Positions 1 to 64,000 of a stretch of DNA of 64,000 nucleotides are shown here, one piece after another. The DNA comes from Odiellus spinosus (lineage: Eukaryota > Arthropoda > Arachnida > Opiliones > Phalangiidae): positions 18,732,565 to 18,796,564 of the forward strand of contig OY987228.1 in the NCBI GenBank assembly GCA_963920705.1, in the 5' to 3' direction. Position 1 is the stretch's first letter. Each line of letters starts with the position of its first letter. The position numbers and the translations under genes were made by a program. A model generated the notes under the pieces. The model made no database searches, had not been told where the DNA came from, and worked only from the letters and a program-made list of their open reading frames with translations.

Positions 1-3000
1 ATAAAAGCTTTCACACGCGAAAATAAAGTCCCCAGAAAACATACGTGGGTTAAGAGTCTAATATCAAAAGTGCTTATATAGGAAAACTCGTCCCTTTTAA
101 AATTCTTCCGAAATTTTTGGGCAAAAGCAATCAGAGAACCGAGAGAAAATGAGGAAGAGCGTGGAGGCGTTTTAAAATTTCACCCATCAAATCCCAGGAC
201 ATCGGAAAAGGGCGAAACTTAAAACAGAGCTCCGAGTCCGTGCGGTGAGGATGGGGAGGCCTAAAACTTTTCTCATTCTCGCGTTCACTCTCTTTTATTT
301 CCTACGCCTTTCGTTTTAATCCTTTCGGATTTCCCCCTATAGCGAACTCTCATTAGCGGCAGTGCGTATTAAAAAGATCTCAGGCTGCAGGGGTGGGGAG
401 AATCCGAGATGATTTTCAAAGAGTTTCGCCGACAACCGAGCGCGTGGTGCGTGGTAGATACCGAACGAAAACGAAAATTTTAAAAGGTTTCGTCGAACCT
501 CGACGGTCCCCAAACTCATTAATTCTAAGTTGCAAGCGGAGTTACCATAGTAGTAGTATATCCCGAGAAAATAACTAAGTTTAGGACAAGATCTGACTTC
601 CTGCATCTACCGGTATAAAAAAAAACGTTCTTAAAGACACCAATAAAAGTATATTTCGATGAGGTAAAGCTTTCTCCGGGAATATCTCGAGAATGAAGGC
701 ATAGGCAGAGCGAGGAAAAACTATCTCTCTTCTCTCCACGCCATCAAAACGAAGTATTTTGCAGTGATTCTGGATAATACTAGCTACGTTTCTATTCCGA
801 TGAATGGAACGAATTTTCACCACACAAAGGCCGATCCCTCAAATATTTTAATTTATTTTTGATATAACCCCAAAATTTCATAAATCGTGAATAAAGATCG
901 AATTAATTCTAATATGGAAACGCGGCTTTTCATTGATGTCTCTACCCTTCCCTTCATACGTATATAATTTGACCTAATAAATGTCCCATGTTCCCAACCC
1001 TAATAACTACGCATGCAGAGCAGCTAGTGCTACGTGCAAATGAGTCGTTCTTGCTATTTCACTTCGATTAACTATTCCACCAAAAACTAAGGAAAAAAAA
1101 TCGCGTTATAAAGTTTCAAAATTAGAGTTTGTCGCCTGGAATAATTTGCAAAGAGACATTGGGATGAAATTGGATCACGCGTAGGGTGAACAAGGCGTAA
1201 AAAGGGTTAAAAAGAACTTAATATAAACGAAATCTCTTGAGACTGTACAGTATATATTTTTTTCTACAGTTTAAGGAATAAATTAAGGCATGGAAACTAA
1301 TCTGGATTATCACGACGACTGTTTCATAATATTAAAAAGTTTTTAAACTAGTTTCACAAGTCTATAACTATTCCATACTAATAAACAAAGCCCCGTAGCT
1401 CTTGGAAATTTCAAAATTAAATTGTCAAAAATATCGGTCATTTTTTACGATATAATGACGTAATTTATTTTAAAAAATTAACAAAAATTCAAATATAAAA
1501 TATGTTTTTTTACTGTCGCGGTAATATTTATAGCTCATGAAAAATCCCACACATTCCATTATCCCTTTTATCAACATAGGTTACAGTCAAAGGGGGGGGG
1601 GGGTAGTCAATCGAATAATAAGATGGATTTCCTCCTATCGAATTTATTTTGGGTAATTACTCGCTAGTCGCTTCTCATAATTGGCTTCTTAATGAAGTTT
1701 TTTTTCCCCTCATCACTTCTCTTTTTCACGAAGAACGTGGTATGTTATTTTTGGAATCAGTTCCATGGGGGATACGCGGAGATGATAGGGTGAAAAAGAA
1801 AGATTTCCTCATTTTTTTTTCCTTAAAAATTTGGAAGAATCTCATCAGTGCAAAAAAAGGCGGACTTCTCTTTTTCCCGCGCCCACGTTCTTACACGCCT
1901 GTTGACAGAGTCAGTCTGAATCCTCAACGTGTACGGACTAAAATCTACCTTAGAAATAAGAAGGGCTATAGCTTTGTACTTAATGAAACCTTACATTGAA
2001 GAAGACAAAGCTGATCAATACTTTCTAGAGATTTCCCCATCACTCCACGTTTTTTATCACCGGTGTCACAATGTCAGCGAAAAAATTCATTCGCGAATCT
2101 TTCTCGAACGAGAAAGAGGGGTAAGGGGAGTTAATACTGACAAAAAATTGCCAAGATTCGATATAGGACTAAAAAATGTTTAAATTTTACCTTAGGCCTA
2201 TTTTTTATAGACCCTAACAACCAGAGGAAAGGGGGGGGGGGCGACTAAAGAAATATTGACGTTTATTCTTATTTGAAATTCACGCGACAAAGAAACGCTA
2301 TCGCCATCTATCAAGAACGATGCGCATAAGAGAGACAACGAAAAAGATGAGGATTTTTTTTCTCCATCAGCTGATCGGAGAAATTTCAAAATATTAATTT
2401 TATTAATTATAAATTGGAAGAGATATTTAAATTTTTACGAGTTAAATTTAATTACATATTAAATTAACCCAAAATAAGATAGGTTACGTACGAAAAATAT
2501 AATTTTGAATTATATTTCAGGAAACAAATATTAAAAATAGGACAGATTACCCGAAAATAGGGCGTATTTATTCTGATATTATAGTTCTATTTGAATATAA
2601 CAACGTATTATATTTCCCAGAAGATTAACAATTAAACCAAATTACCCGCATAGTAAAATAGTATAATGTTATCATATTTAAATTATAAAAATAATTACTT
2701 CCCAGGAATATAATTATCTTAATTTTATAATGTCTCAATTTCCTTATTTATTACCGAATCGATATTATTTTCAAGCTTTAGATAAACATCTTTATATTAA
2801 AGTTTAATTTGAAAGTTATTTAATTTAGCTTCAATTAGAAACACTAAAGTATTGAAGATGGAAAAGATTACGCGATTCCCACGAAAGAAGCGCGAATGAA
2901 TAATTAATAATTTAATAAGGACCAAGGCTTACGGGCTGTTACGTCATAAGAAAACAAATTTTAAAGGGAGTATAAACCAAAAAGAAAAATCGTCTACTCT

Positions 3001-3364
3001 TCGAGTAATTAACCTGTTTAATCAGAATTAAATTTTTTTAACTGCACTAAATTTTACCCAAATTAAAAATATTTAGTTTAATCTCCTGTATAGTATCAAG
3101 AAATAAGGATCCACCCGAAAATACGTGTAGTGACGACTAAAACCGTGTAATGACAAATTACACGTGGAATGAAGGCGAGAAGAACGATGAATATAGCGAC
3201 TTAAAAGGGACTCTATTGTATTAATCTAAAGTTACATTAAGCGCGGAAGAAAAACAACAAAAATATAGGTCAAACGGCCTAAATTACTCGTATCCATGAA
3301 GGAAAAGATAGGTGCGTTTTTAAGGTGCCTTCACTAATCCCCGAATCGTTTATCAAATTAGGCT
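1..3364. other. No recognisable gene; AT-rich sequence with poly-G runs
   Basis: Open frames here are under 120 codons, overlap on both strands and match no family I know. Notable items are two G homopolymers (around 1591-1603 and 2231-2241) and the word AAAGGGAGTATAAACCAAA near 2965, which recurs near 37450. From about 2400 to 3000 the sequence is almost pure A/T. No promoter or RNA gene can be supported. Confidence 0.5.
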
Positions 3365-4190
3365 TAAGTAAAATAATCTAGGAAATGTCTACTTTCTAAT
3401 GATGCAATCGGTTTATGCCTAGGAGATTGAAGATAAACGTTACGGTCAGTTTAAGATATGGGTTATTTTTGGAATTTCCTGGATTTCTATCAGTGGCGAG
3501 GCAACTTTTTTCGAGTGGCGAGGCACGATTTTATAATTTTAAAATAATCTAGGGAATGTCTTCTTTCTAATTGTGCAATCGGTATGTGCTTAGGAGATTG
3601 TAGAAAAAGGTTACGGCCTTTTTAAAAAAAAATGGGATCATTTTTGGACAATTTCCTCGATTTCTATTAGTGGCGAGGCAACTTTTTCGAGTGGCGAGGC
3701 AGGATTTTATAATTTTAAAATAATCTAGGGAATGTCATCTTTCTAATCGTGCAATCGGTATATGCATAGGAGATTGTAAAGAAATGTTACGGCCTTTTTA
3801 AGATATGGGTCATTTTTGGACAATTTCCTCGATTTTTATTAGTGGCGAGGCAACTTTTTCGAGTGGCGAGGCAGGATTTTATAATTTTAAAATAATCTAG
3901 GGAATGTCATCTTTCTAATCGTGCAATCGGTATATGCATAGGAGATTGTAAAGAAATGTTACGGCATTTTTAAGATATGGGTCATTTTTGGACAATTTCC
4001 TCGATTTTTATTAGTGGCGAGGCAAGATTTTATAATTTTAAAATAATCTAGGGAATGTCTTATTTCTTTCGATGGAATCGGTTTATGCCTAGGAGATGGT
4101 AGAGAAAAGTTACGGCCATTTTAAGATATGGGTTATTTTTGAAAATCTTGCTCGATTTCTATTAGTTGCGAGGCAGTATATTTTATTACT
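3365..4190. repeat. Tandem array of about 172-bp units, roughly 4.8 copies
   Basis: The landmark AATAATCTAGGRAATGTC starts at about 3371, 3543, 3719, 3890 and 4042, giving spacings near 172, 176, 171 and 152 bp. Each unit also carries GTGCAATCGGT, TAGGAGATTG and one or two copies of GTGGCGAGGCA. The 152-bp unit lacks one GTGGCGAGGCA segment. Units differ from each other at many sites, and the first and last are the most diverged, so this is an older array than the 20-28 bp ones. Unit length is near one nucleosome. Confidence 0.85.
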
Positions 4191-5559
4191 TTTCCAGATA
4201 GAATTTGAGCAAAAGTCCAAAAATTTTATTTCAAGCCTCGCTTTTGCCTATTCCTTATACGCTTGTAAAGGCGCCTCGTTATGCGGGGTATGTTTTTCTT
4301 TTCTTTTCATATTTAAGTTTATTTAAGGAAAAGTAAAATAGGGGAAAGGCGGAACGAATGTCAGGACACACTAGATCACGAGCTCGGAGGTAGATATTTT
4401 TCGTAGCGTATCCCCACCCCCAAAACCACAATAAACGATTTTTGTCTAGATGTATCGGTTTCCAGCGAGGCCAAAAACTAGCAAAAGCGCTGCCGCTGAA
4501 TTCTCGTAGAAGCCGAACTACACCGCGAGCTAGCGACTGATACGCGAGGTTATAAATAGCGATAAAATGGATGGAGATATAGAGAGAGAGAGAGGCGAGG
4601 TCTCGAATCGGAAACTAGTATATAGCGAGCAGAAATTGACAAGACTGAGGAGGCCCTTGTTGCGCGGAGCGCCCACTATTCAAGGAAAAAGAGAGGCGCT
4701 CGCCTCAAACGTTCCCCGAACTTAATGTCTCATGACCCTCGCTTCATTTGAACTATTTTGCCAAAGCGGGTTTACCTTTAACTCCCCCCATTAATACACG
4801 GCGTGTACGCGGGCAGGGGTACCCCTCCCGTCTGTCGTATTCAGGCAAAAAAAACACCCACGATATGACCAAAAACATACGAGAGACGAATTGCCATTTC
4901 AACCGAGTTAAAGATAGCGAGGATTTGTCAAAATAAGGTCGCGCGAGTCCAACAGTGCACCATTCGGAAAATAATATCCATATACTCAGCTGAATATATT
5001 CATTTTATTTTATGGCCATTTATTATACGTATAAGAAATCAATTACGTATTTGAGAATCTTTTAAAATAATTTGATTTTTGGTATAATAGTTCAAAATTA
5101 ATTAGAATATATAATTAGTACGTTTAAAGGTGTACTATAGACTCTGGAAACAAGTTTTTTAAACACGTGGCAAAAATAATTTCGTCAAAACCAATTGAAA
5201 TGGATCTAAAAATCGTCTGTAAAAAGCTTCACAGAAAAAGATTCAAGAGTTTTCTCGGAAAGACGATTAGAATCTCGAATTTCTAACCTTTTTTCGCGAG
5301 AGAGAGAAACTTAAAGTTACAGAAAATAGGCGTGGCCAAATTTTGGCGCAAATTTTAGTTCCCGCCGAAATGGTATCTATCACTTGAAAGAGTGCGAATT
5401 TCGCACGCGTAAAATCTAGCTAGTTTAATTTTTCCCCGTGCGGGGGCGCCACTTGCGGGGGTCTATTTGAAATATTCAAATTGACCCAACAAAATCTGAA
5501 GGAAGAAACAATTTTTTGTGTTTGATTTTTTAAGGATAGAAAATTAATTTTAAACCTAC
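4191..5559. other. No recognisable gene; promoter-like patch 4.4-4.9 kb
   Basis: Positions 4380-4950 are richer in G/C and CpG than the surroundings, with a GAGA-rich run at about 4580-4594 and a TATAAATA word near 4552. The short open frame at 4748-4936 resembles nothing known. This could be an enhancer or promoter of an unseen transcript; nothing downstream confirms one. Confidence 0.3.
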
Positions 5560-5803
5560 TAAAAACTAGATAAATATTTCTAAATTATTGATTTTTTTCT
5601 GTTTTTATCTTTTGAGTATAAATAGGATAGTAATAAACAGGATTCCAATGGAAGTTTATCTTTAAATTTGATGTGTTTTAAATTGGTACATAAGCATTAA
5701 ATCTTTGAGATTTCTTTGAACGGGATTTAGGCTTAGCAAATCTAGTTAACACTTGGTCCAAAATCGATTAAAAATAACTTCTTTTCAAAGTCTAGCATCA
5801 CTT
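5560..5803. mobile_element. Diverged copy of the TACTAGACT-type MITE
   Basis: The right end reads TTTTCAAAGTCTAGCATCAC, the complement of the family end seen at 50317, and an internal GGCTTAGCAAATCTAG motif matches the internal part of the 22.3-kb and 50.4-kb copies. The left end is only weakly recognisable near 5560. No coding capacity. Confidence 0.45.
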
Positions 5804-8732
5804 TAAAATATTTTAAGCGCCAAATGTAAACTTTTCAAGAGTAATAAAAGGTGTACAATTTAAAAGCTAAATGCGGGTGCAATAAAGAGACGCCATTTCC
5901 GAGACCAAATTTGGGACGAAAAGAAATATGGATTTTTCAATCTTAGCCTAAAAATGGTTTACGGCAACCATTAAGTATAATAGAACCGGGGCGAACGAAC
6001 GTAGGGCCAAATGTGGATTGGTCAATGCCCATATTATTCAAGATTGTAAATTTTTCATGTTTATACTTCATTTCTTCCCGTCTGAACCAATCTTTATTTA
6101 AATTAATTAGCCTAAAAATTCTCAAATACATAATATAATAGTTAATTTTCAGTTGAAAATTATATAAAGTTATAATAGGTGTTTATTTATTTTTGATCAT
6201 TTGAGTAATTGGAGCTTTTAGTCGTCAATTTAACGTTCATAAATTCAACCTCCTGCAGTCGTGGAACACGATGTCACGGAAAAGTTTGGCCTAGCTTTCG
6301 AGGTAAGTAATTTTACGTCAAAAACATAGGGTAGAGAAAACTCATTAGCTAATGGGAAGAGAATCGAACGATTGACTTTTTTTTTTTTTTTTTCGTTGGG
6401 AGTTCAAAGTTCCTGACACCATTTTCGCGAAGAAGGGTACCTCGCAAACTATAACTCGATTTGCTCTCGGCTTTTTTCCTTGGGCCTGCGAAGAGTTCTA
6501 CGAGTTTTTTTAAAGCCCCAAAGAGAGATCGACTCTGTTCCCGAGGGAGAATCCGCGGATCACACTCTCATCATCGCGCGCCGAACGCGTAAAATGTCGA
6601 CAACGTCCTCAGTAACTTCTAACAAATTCTATAAAGGAACGTTTCCATGTAGTGTTGCAAATTCTACTTATATAGTTTATCTCGCGTTCTAAATTTAACC
6701 ACTTACAATTAACGCGAACATATAATTAAAGTAGACAAGCCAAGCTCGTGAATCTAATCTTTAAATTTGAAAATTTCCTGAGGTTGTTTTTACTTTTAAT
6801 TTATGATTAAAAATTGATACGCTTTTTAATTTGGAGCCTTGTTATATACTTATTATATTAATTATACTGAATTTGGGGTTTAATTACTGTCTGAGCATTC
6901 TTATTTTCACGAAGTTACGAGTAGAATCAGCTATAGAGTTCATACAAATCTAGAAATCCTAAAGGGAAAACCTGAAATTATCAGGCAATTTGAATGTTGC
7001 CAAAAAATCAGGGAAACTCTTAAATTTTTTAAATAAATCAGGGAAATTTATGAAATTTGGAGTTATTTAAACATAAACTACAGTGGCAAATTCATAGCTT
7101 TATTGTATTGGTTTTTCCAAAACCTTTCATGGACCTAGAAATATCAGGGAAATTCCACTGGCAAAACCCAGAGCGGAAATTAGGTTTTCCAAATTTTGAA
7201 CCCTGTCTGAAGAAAATGGAAACGCGCCTTTAAGGGATTTTCGAGATAGGGACAAGCTTGAGAGCTAATGTTGAAGGTTCGTGAAACAATGATGAGGGTA
7301 TATATATAAGATCACCGTATATGCGCTCCGTGAATTATCACGCCCAAAGGTAGCGTTGACAGTTTTAGCAGGCGCCGAACGTCCAGGCACGTAAAAGTCG
7401 TAGAGTTAGATGTTTTCGGGCCGTCGAAAGCCGTCTTTTTTCGCAACCCGAAGCGGCTAACTCGGTTACGCGGTAATATCAGGGTTATATCACCTTTTTT
7501 TTTGGTATCGCTATATTCGCGTAGTATATACCCCCTTATCTTCGTGTCCCTTTATGGACGCCCTGCGTGCTCGCCTACATACGAACCTGACTATCAACAT
7601 TCAAAAGTTACCACCATGGGTGTCAATATTGCGTATAAATGAAATTTACAGATATATCGGTCTAACTTTGAAGTTGTGGGTAAATTTTACTTCGCTTATT
7701 AATTATTCCAAGAGAAGATAATAAACTATAATATTTGCCATAAAATAAAAGTGTAAAGAGAAGATGAAAATTGAAAATATTGTCCGAGAGACATTTACTA
7801 ATTAAATATTTTATCCAATAATATATATAAGATCTATTTAAATATATATTTTGACTTTAAAGTCAAGATTTCAAAGAAATAAACTTTGTAGTTTCATTAT
7901 TTGATAATAAATATAACTGTAACTGTTTTAAAATAAAAGGAATTTTATGAAAAATTATCAGAAGCAGTTACGGACCGAAATTGTATCTGACAATTTGAAT
8001 TTTAATATCTTCTTTTACTACCATAATTTAAGGACAAAGGCCTACGTGTAAAGTTTGCGAATGGTTAATTAACCATTAGGTTATAAGAAACATTCATTTC
8101 AATCCTTCATATCTGCAGATATCACTACAACACCTTCTCAAAATATTCACAAATTTATAAAATTTGAATTTTATAAGCGTATATGTTCAAGTTAAACCTA
8201 AAAAATATAATTTTAACATGAACTTAAGAACCATTATGCCTAACTAACACATTTAATTAAGGATAATCAAGCTTGGACAAAAATCACAACTTAATCACAA
8301 TTTAATTTGTGAAAAATCTCCCACGCTAAATGTGATTCAGGGTTGGCTTTCCTTTTACGTTATACACTGTGGAGCTTAGGCCTTTGTGTTCAGGTTCGTT
8401 TGTATTTGCATATTCCATTAAGTTTATATATATTTAAACGGATACATGAGGGTATTCTTTATGAATTTAAATATTTTTCAAGAGCATAATGTAATATAGG
8501 TTGATTTTATAGCCAATTATTAGAACTTTTGCAATTCAATATCCCTTTAAAACGTAATTTTAATAATATGCACGGCAGGTTCAAAGCTAAGCTCATAGTC
8601 ATGGAACTATATGAAAGTATTACCCTTAAAAATACGGATTTCCTAGTATTGGATCGTATATAAAGCCATAAATACGTGAAATATGGAAATTCAATGCTAA
8701 TACTATATAAAAGATTTTTGCCGAAATGTTTT
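5804..8732. other. No recognisable gene; dispersed repeat and promoter-like patches
   Basis: A repeat remnant rich in the phrase TCAGGGAAA fills about 6955-7205 and ends in AACCCTG, like the 12.8-kb and 43.3-kb elements. A CpG-rich stretch with a TATATATAAG word lies at 7300-7560. A 70-codon frame at 6480-6692 is unrecognised. The remainder (7600-8730) is A/T-rich with nothing supportable. Confidence 0.35.
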
Positions 8733-9071
8733 CAAACACTAAAGTGAGGCTATCACTCCAAATAAAACTCCAAATAGAAATTGAGTTCCATTTTCGGAAT
8801 GATCGTTAAAAAACGATTCAAAATATATATACATATGGTATAGAAAAAAATTAACACCACAGTAAAAATACTTATTTTATAATCGCCATTTTTGAATTTT
8901 TAAAATAAATATTTCCCACAATCTACGTCATCACTATGGTGGCCTGGCTATTGTAGAGTTTCCAGAGGTCAACCCAGAGGTATACAATTTTGAATATGGC
9001 GTTTTAATAGTGTGATAATTGACAAAACTAGCATTCGAAAAAAAGGTGTCAGCCTCACTCTAAAGGTTGTT
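8733..9071. mobile_element. Non-autonomous inverted-repeat element (MITE), 339 bp
   Basis: The left arm contains AAAGTGAGGCTATCACTCC (8741-8759) and the right arm GGTGTCAGCCTCACTCTAAA (9045-9064), which pair when inverted with a few mismatches. No open frame of note lies inside. Superfamily cannot be assigned; target-site duplication not identified. Confidence 0.65.
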
Positions 9072-9848
9072 TACTTTTGGAGTGACTCAGTGGCGTATGG
9101 ATTAAAAACTTGAGGATTAGCATTTAAATCGAAAACACCGATCTATTCGGATAACTACGAATTTTGAATAATATCATAAATATATATTTTTATTAATATT
9201 AAAACGAAAGTACCCTACTATAAAAAACCACAAGCTATTTGTTTTAAGTAAGGTATACCTGTATAATGGTTGGGAGTATAAGGAGTAAACTGTACGACTT
9301 GGTATTGAAATCAATACTCGAAGCACGTTCAAAATACAAAGAGCTTAGAGACGAGAGCGCGGCTTCGGAAGATACGAGATAAATTATTAAAATAGCAGAC
9401 TATAAGTATATAAGCTTTGATTTCATTGTTATTCTCAACAGAGAAAATAAATATCATAAACACCAAATAGCTCAAACAATGTATAACATTCATTTCTACG
9501 CGCGATCCCCCTTATTTATAGGAACTTCGAAATAACCGAAAAATCGAATTTATAAGTGCATGGGATAACTACAGAATCGAATGCAAATTTTTTTTCATTG
9601 ATCCAAAAAAGTATAGCTTTAGCTGCGGTATTAGTTCTAAAATAACCCATTTTAAAGAACCATAAAAACGAGTCACTCGTATAGTTAGACGCAAATATAT
9701 GAAACCGAAGGGTCCGACATTAGAAAAAATGTGTACGCGATTAAAATCGTAACTATTTTTCGAATTTTTTTTAAGTATTTGAAGATTTATTAGTCATTTG
9801 AAGATTTTTATTGGATTTGAAGATTTCTTTGGGATGTGAAGATTTTAA
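9072..9848. other. No gene; degenerate lead-in to the 22-bp satellite
   Basis: Ordinary AT-rich sequence up to about 9770. From 9775 to 9848 several imperfect words of the form ATTTGAAGATT appear at irregular spacing; these look like ancestral or decayed versions of the satellite unit that follows. Confidence 0.5.
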
Positions 9849-11476
9849 GATTCGCCAGGGATATTTGAAAGATTCGCCAGGGATATTTGAAAGATTCGCC
9901 AGGGATATTTGAAAGATTCGCCAGGGATATTTGAAAGATTCGCCAGGGATATTTGAAAGATTCGCCAGGGATATTTGAAAGATTCGCCAGGGATATTTGA
10001 AAGATTCGCCAGGGATATTTGAAAGATTCGCCAGGGATATTTGAAAGATTCGCCAGGGATATTTGAAAGATTCGCCAGGGATATTTGAAAGATTCGCCAG
10101 GGATATTTGAAAGATTCGCCAGGGATATTTGAAAGATTCGCCAGGGATATTTGAAAGATTCGCCAGGGATATTTGAAAGATTCGCCAGGGATATTTGAAA
10201 GATTCGCCAGGGATATTTGAAAGATTCGCCAGGGATATTTGAAAGATTCGCCAGGGATATTTGAAAGATTCGCCAGGGATATTTGAAAGATTCGCCAGGG
10301 ATATTTGAAAGATTCGCCAGGGATATTTGAAAGATTCGCCAGGGATATTTGAAAGATTCGCCAGGGATATTTGAAAGATTCGCCAGGGATATTTGAAAGA
10401 TTCGCCAGGGATATTTGAAAGATTCGCCAGGGATATTTGAAAGATTCGCCAGGGATATTTGAAAGATTCGCCAGGGATATTTGAAAGATTCGCCAGGGAT
10501 ATTTGAAAGATTCGCCAGGGATATTTGAAAGATTCGCCAGGGATATTTGAAAGATTCGCCAGGGATATTTGAAAGATTCGCCAGGGATATTTGAAAGATT
10601 CGCCAGGGATATTTGAAAGATTCGCCAGGGATATTTGAAAGATTCGCCAGGGATATTTGAAAGATTCGCCAGGGATATTTGAAAGATTCGCCAGGGATAT
10701 TTGAAAGATTCGCCAGGGATATTTGAAAGATTCGCCAGGGATATTTGAAAGATTCGCCAGGGATATTTGAAAGATTCGCCAGGGATATTTGAAAGATTCG
10801 CCAGGGATATTTGAAAGATTCGCCAGGGATATTTGAAAGATTCGCCAGGGATATTTGAAAGATTCGCCAGGGATATTTGAAAGATTCGCCAGGGATATTT
10901 GAAAGATTCGCCAGGGATATTTGAAAGATTCGCCAGGGATATTTGAAAGATTCGCCAGGGATATTTGAAAGATTCGCCAGGGATATTTGAAAGATTCGCC
11001 AGGGATATTTGAAAGATTCGCCAGGGATATTTGAAAGATTCGCCAGGGATATTTGAAAGATTCGCCAGGGATATTTGAAAGATTCGCCAGGGATATTTGA
11101 AAGATTCGCGAGGGATATTTGAAAGATTCGCGAGGGATATTTGAAAGATTCGCGAGGGATATTTGAAAGATTCGCGAGGGATATTTGAAAGATTCGCGAG
11201 GGATATTTGAAAGATTCGCGAGGGATATTTGAAAGATTCGCGAGGGATATTTGAAAGATTCGCGAGGGATATTTGAAAGATTCGCGAGGGATATTTGAAA
11301 GATTCGCGAGGGATATTTGAAAGATTCGCGAGGGATATTTGAAAGATTCGCGAGGGATATTTGAAAGATTCGCGAGGGATATTTGAAAGATTCGCGAGGG
11401 ATATTTGAAAGATTCGCGAGGGATATTTGAAAGATTCGCGAGGGATATTTGAAAGATTCGCGAGGGATATTTGAAA
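9849..11476. repeat. 22-bp satellite array, 74 units in two homogeneous blocks
   Basis: The unit starts GATTCGCCAGGGATATTT and closes with GAAA. Units 1-57 (9849-11102) read TTCGCCAGGG and units 58-74 (11103-11476) read TTCGCGAGGG. Within each block every copy looks identical by eye, and the arithmetic is exact (57 x 22 and 17 x 22). It ends abruptly in unrelated sequence. Stops occur in the unit, so it is not coding. Such uniformity points to very recent expansion or ongoing homogenisation. Confidence 0.97.
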
Positions 11477-12021
11477 GATTTGTTAGTTCTCTAGAAACGT
11501 TTATATGTAAAACTGTTTTTACGGAACATAGAGTGAATTTTCGTTAAAAGTAAAACCATATTTCATTTATAAATTCGTTTACGGGTTTTTTGGATCTAGG
11601 CGCGGTATTGCTACAGGCCTATTATTAAAGCTTATCTACCTGGACATGCTAGAGAGTTGGTTTTTCATATAAATATAGGTAATTGGTGTAGATAAATAAA
11701 ATAGATCCCCCCTTTATTTTTTTCCCAGCGGATATTATCTTATATATGCCTATATATAGGAGAGAAAACGACGACCAGAAAAAACTTTTCAATATAAAAC
11801 TGGGGGACCCGAGTTTATCTCGCTTTCATTAAGCTCAGGAAACGAGATAGTAAAAGGAGCACGCGATTTTTGCCAAACGAAGGATATTCTTTACCGGTGA
11901 ACGCTATACCTGGACTATACAGGGTGTTTACAGCTATTTGGTACTCACGCTCAGGTGCCCATGGTCCGTGCATGGGAAAGCGTATTTGCCCTTATCAACA
12001 GATTCAATTGTTGAGAAAGCA
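11477..12021. other. No recognisable gene
   Basis: AT-rich flank of the satellite. A TACAGGGTGT word near 11917 resembles the terminus of the element at 12830 but no partner end was found. An open frame from 11870 runs into the foldback element and is not credible as a gene. Confidence 0.35.
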
Positions 12022-12575
12022 AAGGCCCTTTTACAGGGACACAGCCTTTAGAGGATGGATTTTAGTCGAAACGCTTAATCTTAGAAGGAGGCAGCGGTCG
12101 ACGGAATGGTGGGAGAGGATTGAATTAAGAAGAGATCCATGGAGGAGCGCCAGCTATTGTTTTATTTTCCTTTCATGGCGGTTTTTCTCTGTGGGGAATT
12201 TTCGAATCTGCCTATAAATGATAGATTGATATTTAGCCTAAATTCTTACTAATTTAAAACAATCGAGAGATTCGAAAATTCCGTACAGAGAAAATAACTC
12301 CAAGGAACCAGTAATCAGCCGCCATACGAGATATTGACCAAGAGGAAATCTATAGGTTTATTTGGGTGCCGTACCCGATTGAACACCATTTTGAATCAGG
12401 ACGGCTCCCAAGATGGGAGCTCGGTGAATGAAATAATATTTCAAAAAAAAGGTGTAGATTGTGCTCATCCATCTATCTCTCTTCTTTCAATCCTCTTCCA
12501 CCCCTCCGCTGACCGCTGCCTCCCTCTAAGATTTCCTAAAATTCAACCTAGAAGGGCTGTGTCCATGTAAAAGGT
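12022..12575. mobile_element. Foldback element with long inverted arms, about 554 bp
   Basis: Several blocks pair in order: AAGGCCCTTTTACAGGGACA with the complement of its partner near 12556-12575; AGAAGGAGGCAGCGGTC (about 12083) with GACCGCTGCCTCCCTCTAAG (about 12511); and CTCTGTGGGGAATTTTCGAA (about 12188) with TTCGAAAATTCCGTACAGAG (about 12275). The innermost loop is about 60 bp. The whole element could fold into one long imperfect hairpin. It has no plausible protein. Confidence 0.8.
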
Positions 12576-12829
12576 TCTTTTCCTATTTCACAAATGAAAC
12601 TGTCTATATAAAAATTCAATGCTAGGCGTTTTCCTGATTTTGTAAGGTTTTTCCAACGAATTTTCACTAATATTTCCAAGTGTACCAAAAGTAACATTTT
12701 TTCCTCTCCAAGGTTTAATACCCATGAGCGCAAACTAACACGTACTTAAACGTCCATGATTTTACCAAATATTACTAATATTGTCAAGATTTTAATTGCC
12801 TGATATTTCCAGATTTGTACAAACCCTGC
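12576..12829. repeat. Dispersed repeat ending GTACAAACCCTG
   Basis: Contains the recurring words TTTTCCTGATTTTG, TTTTTCCAACG and TGATATTTCCAG, and ends TTTGTACAAACCCTG near 12828. The same ending closes a similar segment in SPPL3 intron 4 near 43284, and related wording appears at 6.95-7.2 kb and 31.06-31.4 kb. Likely a DNA-transposon-derived family. Confidence 0.5.
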
Positions 12830-13170
12830 TACAGGGTGACCACTGAAAATTTGAAAATCCTATATAGGAAATATAGGAAATTTCATTGCGAAATATAGGA
12901 AAATATAGGAAGAATTTTATGTAAAATATAGGATAAAATAGGAAGAAATAAGTGGAAAATATATGATAGAATACGAAAATAATTAAAAGTAGGTAGCGTG
13001 TTTATTATTGCGTCACAACTCTCGCTACCGGTTTAAACGTGGTATTAATATGATCCAATTGCTTAAATAGTATGGAATTTTACAGACTATTTTAACTGGA
13101 ATTTCAGCGTACGCGAATGTTTACCCTATCGTTTGTAAAAATGCGTATAATAATTTTTAGACACCCTGTA
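12830..13170. mobile_element. MITE with TACAGGGTG termini, 341 bp
   Basis: Begins TACAGGGTGACC and ends GACACCCTGTA, a perfect 9-bp inverted terminus. The left half is a degenerate run of ATATAGGAA words (12860-12970). No coding capacity. Its neighbour at 12576-12829 abuts it, suggesting nested or sequential insertion. Confidence 0.6.
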
Positions 13171-14636
13171 CGTAAGGGAAAGAAATGGTCAAAAAATGGG
13201 GGTAAAGTTGTATTAGTTTTTGGCTATAGTCATTTAATACCTTTAGCTATAAGGAAGAGCGGCTCTTTTTAGCGGGCTATGGCGAAATGGCGGCGGTTAT
13301 AAACGAAGGGTATAAGGTTTCCTCGCTACGTACCGCAGGTGGTACTGAAATGCCAGAGACTTGACGGATGAGATAGAGCCATGACTACCGGAGGTCGACT
13401 CTCTTTCGGTTCTCTCCGCGCTTGGAGATAAATTTCCCTTAAAACCTCCAGAACGTCGCCGGTACCCCGTGGTGGTGTGGCGCCCGCCAGGTATTTTTCC
13501 TACCTACCCTACGTTCCTTCTTTCTTCGATCGAAGGAAAACGTCAATTTTAAAACAATGGATCTTATCCACCCCTCCTCAACCCTCCCTATACGCTCTCG
13601 CGAATGTCTCGTACATGACGTTGGTTTTGAAGTGAATGTTTTTCTTTTCTCCCCTGAGATTCTTATCTCGTATTTGATAGGTTGTTGTTTTTGAGGTATT
13701 CTAAAAGAAGAGTAATTTACTATCGCTATAAATTGAAGCAACTTTTAATTAGGCTTACGCGTAGTTCGTTAAACTTCTACAAAAGAAGTTGCGGATTAAG
13801 CGAAAATAAACTTTTAATTGATGTTAATTAATTTACATATACCAGGAATTTAATCGGGGAATAGTTATCACGGCTTATCACCTATACTAAAATGTGTCTA
13901 ACAAATTAATGATGTTGCTAAGATTAATTAATTATTCGCTTTAATTCATTTAAAATGCCAGAAATAGCATATATAAATGTATTAAAGTACTTAAACTGTT
14001 TAAGAAAAATAATCGTTCTTTGATTAATTTATTTTATAAGTGTAAATATTCTTTCGAATCAAGGGAATTCGTTTGAAAATACTTAATATCTGTAATAATA
14101 TTATTCTCGGAGTAATAAGTAATAAGCAGTATTAAATGAAATCACCGAGGGATCATACATTTCCATTTTTATGATTCAAAAATTTATGATTTTCGTGGAA
14201 TTTTTAAATTTCAATGATAATTTTCCATATAGTAAACGTTTAGAAACTGTGAGATAGGGCATTTTGGCACGTGTCCGAAAATCACTTTCATGTAATACAT
14301 GACACGATTTTTGATCAACCACTTCGTAACCAGCACACTCGCGTGACAAATAAAGTGTCCAAATGATTCCTATTCACTTTTTTAAGTGGAGTTCTGAATT
14401 TACGAGAACTATTCGCTTCTTCGCGTGATTTAACATTGAGAATAAATACGATCCAACTTGTCCCATTGGTACATTAAATGCTTCTAACTCACTACTCACG
14501 CATTTTTGTTAACAGTTTTACCAAAGGTATATGGGAAAAATATTAATACATCATTCATAAACACGCCATCTGTAACTGACACTTTGTTGTATACCGGGTT
14601 AAAAAGTTATCGGTCAACATAATGCGCTCACGCAAG
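13171..14636. other. No recognisable gene; CpG-containing patch at 13.25-13.6 kb
   Basis: Positions 13250-13620 are richer in G/C than the flanks and carry a 100-codon minus frame (13439-13741) that resembles no family. The remainder is AT-rich. Regulatory function is possible but unsupported. Confidence 0.3.
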
Positions 14637-15260
14637 TTACGGTTAAAGGTTAAACGGTTAAAGGTTAAACAGTTAAAGGTTACAAAATCCTTCCTAAAAT
14701 CGCGAAATCATTCCTAAAATCGCAAAATCATTCCTAAAATCGCAAAATCAATCCTAAAATCGCAAAATCAATCCTAAAATCGCAAAATCAATCCTAAAAT
14801 CGCAAAATCAATCCTAAAATCGCAAAATCAATCCTAAAATCGCAAAATCAATCCTAAAATCGCAAAATCAATCCTAAAATCGCAAAATCAATCCTAAAAT
14901 CGCAAAATCAATCCTAAAATCGCAAAATCAATCCTAAAATCGCAAAATCAATCCTAAAATCGCAAAATCAATCCTAAAATCGCAAAATCAATCCTAAAAT
15001 CGCAAAATCAATCCTAAAATCGCAAAATCAATCCTAAAATCGCAAAATCAATCCTAAAATCGCAAAATCAATCCTAAAATCGCAAAATCAATCCTAAAAT
15101 CGCAAAATCAATCCTAAAATCGCAAAATCAATCCTAAAATCGCAAAATCAATCCTAAAATCGCAAAATCAATCCTAAAATCGCCAAACCATTCCTAAAAA
15201 AAAAAAATCGCAAAATCATTCCAGAAATAGCGAAATCATACTACAAGTAACGAAATCAAT
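14637..15260. repeat. 20-bp satellite array (25 units) with GGTTAAA leader
   Basis: A leader at about 14641-14681 repeats GGTTAAAGGTTAAAC (15 bp, about 2.7 copies). The main array runs 14691-15190 with units of the form ATCCTAAAATCGCAAAATCA. Units 1-3 start with T, unit 1 has CGCGAAATC, units 4-24 look identical, unit 25 has CGCCAAACC. A decayed tail with CGAAATCA words continues to about 15260 after a poly-A interruption. Variants sit at the edges, as expected if homogenisation is strongest in the middle. Confidence 0.95.
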
Positions 15261-15381
15261 TCGTGATTCCAAAATCCTTTACAAATTTTTGAAAATGCCC
15301 AACCCCCTCGTTTTTCAGAGTTTCATCAAAATTCAACGACCCCTGTATTTCGGCTATCGCTACGCGCAGCAAAGCGAAGCC

Positions 15382-18173
15382 GTTGGAACACTTTTACAGG
15401 CGCGAATACATTAAACAAAAATCAGGCGAAAATGAAATTTTTAAAGATATGGCAAGCTACGGATATTCGCGTTCTAATTACGAATAACGCCAGAGATAAA
15501 ATAAAATAAAATTTTAATTTCGAACTAATTAAAAATATTTGGAAGGTTCAAACTAAACAGAAGATTATAGATAAGTCAATATATTGAGCCTGAACCACGA
15601 GTGTAAATCTTTGGGACGCGAAAAGGGCTTAACGAATTCCAATTCCACCGTGGATAGATTAACTTCTTACGGGACGTAGGAGGAGTGATTCTAAGATAAG
15701 CCCGAAGGCGGGAAATAGCCAAAAATCTTTCAGGGCGAAACATTTCTGATTCAACTAAAATTCACGAGTGTAACGCGCCGAACTTTACAATCTAGTACAT
15801 ACACTTATATGTATTAGCCGCGAGGCTTTTCAAGAATTATTACCAAATTAGCAACGCCTAATGAACGGGTATTGCTAAGCGAAAGACCCACGGAGCAGAA
15901 TCCTATTTCCTCCCTTTATACCTTTTCGCTCTTAACAAGCGGCATCTATACCGAAGAAGGGATGGGGACGAACGCGTTTTCAACCCGCATTCTTATCAAA
16001 CCCCCTTTTCCATCCAACCATCCATCCATCCTCCTCCTCCCTTTTCATTTCCATCCCCTATACGCTTTTCGGAAAGGCATCCTCGTCTCTAGCATCCCTG
16101 GGAGCGTCGATGCCTTCGGTTACTTCGTCGTAAGGTATATACGGAACCCTAAAGATGATGAGGAGAGAAGCGAGCGAAACCGTATATAGCGAAGAGGGTG
16201 GAATTACGTCAGATTCGGGAGGAAAGGGTGCGGAAGAGGAGAGGGAAAACTCTTCATAAGCGAGTTATCGTGATTACTAGGCGGCCAAATAAGGTACGCT
16301 CCTTCGAGCGAGAGATGTAGAAGAGCGTACGTGTGGGAAGTAAAGGACGCGCGTGGAAGAGGTTGATGCTGGGGATGAGGAATATACGGAGATGGTAAGA
16401 GGCAACCGGGTGGTTATTGACGAAAAAGAAAAATAGGGGAGGGAAAGAGCTCTAGAGCGCTATAGCGAAGCCGCCGCTGGCACGGTCGCGAAACACTAGA
16501 ATCTTCTCCTAATTAGAAGAGAGCGGTAACGGGATTTAGCTCGGCTAGAAACCCCCTTCCCCCCGCGCTGTATACTTCGCTAAAACTGAGGTAGAAGCGC
16601 TCCGGAGTATAGGGTATTATATTACGAAAGGCTTGGAAAGGCGCCCCCGGGTTTCTCTACAATACGGTAATACCTAGTAATAGCCAGTTCCGGATCTAAG
16701 CCGAGCTAAGCCTCCACTAGCTACGGAAAGGGGATGGGGGAGAAGGAGCTCGACTCCTGAGGAGTAGGACGAGGGAAATAGAGAGAAAGAGCGGGGAAAG
16801 AGAAGGTTCCGCTCGGAGCGGAGCCGATAATGTTTAAACCAATGAGAAAAGGGTTCGGGCTGCCAACGTAATTCGTTATCGCACCCGTCGGCCAATAATA
16901 AGGCGGCTATCACGCCCCCGGAACCCCCGGGCCCCCCTTTTTGCACCCTTCATCCGGAGAGGAAGCTCCCCGCCCTTTTATCAATAAAGTTACGTGATGG
17001 AGTAGGTGGCTGGGAAGACGCCAACTCTGACGCCCTCGCGCCCGCTCCTAATACGGCTTCTAGAGTCCGCACCTTCGCACGGCGCCATTTCCAACTCTCA
17101 ACCCCCTCCCTAACCCCCCCGTACTCTACGCCCTTAGCTACTCTGTCCCCCTTACCCCACTCTTCCTCTAAACCTCTCTTACTCCGAATTCTCGAAAGAG
17201 AGAAGAATTTTGGGATCTATATACTCTCGTGGCGAAAGAGGCTGCGAGATTTCTTAAGGGTCTTCCTCGATCGATATTTTCGCTTCGTTCCTTTTTTTTT
17301 CTCTCATTCAACGTACCGTTGCTCCGAGAAAAGCCATTTGGAAAACTCCCCGAAAACCAGAATTATTTTTTAGTTTTTTTTTTTCTTTCCTTATCTTCGG
17401 TAAAGTTTCTGATATTTTCTCTTTCTCTCTTGTCCTTAAAAATAGGGAGGAATCTCTACTATCCTTTCATATATATAGTATACAGCCTTATAAAAGTACG
17501 AGAAGCCAAATAACAACCCGAGTCAGCCAAGTTCTAGGAAAGCTTCCGCAATTTTTTTTCGTCTAAGCTAAAAATCCTATTTCTGATGAGGCATTTTATC
17601 TATTTTTTTTCTTTTTCTTTTTCGAAAAGACATTGGGAATTATAATTACACCTAACATCGTATACTTGATTAAAGCGTATTCCAAGACTAATCTCGAACC
17701 ATATTTCAAAAGGTTGGTTCTATATGTTAGCAAATTTTCTAGCTTCATCATGCAAATTATATTAGAAAATTGTCAAAATAATGGTAATGATATTTAAATT
17801 TTTGTAAATTGGCTACTCTCTTCCTATAAATTTCACTAATTTTAATGAAAAGAGGCCTATATTAAATATATTAAATGAATCTGCTATTTTAAACAAAAAT
17901 TTCAGATATATTTATAATTCTACAGAAGAGAGCTTTAAATGAATATTGAATTTCTATCACAAATTCATATAGACATCTTCAACGAAGAGCGAGATTAATG
18001 TTGAAGGATTCGAGCTTCGTTGAAATTATTTATTATCTAGAATTTTCAAAATGAATTGTCCGAATTTAATTTACAAGATAAAAAGTACGCACTGAATTTT
18101 TTTTTTTTTTTTTTTAAATAACGATATTAAAAACAATATTAAGGCAAAAAAACGCCTGTAGAAGTGTTCCAAC
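15382..18173. mobile_element. 2.8-kb interval bounded by 21-bp inverted repeats, GC-rich core
   Basis: The left end GTTGGAACACTTTTACAGG (15382-15402 in full) and the right end at 18153-18173, which contains CCTGTAGAAGTGTTCCAAC, are inverted copies matching at 20 of 21 bases and point outward like transposon termini. Between them lies a CpG-containing, GC-rich block at about 15,850-17,250 with several frames of 90-105 codons (15872-16189 +, 16674-16946 -, 17229-17513 +), none recognised. No transposase was found and no target-site duplication is obvious. Alternatives are two unrelated insertions of one small repeat, or a promoter/CpG region that happens to be flanked. Confidence 0.45.
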
Positions 18174-20639
18174 CGTATTCACGGGTGTTGTACCTTAATG
18201 CCAGCGACCAGGGGATATATCTCGGTTTATTTATCCCATCCTATAATCGAAATTCTACGAGCCATTACGAGCTCATCGTTAAGCTAATAATGATTCACCG
18301 GCGGCTAACAAACAAAACGGATTACGAGGCAGACTAATCTAATTTATCATCAAGTACCGAACTACCAAACTTCGCCCTACATCCCTTCGGTCCTCTTAAC
18401 TAGTCTAATTCGACAATAACGACGAATAGATAAATCCCTGGAGGAGGAAAAAAATATTCCACAAAAAGATTCTATCTTAGAAAATATGATAAAAATACGT
18501 TCCAACGTGGAAATATAATACACCTGTTTTTAAAAGGTTAGTCTCATGAAAATTTACGTTTTTGGGTAAGAAAATAATCTAAGCCAGTAGGAAAAAAGGC
18601 AGTTTTAAAATTGGATTAAAAACATCTTATACGTTAAATATTTAGCTTTTTTAAAAATAAAATTAAAATATCAAAATCAATAAACAAATAATTTTCAATA
18701 TCGGAAGTATATTGACACGCTCACGTCAGACGGGAATATTTATTATGTTCGTTTCGTTTAAGAATCTTAAACTTAAATAAAAGATAAAGGCCAACATAAA
18801 AAACTTTGAAAATTAGTAGCAATAAAATTTAAAACCTAATTTTGAAGAAAATATTAAGTGAGAAGATAATGTTAATTATCTTTGATTGAAAATTATAGTT
18901 TTAGTTCTTTGCTTTGTGGGTTCTAATTATTTCGTATTAAAACTGTAGGTTGAATCAATTTCATCAGACTTATCCTTTAAAAATGTGGGAGATTTGGGAA
19001 AAAATAGGCCTAAAGGTAGAGAGGAGACATAAAAGGATGTCTAGTACATCGAGAAAAATCTTTGAAAATTGGGATGACAGCGACACACGGCAGAGTAACC
19101 AATGATAAAACGCGGACGACAATGCAATATTTCGCTTTCGAGGGAGGGATGGGATTCATTGTGAAAAGCGTGGTGGTCAAAGCCGGCCGGGCGGCGTGTA
19201 CGAACAAAATAACACGAGAAAAGGAAGGGAGGTCGAACCTTAGGGGACATATTTTTCCACCCATCGAGTTATAATAGAGGGAGAGAAAAAGCATCACCCA
19301 TACACGCACCTAGAGTCCGTCTTTTCCAAAAAGAGTAAAAAAATGGATATAGTTAGACGGAGGGTGGTAGGAGGAATGGGAACATTTTTTCTTTGTTGGA
19401 AATTCGAGGAAAACACGCGAAGAACGGGTCGATACCAACTACTATGACCCATACAATCCAGTAACAAAATATCGTAACTGAATATTTCGTTCAAAATTTT
19501 GATTCATTTTTGTCTGAAAATATTTAATCGAAACTGTCTACGAATAAAAATGGGAGACTTTGATTAATTTGAAATTTCATTCTCCGTTTCAATATACGAT
19601 CTAATTAACTCAATATGTTAATTATTATCTTACAATAAAAATGTATTTTTTAAGAATACTGCAAATTGTATGAATAGATGGTTGAAATTATTAAATATTG
19701 ATTTATATTAATTTAAACTGGATTGAATAAAAGCCAAGAAAATTTCCTGATACAATACAAATTTATTTTTTAAATATATTTGGAAATTAAATAAATTACT
19801 GTATTTTTGTGTAGTTTTGTTTCGTTACAAAAACAAGTTTTGCGCTCGGGCCCCAATTAAGAAGATACGTGCCCTCTCTAATTAGAAAATTGAACTTGAT
19901 TCAAAATTCACTTGATAAAAGGGAAGACCTATATTTCAACGCGCCCTCAACAGTCAGAGTTTGGTTAACCACCAAAGCTCGAGTTTTTTAATTGAAGTTT
20001 TTAATCTCCGCCATGTGTATCATCTTTTAAACATTGCCTTAGATTATTTCTTACCATGGGTTCGAAAATTTCGATTTAAAAACAGAATGTATCCCATTTT
20101 ATCCGCTCCATATATGTAGCGAATAATAATGAGTAGGGTTAATCCTAATTACCACTGTAGTTGGCCCCTATTTTGGAGTGAAGGCTATTTCGAAATTAAA
20201 AAAGGTAAACTACTATTTTCGTATTTTTTTTATAATTCTAGTTAAATCTGGTTTTATTTAAGCATATATTCATAAAAAATAAAAAAAAAAATGTTTATCA
20301 GTTATAAAAAGTCATATTCAGAGATTTTCCGTATCTAAAAATAACCCAAAGATGAAACCAAAAGCTTTTTACGGCTCGAAATTAAAATTACGATTTTTAA
20401 AATCCCTATATATTAAAATAAATTGAATATTTCTGGGTATATTTTTGATTTTTACACAAGATACGATATTTTAAACTTCAAATATAGCGAGATATATATG
20501 CTTTGATACGTGACATTAGCTTGACACTGGTCTCCAGGTGGTTGGTATTTCGCGAAAGAGAAAAAAAAAAGTGGGGGTCCCTCAATGTCTAGCTATATAC
20601 TTCAAAATTCGCCAACATTTTTCAAATAAGTATCCGAAC
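18174..20639. other. No recognised gene; ORF-dense patch at 19.0-19.3 kb
   Basis: At 19010-19309 frames of 70-99 codons are open on both strands together with higher G/C than the flanks, and words such as CATTGTG occur. Nothing matches a protein family I know, and multi-frame openness argues against simple coding. It could be a conserved enhancer. The rest is AT-rich. Confidence 0.3.
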
Positions 20640-21291
20640 GCGATAGGCTAGTACAGTCAAAGCCGCGCGCTGTATAAGGCTTCAAAAAGAAAAGAGCCCA
20701 TCATAACCTCCTCCTCTATATCGGTTCAAAGTATATAAGGGGAATGATTGACGCGGGCTATTCAATAGAGTTATAGATCTGTAGATTTTTTCCTCCAATA
20801 GGATGTTACATCCTCGAGGATCAGACGAAGCAATAAGTGAGGGGCAATTTTTCCCAGTCTACTCTTTTATATAAAAATCGCAATCTCACCCCCATTCACC
20901 CGAACGAAAAATACAAGGGAGTCAGCTACTTTTCAGTATAGGGTGCCTCGTGTTTTTAAAGGTAACGCGAATTCGTAAGCCTAACAACAAATTTTAGCTC
21001 GCTATTCTCGTAATGAAATATCAAAATTCTAACAATAAAAGTAAGCAACGGTCCCGTAGCTTAATAACATCAGCAAAGGGTCAGACGTACTACGGGACTA
21101 GCCAAAAGTCATCACCACTGTCTGGTTCGAGTGATTTGGGCTCTTCCTCGATGGAATTTAGGCGGGCCGCGCTTGGCTATATTGTCTTCCCCAACTCTGG
21201 AGTTTCTCCAATTTCACTATTTACACCTACCTCGGCAGCTAGAGTGTCTCGAATCAGAATCTGCCGGTACTTTTACCCGGACCTTTGCTGA
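20640..21291 (+). CDS. Possible promoter plus small hypothetical ORF (92 aa)
   Basis: An ATG at 21013 opens 92 codons to 21291. The first 53 residues are polar and Ser-rich (GTSQKSSPLSGSSDLGSSS), unlike the Phe/Ile-rich spurious frames elsewhere here. Upstream are TATATAAGG near 20736 and TTTTATATAAAA near 20865. I recognise no domain and see no partner exon. The end is 28 bp before a foldback element. It may be chance; low confidence. Confidence 0.15.
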
Positions 21292-21318
21292 TAGTAATAA
21301 GCTATACGGGGCGTTGTA

Positions 21319-21483
21319 TTCCGCCTGTCACCATGGAAATAAACTCACCTAGGCTTCCCCGTGAATTTACGCATTCCTCAACACATATTTTTGGTCAAAG
21401 TCAAACTAAGACCTGTTTTGAGGAAAGCCTAAATGCAAGGGGAAGCCTAGAAGGTGCGTTTATTTCCAGGATGACAGGCGGAA
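21319..21483. mobile_element. Foldback MITE, 165 bp
   Basis: Left arm TTCCGCCTGTCACCATGGAA continues into TAGGCTTCCCC; the right arm GGGGAAGCCTAG runs on to ATGACAGGCGGAA. The arms pair over about 40 bp with few mismatches, leaving an 80-bp loop. Non-coding. Confidence 0.75.
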
Positions 21484-21963
21484 GATTCTAGACCTTTAAC
21501 CTTCGTGTCCAGATTTCGATGGTCCATGACCTTGATGACTAAATAATTTCCTATTGAGCTTGTGGACAAGCAGGAATTTAATATTAACCCAACTCTTAAG
21601 TTCGCAACATTGCACACAGGTTACTAATCAAAATTTGTACGAAATAGACTTTTTTTTAAAAACCGAAACCATTTTCAATTAACGTTAATATAGGATTCAC
21701 GTAGCCTTTAAACTAAGCCATAGCTAGAGGGAATTTTTCCTTATACGATACCCATCAGCTTATATTTTGTCCTGTTTATTCCGTACATACGGATAAAGGG
21801 AAATTTTAATATCTTGGGGATGTATATTAAAAGAAATGTATAAAAAAATGAGTTGGGAATTTACTATAGAGAAACATATTTGGCTATAAGCAGTCTGCTC
21901 CAGTGATAGCGCGTATCAGATTGGTTATTTATATAGGGTAACTCAAAATGTTTGATCGTGATC

Positions 21964-22440
21964 AAAGTGCTAGATCAAAAAATAGCAAATTTATAGATTA
22001 TAGTACGTTTTATTTCCAATATTTGGACTGTAATAATACGAGTTTACAAACATTATTCAAACTCTGAAAAGGTTTCGTGAAATCGTGATAAATCGCGCTT
22101 AATTATCAAAGTAACGAAATTAAACTCGAAAGAATTTCAGATATTTATAAAAGGACATCAGAATTGCTGTTGAAAATGAGAGTTTTCTTTGAAACGTAGC
22201 GTGAATTAACCAAAAGAGGTGTTTAGTTAGTTCACGCGCCATCTTTAGACGGTCTCTTATTGGCATCAGCAATTCCGATAAGATTTTGAAACGGATTTAG
22301 GCTTAGCGAGTCTATATACTTCGCGACTTTCATAAGAGTTTACCGCGAAACCTTTGGGTGCAGTTTTGATAATGATTTAAGAGTATTAAAACAGTGCAAA
22401 TAGCCTAAAAATAACTTATTTTCAGAGTATATAGTATTCG
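21964..22440. mobile_element. Copy of the TACTAGACT-type MITE
   Basis: The right end (about 22410-22440) reads AATAACTTATTTTCAGAGTA and matches the family end near 50700-50728. Internal motifs TTTAGGCTTAGCGAGTC and GACTTTCATAAGAG match the 50.4-kb copy. The left end near 21964 (GTGCTAGAT) is diverged. An internal pair around ATCAGCAATTCCGA and CAGAATTGCTG adds a second inverted repeat. Confidence 0.55.
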
Positions 22441-23763
22441 TTTTTCCGTGTTTAAAGTCAATATTATATGGTCAGGTAAGCGCATTTTAATTGTGGGTTT
22501 TTCTTGTCGTAGCTTAATCTCCAACTGAAGATTTTTTGAATATACATTTTGAAATCAGAAGCCTATGTGGTGTAAAAATTAGATGTGGATAAACGAACTA
22601 ATTGAGGTATCATTAAGCCGCATTTTACATCAAGTTATTTTTTGGCAAAGTGTATATCGATCTTTCTCGCCAAAACATATTCTTAATCCAAAGGTTTACT
22701 GGCTTTAAACGATAGAGATACGGATATCTTAACGAATTTGACACGTACTACCTGTCTCTTGGATAAAAGTTGATTTAAAACGGGGCTTAAAATAGTTAAA
22801 AATCGAACTATATAGGAATGACATTTTCAAAAATTAGTTAACCATTTGGTTTTCCTTCTCTTCAAATCTCCTTCTGATTCAATATTTGTTTAATTACAAT
22901 TATATTTCAAAATGATAGCTTTGAAATTCGAAATTATCTTCTAAAAATATAGGTTAGCTTTGAAATTTTTAAATTAGTCCAAATGATATCTTTCAAAAAA
23001 TATTTTCCCAAAATCGGTTTGAACTAAATTTTTTCCAAATTTCAAAAGTAAATCAAAAATTCGCAAAAGGCTTAGAAAATCTAAAATGTGATAATCTTAC
23101 CGAATAATAGATACCCTACGAATAAATTGCATACTTATACCTTAAACTTAAATTTACCAAACTATAATTTACCACTGATCTAATTATTAATTATATCATT
23201 TTTATAATACGAATTTTGAACACTGAGCTTATAAAATTAAATCACACTTTAATAGTAACGTAATTAAAAGCCAATAAAAGCTATATATCATTAAAGTTAA
23301 CGAGCATTTTTAATTCATCAGGTCACGAAGATAATTGACTAAGCCTAACTCGCTTTAATTCGATCGTTATACAAGATTCTGATCCTGAAACATCCATCGA
23401 CAACATTTTAGGCTTATACGTTAGCGAGCTTAGAGCGGATGGAACCCCCTTACGTAAACAAACGCTCTTCAAAACGGGATATTATTATTAATAATATGCG
23501 AAATCAAATCCCGCTGTTTAGTAAGGTTGAATACATGGCTTATAGGCGGGATAACTGCTAATTACTTGTTTATGTAAGTTCCCCTTTCAACGTTAAGGGT
23601 GTTAAAGGTACCTTCACATTTCACAAACGCCCCCCAGAAACGTGTAAATGCTAGGAGTGCGTTATCTGAATAGCATTCATTGTCGGTTACGAGTTAAAAT
23701 TAATTAATTTAATAATTTATCATCATTTTGGGGTTATAAGTGATTTAATAAATTGCTAAATAT
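22441..23763. other. No recognisable gene
   Basis: AT-rich sequence without credible open frames. Nothing supportable beyond scattered A/T runs. Confidence 0.4.
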
Positions 23764-23931
23764 GTCGAGATTTGGACAAGATATTTCTGATATTTTTATT
23801 TTTATTCATAATTTGAAATTATCCACGGGAAGTCGATGATAAAGCCAATGTAATCGAAATATTTAACTGATAATTATCAATAATTAACTGATTATCTAAA
23901 TATTACTGGATTATCTTGTCCAAATCCCGAC
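23764..23931. mobile_element. MITE, 168 bp, 20-bp inverted termini
   Basis: Ends are GTCGAGATTTGGACAAGATA and TATCTTGTCCAAATCCCGAC; inverted they match at 19 of 20 bases. The interior contains repeated AATTATC words. Non-coding. Confidence 0.8.
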
Positions 23932-24528
23932 CTCTAGCTAAAAGAGCATTTTAGGATAAGTTTGGTGATTTAAGATCAAATGTTTGCACCCTTGTCTTGC
24001 GCCTTTAACTAAATTCATTATCGAGAATAATAAAAAAACGATAAAAAATATTTTTCTAGTTTGATTTTTTAACTAATAACTTATAATTGGTTTCTGTTGT
24101 TGTATTTTAAGAGCATATTTATCTTACAAAGTCATATCTTACACCTATACGGATAGTATTATTAAAATAAACAATATATTCATTCATATTGAAGTTGGAT
24201 GATTGTAAAAAATGCAACAAAATAAAGATAAGCTTTATTTTTCGAAGTCAAACTAACATTTTTAGGATTCTCACTCATTTGATTTGTGAAGGGGACTTGA
24301 ATCATATAAGTTTATACCAAATTATGGTTTTTACGCTTACTTAGTATAACGTAAACATTTGGTTACTACGTCAACTCTGTATGTCTATTATAAAATTCAT
24401 TATACAAAATTGTCCGCACTTATACTAATAAACTATTGCTGAAATTGCGATATTCTAACACCGATAAATATCGTTTGATCATGTATATTAAAGTCATTTA
24501 GTTTAGATTTGATCTATTATTTATAATC

Positions 24529-24861
24529 GATATTTTCAAGAATTCATTCAGGTTCCATAAGAATATGGGAGGGCCGCGATTCAATAACCATCCTCCCAAA
24601 CTTTGTAGCAATAGTTCGTCTGCTTCGAATCGATTTTTCAAGTAAATCGCTCCTGAAATCTATTATTAACCCGCGCCACTAACGACCTTGACATAATATT
24701 TTGGGTAATAAAAATGGAGCCGACCGAAAAAAGATCTAAGCGTAAAATGTTGCGAAAATTGCAGACGAACTTTTGTTACAAAGTTTGGGAGGATGGTAAC
24801 AGAGGTATAAAGCTATGCTCCCATATTCTTATGGAACCTGAATGGATTCTTGATATTTTTG
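24529..24861. mobile_element. Foldback element, about 333 bp
   Basis: Left arm TTCAGGTTCCATAAGAATAT (about 24548-24567) pairs with ATATTCTTATGGAACCTGAA (about 24823-24842); a second block ATCCTCCCAAACTTTGT (24591) pairs with ACAAAGTTTGGGAGGAT (24779). The arms exceed 100 bp on each side with some gaps. Non-coding. Confidence 0.8.
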
Positions 24862-25863
24862 CAATGATAAATATATTATAAAGCCTATTAATTGTAGAGA
24901 CAATTGCAAGATAGTCATATGATAATATCAAGAACAAATTGAAGACCCTTACGTAAAAATGGCGTCTGCTATTGACCCCGTCTCACCCACGATCAACTTA
25001 AATCAGTTCCTATATCGTACTATAAATTGGCCGTAGAGAATAAATAAGCAGACGTCGTTTTAAGCATTAATTATAATTTATGGTAATCTATCACAATGTT
25101 TTTGAATGCCTATTAATTGTACTTTTTACGAAAAAGACGACCTGATGACGTTTCAGAACGCACGAAAATCAACTGTAGATTCTAAAATAACAACGCGACC
25201 GCAAATGCTACTCAATTTCCATTTGGAGTTCTTGAAAAATCATCTATAAATACAGTATTGTACAGCAAATAAATCGCGTTCCAAGTTCAAAATGTGAACA
25301 GGTTTTACCTAATATATAGTTTCCATGGAATAAAGATTAACGCTGTATTTCCAAAAGAAAAAACTTCTTACAGATAAAGAGATAGTTACTAAAAAATATT
25401 GCCCACGGCGTTTCAAATATACATCAAAGGGATATCGTTTTTCGTGACGAATTAAATTGAAAGATTTCTCAAATGATACACGTATCCGAAAACTGATTAA
25501 ATTTAATACTCCACTTTAGGAAAGTGGAAGAAAAAAATAAAATCAGATTATAAGAGAGAGAGGAAATGGATTAATTTAACTCCTATACAAGAAAGCGACT
25601 CTCGAGACTGATAAAAAGTATTCCCAATTGGCGTCAAATTCAGGAATCGGAATCGCAGCTGAAAGTGATAGCCGCGTATAAAGTAATTTCTTTGGAACAT
25701 ACCACGATTTTATCAAACATATATAGAATAAGTCTTATATTGATTTAAAGAAGTTGGTATCTCTTAGCCGAAGAAGTTATTGCATTTTAAAGACCACATA
25801 AATCTGAGTAAAATAGAAAGTTTTGACATCGTGTCCATGCAGATAATGTCATCCGAAATGAAA
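24862..25863. other. No recognisable gene
   Basis: AT-rich sequence between two foldback elements; no credible frame or regulatory signature. Confidence 0.4.
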
Positions 25864-26210
25864 ATTATCAGAAGCCGATGAAACCCTCCTTTGAAGTCTA
25901 TTACTCCCGGGTCTTGTCTACCCCTCTCTGTATGGGTTAGTTTCAAAAAGCGCGATTCGTACGCCTCCTAACGGTAGATATTTTCGGAGCGGGAGTTCGT
26001 CGAGCGAATATCTCTAGCAGCCTCGGAGTTCGTCAAAAAAACGTCGTCGTTTGTGGAGAGAGAGAATTTCCAATTTTCCGTAGACAGGGGGTATGAAGTA
26101 GGATCCCTCCGATCTCGTAAAATTGCGAATTTTACCCATACAGAGAGGAGCGCTATATCGAACATTAGAGTAGTAGACTTCAAAGGAGGGTTTCATCGGC
26201 TTCTGAAATT
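25864..26210. mobile_element. Foldback element, about 347 bp, near-perfect arms
   Basis: TCAGAAGCCGATGAAACCCT (25868-25887) and the following bases pair with AGGGTTTCATCGGCTTCTGA near 26187-26206 over about 36 bp almost without mismatch; CCTCTCTGTATGGGT (about 25921) pairs with ACCCATACAGAGAGG (about 26134). The loop is G/C-richer than the flanks. Small minus-strand frames here are products of the hairpin. Confidence 0.85.
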
Positions 26211-27716
26211 ATGGATAATGGTAGCTTAAAAACTATAACGAAGCAATTAAAGTAGATTATCAGGGATCTCCCTGGCTATGAATCTACCTAACTAATGTCC
26301 AAAAACATTTATTCAAATTAACAAACATAGGGAAATATTATTTAACTCGTATATAATTGTGTGTTAAAATTCTGAAAATAAATTAGCTTGTAGTTTTCCT
26401 TTAAATTAAATACTCTAAATATCTATTAGCAAAATTTAAAATTTTATCAACCACATAAATTGGTCGAAAGTGTTTGAAACTAAATTAAAAATAGGGATAA
26501 ATTGGAGCTCATATCTTTGTACATACTGAAACTAAAACCAAATATTTGAGGTTTTAAATTATATAACTTATGTTTAAATTCCTATTATTGCTGCAGGTAA
26601 CTTTAATATTGTTTTATTATTTTCACAAGGAACCAATGCACACTTATTTTTAACTATATTTTTATTAGTTTGACAACGTTTCGAAATAATCACTTCACTT
26701 CAGGTCATTATTTACTGATTTATTTAAATTATGACCGTTTTGTCAAAGTTCAAAGTAATAATATAATTAAATATAAGAGTGCAGTGTTTCCAGGTGAAAA
26801 TAATAAAACAACATAACTAGATCTAACAAATCGAATAAATTTTGCTCGTAACTGGACTTTAATGTCATCACTACATCGGACCTTAAATTTCCTTGGCTAT
26901 AACTCAAACCACTCACTCACTGCCTAGATTTCGTAGAAAAAAAAATCCAGCGGCGACTAAAAATAACATCGTATTTGCTTCGATTTTTCCCTCGATCTCT
27001 CATGATTCTTATTCCCGAGTGACCAACGCCAAAAAAATAAAAAGATGAAGAAGAAAAACGTCGTGGTATCTTGATTCTCGAAAGGAAAAGATATCAGCTG
27101 ATGGTATAAAATTCCCAGGGGAAATTGACGACAAAAATCTCTCCCGCTGAAGGCTTTTCGCGAGGGTCAAGACTATAGAGAAAGTAAGATTTTTTTCGCG
27201 CGCGTGTCTTCAGGGACGATCATGGGTGGAAGAAGATTACTAATAATCCCCCAGCGCGCTCATGTACCTTAAGATATATGGTTTTTCTAGGTTCCATCTA
27301 TATCGACATCACTCCAGCAGAATTTAATATTGCATTATTGAACGTATCAAAGCACGAGCTGAGCCAATACGAGCCAGGCTTTGGGAAAATAAGTTTTTTT
27401 TGCAATACCGTAGGGGCTATGTTTCTAGGATCTTATTTCAAGTGATTAAAATAAGTGGAGCTATTTTAGAGATTTAAAAAAAGATAGGATATTTTAAGGA
27501 TTCATTTCATCTTCATTATAATAAATATCGCAATGCCTAATTAAAAATAAAATGTATTTAAATCTAGATTTAAACTCGAGCGTTTTAACCTAAAAGTTAG
27601 GTTCTACAGGTTTTCTAATCAATGTTTTTTTTGTATTCTTTCTCAGGCCATGGGGATTTTTAAATTGACTGCCCATTCAGCTAATTATAATAAATTCGTG
27701 TGTTAAGGAAAGCTAA
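26211..27716. other. No recognisable gene; small CpG patch 26.9-27.3 kb
   Basis: AT-rich, with a modest CpG-containing patch at 26930-27260. No supported feature. Confidence 0.35.
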
Positions 27717-28052
27717 CATTAAGGGGAGAATGCATTAGCTTAACAACATATGATTTTTAGGCCTAATCCACTAGTAAAAACAAAAGAAATCTTAAACTAG
27801 GAAGAAATTTAAAACTTAGACGGAAAATAGGCTTAGCTAGATTCATGTAAATCCAGAATTTCTTCGCATTGATGGGTTGTCGACCAATAAGCAAAGGCCC
27901 GTCGTTAAGACGAGATCTACCATGAGACTTCTAATAAGATTCGATTGGCCGCTGACCCATCAATACAAATAAATTCAGGATCCCCTTGTATCCAGCTAAG
28001 CCTATTTCCCGGTTAAGTTTAAAATTGATTAGGTAGCATTCTGCATTTAAAG
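27717..28052. mobile_element. MITE of the TTAAAGGGAGAATG family, copy 1 (336 bp)
   Basis: Starts ATTAAGGGGAGAATGCATTA and ends AGCATTCTGCATTTAAAG. An inner inverted pair, AAATAGGCTTAGCT (about 27825) and AGCTAAGCCTATTT (about 27995), is shared with the 56.4-kb copy, as are TTCTTCGCATTGA and CGACCAAT. No transposase. Confidence 0.75.
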
Positions 28053-29545
28053 CTGAGTTTATTATTTTTCCTAATAATGCGTAAATTGCGCAATAGAGAG
28101 TGGGCAGTGTGACCTTGGAAACGTCATCAAAAGCTTCTATTTCTCGGTGTTATCACGCTTAAAAGGGTGGAATTAGGGTATTCACTCTGACAATTAAGCA
28201 ATCCCACAGTAAGGGGGTTACATGACGTATGTTGTTCTTTCCCCCTTGACCCTTTGTCATCTTTCTATATTAAAAACACTATCATTCATAATTCTGGGAA
28301 AAATGACGGAAATATAAATTTCCCTAAAGGAAAACCCACCGAATTTAAACCTTATCTTAATTGTAAACAATCAAATTGAGGACTTTTATTCGTCGAAATA
28401 CCTACAAATAAACGGCTGAGCGTGGGGTTTCATTAGGAGTGAATCGAATCGTTATCGTCACTAAATACGACTGAGAGCAGATGTTATTAATCTTTTTAAG
28501 CGAATATAAATTTAAAACTCGGTAGCTACGGGATGAATTTGATATCAAATTATCAATATATACGTTATATATCGCTGCAAAATGATATCACCCAAAACAT
28601 TTCACGGTGGGTTTTAGTATATAATTATTCTAACAAGGAGGACCACCCTGCACTCACCCCAAAAATAGCTTTGGCTAGCTTTTGTTCGAAACTGATAAGA
28701 CGGACGCCTGGCCGCGTTCAATAAGCCCATTAAAACCGCACAAGTCGTTTTTTTTTTCTCTCTCACTCTCATTAATACGTGTTTCGAATAAATAACGGCC
28801 GTGCATGGCAATCAGTTTGCCTGGCTAAATTGGCCTTTTATCAACAACGGCGTTGCAGCTTGTCTGATAAAAATGTATCCCCTAAAACGTAATGCTAAAA
28901 CGAAATAACTATAACTAGTAGTTAAGAGAACAAATCGTACATAGTTTATAAAATTTCCCAATTGCATCATCGTTAAGAGCTTAATGACAAAAGGTTATAA
29001 TTTCGTATTTGTGTAAAGAGAGGGGCAGACACTCGAGAACTCAGGTGTATACAAAATTTTAAACTCTTTCCACTATCAAAGCTGTACTCAGAGTTCATAA
29101 GAGTTCGAACTCAATGCACCGTCAAAGCTGAACTCATTGAACTCAGGTGTTTTCTGACCTCTAGAAAACATGTTCCATGTCTCTACGTCTTCACGCGTAT
29201 TGCGACGGTGTCAAAAATAGTATGTGTAGAGGATTCTTAATTCAAGGGAGTTTTTGAGAAACTTTTCATTAAGTTATTACTTGATCGTAAAACCAAATTC
29301 TAATTAATATTACTAGCCCGGTAAAAGTTACGAATAATAATAATACCATAGTCTCAAATATTCATATTTTGAATTAACTCATTTTTAAAATTTATATAAT
29401 AATTTTTCATATTAAATCAATGGAAATGAAATAGGTAAATTCTAAGGGTTGTAGATTTATTATGATTTTTTAAAAAAATATCATATTCACATATATTTAT
29501 TATAATTTTCTTTTCATATTAAATTTATTAACCATGGTGATCTCA
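28053..29545. other. No gene; dispersed repeat at 29.02-29.17 kb
   Basis: Positions 29020-29165 hold a repeat with CTCTTTCCACTATCAAAGCT and AGAGTTCATAAGAGTT that recurs at 38796-38935. A 63-codon frame at 28533-28724 and its antisense are unrecognised. The rest is AT-rich. Confidence 0.4.
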
Positions 29546-29711
29546 ATATTTTAATTATTAAAACTGATACTTCATGGTTTAAACCGGTATAAAAACCCTG
29601 GTTTAAACCTCAAAACTTGCCTTTCAACCATTTTATTTGAAGCGTGTGTGCTTGAAAATGTTTTTAAGGTTTAATTAACCATGAAGTATTACTTAAAATA
29701 TTGATTTAAAT
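29546..29711. repeat. Imperfect palindrome around ACTTCATGGTTTAA
   Basis: ATACTTCATGGTTTAA (about 29567) pairs with TTAATTAACCATGAAGTATT (about 29672), with further pairing of CAATATTTTAA-type flanks. Probably another small foldback element. Non-coding. Confidence 0.55.
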
Positions 29712-31055
29712 CCATATTTCTTTAATTTTATTGATTCTTTTAGTAATTTTTATTAAATCAATCCTAACTACTCCTAATTCAACTGAACTGGAGACTAAAA
29801 AGTGTTTGCTAATTATAATTGCGCCTACCATTAATTATAGATACAATAATTTCACTAAAATTAATGTATTAAACAAAATCTAATGAATATTTGATAAAAA
29901 AAAGTTAATTTTGATTGAAATTAAATGATTTTTATAAACGAACAAGTGATTTAAATTAAATTTAAATCAATTAGTGGCCAATAACAATTAAATAAGGGGC
30001 ATTATACTCAAAATCTCTTCAAGCATTTGCGTAACTAAATTTGAAAACACTCGCGCTTTAATTAAAAGATACTACATTTTGTCTTTTAGTTATGACGCAA
30101 TATTTTTTTCTCTCTTTCTCTTATCAATTTGAATATGTTATTACAACCGTATACTAACGATTAGTTTTAAAAGAAGTCGATATTTTTACGTATTTGATTT
30201 CTTATTCCCCCACAGGTAATTTAAGAGAGAAAATTTGTTGGGCGTTGAAATGATCCATTCTGGGTTAACCCCGGGCCAACGATAACTGACACGCACGGAC
30301 GGCGTACGATTGTGTGACGTTTCCGCCGAAAAATATAGAGCTATATTTATAAATATACGAAATTTGATCCAACTCGCGCGCCTTATACGAAAGAAACCCG
30401 ACATTCGGATAAAAGAAACGGAGAAAAATGGACATTTCATTTCTCCACCCTGATAATAAAAGTTCCGAACCATTTTAAGGGAGGGGGAGGGGGGGGAAGA
30501 GAAATCGTGGGCCATTTGGAAATCAACCGAGCGTTGAGGACCGTTTTTATAACCAAACAACACGGAGGTTTATACGTATAAATAATAGAGTAATGGCAGT
30601 TTTCCGCCTTAAACTCGTTAAATATCTAGGTTAAGATAATAGGGATTGCCATAACTCTGTTTTTATACCCATCTTTACGAGTATAGGTTGTTTTGGTAAT
30701 ATGGTAGGAGGGTCGTGTTGTTTGAAAAATGACAATTAGCGTCATCTGCTTAGTTATAATCATGTCAATTAATGCCAGGTTGTTAAGGGGGAGGAAGATA
30801 TAGAGTTATAGGAGATGATATAATCGCCGGATCTCATTCCGCTCGGACCACAAAGCGGCGGATGTTAGCAATTTAAAGAAATACACGTCATTGTGGTTTG
30901 CGAAGACTTTTTACAATATAGTATTAAAGGGAAGATGAAACGATTAATATATGTTATAAAGATTGCCAATATGTCTGATTAATATCATGGGGTGCTTGTA
31001 ATTAAGATATTCACCCCACATGAAAGAATCAAAAAGGGAAAAATTGCCAGTACTG
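29712..31055. other. No recognised gene; 125-codon minus frame at 30186-30563
   Basis: The minus-strand frame at 30186-30563 covers a moderately CpG-containing patch and matches no family I know; its composition (Phe, Ser, Ile rich) does not favour a real protein. The surroundings are AT-rich. Confidence 0.3.
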
Positions 31056-31400
31056 CAGGGTTGCCACAGTTTTTTCAGATTCAAATTCCCCGACTTTTCC
31101 AGGTTTTTCCCTGAACTTTTCCAACGATTTTCCCTGACCGTTTCAGCTAATACTACCCAATTTTTAAACTTTTATTTTTTATATAATTGCGTTCGCCAAA
31201 CTTTTTGCACGCTTATCTTTGTTCTAATCTATACAACTGACACGGTCAGCTTCAAATCTTTCCTGCAGGTAATGATTGTAATTTCCTGGCTTCTTGAAAG
31301 ATCTTTAAATTCCCTGAATTTTTAAAATATCTTAAAATTCCCTGACTTTTTTGGTTCATTTTCAAATTACTTGACTTTTTCCTGACCTGCGGCAACTCTG
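31056..31400. mobile_element. MITE with CAGGGTTGCC-like termini, 345 bp
   Basis: Begins CAGGGTTGCCACAG and ends CTGCGGCAACTCTG, inverted termini matching 12 of 14. The interior repeats phrases TTCCCTGAC, TTTTCCAGG and CCTGAATTTTT, a wording typical of a non-autonomous DNA-transposon family seen in many animal genomes. Fragments with related wording occur at 6.95, 12.6, 41.2 and 43.1 kb. The 101-codon frame across it is spurious. Confidence 0.65.
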
Positions 31401-32900
31401 AATAGGCAATTGGCAAGACTTCCATCAAAATTCAGAAATAAAATGGGAAAATTAACTTTTTATCATAAAAATAGAGCTAAAAAATTGCAGTAACTTTGAA
31501 AATTAATAATTTAACGTCTCAGGGCATTCGAAAATGGTTTGTATTTGCATATCTGCTATTTTAAAAAGCGGAATTACCTTTTCTATCGCTTCAAAATCCT
31601 TATTTCTAACGAAATTACACCCCCCCCTCACACACTCGTGAGAATTATTAAATTGTAATATTTGTATGCGAACTTCAACGATGCAAATCAATTAAAAAAA
31701 ATCATAATTGGTATTCATTATGCCTTTAAAGATTAAAATTTGATTATCTAAATAAAATGGCAAATTAAACCTCATTACTAAATGATTTACGCTTAATAAT
31801 AAATTAGCTATTTTAGATATTATCGCGTTTTAAAATTATATAAGAATTTTAGAGTTAATCTTTCAAATATTAAGGCGAATTCAGCGCGATATACTAAAGG
31901 TATTTGAGCCCTAATCTAATTTTAACATAATTCTAAATTGGAAAAAGTCTGTGAATTTCCTATTTTTTTAATTTAATTTAGTCCAAAAATTCAATTAATT
32001 CACGTCGCTCGGCTGTTAAAAATCGCAAATTCTGCTGAAGGCAAAATTTCGCCTACACGGAAAATTTTGGCAGATACATTCGCATTTTTTTTTTTTTTTT
32101 TTTTTAGGAAAAAGAATTTAACGATCGCTAGAGTTTTGCCTATCTCTTCTCGCGCCCGAGCTCTATCTTTCCGATAGTGTTGAAGGGAAGCCCCACCTTT
32201 GAGCTATCGCTATTGGCAGAGAGGCTGACAAAGAGAGCGCCTTTTCATTGGAGGGAAAAGCCGCTACTAGACTTATCAATATCGCCTATTGTTAAAAAGT
32301 TGCGCCATATTATCCTTCCACTCTTATCCCCATCAACCCCTATATAGCTGACACTCGAAATAAGAGAGGAGGGAAGGTATATGGAGGACGAGGAGAGACA
32401 GAGAGGACTTGATCCTTAGGAGAGTGTCTGTTGCTGAGGAGAGACGGAGAAGAGCGTCATCCATCAATCCTCGGGCTATGTTTGCGTAAAGGAATAGTCT
32501 AGATTTTTAATAATAATCTAACCAGAGGGAACGTTCGACATTTTCCCAAAATTCCCTACACTTTGGCCCTAATCCTAAAATCTCTAATCGTTCTCTATGG
32601 GAATTAACAACGATTTACAAAGAATCCAAACCCAAAAATTTGACCCCTCGACCTAACCTCTCTGATATTTAATATTTTATTCTTTGTGTTTCAGGGCATC
32701 GATCCCGTGTTTGCAACCAACAGAAATAACGTTGACACCCAGGCTACTTTCAATCTTCTCATTGCCTGTTCTCTTATTCGAGGGTTTTTCATAATTCATT
32801 GTTTCTATTGCATGATTTTATAAAGATTAAGCTAAATCACTACAATCTACAAAGGATGCGAAAATAAACGGAGGCACTATTTTAATCTAAAAATAAATAT
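31401..32900. other. No recognised gene; GC-richer patch 32.1-32.5 kb
   Basis: After a T run (about 32087-32105), positions 32110-32480 are CpG- and purine-rich with GAGA-like words, resembling the other promoter-like patches of this window. No coding exon was found. The rest is AT-rich. Confidence 0.3.
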
Positions 32901-33893
32901 ATTTTCCTAATCCCAATCTGAAAATGGATTATTTATTTTCCCAATCTCAAAATGGATTATTTATTTTCCCAATCTCAAAATGGATTATTTATTTTCCTAA
33001 TCTCAAAATGGATTATTTATTTTCCTTATCTCAAAATGGATTATTTATTTTCCTAATCTCAAAATGGATTATTTATTTTCCTAATCTCAAAATGGATTAT
33101 TTATTTTCCTAATCTCAAAATGGATTATTTATTTTCCTAATCTCAAAATGGATTATTTATTTTCCTAATCTCAAAATGGATTATTTATTTTCCTAATCTC
33201 AAAATGGATTATTTATTTTCCTAATCTGAAAATGGATTATTTATTTTCCTAATCTCAAAATGGATTATTTATTTTCCTAATCTGAAAATGGATTATTTAT
33301 TTTCCTAATCTCAAAATGGATTATTTATTTTCTTAATCTGAAAATGGATTATTTATTTTCTTAATCTGAAAATGGATTATTTATTTTCCTAATCTGAAAA
33401 TGGATTATTTATTTTCCTAATCTGAAAATGGATTATTTTCCTAATCTGAAAATGGATTATTTATTTTCCTACTCTGAAAATGGATTATTTATTTTCCTAA
33501 TCTGAAAATGGATTATTTATTTTCCTAATCTGAAAATGGATTATTTATTTTCCTAATCTGAAAATGGATTATTTATTTTCCTAATCTGAAAATGGATTAT
33601 TTATTTTCCTAATCTGAAAATGGATTATTTATTTTCCTAATCTGAAAATGGATTATTTATTTTCCTAATCTGAAAATGGATTATTTATTTTCCTAATCTG
33701 AAAATGGATTATTTATTTTCCTAATCTGAAAATGGATTATTTATTTTCCTAATCTGAAAATGGATTATTTATTTTCCTAATCTGAAAATGGATTATTTAT
33801 TTTCCTAATCTGAAAATGAATTATTTATTTTCCTAATCTCAAAATGGATTATTTATTTTCCTAATCTCAAAATGGATTATTTATTTTCCTAAT
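32901..33893. repeat. 28-bp minisatellite, about 35 units, two interleaved variants
   Basis: The unit contains AATGGATTATTTATTTTCCT followed by AATCTSAA. Units differ mainly at S: mostly C in the first part (to about 33210), mixed in the middle, mostly G from about 33340 to 33810, and C again in the last two. One unit near 33430 lacks four bases (TTTA). Because 28 is not a multiple of three, an 84-base period creates a meaningless repetitive open frame at 32924-33112. Confidence 0.95.
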
Positions 33894-34330
33894 TTTAAGA
33901 AGCACTTCCTTTTCTTATTATTTCAAGAAGCAATTTTATTATTTTCTACATTTCCCTATTTTTACCAGAAGTAATTCCATATTTCTCTTATAATTTCAAT
34001 AGTAATAGATGGAATTGCAATACTATAATTTATCCCAACCTTGAAAAACGCAATATTTTCAACGGAAACTGTTTCTTTTTAAACACTTTTTTTGTTGGTT
34101 CCAAGGTTGAGATTTCCCATTTTATAATAATCAACTATTCTATAGTTTCCAATAATTTCTAGAAGCTAGTCTATATATTTTAGTGCAATTTCAATAGCAA
34201 TTGTATATTTTCTTAAATTTTCATATAATTTCAAATTCTACTTTTTTCTAGAAATTCAATAGTATATTTCAAAATTTTCTTTCCTACAATTTCAACGCGA
34301 TAAAATAAAAAAGTACTTTTATAAATGTAT
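33894..34330. other. No gene; AT-rich flank of the minisatellite
   Basis: Contains a short inverted pair CCAACCTTGAAAAA (34037) and TTCCAAGGTTGAG (34099). Otherwise A/T-rich with nothing supportable. Confidence 0.4.
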
Positions 34331-34468
34331 GGTAAATTTACGCTTGTCTACCATACGACCGAATCCCAATCGACCGAAAAAAAAATTGACTCAACAACAC
34401 GCAATTTTAGAATTTTTAAAAAATTAAAAAAATATTTGTGACCCAAAAATGTGCAATTTTGAAATTTT

Positions 34469-34504
<36 letters not shown>

Positions 34505-34708
34505 TGACTGAGAATAAACATTTTATATAAATATCTTGCGGTCTAGTGGGATTTATTTTCAATTAAAATGTATATCGCCATTACAATAAAAAAAAATTAT
34601 TTCGGTCGAATGGGCTTCGGTCGAACGGGATTTCGGCTGAATGGGATTTCGGTCGAATGGAATTCGGTCGATCGGAATTCGATCGAATGGGCGATTACCA
34701 AATTTACT
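34331..34708. mobile_element. MITE with internal TTCGGTCGAATGGG repeats, 378 bp
   Basis: GGTAAATTTACGC at the left and GGTAATCG...ACCAAATTTAC at the right form the ends; inside them CGACCGAATCCCAATCGACC (34357 region) pairs with the right-hand block. The right block (34601-34692) is about six tandem 15-bp copies of TTCGGTCGAATGGG with variants. A run of about 32 A lies at 34471-34502. Non-coding. Confidence 0.7.
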
Positions 34709-35161
34709 ATTTTCTTATATTTATTTAGGTTTCCAAAATATTCGTCCTGGTATGAATAACCACACAATTATGGAAACAATGTATAACATCTTTAGATTAA
34801 GGCAAAGTACCCCTCTAAATCTTTTAAGAATGATCCAATTAAGTAAAATTACGTGTAATTTAAGTTAGAACGTAGCCTCGTACTAAGTAAAAATATAATT
34901 CCTCCATATCCCCTTTATATTTCATTGAAATTAAATCGACTGTAAAAATTCGGATTTTCATTACACTTGTCCTTTAACTTGACCAAGAGTGAAGCCAAAT
35001 TTCTTATAAAAAACACCTAAAGTATCAATCTTTGTTCACAGAGACATTTTTGATATAATATATACTGTGCACCGTGACACCCTCCGAGTGTTATCAATCT
35101 CGCTGAAAACATAATTTCGCTCGCGTCTAGCTCGCTATTGGGCATCGAGCATTGGAATGTA

Positions 35162-35199
<38 letters not shown>

Positions 35200-37479
35200 C
35201 AGCCCCCTCCCCCCCCAAACCAAATCAATGAAAAAAAAAAATCGGTTGCCCTCTCAAAAAAGGTCCCCTTGTGAGTAAACTGCTGTTGAAAAACTCCTAA
35301 AACATGACTAATATCTACAAACAATAACCTGTACATGAAACGTTCATCGCGCCATCTGAAGTTCTAGAATCACAACACCCCCCTTCTCGTTGTCCTCCCC
35401 CTAAGAAAATAGTAGAGGGACGTTAGGGGAAGGAGAGAGGTCAGGAGAGTAAATTCAAGATGGCTTCCATAAAACCAATAGCCATATACCAAATTACCAA
35501 TATGGCTTTAATTGAAAGAAAAAAAAACTTCACATACCCATATTTATCCACTAAGTTTGCCATTGATCTTTCGATGATAAGGCTTTCAGTCCGATATGTT
35601 TCCAAGAAAATTACAAAGGTTCAGCAAATCCTTATTCTCACACACGTTGACGTTGTTAGCACATAAGATTTTTTTCTACCGAGTTCACGCAACTTGTTTA
35701 ATAATTAAACCGAATAACCGACGATGATTTGTTCACTGTGCACTTTCTTCTTATATTCAAGGCAAAATTTTTAATAAATAGCTCTCACACTTCCCAAATT
35801 ATCATATTTTATCGAATCGACGAAAAACGCGTGGCGGAATGGCTTCGAAAAAAGTTACTTTACCAAAGAACCGATGGCGGAGAACGACGAGGGGTGTTAC
35901 GGGGGCGAGAATACTAAAATGTCCGAAGTGGTTATTTTTTCCGCTTTTTTTCAGGCTAAGTAAGGTGTTTAAAGTAGACATACAACCCGACTGATTTTGG
36001 GCCTCGTCAAATGATCTGGCGCCAAAAATGCCATCGTGACGCAGAAACCGGAAGTACAAAATATGGAATCCGTTGAGATCAAACTGTATATTTTTGAAAC
36101 TGATACCGGCACAATAAGTGATTGTGATTGTCACTTTTTTATCTCATTTCGAAAACTTATTATTATTATTATTTACTCTAAGATCGTTGAGAGTTAATGA
36201 TTTAACTTACTTAACTTTATTACTGCCTTCTTTACAGACTTTGACCATCAGTTACTAGCAATGGCAACACTTGACCGACCCCGTTGAAATCATCACAACG
36301 AATAAATTACCAGTTTTTTCCGGATTTTTCGCGCTAAAAATTATTTCGTGCTTGGTAACCCCTGACCTTTGTCCTGACCCCAGCTCTTAAAATTTCAAGT
36401 AAAAAACAGCGAGTCACTCACTGGAACAAAAGCGAAAAAGAGAATATTAAGAAGATAATGGTTTTATTAAGGTTTAAAAATGTTTTTGCTTGAATAAGAA
36501 TAATCAATTAATCCTTATAATCGGTATACAAAGGACCCTACCAAAGACTTGCACGTTTCCTTTTTAACTTGTGATTGAATCTAAAGAGCAAGTAAAGCTA
36601 GTTCGTGAATGGATTTTCACCAACCTCTTTTTAATAACTTTTAGAAAACTAAATTCCGTAAAATTATTCTATTATCTCTTGTAAATCGTAAAATATCTTT
36701 TACAAGGATTTTTTCTTACCTATATCACCATTAACCTAACCTCGTTATCTATGCAAATTTTGGAAAATAATTTGATTTAAACACTTAATATAGTTTTTCA
36801 TGATTTTTATTAGTAAAAGCTGAATTTCGTTTCACAAATCATGACTATCCTAAACAATTACAGGTTTGTTTAAAAGGAAAACTATCGTGTAAACTGTAAA
36901 AATATTGAAAACCATTTAATAAATTTTTTTTTTTCTCTCGCATAAATGTTGATTTGTTTGTAAGAATCAAAATATTTTGTTTTTCATATAAATATCAATT
37001 GAAACAAAATAAAACTAAGTTATTTTTATAAATTTTAGATGGAGAAATTATTAAATGTACAACATATTATATAAGAACCGGGTAAAAACATATAGTACCA
37101 AAACAGTACAACATTGCGTTTTATACTAAATAAAGTCAATCCTCATAAGAAAAAAAGATTAAAAATACATTTTTTTCTTTAAATATGATTAAGCCACTAA
37201 AGCGTATGAAATAGTATATATTATATACATATCAAACCCCTCCTTGATTAAGGAAAGTTAATTCATAATATATCTAACGGATTAATAAATTAAAACTGTG
37301 CGAATCTTACTATACAATAAGTGCTTTTTTTGAAAAAGTATTTATATTTTATCGTAGGCCTGTACCAGAGTAACTTTTTTTAAATTTACCACACCCGTTC
37401 ACAATTTATACGTAAATTTTGGCAACCCATATATATCTACGAATAATAAAAGGGAGTATAAACCAAACCTTGTCTTGTT
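34709..37479. other. No recognised gene; poly-A run and promoter-like words
   Basis: An A run of about 30 sits at 35166-35197. Positions 35345-35470 are pyrimidine/purine-rich and end in CAAGATGGCTTCC, a YY1/Pleiohomeotic-like word; a second GATGGCG lies near 35874. Small frames of 60-110 codons near 35460-36134 are unrecognised. South of 36.2 kb the sequence is AT-rich. Confidence 0.3.
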
Positions 37480-37692
37480 CAGTAACAAGACATCTCAATA
37501 AGGCAGGAAATACAACAAAATCTGACATTTATAAACGTAGTTCAAGTGACAAACGGGGGCTAAAGTATTAACAATAACACGTGTGCCCCATATCTACATA
37601 CAAGGTTATGTTAGTTACTACTGTAGCCACTTTAAGCCCAGACAACAGATTTTCCGTTTCTCGCCTTATTGAGATAAGTGCCCTTTGTTAAT
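37480..37692. mobile_element. Foldback element, about 213 bp
   Basis: ATCTCAATAAGGCAGGAAA (about 37492) pairs with TTTCTCGCCTTATTGAGAT (about 37657), with flanking GTAACAAG and CTTTGTTAA extending the arms. Non-coding. Confidence 0.65.
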
Positions 37693-38639
37693 AGTCTAAG
37701 GTCATACCAGGAGTATATAAGAACCAACTTTTTTCTGCTGATAAGAGCGTATAAAAAATATCACTAAGGGTCTCTACCGCTAGGTCTACAGATAGATACA
37801 CGATTTGAATGGGGCTGGGAGAGAGAAATATGGAATTATTTCGACCTTAGAGGCAGCATGGAGCCAGGGCCAATATTATCTACTACCAAAGTGTGCGCCA
37901 ATGCTTGCTCAAAATCGTTGGCCATAATATTTTACACTTAAATGAAATGTTACTGATGCTAGTTTGGGTGAGTGGCTGAGACCCGTACACTTAGGAAGGG
38001 TTTTCATATACTCTTGCCACTGACGATCTGACTCTCTACACGGTCAACAATCAGGGGGCTTCCTAACTAACAGCACTCCATTATATAACCATTTTTGTTT
38101 TAAAGGAAGCCCATAGTTATTTCAGTGACCTTGAATCTGACCACACCCAATGAGTCAAGAAAACATGGGTACCATTTTTGTTTTTGTCTGATTTGGAAAG
38201 CTTTGGGCTCCCTTTAACTTCCAATTTGGAAAGTAAACAGGTCTAAGCATGCGTTATTATCCGTAAAAATGTTTGGGTGGGTAAAAAAAGGCTTTTTTTA
38301 AAGGATTTTCATTAAGTTCCATACTTTCCCACAAAGGAAGTTTTAATACACTCCTAATCACACAAATTATATTTTCAATATGAAAATTAAAACTAATTAA
38401 ATTTCTAAATTAAATATTAATAGTTACCATAAAACCTGAGTATTTCTGAAAACTATGTAGATTTTTATTTAATACAGCCTAGCACGCAAAACCATTTAAA
38501 AAATTAATAATTCGATAGTGCCACAAATAAAATTAAAAACCAAAACAAACTTGGTTATAAAATTGAAGTGCTTTGATTATAATTTTACAATTTTACTAAA
38601 ATTAGAAGTAAATGAATCTAAAAATAAAAATAATTAAAC
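37693..38639. other. No recognisable gene
   Basis: Mixed sequence with no credible frame and no clear repeat. Confidence 0.4.
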
Positions 38640-39056
38640 GGATTCTAGACTAAGTAGATAAGTTATTTATAATCAATTTGGATAATAAACAGTATCAAAT
38701 TTACAGTTATCAAAGGCCCAAAAAGAACGCACTACATTCTTAGAAACATATCTTTCGGTTCATGAAACATTCGAAAGATATCTGAAATTTCTTCTTGACA
38801 CTCGTAAACTAAGGTGTACAAAATTTTTGAACTCTTTGCACTATCAAAGCGTAACTCAAGAGTTCATAAGAGTTTGAACTCAATGCACTGTCAAAGCTGA
38901 ACTCAGGGTGTACATCGAATTCAAGAGTGTCGGACCCCTCGTTAATTTCTCAACTTTTAAATAATTAATCACGAAACCTTTGTTGCGAGTTTATGAAATA
39001 TTTTACCATTCTAAATCAATTAAAAATAACTTTGTTTCCCCGAGTCTAGTATCCTA
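38640..39056. mobile_element. Copy of the TACTAGACT-type MITE carrying another repeat
   Basis: Left end GATTCTAGACTAAGTAGATA and right end CCGAGTCTAGTATCC fit the inverted termini of the 50.3-kb copy, and ACCTTTGTTGCGAGTTTATG near the right end matches it too. Positions 38796-38935 hold the ACTATCAAAGC/GAGTTCATAAGAGTT repeat also found at 29.02-29.17 kb, consistent with one element inserted in the other or a longer variant. Confidence 0.6.
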
Positions 39057-39972
39057 TTTAAGCTTTACAACTTCCATATTAGAATTATTAAAAAACAAAC
39101 ATTTTATTAAATTAAAAAATTAACTAAATTTGCTAAAGAGGAATTATGGGTTAAATTTAACCTAATTTTAATAATAATAAATTGCACAAAAATAAGAGGC
39201 AGTGGAAATAAAGGGGACAGCGCTGCGTTATCCCAGTCTATCACAGGAATTCATTCTTTTTTTTATATTAGGCTACAAATAAAATGGCAGCTTAATTTAT
39301 TAAATATTTAAGAGGCAAACAAATACCTCTCCGTACCTGGTACAGGCCTAACTTGATTCGTCCGTAAGGTTTTTGTTTTCTTTTTGGGAAAGAGGATAAT
39401 TGATCCTAACAATACTCTACTTTAATTCCCATAGATACAATTTTTGCGGCCAATCTCTTATTCATACGCGAGAGAAAAGCCGATAATCAGAAAAAAAGTA
39501 AATTTTTTTCTTCAAGATTCACGCTAAAATTATCGTTATACAATCGTAAACAACGTAATACTGGTACTGCGATCTCGGAGATTTCTTAGTTTAAAAAGGA
39601 AGAACGGATGAAGAATGATTTTTTTTTTCCTTGATTCACGAGATGATGATGAATAAAATTGTTTTCAACTAGCTGCCCGAGTTTTTGTTTTTTTATCCAA
39701 ATTACTAACGGAGAAAACGTTTGGTATCTTTTTTTTTTGTTTGATCGTACCACACACACATGCACATACACACGCGAGAAAAGAATAAAAAAAAAACACG
39801 GGGAATTAAAGGATGAGGAGAAAAAACATCTTTGCTCGTATCGACAACCATCATTTCCAAAGGAATTTCTTATTTTAAAATTATTGTACTGATTAGGTTT
39901 CTTCTTTTTTCTTCATTTTCAAATTTTATAGTTTTTTTTTTTTCATAAAATTTTCTTTGAATAAAACATCGG
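39057..39972. other. SPPL3 3' flank; no other gene
   Basis: Lies downstream of SPPL3 on its minus strand and probably includes its 3' UTR. No unambiguous minus-strand AATAAA was identified close to the stop. A/T runs only. Confidence 0.4.
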
Positions 39973-42900
39973 TCACACATTCTCGTGTTTTGATGGCGGT
40001 ATTGCTATGAAGGGCTCGCTCCACATTCGCCGTAAATCCCCCTTGGACATAAATAAGTATCCCGTTACCATTGCAATATTTATTTCATTTCATTCCTGCG
40101 TTTATCTTGACTTCCACGAGGCAGAGACAATATTCTCACTCCGTTATAAAGGGGAGTGCTAAATGTAACCCCACCCAGTATTCCTCACAGTGAAGGCTAT
40201 GGCTCATTTATAACTTGCTATCCACCCTGATGATATTGTTGGGGTTGAACCAATAACAAGATTGAACCCATTACTGTCGCGAGCGTCATCTTTCTTAAAA
40301 CACCGGTTTTTAGACTTAAACAGATTTTTATCAGTAAAACCTCAATATCATATAAGTTCGTTAAACATCAGTAATTAGAATATATTTCTAGCTTAATATT
40401 TGTTCGTAAATTTCTTTATTACTTTGAATTTGAATAAAAAATCTGTAGAATCACTTAAGACTTCGTTCTTTAAAATTCATAATATCAAAACAAGTGTCCC
40501 TTAACCTTCGAATGAACATTACCATCAACTATTTCTCACTAAAATCTAAACAAGACTCATTTGCAGACGTGAAAAAATAAGTTTAGGATTTAAGGTCTAG
40601 GTATTCGCAACTATTCACAAGGGCTAATTCTCGAAGAAGCGAGAGTCCGTAAATTAAAAAGATTTTGTTTTTACCTTTAAATACGCCATCGTAAAAAGTG
40701 GAAGCAGCGTAAATGGAACGAGGTACAGTAATGCCGGTTGCGCCGCTTTAAATACCTCTGATGAAACTGTCGCGGTCAAAAGACCTAAAAAGTACGAGAG
40801 TATTAATGGAAAAAAATGATTACTTTATTAAAGAAAGGACTAACCGAGGAAATATCCTATAAGGGAACAATGAAAGTAGGAAATTTTATTAAGATTATTA
40901 GGAGGTGGAACTCCAGTCTCCGCAGAGTTGACCAGGGATTTTTTGTGCGCATCGTAGCGGAGTACGAAGCAAAGTAGTAGGCCGGGCATCACCTGTATTA
41001 TTAATTAAATTGATTAAAATCATTCGGATTAAGAAAATTAAAGGAAATCACTTACAATGTCTCCGAGTCCAAGCATAGAAAAATGACCAGAGCTACGCAT
41101 ACTGAGAATATTTCAGTAAAATATTATAGTATTATAAATCCCTAACAAGTTTCCGATGTTCGATATTACTTCGAACATCATTGCGTATGACTTTTACAGG
41201 TTTTCTGACTTATCCTAATTTCCCTCTCTTCAAATTTATTTAATCTCCTGAACTTCTCTATACTTTCCCAGGTTTTTGCCTGAAACTATTCTACAATATA
41301 CAAATAATGAACGATCCAACGATATTAATAAACTATTCTAATATTTAAAGGGTGAATGAAGTCAGAAAACAAACTGGTTTTCGATTAAGTCTCAAATCTT
41401 TAAAACATAGATCTAAATGAAGATTAAAAAATTCAAACAAATACTTTTTGGCTAACGAGAAAAGCCAGAGATGATTGGAGCTTTATCTCTTGGTTATATA
41501 TATTCTATCTCATTGATGGCATTAAAGCCAAAGCTTCTCGTTTTCAGGTAAATTTCAAACTGAAATTGAATCAGTATTAAGCCTACTTCCTTGGTTTATT
41601 TTAACAATAGAAAAAAAAAAACTCGTATTGCTATTTCTTCCTCCCTTAAACCAAAATAATTATAATTTTGACAAGGAAAATTATTTTGTAGTAAAGTGAC
41701 TGTCCCCAACTATCTAGGCTATTTTTAAAATTTTGGACCTTTCGTTAATTATTTTTAATTCCCAAGTCAAGAACGAAATTAACAAACTATTCGGTTTCCA
41801 GAGAGGGAAATTTGGAAAGCTATGGAACAAAATACGCTAAACAGGGGAGGAAAAGAAACTTAGGTTTGATATATTACCTTGGGAAAACTAATTTTCCTGG
41901 CAAAGATAGTTTTGGAGCTTCCCTGACGATTCCACCAATGTGGAGCTTCTTCGCCACTAAACCAACGGGATTCTCCGCCGATCTAGTAGCTACTTTTACC
42001 ATCACATTAGCATTGAAGATGTAAGATGAGAAAAATACCTAGATGTCCGTAAAAATATTAGTATTTTTAGATTTAAAATATAATTCAAGATAAATTCGTT
42101 ACCCAAAAAACGTCGTAAATAAGAAGTCCAGTCAATAACAAGGTAGAGACTTTTAAACTTGGCAAACGGACGAAAGCGATAAAAGCTACGCATAAACCCA
42201 TTCCCATGGCTAAAAATTAATAAGAATGTTTTAGTACACAGAATCAAATTCGACCCGAGACAATTAATGACTGAACATTAATCTCAATTGGGATTAACGT
42301 TTAATTGTCCTAGGAATAACTTACCATCCATAAGAAGCCAATGCCCGGTTAATACCCAAACACAGACTATCGTAATGGATAGCGAGAAAGAAACTATTTC
42401 CGCAGCAGTATACCTTCCGCATATACCAAAAGATATTCTGAAATAAAAGTTATTTTAATACAATGGCCAGAGCTGTTAAGAAAAGTTTGAGATTTATTAC
42501 TTGTGGCCATCACTACACGGCCTGATTAGGTATTGACACATGGGTAACAAAAGAAAAGCTAGAGCTACCGTTGCTATAACTGAAATAAGATGAAGATTTG
42601 TTAAAATTTAAAATAAAAAAAAATTGTTAAAGGGAGAATAATGATGAACAAAAAGTGATTTATGGTTTGTAGAGTAGCAGCTTTAAAGTTACTTTTTATT
42701 TTCTATTCGTACTTAACAGACCAATATTGTAAAACTTTGTCTAAAAGCTAGAATTCAGCGCGAGAGAACCTAATTTTAAAGGTAGTACAGATTCTGTAGA
42801 AGATTAGACTTTAAAGAATTTGAATATCTAAAACAAACTTAGCAAGCTTCTCTAGTGATTGGGAAGCAAAATTTTAAACTCTAAATGACTCTGTGTTGAG

Positions 42901-43870
42901 GTTATTCCAAGTTTGTCATATTTTAACGATAAGAAATTAATAGAAAAATATCACTTATCTAGATTCATTCTCTCTTCAAAAAATATTACACAAAAAAATT
43001 GAGAAAAATTCATATTCTTGGCAAAACTAAAGATTCTGGTAGTTTGTAAAATAAAATTTAGACACAGTTTCGTACAAGATTTTAGATATTTCCATGTTTT
43101 CCAGACTAATTTTGTTAAATTTTCTTCTGTATATTACTATATTTGTACAATTTACGGGTTTTGAGTGTCGTAAATGTTTTGTTACATAAATTTCCCCGAT
43201 TTTCTCAAATAAATAAAACTTTTCCTCAAGTTTTCTGACTCCAAATCATTTTCCTTAATATTTCCAGGTTTTGTACAAACCCTGGTGGTACTACCCCTTT
43301 AAAAGGCCACAATGGGCTCCGCATCATTCCCAAAAATCTCAAAATAAGGGTTTTATTTACCAGCGGTACAGACTGCGAACAAAAGCTGCATCGAATCAAA
43401 AAAGAAGAACATAATGAGAAGAGAAACTGAGGCACCGAGAGGAAGACATAGAGCCTGAACAGTGTCCAACGTTTGAATACCTATAGAAACAAAAACACGA
43501 ATGCAAAAATTAAAGAACTTTTTGATTGAGGGAGTGGATATTAAGCTATAGGAAATGACCGTTTTCCATAATTTGAGCATTTTTCTCTTTCTCACGTTGA
43601 TTGGCTTCTTGTTCCATGTTCAGTGACCTGGAATTGCGCGTGTTCAAAGAGTTATTGACCAGTTCGAGTTAGTTAAGAGAAATTTAATTACCTGAAGCTT
43701 CCATAAACAATAAGTAATATGGATATCAAAAATGTTGATACGCGGGAAGAATCAACCAAAGCGTATGCCCTGAAAATTAATATTATCTTAGTTTCGAAGC
43801 CATTTCGAAATCAAAGTTTTTCTCACCACTGGTACTCCGACATCCTCTCTGCGTCCGTAGGGAGCGGCAT
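39973..43870 (-). CDS. SPPL3: Signal peptide peptidase-like 3 (SPPL3), complete, 12 exons
   Basis: GxGD-type intramembrane aspartyl protease of the Golgi/ER; the family cleaves type II membrane proteins, notably glycosyltransferases. Exons on the minus strand: 43870-43827, 43769-43692, 43627-43560, 43480-43361, 42579-42501, 42437-42325, 42209-42103, 42038-41878, 41101-41056, 40992-40845, 40784-40675, 40041-39973. All introns are GT-AG, phases agree throughout, and the joined frame gives 380 residues (human 384). Catalytic Asp200 lies in LLIYDVFW and Asp271 in LGLGDI; the PAL motif is at 338-340. Other hallmarks are [16 protein letters not shown], the FFFFDS stretch, [13 protein letters not shown] and a C-terminus starting [11 protein letters not shown]. 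Met10 lies where the human start would be, so translation may begin at 43843 instead of 43870. Introns 4 (781 bp), 8 (776 bp) and 11 (633 bp) are long; 4 and 8 contain repeat remnants. Identity is secure; exact start is not. Confidence 0.96.
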
Positions 43871-45473
43871 TTAAATACGAGTATCTTAACACTTCAGACC
43901 CTAAAACTTCTCACCAACTTTCAAAGGAGAAAAGAAACCATTTAATTTAAATTCTCGTAGTTTGGAAGGGAATAAACTCTAGTACAACCATTGAATGGAC
44001 ATTGTAAATTGTACTGTCAAGTCTGAAACATCGATAATTATTGAGTGGATTTAAAGGTCATTTTGCAACAGAATCCTTGCAAATGCTTTGTAAAACTGAG
44101 TACATTCCAAGGTTGTAAGATAGTCCTTGCAAAGTTTATATAAAAACAGTAATTACCTGGGTTTGCGCTTAGATAGTAGAATGTAGTGTTGATTTTCATA
44201 CTTTAATCAACTAATTTAGGGGACATCGCATCGACAAAGATAAATATATATATTTCAAAATATACGTTTCCTAGCAGAGTTTGGACAGAGTGAATTACAT
44301 CATTTTCAAGTCTAAATAATAAATATTGCAATGCCGAAATAACATAAACGGATGGTACTGGTAAAACTAAGCATCTGGTAGGCTTACAGATTCAGGGTTG
44401 TTAAAACTATTAACAAGATAAAATAAATATGCTTTTTCGCGACATTGAACTACTATATCACCAGAAGGTTGGAAATTTTTTATTATTCATAAACATGTAG
44501 TTTGTTAACCGTGAAATAATGTGTTTGCTATGGCTATGGTCCAGTGCCCACAGGTTGATACTCAAAGACTCAAATTAAGTGAGCCTATATTCCCTATAAT
44601 AGTTTTGATTCAAAAATTAAGTATAACCTCGGGGTCTTATTAATTTAATTATAATTCTAAAAAACCAATATTGAGTGAAACACGTAAATCCTTCCTGTTA
44701 TCTACAAACATATAATACCGTATGGTTTTTTATCAAAACTTGTTTACTACATCTTAATAAAGTGTGTAGCTAATTCCTATTCCGATATTTGAAATCTTAT
44801 TTCCTAAATATTCGGAGAGGAAGCCAAGTCCCAATTATATTGACATTGACTAAGGCTTAATTTCTAGCCAATTAAAATGGTTAAGAAAATAAAATACTTA
44901 ACTTCTACTTACTAAACTAAACAGTAACTTACCTAATTTAAGCAGAAGATACCTTCTGGAGTATAATTCATACCTAAAACTTGGAACATTTAACTTACAT
45001 TTGCTCAAATTATTGTAAAGATAAACTACCAATTCATTTTAGAATGAATTTAGACAATAGAAAAAGGGCCACCTTTTTGTTGTGTGGACTGTGGAGAATG
45101 AGAATGACCGCTGGAAGGAACGAGTGACGTACTGGTTTCCAGTTCAATTATTGGTCAGATACATTTGACGTCAATACAATCCAAAGACTATAGAAGCCTA
45201 CCTCTAACAAGACAAGCCAGTTAGTGCTAGTTTAGAGAGTGGAACGTTTCACCAAGACTGAAGCTTGAAGATAGATTATCATAATCTTTATCTAATCTCG
45301 TCATTCTTTAGTCTTTGGCGAAACCACTCATGGATTAATTGGATATTTTCATGTTACGTGCCTCGTCTGTCATTCCATGCAACAGGGACAGATATCGATA
45401 ATTAAAGCCAATTTAAATTTCATGAAATAAGAAAAAACATATTTATTTTGTTAGCTGAACTCTGGCGGAACCG
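43871..45473. promoter_or_regulatory. Divergent intergenic region between SPPL3 and PI synthase
   Basis: 1.6 kb between two divergent start codons must hold both promoters. Positions 45080-45420 are less A/T-rich and include GAGTGACGTACTGG and TTTGACGTCAATAC (a CRE-like TGACGTCA at about 45168). No TATA box is convincing. Core promoter positions are unknown. Confidence 0.4.
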
Positions 45474-46568
45474 ATGGACCAATCTAAGGAAAACATATTT
45501 TTGTTTGTGCCAAACCTAATTGGTGAGTAATCAAAATTGAAATACTAATGTACTTTCCTAGGTAGCTAATTATTGAAATCTTGATTAGGTTACGCGAGAA
45601 TCGTGTTGGCTTTGATTTCATTTTACTACATGCCAACTGATTACGCAACTGCGACATTTTGTTACTTGTTGAGTGGACTTCTGGATGCATTTGATGGTTA
45701 CGCCGCTAGATGGCTTAATCAATGTAATTTAATTAAATTAAGTTATAATTAACGTACAAATTTTAGACCCAAACTTCATCTCTATTTTCTAGCCACCAAA
45801 TTTGGAGCCCTACTCGATCAGTTAACTGACAGATGCGCCACTATGTGTTTATTAGTCAACTTATCTTTCTTATATCCCAAATACATGTTCCTTTTCCAAA
45901 TGAGTATGATCATCGACATTGCCAGTCATTGGATTTACGTTCAAACGTCAGTCACTTGTTTGAAAGCAAATTTTTAGTTATTAATTAGTTAATTTCAGAT
46001 CATTGATGCGAGGGAAGTCTCATAAGTATATCGACCCATCAGATCACCCTGTCATGAAAATTTACTACACTAATAGAGTAATGCCCTATAAAAACCATTA
46101 AAAATATAAATTTGGTATCAATAATATTAATTCTGGTTTTTACGCAGACTGTACTTTTCTGCATGTGCGCTGGAAACGAATTGTTTTACGGAATGTTGTA
46201 CTTGGCTTACTTCACGCAGGGACCAATTAGTAAGTTTTTAAATTATTATTTCTACAGTAAAGGGCGAAGTTCAGCATTATTTGAATCACTCCTGAATACC
46301 CCTCCTTTTAGCAGAGAAATATTTTTTATAAAGCATCAAAACTTAACACTGAATCACCTCTTGTAATAATTAACATCACCATTTTTTTTCCTTAGTTCCT
46401 ATTCTCGGAGTTGGAGTCTTCAAGATGTTATGCATTCTTTGTACTCCAGTGGCTTTAGTGAAAACTATGATTAGTTTGCTACATCTCGCTGTAGCTTGTA
46501 TGAATTTGAGTATCATCGATGTAAATGAGCGAAAAGAAATTGAAAATGCTAAGAAAAAAGCTCATTAG
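45474..46568 (+). CDS. CDIPT: CDP-diacylglycerol-inositol 3-phosphatidyltransferase (PI synthase), complete, 6 exons
   Basis: Joins CDP-diacylglycerol and myo-inositol to phosphatidylinositol in the ER membrane (Drosophila Pis). Exons: 45474-45522, 45589-45723, 45793-45946, 45999-46077, 46148-46229, 46396-46568; all GT-AG, introns 52-166 bp, joined frame 223 residues (human 213). The CDP-alcohol phosphatidyltransferase signature D-x2-DG-x2-AR-x8-G-x3-D-x3-D is complete: D49, D52, G53, A56, R57, G66, D70, D74. Further family wording includes LTDRCATMCLLVNLSFLYP, IDIASHWIYVQ, SHKYIDPSDHPVMKIYYTNR and CAGNELFYGMLYL. The C-terminus is Lys-rich (KKKAH), reminiscent of a KKxx-type ER retrieval signal. 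The start is the first in-frame ATG after a TGA at 45456. It diverges from SPPL3 with 1.6 kb between starts. Confidence 0.97.
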
Positions 46569-47935
46569 GCTTTTATTTTGAATTTGGCAATATCCATAAC
46601 GTTAAAAAATTATTAAAAAAAGAATACTTAAAAGCTAGTCGAGTCCATGAAAAATTTTAAGTCTTTATTGGTGTTTTTCCCACCTTGTTAGCTTTTTTTT
46701 AAAAAAAAATTATGATTGTATATTTTATTTTGGTTAACTTTTTTATCTTTTTTATAATTTCGCATTTCATTCCAAGTTATTAAATTAATTAAATTTCTTT
46801 TTAATTATTGTTGTAAAGAAATATTTGTGGCCTCCCCTCTGCCCTTTTTTATAGAAGCCTCTTATGAGTGTAAAGGTACTATTTTTAGATAGAGAGAAAC
46901 TGAAGGGTTTCCTAACATACTGTGGTGGCATTTATGTTTTGAGATCGATAAAATTAAAAGAGATTAGTTACGGTTGTGCTATATCAAAAGCCTAATACAT
47001 TAAAAGAAAAAGATTGTTTTATCCATGTTCGTAATGCAATAAAGATGGTTTAATTTAAGATCTTATTATTTTATTTCTATTGCCTCATTCACTCTTAAAT
47101 AAATGAAAATATTACTAATTATACTACCTATGTTATTTATGGATAAAAAAATAGTTTTAAAGGGTCAAAAGAAAAATTCACCCCCTCTTACTAAGTTTTG
47201 CCTTTATTATTAACGTTAGGGTTGTCAGAAGCTTGCAGGCTCAGTTCAAAATGTATCAGTCCCAAACCTAAGCTGCTCTCTCTGCTTTAGATTAGAAGAT
47301 ATTTTAAAAAGTCAGAATTTTAACATTTTTTTAAAAAGTTGGGGAATTTTGTAATAAAAATGATATATACTCAGATACTGTATATATTTTTTATTTAAAG
47401 GCTTAAAAATTATGTAATTTGGCTGGAAAGGTCAGGAAAAATTGCACTATTCTGATTATATATAGGCCTTACACTTACAAACTTTTGCTTTTCCTAATGA
47501 TAAAAACAATCCTTACTTTTTTATACAGTCTTGGGCTCCGCCCCTGCATATCCTATTATTATATTTTTATTATATGCTTTTTGATCCACTGTATTTAAAT
47601 ATTTCTGATAGTAGCCTAGATAATTAGAGTATTTTACCATTTTATAAACCGAAATAAATTAATAAACTAGAAAGTTGATAAAAAATGATACAGTCAAGGG
47701 ACTCAAACTTTGTTCATAAAACACGTGGATTTTCTGAATTGAATTTTTTTTAACCGCGAACATGGGTCCAATGAAATAACTCTTTTGACGCACGTGGTTT
47801 AAAGGTAATAAGTCGTCTGCTCAAAATCGGACACAGTGAGTCACGGTCTCGCGCTACCCCTCACAGTGAATTAGTTTAAATTTAGATTAAGTTTATTTAT
47901 TTTATATAAATAGCTATAATTATATAACCTGAACC
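46569..47935. other. PI synthase 3' UTR and ataxin-10 promoter interval
   Basis: The first part probably belongs to the PI synthase transcript (see AATAAA at 47038). Just before ataxin-10, 47820-47870 carries GGACACAGTGAGTCACGG, including an AP-1-like TGAGTCA. No third gene is visible. Confidence 0.4.
47038..47043 (+). terminator. Candidate poly(A) signal AATAAA for PI synthase
   Basis: A canonical AATAAA lies 470 bp after the PI synthase stop codon in AT-rich sequence, with no other gene before ataxin-10. Weaker ATTAAA-like words lie closer to the stop, so the true cleavage site is uncertain. Confidence 0.4.
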
Positions 47936-49369
47936 ATGAACTCATTTTTCAACGAACACGTCTCGTCAAGTTGCTCAAGGTTAAATTTTATGAGAGACTT
48001 AATGGAAAATGGAAATACCAGGTTTACCTCCTGTACCAAAATTATATCCTATATGGAAACAGAGCGTGATTTACTAAAGGAACAAGACTACCGTATATCT
48101 TTCAACTTCAATAAAGTAAAAATATTGTACGCTATCGCAAAAATAGCGTACTCATCTTGCAAGTGTGATCAAGTGGTAAATCCAAATAATATCATTGAAA
48201 ACGTACTAAGGTGTTTAAGAAATGCTTGCGTTCGATCCCCCAAGAACCAGTACTTAATAGCCAGTCATAAAAAGCTCTTTGGATTATTAATCGATAACTT
48301 CCGAATTATGTTCACGCTAGCCTTAAATGAAGAGCAGTTAATAGGTGTGCGATTAGCTATTCAATTCCTAGGTAATCTTAGTGCTGGCACTGACTCTCCT
48401 AAAAAACAAGTGTTTGACGAACTTAAAACCAATCTTAATTTAATTTTACTACTCAAACATCCAGACCTTAAAGTTAGGCAGTACTCTAGCATGCTCTTTT
48501 TTAATTGCTTGTGTGAAGAAATTAGAACTGAGATATTATTGGATAAAGAAAAATGCCAGTCAATTTTAGAAATGGTTCTTAAAGTTTTCAAAGACGACGA
48601 AGTAGAATGGAGTTTATTTACCATAGAATATTTTATAGAAGACCCTTCATTTTGGGAAGTAGTATACCCAAATTTAGATAAGACAAATAAACACGTCATT
48701 CTTGACGTATTACTAGAAAAAATTACGAATGCTAAAGGATATAATCATTTGGTATCTAAAGAACCTATTTTATTTATAATTTCAAATTTGAAATCTATGG
48801 TTCAGTATATTTTAAACTCTCCATCTAGTTACCCACCGGGTGATCCCTTAGAAACATTGAAACACATTGAAATCTTATGTTACGCGTCTTTAAACTCTGT
48901 TTTATGCGAAACAGTAAAATCAGACTCTTATTTATTAGAACTAATTCTGATTTTGCTTAAAACAATCCACACTTTGGGAAAACAAGGAATGCCAGAGTTT
49001 GAACCTATTGAAAATCTAAAATCATTGATCGAACCTCCGGAAGAAATTGTAAATTCACCCTTTTTCAGTTTAAAATGTTATCTAATTAGACTAATCTCGA
49101 ATATGTGTGACGAGAGCTTGACAAATCAAAATATTGTGCGGGAGGCAACCGGTATCGAACTTATACTCGATTGCTGCAACTTGGACGCTAAAAATCCATT
49201 TATTATCCAATGGTGCATCGTAGCGGTACGAAATCTTATGAAAAATAACAATTCTAACCAACAAAGATTGGCAAATCTTAGTTCATTGGGACCTTATAAA
49301 AAATCCCCAGTTTTAACCCAACTCGGTATCATAGTGGAAAATGAAGAAAATAAAAATTTGGATTCTTAA
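47936..49369 (+). CDS. ATXN10: Ataxin-10, complete, intronless
   Basis: Armadillo/HEAT-like cytosolic protein; the mammalian orthologue is linked to cytokinesis, basal bodies and neurite growth. One uninterrupted frame of 477 residues, close to human ATXN10 (475). The N-terminal two thirds is Leu-rich helical repeat sequence, including FLGNLSAGTD and KHPDLKVRQYSSMLFFNCL. The C-terminal ataxin-10 domain starts near residue 378 with SLKCYLIRLISNMC and continues through NQNIVRE, LDCCNLDAKNPFI and WCIVAVRNLMKNNNSNQQ, the most diagnostic part. No introns interrupt it, whereas its neighbours have 3 to 11 and vertebrate ATXN10 has many; a retrocopy that replaced the parent, or intron loss, would explain this. 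AATAAA words at 49406 and 49461 could serve as poly(A) signals. The antisense frame at 48361-48699 is a shadow. Confidence 0.93.
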   Translation: MNSFFNEHVSSSCSRLNFMRDLMENGNTRFTSCTKIISYMETERDLLKEQDYRISFNFNKVKILYAIAKIAYSSCKCDQVVNPNNIIENVLRCLRNACVRSPKNQYLIASHKKLFGLLIDNFRIMFTLALNEEQLIGVRLAIQFLGNLSAGTDSPKKQVFDELKTNLNLILLLKHPDLKVRQYSSMLFFNCLCEEIRTEILLDKEKCQSILEMVLKVFKDDEVEWSLFTIEYFIEDPSFWEVVYPNLDKTNKHVILDVLLEKITNAKGYNHLVSKEPILFIISNLKSMVQYILNSPSSYPPGDPLETLKHIEILCYASLNSVLCETVKSDSYLLELILILLKTIHTLGKQGMPEFEPIENLKSLIEPPEEIVNSPFFSLKCYLIRLISNMCDESLTNQNIVREATGIELILDCCNLDAKNPFIIQWCIVAVRNLMKNNNSNQQRLANLSSLGPYKKSPVLTQLGIIVENEENKNLDS

Positions 49370-49405
49370 AGCTAAAGGAAAGGATCGGGGGAATATATTA
49401 TTTTT

Positions 49406-49411
49406 AATAAA
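49406..49411 (+). terminator. Candidate poly(A) signal AATAAA for ataxin-10
   Basis: AATAAA about 37 bp after the ataxin-10 stop; a second copy is at 49461-49466. Both precede the foldback element at 49519, so the transcript need not include that element. Confidence 0.45.
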
Positions 49412-49518
49412 TAGAATCTTAGAAAGGCCTCGTTTCAAAACCATTCGTTTTTATTATTCCAATAAAGGAAAATGCAGCAAGACAATTTCAAATGATTTTC
49501 TATCATTTTTCAAACTTG

Positions 49519-49661
49519 GAAAGTAGGCTAAACAAGGATCCATGAAGTTTGACATCTCATTATTAACGCGATTACGCCGAATCAAACACTTTTGGTCATT
49601 GGCCACAGACTCAATAATGATGAGATATCAAACTCGCCAAAGATCCTTCTTAAGCCTACTT
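49519..49661. mobile_element. Foldback MITE, 143 bp, directly after ataxin-10
   Basis: AAAGTAGGCTAAACAAGGAT pairs with ATCCTTCTTAAGCCTACTTT, and GTTTGACATCTCATTA with TGATGAGATATCAAAC. Loop about 55 bp. It starts 150 bp after the ataxin-10 stop and could lie in a longer 3' UTR. Confidence 0.8.
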
Positions 49662-50316
49662 TACTAGTAAGTTAAAAATAGATTTTTAGCCTAATTTTTG
49701 TGTATAATAATAATATCAATAAGAAATTGATAGAAAATCACTGTTGGGTTGTATTTTCCCTTTAACGAAGGTATGAAAAATTATGGTTTAAACAGTTTTG
49801 AAAAGTAGCCTTTCATATAAGATTAACTTTTAATAAGACGCAATTATTTTCATAATGCTAAAATTTAAATAATTGACAATGTTAACTCGTGTAACGCTAA
49901 TTTGTAACGAACAAATGAAAATTAAAAGTATATTGAAATAGAAACAAAGTATCACTTTATTTTTGTCAAATATGCGCAAAAAGTGGAAACATTTTTATGT
50001 TTTAAGAATTTGTTTTCAGCTGCTTCTTATTGTTTATTCCCTTTCTTATCCGAAGTTTTCTTTTTAAAAGTCTTAAAAACTTTCAAATAATATTCCTCGA
50101 GAGGTAAAGTAGAGAAATGCAATAAAAAAACAAAAAAGTAAATACTCTTGAATTGACTAGGATTATAGATAGAAAAAATGAGAAAGTTTACGCGAGAGGA
50201 TACAAAGAATATAGAGAAATAATATTACTACGACTAGAAATCAGCTGAAATTTTCACATTTTTCTTTAGGTTTTTGTCACCTTTTAGTTTTCGTATCCTA
50301 TGTGTGCCTTTTATTT
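49662..50316. other. No recognisable gene
   Basis: AT-rich intergenic sequence between two MITEs; nothing supportable. Confidence 0.4.
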
Positions 50317-50728
50317 TAAAGGGATACTAGACTTCGATAAATTATTTTTAATCAATTTGTACTGTTAAAATACGCGTAAAAACCGTATCAAAACACACCA
50401 AAGGTTTCACGTTAATATACGGTTAAATATCAAAGTCGCGAAGTAGATTCGCTAAGCCTAAATCCATTAAAAGTAATTTTAGACTAGAAATTCTCAAGAA
50501 AAATGGATAAAACAATTTAACTACAAGAAATATTTCTAACAAACACAAACAACAAAGACAAACTCTCATTGGCTGAAATTCCTACAAGCATATATAATTT
50601 TGCAACTTTGATAATTAACCCCGAATTACCACAAAATCTTTGTTGCGAGTTTTGATGTAATGTTTTTACTCGTATTTTAACATTCTAAACCAATTAAAAC
50701 TAACTTATTTCCACAGTCTAGTACCTTT
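50317..50728. mobile_element. TACTAGACT-type MITE, best copy, 412 bp
   Basis: Left terminus AAAGGGATACTAGACTTCG and right terminus CACAGTCTAGTACCTTTTT are inverted with few mismatches; TTTTTAATCAATTTG and ACCAATTAAAACTAA extend the arms. Internal GAAGTAGATTCGCTAAGCC and CTCTCATTGGCTGAAATTCC are shared with other copies. Related copies: 5.6, 22.0 and 38.6 kb. Confidence 0.75.
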
Positions 50729-51001
50729 TTTTCCTCAATATTTCCCTAAAAGTACATTGTCACAAAAGTAACAAATATTAAATAATTTATTTATAAAGGA
50801 AAAGTCTTATGAACAATTTTAACTTCAAATATTACATCAGCTACGTAAAAGAGCCGATATTATCTTGAAAATTACATTTTGGGTTAATTCAAACTTTATT
50901 CTGAACCCTTTTTTGCCAGTCTTTATGAAAAATACTTGTATTACCCCAAAATGTGATATTTTAATCTTCATAACTTAAATGTTAATGGTGGGTCCAAAAT
51001 T

Positions 51002-51248
51002 CCTCGATATCAAGTTTAAAAACCAATATTTTCTAACATAGATACAGCGTTAGCAACTTCAAACTTATTTAAATTTTTCACCCAACCAATTAACCATAAA
51101 TATTGGTTTCGAACTCTCGATATTTCATTTTGTTTTTCATATCAGTTAAGAACCAAATTTATAAACACGGCATTTACACTCTGTGGCCTTTGATCGTAGA
51201 AAGTTTCGAGTGAAACGTAAATACACCGTGTTTATAAATTTAGTCAAC
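51002..51248. repeat. Two adjacent small palindromes
   Basis: First, ATCAAGTTTAAAAACCAATA (51009) pairs with AAATATTGGTTTCGAACTCT (51095), giving a hairpin over 51002-51125. Second, AAATTTATAAACACGG (51154) pairs with CCGTGTTTATAAATTT (51226), 16 bases without mismatch, over about 51145-51248. Both are likely foldback remnants. Confidence 0.65.
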
Positions 51249-51697
51249 ACAAATAAAATTTATTAAATGGAAAATGAAACAAGTTGCTTATTGTTAATAA
51301 GAAAAAAAATAGTAGGGTGGATTTACAGCTAATAAAAGTCGCACACAATTTTACGAAAATGGGGAGATATAAAGTCAATAAAGAGGTGTCTAAGTTTGAA
51401 TACAGCTTTTTAAAAGAAAGAAAAAACTAAAAGGTCCATAAACCTTCAAACAAAAAGGTGACAGCATCACTTCAACAACTTTGTCATATTGATATCGGTG
51501 AAATTACGTTGTCAGTGAACATTAAATAAAACTTAATTTAGTTTCTTTTAGGCATTAAAAAGTGGAGTTTCGTTTAGGCTATAAAAAAAGTATATTGTGA
51601 ATAGAATATAATTAAAATAACGAGGACGTTCTAGTAGAATTTATTAACAAAAGCAACTTGTGCCTTTATATTATTATTATTTCATTGTCCCTAAAAG

Positions 51698-52396
51698 TTT
51701 TAAGGGGAGAATGAAGATAGACAAGTAATTTGTTAGTAAAATAATAGCTTCTTTCCACAGTAAAACATTCAAGAAGCGTAGCTGATAAATTGAGCAACAA
51801 TTGGAAAATAAAAGATTCAAATATTGGCAACAACCCCTTTGTCCAATCAATCACGAGACCTTGTCCTAAAGGCGTTTTTCTTTGGTCAGGTCATGTAGCG
51901 CTTACAAAGCTACTTGCGCAACATTTTTGCAAGTCCTCAAGGAACAGTACGAGTAGTCCAAAGATAAACGCCATCAGTAAAAGTATCCTTGGCAAACTTA
52001 ATTGTACGTTTGTTCATTTTTACACAGCTTGTTTCAGGGGGGAGTTGGATGCATTTTATTAAGTAAAAGGTAGGGAATCTTCAAGGAGCAATGCAGAATA
52101 TATTGCTTCAGAGAAACCCAAACAAAAAAAGGCATTAATTATGGCAAATTAAAGCATAACCAGACTTTGTCTGCTAAACTAGGCCTACTTCAAAACTGGA
52201 TATAAAGAAAAGGTAAAGATTTAAGGGGAATTTAAGTATAACACTAGTTTCTCTGATAAAACTAGGTGTTAATCTTACTGGATATTAAGAAATAGGAGGC
52301 AAAATGTAATGTTATAAAGGATACTTCATGTAGGTCAAATTTCAGGAAAATTGTAAACAGATAAAATTGCTGTTTGGCTTCATTCTCCCTTTAAAG
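51698..52396. mobile_element. TTAAAGGGAGAATG-family element, copy 2 (about 700 bp)
   Basis: Starts TTTTAAGGGGAGAATGAAG and ends CTTCATTCTCCCTTTAAAG, good inverted termini. It is about twice the length of copies 1 and 3, with an internal TTTAAGGGGAA word near 52222 that may mark a nested copy. A 90-codon plus frame inside is not recognised. Confidence 0.65.
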
Positions 52397-52751
52397 ATTT
52401 TATTTTGCACTCCCTTTACGATTTTAGAAAATGAAATACCGAGTATAATAGTTGTTTTTAAACTCGATAAATAATATATTCATTGTAAATTGGAATAGGT
52501 TTCAATTAAAGTTAATAGACCATTTATAAAAATTATTTACTCTCCTAAGAAAAAAAATTCAATGGGAAATTATTCTGGCCTGGTTTTTACGCAACGTTTG
52601 AGCCAAGTGAAAACCAAACACAGAGGTGATAAGTTTCTTTCTAAAAGAAAAAAAGAAAAAATGGTGTATTTCAACTTAAGTGGTGGATTTTCATGGTAGT
52701 GTTTTTTTTTTTTTTTTTTTTTTGATGAAACAAAATAATTTAGGAAGAAAC

Positions 52752-53806
52752 TTAAAGTTTGCATAGACAGAATACTAATGGAATAAAGGCACCAATAGCG
52801 ACGAATATCGGTAGCAACGTGCTAGAATCGTCTGTGCTGTATGGGTTTGGACTCCTCGGACCAGATGGTCTCCTGGCTTGAGCGGTTATTTGTTCCGTTT
52901 TAATATCTTCCTCTTCTTCTTCTTTACTATCCCACCGGGATAAAGAAGCTAGTTGTGGCACGTCTATTTTCAATTTAAAGAGAAAAACAATTAGATAATA
53001 ATTTGCAGAGATATCACCATCCAATAAGAAGTTAGTTTAAAACTTAAAATACCCATTAAGGTTCCTCGCATCACAAAAATAGCGTTTACTTTTGGATTAT
53101 CTCTATAGCCCTAAAATGAACAACCTCCGAAGATTAAAATCTACTAAACGTACAAATTTAGGTATTATTTTCTTTCGAGTTACGTACTTTTATGAATTCA
53201 ACTTTAATTTTTCCATCGTGTTCCGATTCTTCTCCATTTACAATAATTTTATTTCCTTTAACTTTGAATGGAATGTGTTCGTCGTGCGCAACTCCTTTAC
53301 CAACTTTGGCAAAGATATCCAAATCAGATACCACAGTGTGCACTCCGTTTAAAACTACATCAAAGACCTACGAGCGTAGTATATTTAATTGAAACCCTGA
53401 CAGCCACGTTTAAAGGCTTTTAAGGAAAAGAGATTAATCTTACCTTCATCCCAGGAGAGTTAAAATACACTTCGCAAAATTTTAAAACTAAAACATAATC
53501 CCCATCGCGATTGACTGGTATGTCGTAACCGAAAGTACCTTGATGGTATCTTTCGGTTTGGTATAAAATTTGATCGGCTCTATTGACCCGACCGATGATT
53601 AGCTGTTTACCGTAATCGGACGAAGTACCGATTTTCCCGTGTAAAGGGTCTCTTTTATAATTTATTCCGTTTTCATTATCCACGTAACTTTCACCACCCG
53701 CGTTAATAGCGTAAATGATTTCGCCTATGCACGTTACACTTTGAAAACTACACGCTATGCAAAGGCTTAGCAAGACGAACAGGGCAGATTTAGGTAGCGT
53801 AAACAT
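52752..53806 (-). CDS. MLEC: Malectin, complete, 4 exons
   Basis: ER-resident type I membrane lectin that binds Glc2-N-glycans early in glycoprotein quality control and associates with ribophorin I in vertebrates. Exons on the minus strand: 53806-53444, 53367-53188, 53110-53053, 52963-52752; GT-AG introns of 76, 77 and 89 bp; 270 residues (human 292). Residues 1 to about 26 form a signal peptide. The malectin domain begins IYAINAGGESYVD and includes GINYKRDPLHGK, QILYQTERYHQGTFGYDIP, DYVLVLKFCEVYF and SDLDIFAKVG, keeping the aromatic and Asp-rich sugar-site region. An acidic run KEEEEED (214-220) follows, then GPRSPNPYSTDDSS and a single C-terminal membrane helix at about 249-268 ending LCKL. 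It is transcribed away from the Derlin gene. Confidence 0.97.
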
Positions 53807-54430
53807 AGTTTTTTACTAGGGATTTCACGACAAAACGAAAAAAGGTAACGTTTTTCGGCGTTCAATACTGTAATTAGCATTAATTTTTAATCGCGTAAAT
53901 CATACTTTATTCGTAATTATACGTGAAAATCCGGCGAACCGCTTCAAACGACACGTCCATCTTGATTTTTTTTACCGGCGTCACAAAAAAATTGGCTGTC
54001 AGAGCCTGTCAGACTGTCAGTCCCTTGGAAATAACCCTTGCAGTCGTCTGGATGGGTCCAGTGTTTTGGTGTTCTTTATTAGCGTAATATTACGGCTATA
54101 TTAGACCTTTTTGATGTTAAATAATATAATATTCTAATTGTCGACGTATAAGAGTTCAATATTACTTCAAAAATGACCTAATATAATTTGTAAGTAAAGA
54201 GAACTAACAAGCCATAGAGGTGCCTACACGTAATATAATGATGGGGTTAAAGGTCATGGCATCTTCAAAGTAGTGGCGTTCTTCGCCTTTGACAGTGTAT
54301 TGAACAAATACAAAATAGAACTAGATGTCATGACTCTTCAAATCTAAGGGATTTGGTTGTTATTGTTTGTGATTATATGTTTAACCAATAGCTATAAAAG
54401 ACATAAAGGATTCATTAAATATCCACAAAC
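53807..54430. promoter_or_regulatory. Shared malectin/Derlin intergenic promoter region
   Basis: 624 bp separate the two divergent start codons, so the interval must hold both promoters. On the Derlin side a CCAAT word at 54384-54388 is followed by TATAAAAG at 54393-54400, only about 30 bp before the ATG, which would leave a very short leader. On the malectin side I see no TATA box. ACACGTCC at 53951-53958 reads GGACGTGT on the minus strand, one base from the XBP1-type TGACGTGK core, and GGCGTCAC lies at about 53975. Assignment of these words to unfolded-protein-response factors is inference. Confidence 0.55.
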
Positions 54431-55929
54431 ATGGCTCTCGCACTTCATCAAGAATACATGCAAATTCCCGTGGTTACAAGAGCATACACCACGGCCTGTA
54501 TTTTAACGACTGTTGCTGTGGTAATATACTTTTTTTAAGTACTAAATTAACTTTTAGTTATATTACATTATCTAAAGACCTTGTTTTCTATTCAGCAATT
54601 AGATATTGTTTCGCCGTTCCAACTTTATTTCAACCCAGATCTCATATTTTGGCGCTATCAGGTCTGTATTTATTACTATCTTTTAATATTTTAATGTTTT
54701 TTTCTCTTGACTATCCTTATTATATTTTCAGATATGGCGTCTGATTACGACGTTTCTATTTTTCGGCTCATTCGGGTTTAATTTTCTATTTAATATTATA
54801 TTTACATATCGATATTGTAGAATGTTAGAAGAGGGATCCTTTAGAAACAGACCAGCCGATTTCTTTTTCATGTTTCTCTTTGGATCAGTCGTGATGGTCG
54901 TATCCTTTCGTTATAAAATTCTTAATTCTATGAGAAGGAATATTTTTTTCCTTAACAATATAATTATAAAGTTCATTGCCATGTTTGTCAATTTGCTCTT
55001 TTTAGGTCAAGCGTTTACGATTATGCTAGTCTATATTTGGAGTCGTAGAAACCCATTTATAAGAATGAATTTCTTTGGTTTACTCAACTTTCAAGCACCT
55101 TACCTACCATGGGTTCTATTGGGCTTTTCCGTATTGCTTGGAAATTCCGTTATGGTTGATTTGATGGGTTAGTAGCCATTTAAGTTATTTCTAAAATATT
55201 TTGCGTCGTGTCATTATATATAAACTTCAATTCTAATTATTAATTATTAGGAATTGCCGTTGGTCACTTATATTATTTTCTCGAGGATGTTTTTCCAAAT
55301 CAACCCGGTGGTATTAGAATTCTACAAACGCCGAGATTTTTGTAAGTTAGAACCAAAAATATTTCGTAATGATTTTAATTAATCAATTCGGTCTTATTGG
55401 TTAAACCACGAGTATATTTAAAAAAAAAACTTCGTTGCTAAGTAAGAAGGAGCCCAAACTACTAATGTTAAAACTCGCAAACAACAAGATTTCCTCCCAT
55501 GATTATCTAATTGACTAACTTTGAATTGGAATTTAGAAACTGGCCTCGGTTTAATTATATTAAATTAATTAACGAGACTGCTACTTCATGGTTGAGAAAA
55601 AGTTTATTACATTTAACGTTTCTGAAAAGCTTATGGACGTGCTAGTCCTTAATTCTCAAGGCAGCGCGGCTCAGTCTCTGAATAACAACACTAAAAATGG
55701 TGGTGTCTCAATCAGCTGAGTTTTACAACGAAATGTTCAATACGTTTCTTATAAACTCCTGGTTAAACTTTTTATTGGTATCAGTTAAATTACGATATCG
55801 GCCAATACTAGAAATAATGTTTTCTTTTTAATTGAACAAAAAAGGAAAATCTTATTGGAACCGCAACAAAATGATCCGAATTATAATCCGCTACCTGAAG
55901 ATCGACCCGGTGGGTTTAACTGGCAGTGA
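54431..55929 (+). CDS. DERL2: Derlin-2-like ERAD membrane protein, complete, 6 exons
   Basis: Rhomboid pseudoprotease of the ER membrane that helps retrotranslocate misfolded proteins. Exons: 54431-54520, 54596-54661, 54732-54899, 54972-55167, 55251-55341, 55845-55929; GT-AG, 231 residues (human DERL2 239). The N-terminus keeps the YMQIP and TRAYTTAC wording; the WR motif is W54-R55 and a GxxxG motif is G174-G178. [48 protein letters not shown] and [15 protein letters not shown] are near-identical to other Derlin-2 proteins, and [15 protein letters not shown] fits the tail. Intron 3 (72 bp) has length divisible by three and no stop, so reading through it would add 24 residues within a membrane helix; alignment to human favours splicing. 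The protein stops at GGFNWQ, just before the p97-binding SHP box of human Derlin-2. Derlin-3 is the alternative name; Derlin-2 is the usual ancestral one. Confidence 0.95.
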
Positions 55930-56431
55930 CAGTCTAAACATTATTCATTTTTTTCTACAGTGAATTAATAATAAAAATAATATATATAAAATTGAAATAT
56001 ATACCGATATTTAATAAAGACCACTATGTCAATAGTATCTATTAACTATTCACAAAATTTTAGTATTTAAATATGAAAAGCATCATTGACTTATTCTGAA
56101 ATCATTTCCGATAAACAGAAAATACCAAAAAATACATCTACTCTCAACCCTTGTTTGATTATTTTGTGAATACCAATTTCACGCCAAATTTATAGTTAAT
56201 AATGTTTTGTATGAAGACATTAAATGTTTTATTAAATAAAATGAAAAAGAAGCGTTTTTATTCATATATACATGTTAGAATTAAAAACAGGTGACGACAA
56301 AGCAAGGGAACATATTTAAATCAAAGGTAACCTTAGCATCCTATGTGTTCAAGCTAAGCATGAGCTAAGTTTACTAAAGAGAACACCAGAGGTGGCCTGA
56401 ACAATTATGTAACATACTCTTGCACTTTTAA
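55930..56431. other. Derlin 3' flank
   Basis: AT-rich; includes the candidate Derlin poly(A) signals. No gene. Confidence 0.45.
55970..55975 (+). terminator. Candidate poly(A) signal AATAAA for Derlin
   Basis: AATAAA 41 bp after the Derlin stop; another at 56013-56018. A pyrimidine tract ending in ACAG just upstream (55945-55960) also looks like a splice acceptor, so an alternative last exon cannot be excluded. Confidence 0.45.
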
Positions 56432-56835
56432 CTTAAAGGGAGAATGCAGCCCTGCAACAAGTGATTTTTATTCTTGTTGAAAGAGGCCTAATCCTACAAT
56501 AAAAAAAATTATGAACAATTATTAAACTCGAAATATATTTTAAACTTACCCGGAAAATAAGCTTAGCTGAATCCATGAAGATCCTGAATTTCTTCGCATT
56601 GAAGGTCAGCGACCAATCAAATGTTTTTTTAAGTCTTACTGCATGATATCTCCCTTTCACGACAGGCCTTTGCCCATTGGTCGCTAACCCATGAATGAAA
56701 AAATTTATTTCTTTTTTAATATATGTTTGTAATTATTCTTACTGGTGGATTAGCCCTATTTAAATTATATGGAATCAATAAAAAAAAAAAAAAAAAAAAA
56801 AACACTTTTTTTTAGGTTGCATTCTCCCTTTAAAG
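56432..56835. mobile_element. TTAAAGGGAGAATG-family MITE, copy 3 (404 bp)
   Basis: Left terminus CTTAAAGGGAGAATGCAG, right terminus GCATTCTCCCTTTAAAG. Internal CGGAAAATAAGCTTAGCTGA, TTCTTCGCATTGAAGGTC and a pair around CGACCAATCAAA / TTGGTCGCTAACCC match copy 1. A run of about 22 A at 56779-56801 interrupts the right arm. Confidence 0.8.
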
Positions 56836-58930
56836 GATGCTAAAGTAACATTCAGAATCACGCAGAAATTTCAGAACGTATAAAGCTATAAGCTCGCTAT
56901 CTCTATGCTTATTATAAATATTAAGAGGTACGTGCTGCGATTTCTACCTGGTTCTGACTTTGGGTTTTAGAATCTTCGAGACTTATCCTGCAATCACGTA
57001 TCTTTAGATTTGTTGCTTGATGGGTTATAACGTATTATAAAGTTCCAGCTATTGCGAGTTTAGTTTATGGAGTAACTTTCGGAGCTAAAGTTTATTTCTC
57101 TTTAAAGCGTATCATTTTTCTCTCTGATTAAATCTAAAATCTTTCGGATAAGAAATATAACTTCGCAACATTAAAATAGTTTTCAAGGTATTCTTGAAAC
57201 GCGTCTAGCTCTGACTGGCGCCATTAATCAGAAAATTCTCGCCCTAAGAACATATTTTTTTCTTTTTCTCCAATTTTTTTCTGGGTGAATCTGTTAGTCT
57301 ATAGGGCCACCAACGAAGTCCGGGGTCATATGGTTTTTTGGACAAACTCGTTCCTTTTGGCAATGATGGAGTGCGTTTCGATTAAACGCTACATCCCTCA
57401 CATGTGACAAAAAAAGAAAAAGAAACACTTTTTGGTCCTTGCCTCGCCATCCGTTATAGATAACCTCAACCTTACGTATATCTCAAACACCCCTCTCTTT
57501 CCCCTTTTGCGAACAACGAAGCGCAAAAGTTATTAGATCATTTATACCGTGGGTATATTGGCCCCTACGGGGATCTAGAGAACATATTGACTCGTTGGAA
57601 ATTGGCTCTATGATATTTTGTTGCACCGTGCTCTTGTAATATCTGGATTTTTATGATTTATCGAAATCCCTCAATGTGTCTTTTTACTGTACCCCCAAAA
57701 TTTATATTATACCAGTTAATCCCACTGATTTGCAAAACATGACCCAAATTCTAGTAACAGGGATTGCGTGATGTAGGGATCAAAGAAAACAATCTTTGCT
57801 CCGAGATACGTTTCAACCTTGAAGGAAAAAAAACAGTATTTTGTAGTAGAAACTGTACACGCGATAACATGGGTGGTCATTATGTTAACTACAATTACCC
57901 AGTAAACCCCGGTCTTAGGTTGGACATAATCTTTATCTGCCACTGTGCATGGGTAGCGACATGAGACCAAGAAAGGCATGCTGGGAAGTCAGCCGCAAAA
58001 TGCATCAACTGTTCCATTGCAGAATACTAAGTTCTCTCCTCCAAGGCTCAACAACTGTTCTATCCTCTATAACCCAGAAACAGTAGAAAGTGGAGAAATA
58101 CGGGGGTCTCATATAGGAGACAGCGCGCTTAATTCCTGTTAGGATAAATGATACCCTGTACATGTATACCAGATAAGAAAAAAAGCGCCAATAATTGGTT
58201 TATCCCGTTTTACGACCCATCCATAATTAGAAGCAAACTTCTTCCAATTTTGCAAAACATATCTTTTTTTTTGCCCCACAATTTATTAAAACAAAGTTTC
58301 GACGCGTGCAACCACGCTGGTTATCTGGCAAGATCCAAGACACAGAAAAAAAACGCAATCTTTTCCCTGTCAAAGATTTATCTTTTCTTTTTCTACTTAT
58401 TTCGCACTCCTTTTTTTCTTTCTCCCAACCTTCTTTCTCATCTCTCCGGAAATTTCCATTTGGGCTTTTTGAGAAACGATCGCAATGACAGCTTTTCGCC
58501 AAAACGTTGCACTTTCGGTCGAGGGGGGAGGGAGCAGTTACTTCGTGTTTATGTGTACATCGAATAATAATAATATTTATTTCACAACGAAAAGTTGCAG
58601 GCAACCACAAGTCTATTCCGCCATGGGTAGTTGCCTGGATAAATACCAAAAGCGGGAAGATCAGGGGGTACAACAGACCCGAACGAGTATGACTAGAGTA
58701 AAATGTCCTACAACCGAGGTGATCGTGTACTTATCACAAATGATTGCGTAGCCCTTCACTGAAACAGGGACACATTTGAGTGGGTCTCTGAGTAAGACGA
58801 CGAGTAAAGTTTTAGTGTAGCAATGGTACAAGGGTGCAAATTGTAATAGTGTACAACATTTGTCGAATTGTCGGTTCCCTCGCTTTCACGTGGTGGCGCG
58901 TATTAACGCTCGATTGGAATTTCGATTTTT
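56836..58930. other. No recognised gene; unusually long overlapping ORFs at 57.7-58.75 kb
   Basis: Open frames of 87 (57716-57979 -), 139 (58148-58567 +), 148 (58227-58673 -) and 88 codons (58485-58751 +) overlap in less A/T-rich sequence. None resembles a known domain, and strong overlap on both strands suggests composition rather than coding. A small exon of an unseen gene cannot be excluded. Confidence 0.25.
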
Positions 58931-59520
58931 ACCTCCCCGACTGAACTTTAGTTCAGGGGGAGGTATTACACTGGTCGTGTCTGTGTGTCTGTCTGTGTGT
59001 CTGTCTGTGTGTCTGTCTGTGTGTCTGTCTGTGTAAGCGGATATCCTGTGTAAACGGAAGTCACGTGACCTAGCTCGTGGAGCCAAAAGTCTAGAGACGT
59101 AATCATACCAGCTTATCGTTCAATTCCGGGGAATTACCTCCTTTAAGCGTGGCTGCCACATTGAGTTTCAAGTGTCGTGCAAAGACATACAACAGGACGT
59201 CTCCCATTGCACATCATCGCATTCCACCATCCACTTTACGGTCGAACCTCGATGCTGAACAGCCGAAGGCGATTACAAGCAATGGGACGTCTCCCACTGT
59301 CATAATCACCTCCGACCATCCCCGCACCAAGGTCCAACCTCCAGTTTCCGATCTCAGCGTTCCATACTAGCGAGGCGTCCCCCACTAGTACAGTTCACAT
59401 CAACCTTCCACTGACTCCAAACATCGCCCCACCAATGGGTAAATTGCGTCGCCAAGCGCCTAGAGATCAAGAATCAGCAAGACATTGAAAGGGGGGGGTT
59501 TTCCCCCTAACTTCATGGCC
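58931..59520. repeat. Hairpin plus CTGT microsatellite and GC-richer segment
   Basis: ACCTCCCCGACTGAAC and GTTCAGGGGGAGGT form a hairpin at 58931-58964. At 58981-59034 follow four-plus copies of CTGTGTGTCTGT (12 bp), read on the minus strand as a TDRH peptide repeat. From 59140 to 59420 the base composition is near balanced, with the word GGGACGTCTCCCA or close variants three times (about 59195, 59282, 59366). The combination looks like a dispersed repeat unlike the rest of the window; family unknown. Confidence 0.5.
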
Positions 59521-60443
59521 ATCACGCACGGTTACTTCGATTAATATAGCCCTTCGAAAGGTTTATATAGTATCTTTTTGGAACGTATGCAAATTAGCCT
59601 CATGGGGTGATTTTGTTTGATATTGTTTAGGGAAATGAAACGCAATATTAATTTATATTATAATTAAAAATATTAAAATGGTTCATCTTAATCTAATTAA
59701 TTAGAAAGTCGAAAAATTAATTTAAAATTCGAGATAGTTTAGAAGTTATTTGAGAATTTATGCAAAAATTTAAAGAAATTTGACCGATTAATGGCAGTTT
59801 TAGTTGGCAGCATGCGCCTAAGCTATTTTCCATACATATCATTTACTCGAAAAAGCAAAGGTATAACGGGCAGTATAGGCTTATCTCTGGTGCAAACTTG
59901 GGGTGGATTGAAGAACTTAAATAAAGGTGCGTTTACACGGGTATGGAAGATTGAAACAACATAATTTAGATAAGAGATAAGACAATAATAACTTCGATTA
60001 TACTCGGTGAATTTTTAACCAGTTCAAGGGGAATTGGTGTATAAGATTTGAAGCTGAGGCGGATTTATGCATAATGTTAAACCACTTAAGAAAAATGATA
60101 GTCGTGAAAACTCTCCTCGAACAGAAGTAGAGTAGGTTTCCAGTGTATTTGTGACACGTGTAAAATCGAGTTCGCCAGCACGCGAGTATGTGTAGACCAC
60201 TAAATTTGAAGTCGGAAACCTCTTTACGCATGGAAAATATCAATGTGATTTTTTTTTGATATTCTTGGGAGAATCAGCTTCATGTATGGGGAAATATCGT
60301 AATCTTCTGGCAAACTTGCAAACAGTGGCGTATTTGGTTTTAATTACTGGCACGGATTTTCAAATTAATTTTTTTATAATTTTCGCGCGTTTCGCAAATG
60401 TATTTCGTGCGAAATTGTGTACATGCGCAGAGCGAACCAGGTT
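59521..60443. other. No recognised gene; possible outer transposon end
   Basis: AT-rich. AAAGGTGCGTTTACACGG at 59924-59941 resembles a transposon terminus and loosely resembles the complement of the right end of the next element (ending GAATCCGGCTTTAG), so the 60.4-kb element may be part of a 1-kb one. Confidence 0.35.
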
Positions 60444-60960
60444 AACGCGGATACACACAGACCTGTTTTTACGCGTTTCACGCTCGTGAACTCAAAGAAG
60501 TACCATTAGCACGCGCGAGCGAGGTGCAAACCACTCTAGAAAAATTTTGTACACCTGATTCCAGATTCATTTGATTGTCAGTGATTCCGAATCAATTCGC
60601 GTGATTCCGAATTGATTCGTGATTCCGAATCGATTCTCGTGATTCCGAATCGATTCGCGTGATTCCGAATCGATTCGCGTGATTCCGTATCGATTCGCGT
60701 GATTCCGTATCGATTCTCGTGATTCCGAATCGATTCGCGTGATTCCGAATCGATTCGCGTGATTCCGTATCGATTCTCCTGATTCCGAATCGATTCGCGT
60801 GATTCCGAATCGATTCGCGTGATTCCGTATCGATTCTCCTGATTCCGAATCGATTCGCGTGATTCCATTTAGTTTGTACACCTGATTCCAAGAGTGGTTT
60901 GCCCATTGCCCCTCGCGCGTGACCGTGAAAAGCGTGAAAATAGGTCTGTGTGAATCCGGC
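60444..60960. mobile_element. Foldback element enclosing a minisatellite, about 517 bp
   Basis: The left arm (60447-60540) has CGGATACACACAGACCTG, ACGCGTTTCACGC and GCAAACCACTCT; the right arm (60893-60958) has AGAGTGGTTTGC, GCGTGAAAATAGGTC and TGTGTGAATCCGG, inverted. Between the arms lies a 20-bp tandem array. A directly repeated GTACACCTGATTCCA lies just inside each arm. Non-coding. Confidence 0.8.
60582..60866. repeat. 20-bp minisatellite, about 14 units, with 60-bp higher-order pattern
   Basis: Unit GATTCCGAATCGATTCGCGT, with a near-palindromic GAATCGATTC core. Variants GTATCGATT and TCTCCT recur every third unit across 60721-60840, giving two copies of a 60-bp higher-order unit. One early unit is 18 bp. 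All three minus-strand frames are open through it (96-125 codons), each encoding the same 20-residue periodic peptide with RNHANRFGI wording. Confidence 0.93.
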
Positions 60961-63900
60961 TTTAGTCATGCCACAATTAACAATTGACGAACTTTCTTAA
61001 ACCGGATTGACATTGAAATTTCTCGTGTTTTAATAGTCATGTATGATATGGTTGACCCAAGAGTGAAATGTAGACAGAGTGAGGAAAAGAATCACGTGAT
61101 TGGATCTCGTGATGACTGCTAGTTTTAGTTTCACACTTTTTCATACATGAATTTAATGTTAATCCCAATTAAGTATAATAGAATCAGGCTTTTAATGCCT
61201 ACTGTCGTGTATTTCCGGTAACATTTTAGCTAGTGTGGAGTCACGTAAAATGACGTTTGTTTCACAACTTGGTATATTTTTACTCAGGCCTGCCCTGTCA
61301 GAAAAAAAATATATAAAAAATTTATGGTAGGGCCAAAAGAGAAACATCTATTCTTTACTCACAGCATTATCACCAAAAAACGTGTTTTTAGACGTAGGCT
61401 TATAAGGTATCTGTAGGTCGTGTAGCACCAAAAAGCGAAATTGTACGTCACAGTTCGTAGTTTAGCGTGTTATGCGGAAAGCTTATTCGTTAATTGTTTA
61501 TTGAATATGTTTATTTACGGTTATATGACGATACCGAGGTCATAACTTGATTTTGATGAAATATTTTGCCTAATGACGTTACTTGGTCTACAAATACTCT
61601 AGTTTTCTTAACGCCGATATTATTTTACTGAGGGACCTTGACCTTGCTTATCTAAATTTTAATTTATTGAACGTAAAATCGTTTCATTTCTTTTGAAATC
61701 TTCGACGAAGTTTGTTCTCTAGAGATTTGACTCGTTGAAATTTTAAATTAAGTTTCATTCGTTTGAATACAATTTATTGGTAAGGAAGTAATTTTGAATT
61801 TGAATCATTTATTTGATGCGTTTATTATTTGTTTGGACATTTTTGGTATATTTTCATTGACCTGAGCTCTAATTTTTATTACTGAGTTGTGACTGAAATA
61901 TTAGTTTGGAAATCAAAAGGTTTTTTTTTCTGACTCATTTTTCTCTGTAGTAATTTTTTGTTTTCGTAAAAGAGTTATTAATGCCTACTGTCGTTTATTT
62001 TCGGTGATGTTTTAGCTAGTGTGTAGTCACGTAAAATAACGTTTGTTTCACAACTTGTGTTGTATACTGAAGCCATGTATAGGTTCAATTTGATATAACA
62101 TTTTGCCTTTTCACGTTACTTGGTCTACAAATACTCTACAACCGTCAAAATTCTGATATGGTTTTAAAAGAAGAACCTTGACCTTGTGTATTTAATCTCA
62201 TATCGAGATTAAATGTTTTTGGCATCTAATTTTAATTGGTTTATCAATATGTTATTTGTATAGATATTTTTTTTAAGATTTTATATTTTTTAGATTAAAA
62301 TAAATTTATTATTCCAGAAGATTTTGTAGAATCTAGTTCTCAGGATTACCGGTGTTGAAAATTTATTTTGCTAATGTTATCTTGATGTCTGTGTTTTCTG
62401 CCCGCTATTTGGTAGTGGTAAGATTAATATTTTTAATTTTAATTAATTGACTTATTTGGCGTTTATTTGATAATTTGCTTTACTTAAATTGTTCGTGTAA
62501 GGGCTATTTTACATATTACCAAAGATTGCTAATTTCAGTTGTCTTAATTCTGATTTTTTTGTTTTAATACTGAATTATGGACTGGATTATTTATCTTGAA
62601 ATCTATGTGGTTATATCTTATTTATTTTCCTTTTTTTCTCTAGTTAGGTTTGGTTTTAAGTAGAGAATTATTTAGGGTTGTGTTGGTATACTGAAGAAAT
62701 GCATATAGGTTCAATGTGATATAATATTTTGCCTATTTCGCTGTTTCTTCTACTCATCCAATACTCTACATTTCTTTTCATCTTTTATTTTAGGTAGGGT
62801 TAGGTTAGGTTAGATTACCTTAACGTCGGGGTCGGGGAGGTTATATTTTGGTTTCCCAACTTGTTTATTATTACGTTTTTCGCTCTTTTTCGTTTTTGCT
62901 ATTTTATTCTCAGAAAAGCTTTTAAGCCGATTTTCCAGTTCTTTTTTCTCTCTTTCCTCTAGATCTGAGATCTCAAATGGTAACCAAATAAGGAATTGTT
63001 GCGGTATACACGTCTTAGCTTCTTAAAGTTCTTCTAAAACTTATAGCCTTCTAATTCCCCGAAAAGAAAAAAAGTGTAAAACATCTTTTTTCCGTTTAAT
63101 TTTAAATCATTGCGCGAGGGGCCACCACGCTCGAAAGTTAGAATAGTTAGGCGCAAACTCTGTCGAATCAAATGTTGGTAAATATTTGGATGATGTATCA
63201 TCGCGTAAAAGGTTATAGCTGTCACTATGACAATGATCAATCGATTGCCTCTAAATGCATTTTATCCCCTTTTCACCGAGAGAAGACTTTACTCGACTTT
63301 TATAACGATCGTAGATTAGGATTATTAGATAGCGCGAGGGTCCTTATGCCCTTAAAAATCTAGAATTTGGGATCCCTTCGTCACCTATGTAACAAGTTAA
63401 GAAGAGGAACGAAATTTATATATAATTTGTCAGATCATTTGATAACCCGGATATTCCCCTCTTAATTTCATCCGGCGATCATGATACCAAGAGAAATAAT
63501 AAATATTCCATACTGAAATTGCGGCACTTACAAACAATAGCCTCTTATACGCTTGTATCTATTTCAAATCTAATTTTAAAACATAGAATATAATCTATAT
63601 CTTTGCGCGTGCTGCAAACTCTAGATACGATAGACCCCCATTACGTTGCCTCTTATGTAATCTCTAGATTTTTTTACACACAAGCAAGGCTAGCAAGAGC
63701 TCCCGAATCACACCCCAGATTTTGGAAGTATTGTAAGCTTGGAGGAGAGAACTTATTATTCTAGAGAAGAAAACTGTAAACCTCCAACTATGTGGAAAAG
63801 AAAATCCCTGTCTTTGTTTTCGACGTCTGACCAAGAAAAATGCGGGAATGTATATTCGGAAGGTCCTCAATTTTTCCGCTCCAAAAAACTAAACTCTCTC

Positions 63901-64000
63901 CTTCAAGATTTTAGTATCTCGTAGGAATATTCCACGTATACAAAACTTATCTCAGGACTTAGATCCATTGAAGACTATGGGTTAGAACAAGCTCTGTGAA
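60961..64000. repeat. Diverged duplicated segments at 61.2-62.8 kb; otherwise no gene
   Basis: Segment 61195-61270 (ATGCCTACTGTCGTGTATTT, TTTTAGCTAGTGTG, GTCACGTAAAATGACGTTTG) recurs at 61980-62060. The following part, with TTGCCTAATGACGTTACTTGG and CTACAAATACTCTA (61565-61605), recurs at 62100-62140 and weakly at 62705-62766. Each of the first two copies is followed by GACCTTGACCTTG-type words (61637, 62172). GGTTAG occurs three times near 62797-62815. Beyond 62.9 kb no gene, repeat or RNA can be supported. Confidence 0.6.

What the first reader, a model, noticed from the sequence alone, without database searches (positions are those of the whole stretch)
9849..11476. 22-bp satellite of 74 units with a single sharp C-to-G boundary
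57 units with TTCGCCAGGG are followed by 17 with TTCGCGAGGG, and each block is uniform by eye. Independent point mutation would scatter variants; a clean block edge suggests that a variant unit was amplified as a block, or two homogeneous arrays were fused by unequal exchange. The degenerate ATTTGAAGATT words just upstream may be the seed.
Basis: seen in the sequence. Interest (0 to 1): 0.7.

Follow-up and report, generated by a model that had tools for sequence, protein, structure and literature searches.

The report
Two-block DNA minisatellite in an arthropod
A stretch of 74 tandem copies of one 22-letter DNA word really does switch from one spelling to another at a single point, and the likeliest cause is ordinary local copying of repeats, as seen in other repeats of this genome and in a human Y-chromosome repeat.

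Summary
Window 9847-11474 holds 74 units of 22 bp: 57 AAGATTCGCCAGGGATATTTGA, then 17 AAGATTCGCGAGGGATATTTGA, with no other difference. A search allowing two mismatches finds 74 units in the 443-Mb assembly, all in this array. So it is a locus-private minisatellite, not a genome-wide satellite, and no source array for a fusion was found. The upstream ATTTGAAGATT words are real and match a dispersed 19-22 bp family: nine fetched loci on five contigs each carry their own unit variant. Block structure is common here: 15 of 19 arrays have more identical neighbours than shuffled orders. The window array is the only one of the 19 with exactly two types and one boundary. In simulation a single boundary follows from one-unit steps with an edge start, or from reiteration of single units; mean steps of two or more units rarely give it. 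The closest known case is the human MSY1 minisatellite, with 77 AT-rich units in blocks (PMC2599865, passages). A new member of a known kind, of modest interest; the wider seed family is the better part.

The parts
9769..9846 (+). Degenerate 19-20 bp words (ATTTGAAGATTTNTTNGG), relics of an older array of the dispersed family; likely seed zone
   Evidence: TRF period 19, 4.2 copies; blastn matches to other loci, best E 1.4e-12; family profile hits at 9776-9826 and 9796-9845, E 2.5e-4 and 3.6e-6
9847..11100 (+). 57 identical C-type units AAGATTCGCCAGGGATATTTGA
   Evidence: per-unit parse; no unit found elsewhere in the assembly
11101..11474 (+). 17 identical G-type units AAGATTCGCGAGGGATATTTGA, reaching the right edge of the array
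   Evidence: per-unit parse; 17 matches genome-wide, all here
11475..11491 (+). Right edge: AAGATTTGTTAG..., a partial family-like word, not the private 22-mer
   Evidence: sequence; first 12 letters equal those of AAGATTTGTTAGGGATTTGA, a TRF consensus in L032; weak, short match
8700..9100 (+). Piece of a common dispersed repeat near the array; no fixed position or orientation relative to family arrays
   Evidence: hits in 4 of 15 sampled 10-kb pieces and 3 of 9 family loci; flank comparison, both orientations

Best explanation
A locus-private minisatellite grown in place from a relic of a dispersed 19-20 bp repeat family. SHOWN: an old degenerate word zone flanks a perfect 22-bp array; the unit was found only at this locus; one base separates two contiguous blocks; other arrays of the genome show the same blockiness. 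INFERRED: one family word drifted to the 22-bp form and was tandemly amplified. A C-to-G change then arose in a unit at or near the right edge, and that variant was copied to its neighbours by very short steps (one or a few units per event, by replication slippage or sister-chromatid synthesis-dependent strand annealing). No event that spanned the junction and multiplied it was retained, so one boundary survives. That G derives from C is likely but not shown; related units such as that of L032 have T at this place. No function is needed.
For: 57 + 17 otherwise identical units. Unit private: 74 matches at up to 2 mismatches, all here. Seed words match a dispersed family; nine other loci have their own units of the same root. 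Identical neighbours in excess in 15 of 19 arrays, among them 7 of the 10 arrays not chosen for matching the family, this one included. L031 shows a chain of blocks in which neighbours that differ do so by one base in 12 of 15 cases. Singleton unit types sit at edges: 36 of 96 edge units against 43 of 796 interior units in 16 uncut arrays; edges are as set by TRF. Simulation: among runs ending with 12-22 G units, one-unit steps from an edge variant gave one boundary in all (34 of 34, 252 of 252, 177 of 177), geometric mean steps of 2 or more in at most 12 of 98; steps of 1-3 units from an edge variant gave 32 of 127, 100 of 335, 104 of 290.
Against: Slippage, sister SDSA and single-unit reiteration cannot be told apart from one allele. 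If the variant arose at a random unit, one-unit steps gave a single boundary in 155 of 244 runs from 10 units and only 23 of 159 from 40 units, so the reading needs an edge position or a short early array. The same genome also makes large steps: L034 repeats 86 units in identical order at a lag of 118 units. Four of 19 arrays are not significantly blocky. In MSY1 mutants that break the block order also occur, one in sperm and nine in blood. No reads, no second allele, no relatives.
Confidence: 0.72

Rival explanations
1. Saltation: each block was made in one or two bursts by reiterated copying of a single 22-bp unit (rolling or looping template), with no long history of small steps.
For: A model of single-unit reiteration always keeps one boundary (342 of 342, 83 of 83 and 37 of 37 runs with a 16-30% G share, in about 3 events at the largest burst size); this is true by construction. 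Near-perfect identity of 74 units fits recent bursts.
Against: L031, L046 and L047 look like chains of short blocks. No circle or free template seen; none could be looked for.
Confidence: 0.15
2. Two homogeneous arrays of separate origin were fused by unequal exchange.
For: The clean edge would look the same.
Against: Neither type was found elsewhere in the assembly, the register is kept across the junction, and the types differ by one base.
Confidence: 0.05
3. Assembly or polishing artefact: true scattered variants were collapsed or smoothed into uniform blocks.
For: No reads available; copy number of a perfect 1.6-kb array can be wrong.
Against: A 25-Mb contig and no N in the window or the loci held suggest long reads, which would span 1.6 kb (inference); scattered variants survive in other arrays (L042, window 60581), and a 6.3-kb array keeps 17 unit types (L034).
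Confidence: 0.06
4. The C-to-G change itself helped the G block to spread: it creates the self-complementary word TCGCGA, so neighbouring units can pair as hairpins.
For: Two-unit DNA folds: G-type z -2.3 and -2.6 on the two strands, C-type +1.6 and +1.0.
Against: The C block is larger and just as uniform; no other array was folded for comparison; no rate data.
Confidence: 0.1

Closest known systems
Human Y-linked minisatellite MSY1 (PMC2599865; abstract and passages read)
   Same: AT-rich unit of 25 bp, 77 units in the donor studied, base-substitution variants arranged in contiguous blocks, there (1)15 (3)42 (4)20; sperm length mutants change block lengths by 1-3 units.
   Different: Here 22 bp and two blocks, in a probable arthropod (TTAGG-rich assembly). 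MSY1 mutation was measured, here it is inferred. MSY1 is constitutively haploid; ploidy and chromosome type could not be tested here.
Dispersed satellite-like arrays carried by non-autonomous Helentrons in oyster (PMC7492417; abstract and outline read)
   Same: Short tandem arrays dispersed through the genome, grouped into families.
   Different: There the arrays are the central repeats of mobile elements with their own flanking sequences; here 18 flanks of ten family loci share family words at array edges, pieces of a common repeat with no fixed place or orientation, and short matches of about 22-38 bp.
1.688 satellite family in Drosophila (PMC7642928; abstract and passages read)
   Same: A tandem family with many dispersed arrays.
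   Different: That paper reports that euchromatic 1.688 repeats of the same array do not cluster predominantly together; here arrays have their own, largely homogeneous units of 19-22 bp. Whether the window is euchromatic was not tested.

Membership tests
Minisatellite | Tandem array of units of about 10-60 bp at one locus (definition recalled) | tested here: met
   22 bp x 74 at one place
MSY1-type blocky minisatellite (works like) | Variant units in contiguous blocks, not interspersed | tested here: met
   two runs in 74 units
MSY1-type blocky minisatellite (works like) | Unit predicted to form a hairpin | tested here: inconclusive
   two-unit fold better than shuffles for the G type, not for the C type; single units not folded
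MSY1-type blocky minisatellite (works like) | Mutation by steps of 1-3 units, boundary switches | not testable with these tools
   needs alleles, germ-line DNA or long reads; simulation only shows that such steps can give the pattern
Satellite DNA (genome-wide, abundant) | Same unit in many or very long arrays | tested here: not met
   all 74 genome matches at up to 2 mismatches lie in this array
Array carried by a transposon (Helentron-like) | Related arrays share flanking element sequence in fixed order | tested here: not met
   no shared flank in fixed position among 18 flanks of 10 family loci; decayed ends cannot be excluded, and two flanks were not fetched

The most novel reading that the evidence does not exclude
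This genome carries ancient families of about 20-bp seed words scattered over its chromosomes (two were seen here), and each seed repeatedly and independently re-ignites into a private, internally homogeneous array. Units spread to neighbours one at a time, so the order along the array records the order of mutation. Arrays could then be read as clocks of local copying in a genome with a strong bias to single-unit gain.
Probability: 0.25. Interest if true: 0.5.

Novelty: new member of a known kind. Interest (0 to 1): 0.32.

Why it matters
A two-block array with 74 otherwise identical units is a clean natural record of how a repeat variant spreads. It argues for very short copying steps or few events, and the G block could be scored directly because each G unit carries TCGCGA (the NruI site, recalled). 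More widely, the genome offers several private arrays from common seeds, which makes the starting and spreading of minisatellites comparable across loci.

Tried and rejected
Coding reading: all three minus-strand frames of the array are open (545-590 aa), because the 22-bp unit has no stop on that strand and 22 is not a multiple of 3. Most simply chance; set aside without a family search of the repeat itself. RNA genes: no Rfam match at gathering score and no tRNA in the window. Viral contigs: no exact match to the unit. Carrier transposon: looked for by comparing flanks; not found in fixed layout. Of 14 ORFs scanned with Pfam (4, 10; the window has 82 of 75 aa or more), 3 matched and 11 did not. 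The species was not identified.

Limits: only 214 kb of 443 Mb was sampled (window, 40 kb next to it and 11 distant 10-kb pieces). The nine family loci were chosen because they matched, so their blockiness (8 of 9) is not an unbiased sample; the ten other arrays were not so chosen (7 of 10 blocky, this one included). In the edge count three arrays cut by the end of the fetched piece were dropped (L032, L036 and L047 at 9696). Arrays with fewer than 10 copies or periods over 40 bp were left out of the neighbour test. In the flank comparison the left flank of L036 and the right flank of L032 were missing. The stepwise simulations fix duplication at 55% of events, stop at 74 or more units, and count only runs ending with 12-22 G units. 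The first split by anchor word was faulty (units cut in two) and was replaced. Nothing is claimed about what is or is not in print on this repeat family.

Full report
Observation. The array is as described. Parsed in 22-bp register, 9847-11100 is 57 copies of AAGATTCGCCAGGGATATTTGA and 11101-11474 is 17 copies of AAGATTCGCGAGGGATATTTGA, with no other difference in 1,628 bp (TRF). The left edge runs directly into four degenerate ATTTGAAGATT words (9769-9846), the right edge into AAGATTTGTTAG and then other sequence. The argument against independent point mutations is strong but tests a poor alternative: 17 copies of one change come from copying, not from 17 mutations.

Genome setting. The window lies on a 25-Mb contig of a 443-Mb, 286-contig assembly, with GC 34% in the window. 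With up to two mismatches the unit occurs 74 times in the assembly, all in this array; the G form 17 times; the C-type dimer pattern 56 times. Hence the array looks private to this locus, and fusion of two arrays known from elsewhere has no support.

The seed. Outside the array itself the listed ones fall at query 702-850 (the words), at 778-899 (words plus the first two 22-bp units) or at 1-66 (a dispersed element). Nine of the places were fetched. Their units share the root GGGATTTGAA(A)GATTTNTT, yet each locus has its own version: by TRF consensus, for example, GATGTGAAAGATTTCTTTGG with 63.7 copies, TTTGTTAGGGATTTGAAAAATA with 55.0 copies (cut by the end of the piece), and a 6.3-kb array of 317.7 copies. 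The consensus hides variants: in the first, 33 of 63 parsed units are the exact form. A pattern of the root found 531 places at up to 2 mismatches, against 0 for the reversed pattern; the listed part adds two more places, C4:8.686 Mb and C5:20.549 Mb. Many of the 531 are units of the same few arrays. A profile of ten family units hit all nine loci and the window but none of the 15 sampled 10-kb pieces at E up to 1e-3. Units of eight of the nine loci went into it; those of L036 and of the window did not, so only these two hits are independent, and the L036 ones are weak (E 1e-4 and 5e-4). In 18 flanks of the ten loci, family words at array edges are shared, plus pieces of a common repeat (window 8700-9100) and short matches, without a fixed layout. 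So the words are best read as relics of an old dispersed family, one of which gave rise to the 22-mer in place.

Block structure is common here. In 214 kb sampled, 18 arrays of five or more copies (period 10 or more, TRF score 100 or more) cover 5.5% of the bases. Of 19 arrays with ten or more copies (nine family loci, ten sampled, this one included), 15 have more identical neighbours than shuffled unit orders at P 0.05 or less. The four that do not are L033 (0.063), L047 at 9696 (0.058), L042 (0.33) and window 60581 (0.66). L031 is a chain of blocks whose neighbours, where they differ, differ by one base in 12 of 15 cases. L034 repeats 86 units in identical order at a lag of 118 units, a duplication of about 2.4 kb. 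The window array is the only one of the 19 with two types and one boundary; L036 also has two types, but one is a block of four inside the other. Singleton unit types are concentrated at edges, 36 of 96 against 43 of 796. That fits poorer homogenisation at array ends (a known idea, recalled) and the edge position of the G block, though TRF sets where an array ends.

Mechanism. Simulated arrays grown to 74 units, with 12-22 variant units at the end, always keep one boundary when steps are one unit and the variant starts at the edge. They do so in 25-36% of runs for steps of 1-3 units from an edge start, and in at most 12% for geometric steps of mean two or more. From a random start one-unit steps give it in 37 of 37 (2 units), 155 of 244 (10 units) and 23 of 159 (40 units). 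Reiteration of single units gives it by construction. A present 57 + 17 array would lose its single boundary after a median of 149 neutral events of 1-3 units. So the clean edge means either very short steps or few events since the variant arose, and an early or edge origin. Human MSY1 is the measured precedent: (1)15 (3)42 (4)20, 77 units, AT-rich 25-bp unit, sperm length mutants within three repeats of the progenitor, and 145 of 159 alleles of one lineage with the same block order; mutants that break the order were also seen, one in sperm and nine in blood (PMC2599865, abstract and passages read). [quoted passage not shown] I take over that mechanism, or slippage, by analogy only.

A side point: C to G makes TCGCGA, so that G-type dimers fold better than shuffles (z -2.3, -2.6) and C-type dimers do not (z +1.6, +1.0). 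Hairpin help for the G block is possible, but the larger, equally uniform C block speaks against it being needed.

Verdict. It is ordinary minisatellite evolution in a clean form. The wider pattern, dispersed seed families with private arrays, is the part worth following; the neighbouring 20-bp array at 14683 also has relatives on many contigs, whose units were not read.

Noticed in passing
14683-15199: Second homogeneous array, 20 bp, 22 identical units after three that differ from them by 1-2 bases; a search with 14560-15320 gave 51 matches besides itself on many contigs at 64-80% identity, two of them only in the right flank.
   Followed up: partly
L034 1916-8268 (C4:5.011-5.018 Mb): 6.3-kb array of about 318 units of the same seed family with higher-order structure: 86 units repeated in order at a lag of 118 units.
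   Followed up: partly
L031 1509-2780 (C7:13.30 Mb): Chain of blocks whose types differ mostly by one base each, perhaps a spatial record of successive mutations.
   Followed up: partly
17 unit consensuses from the window (without the given array) and L041-L051: The word GATT/AATC is more frequent in array units than expected: 16 against 5.1 in shuffles, 0 of 2000 reach it; AAAT and CCCA are enriched more strongly, so it may only reflect composition and shared ancestry.
   Followed up: partly
47933-49369 +; 53420-53812 -; 54711-55172 +: Gene pieces with Atx10, malectin and DER1 domains.
   Followed up: no
9771-11543 -: The array is open in all three frames of the minus strand (545-590 aa), most simply by chance.
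   Followed up: partly
G000, contig C1: TTAGG 25-mers occur at many interior places of contig C1; the list shown covers only the first places, all on C1.
   Followed up: no
3369-4175: Larger tandem repeat: 3369-4025 with period 172 (3.8 copies), overlapping 3862-4175 with period 151 (2.1 copies).
   Followed up: no
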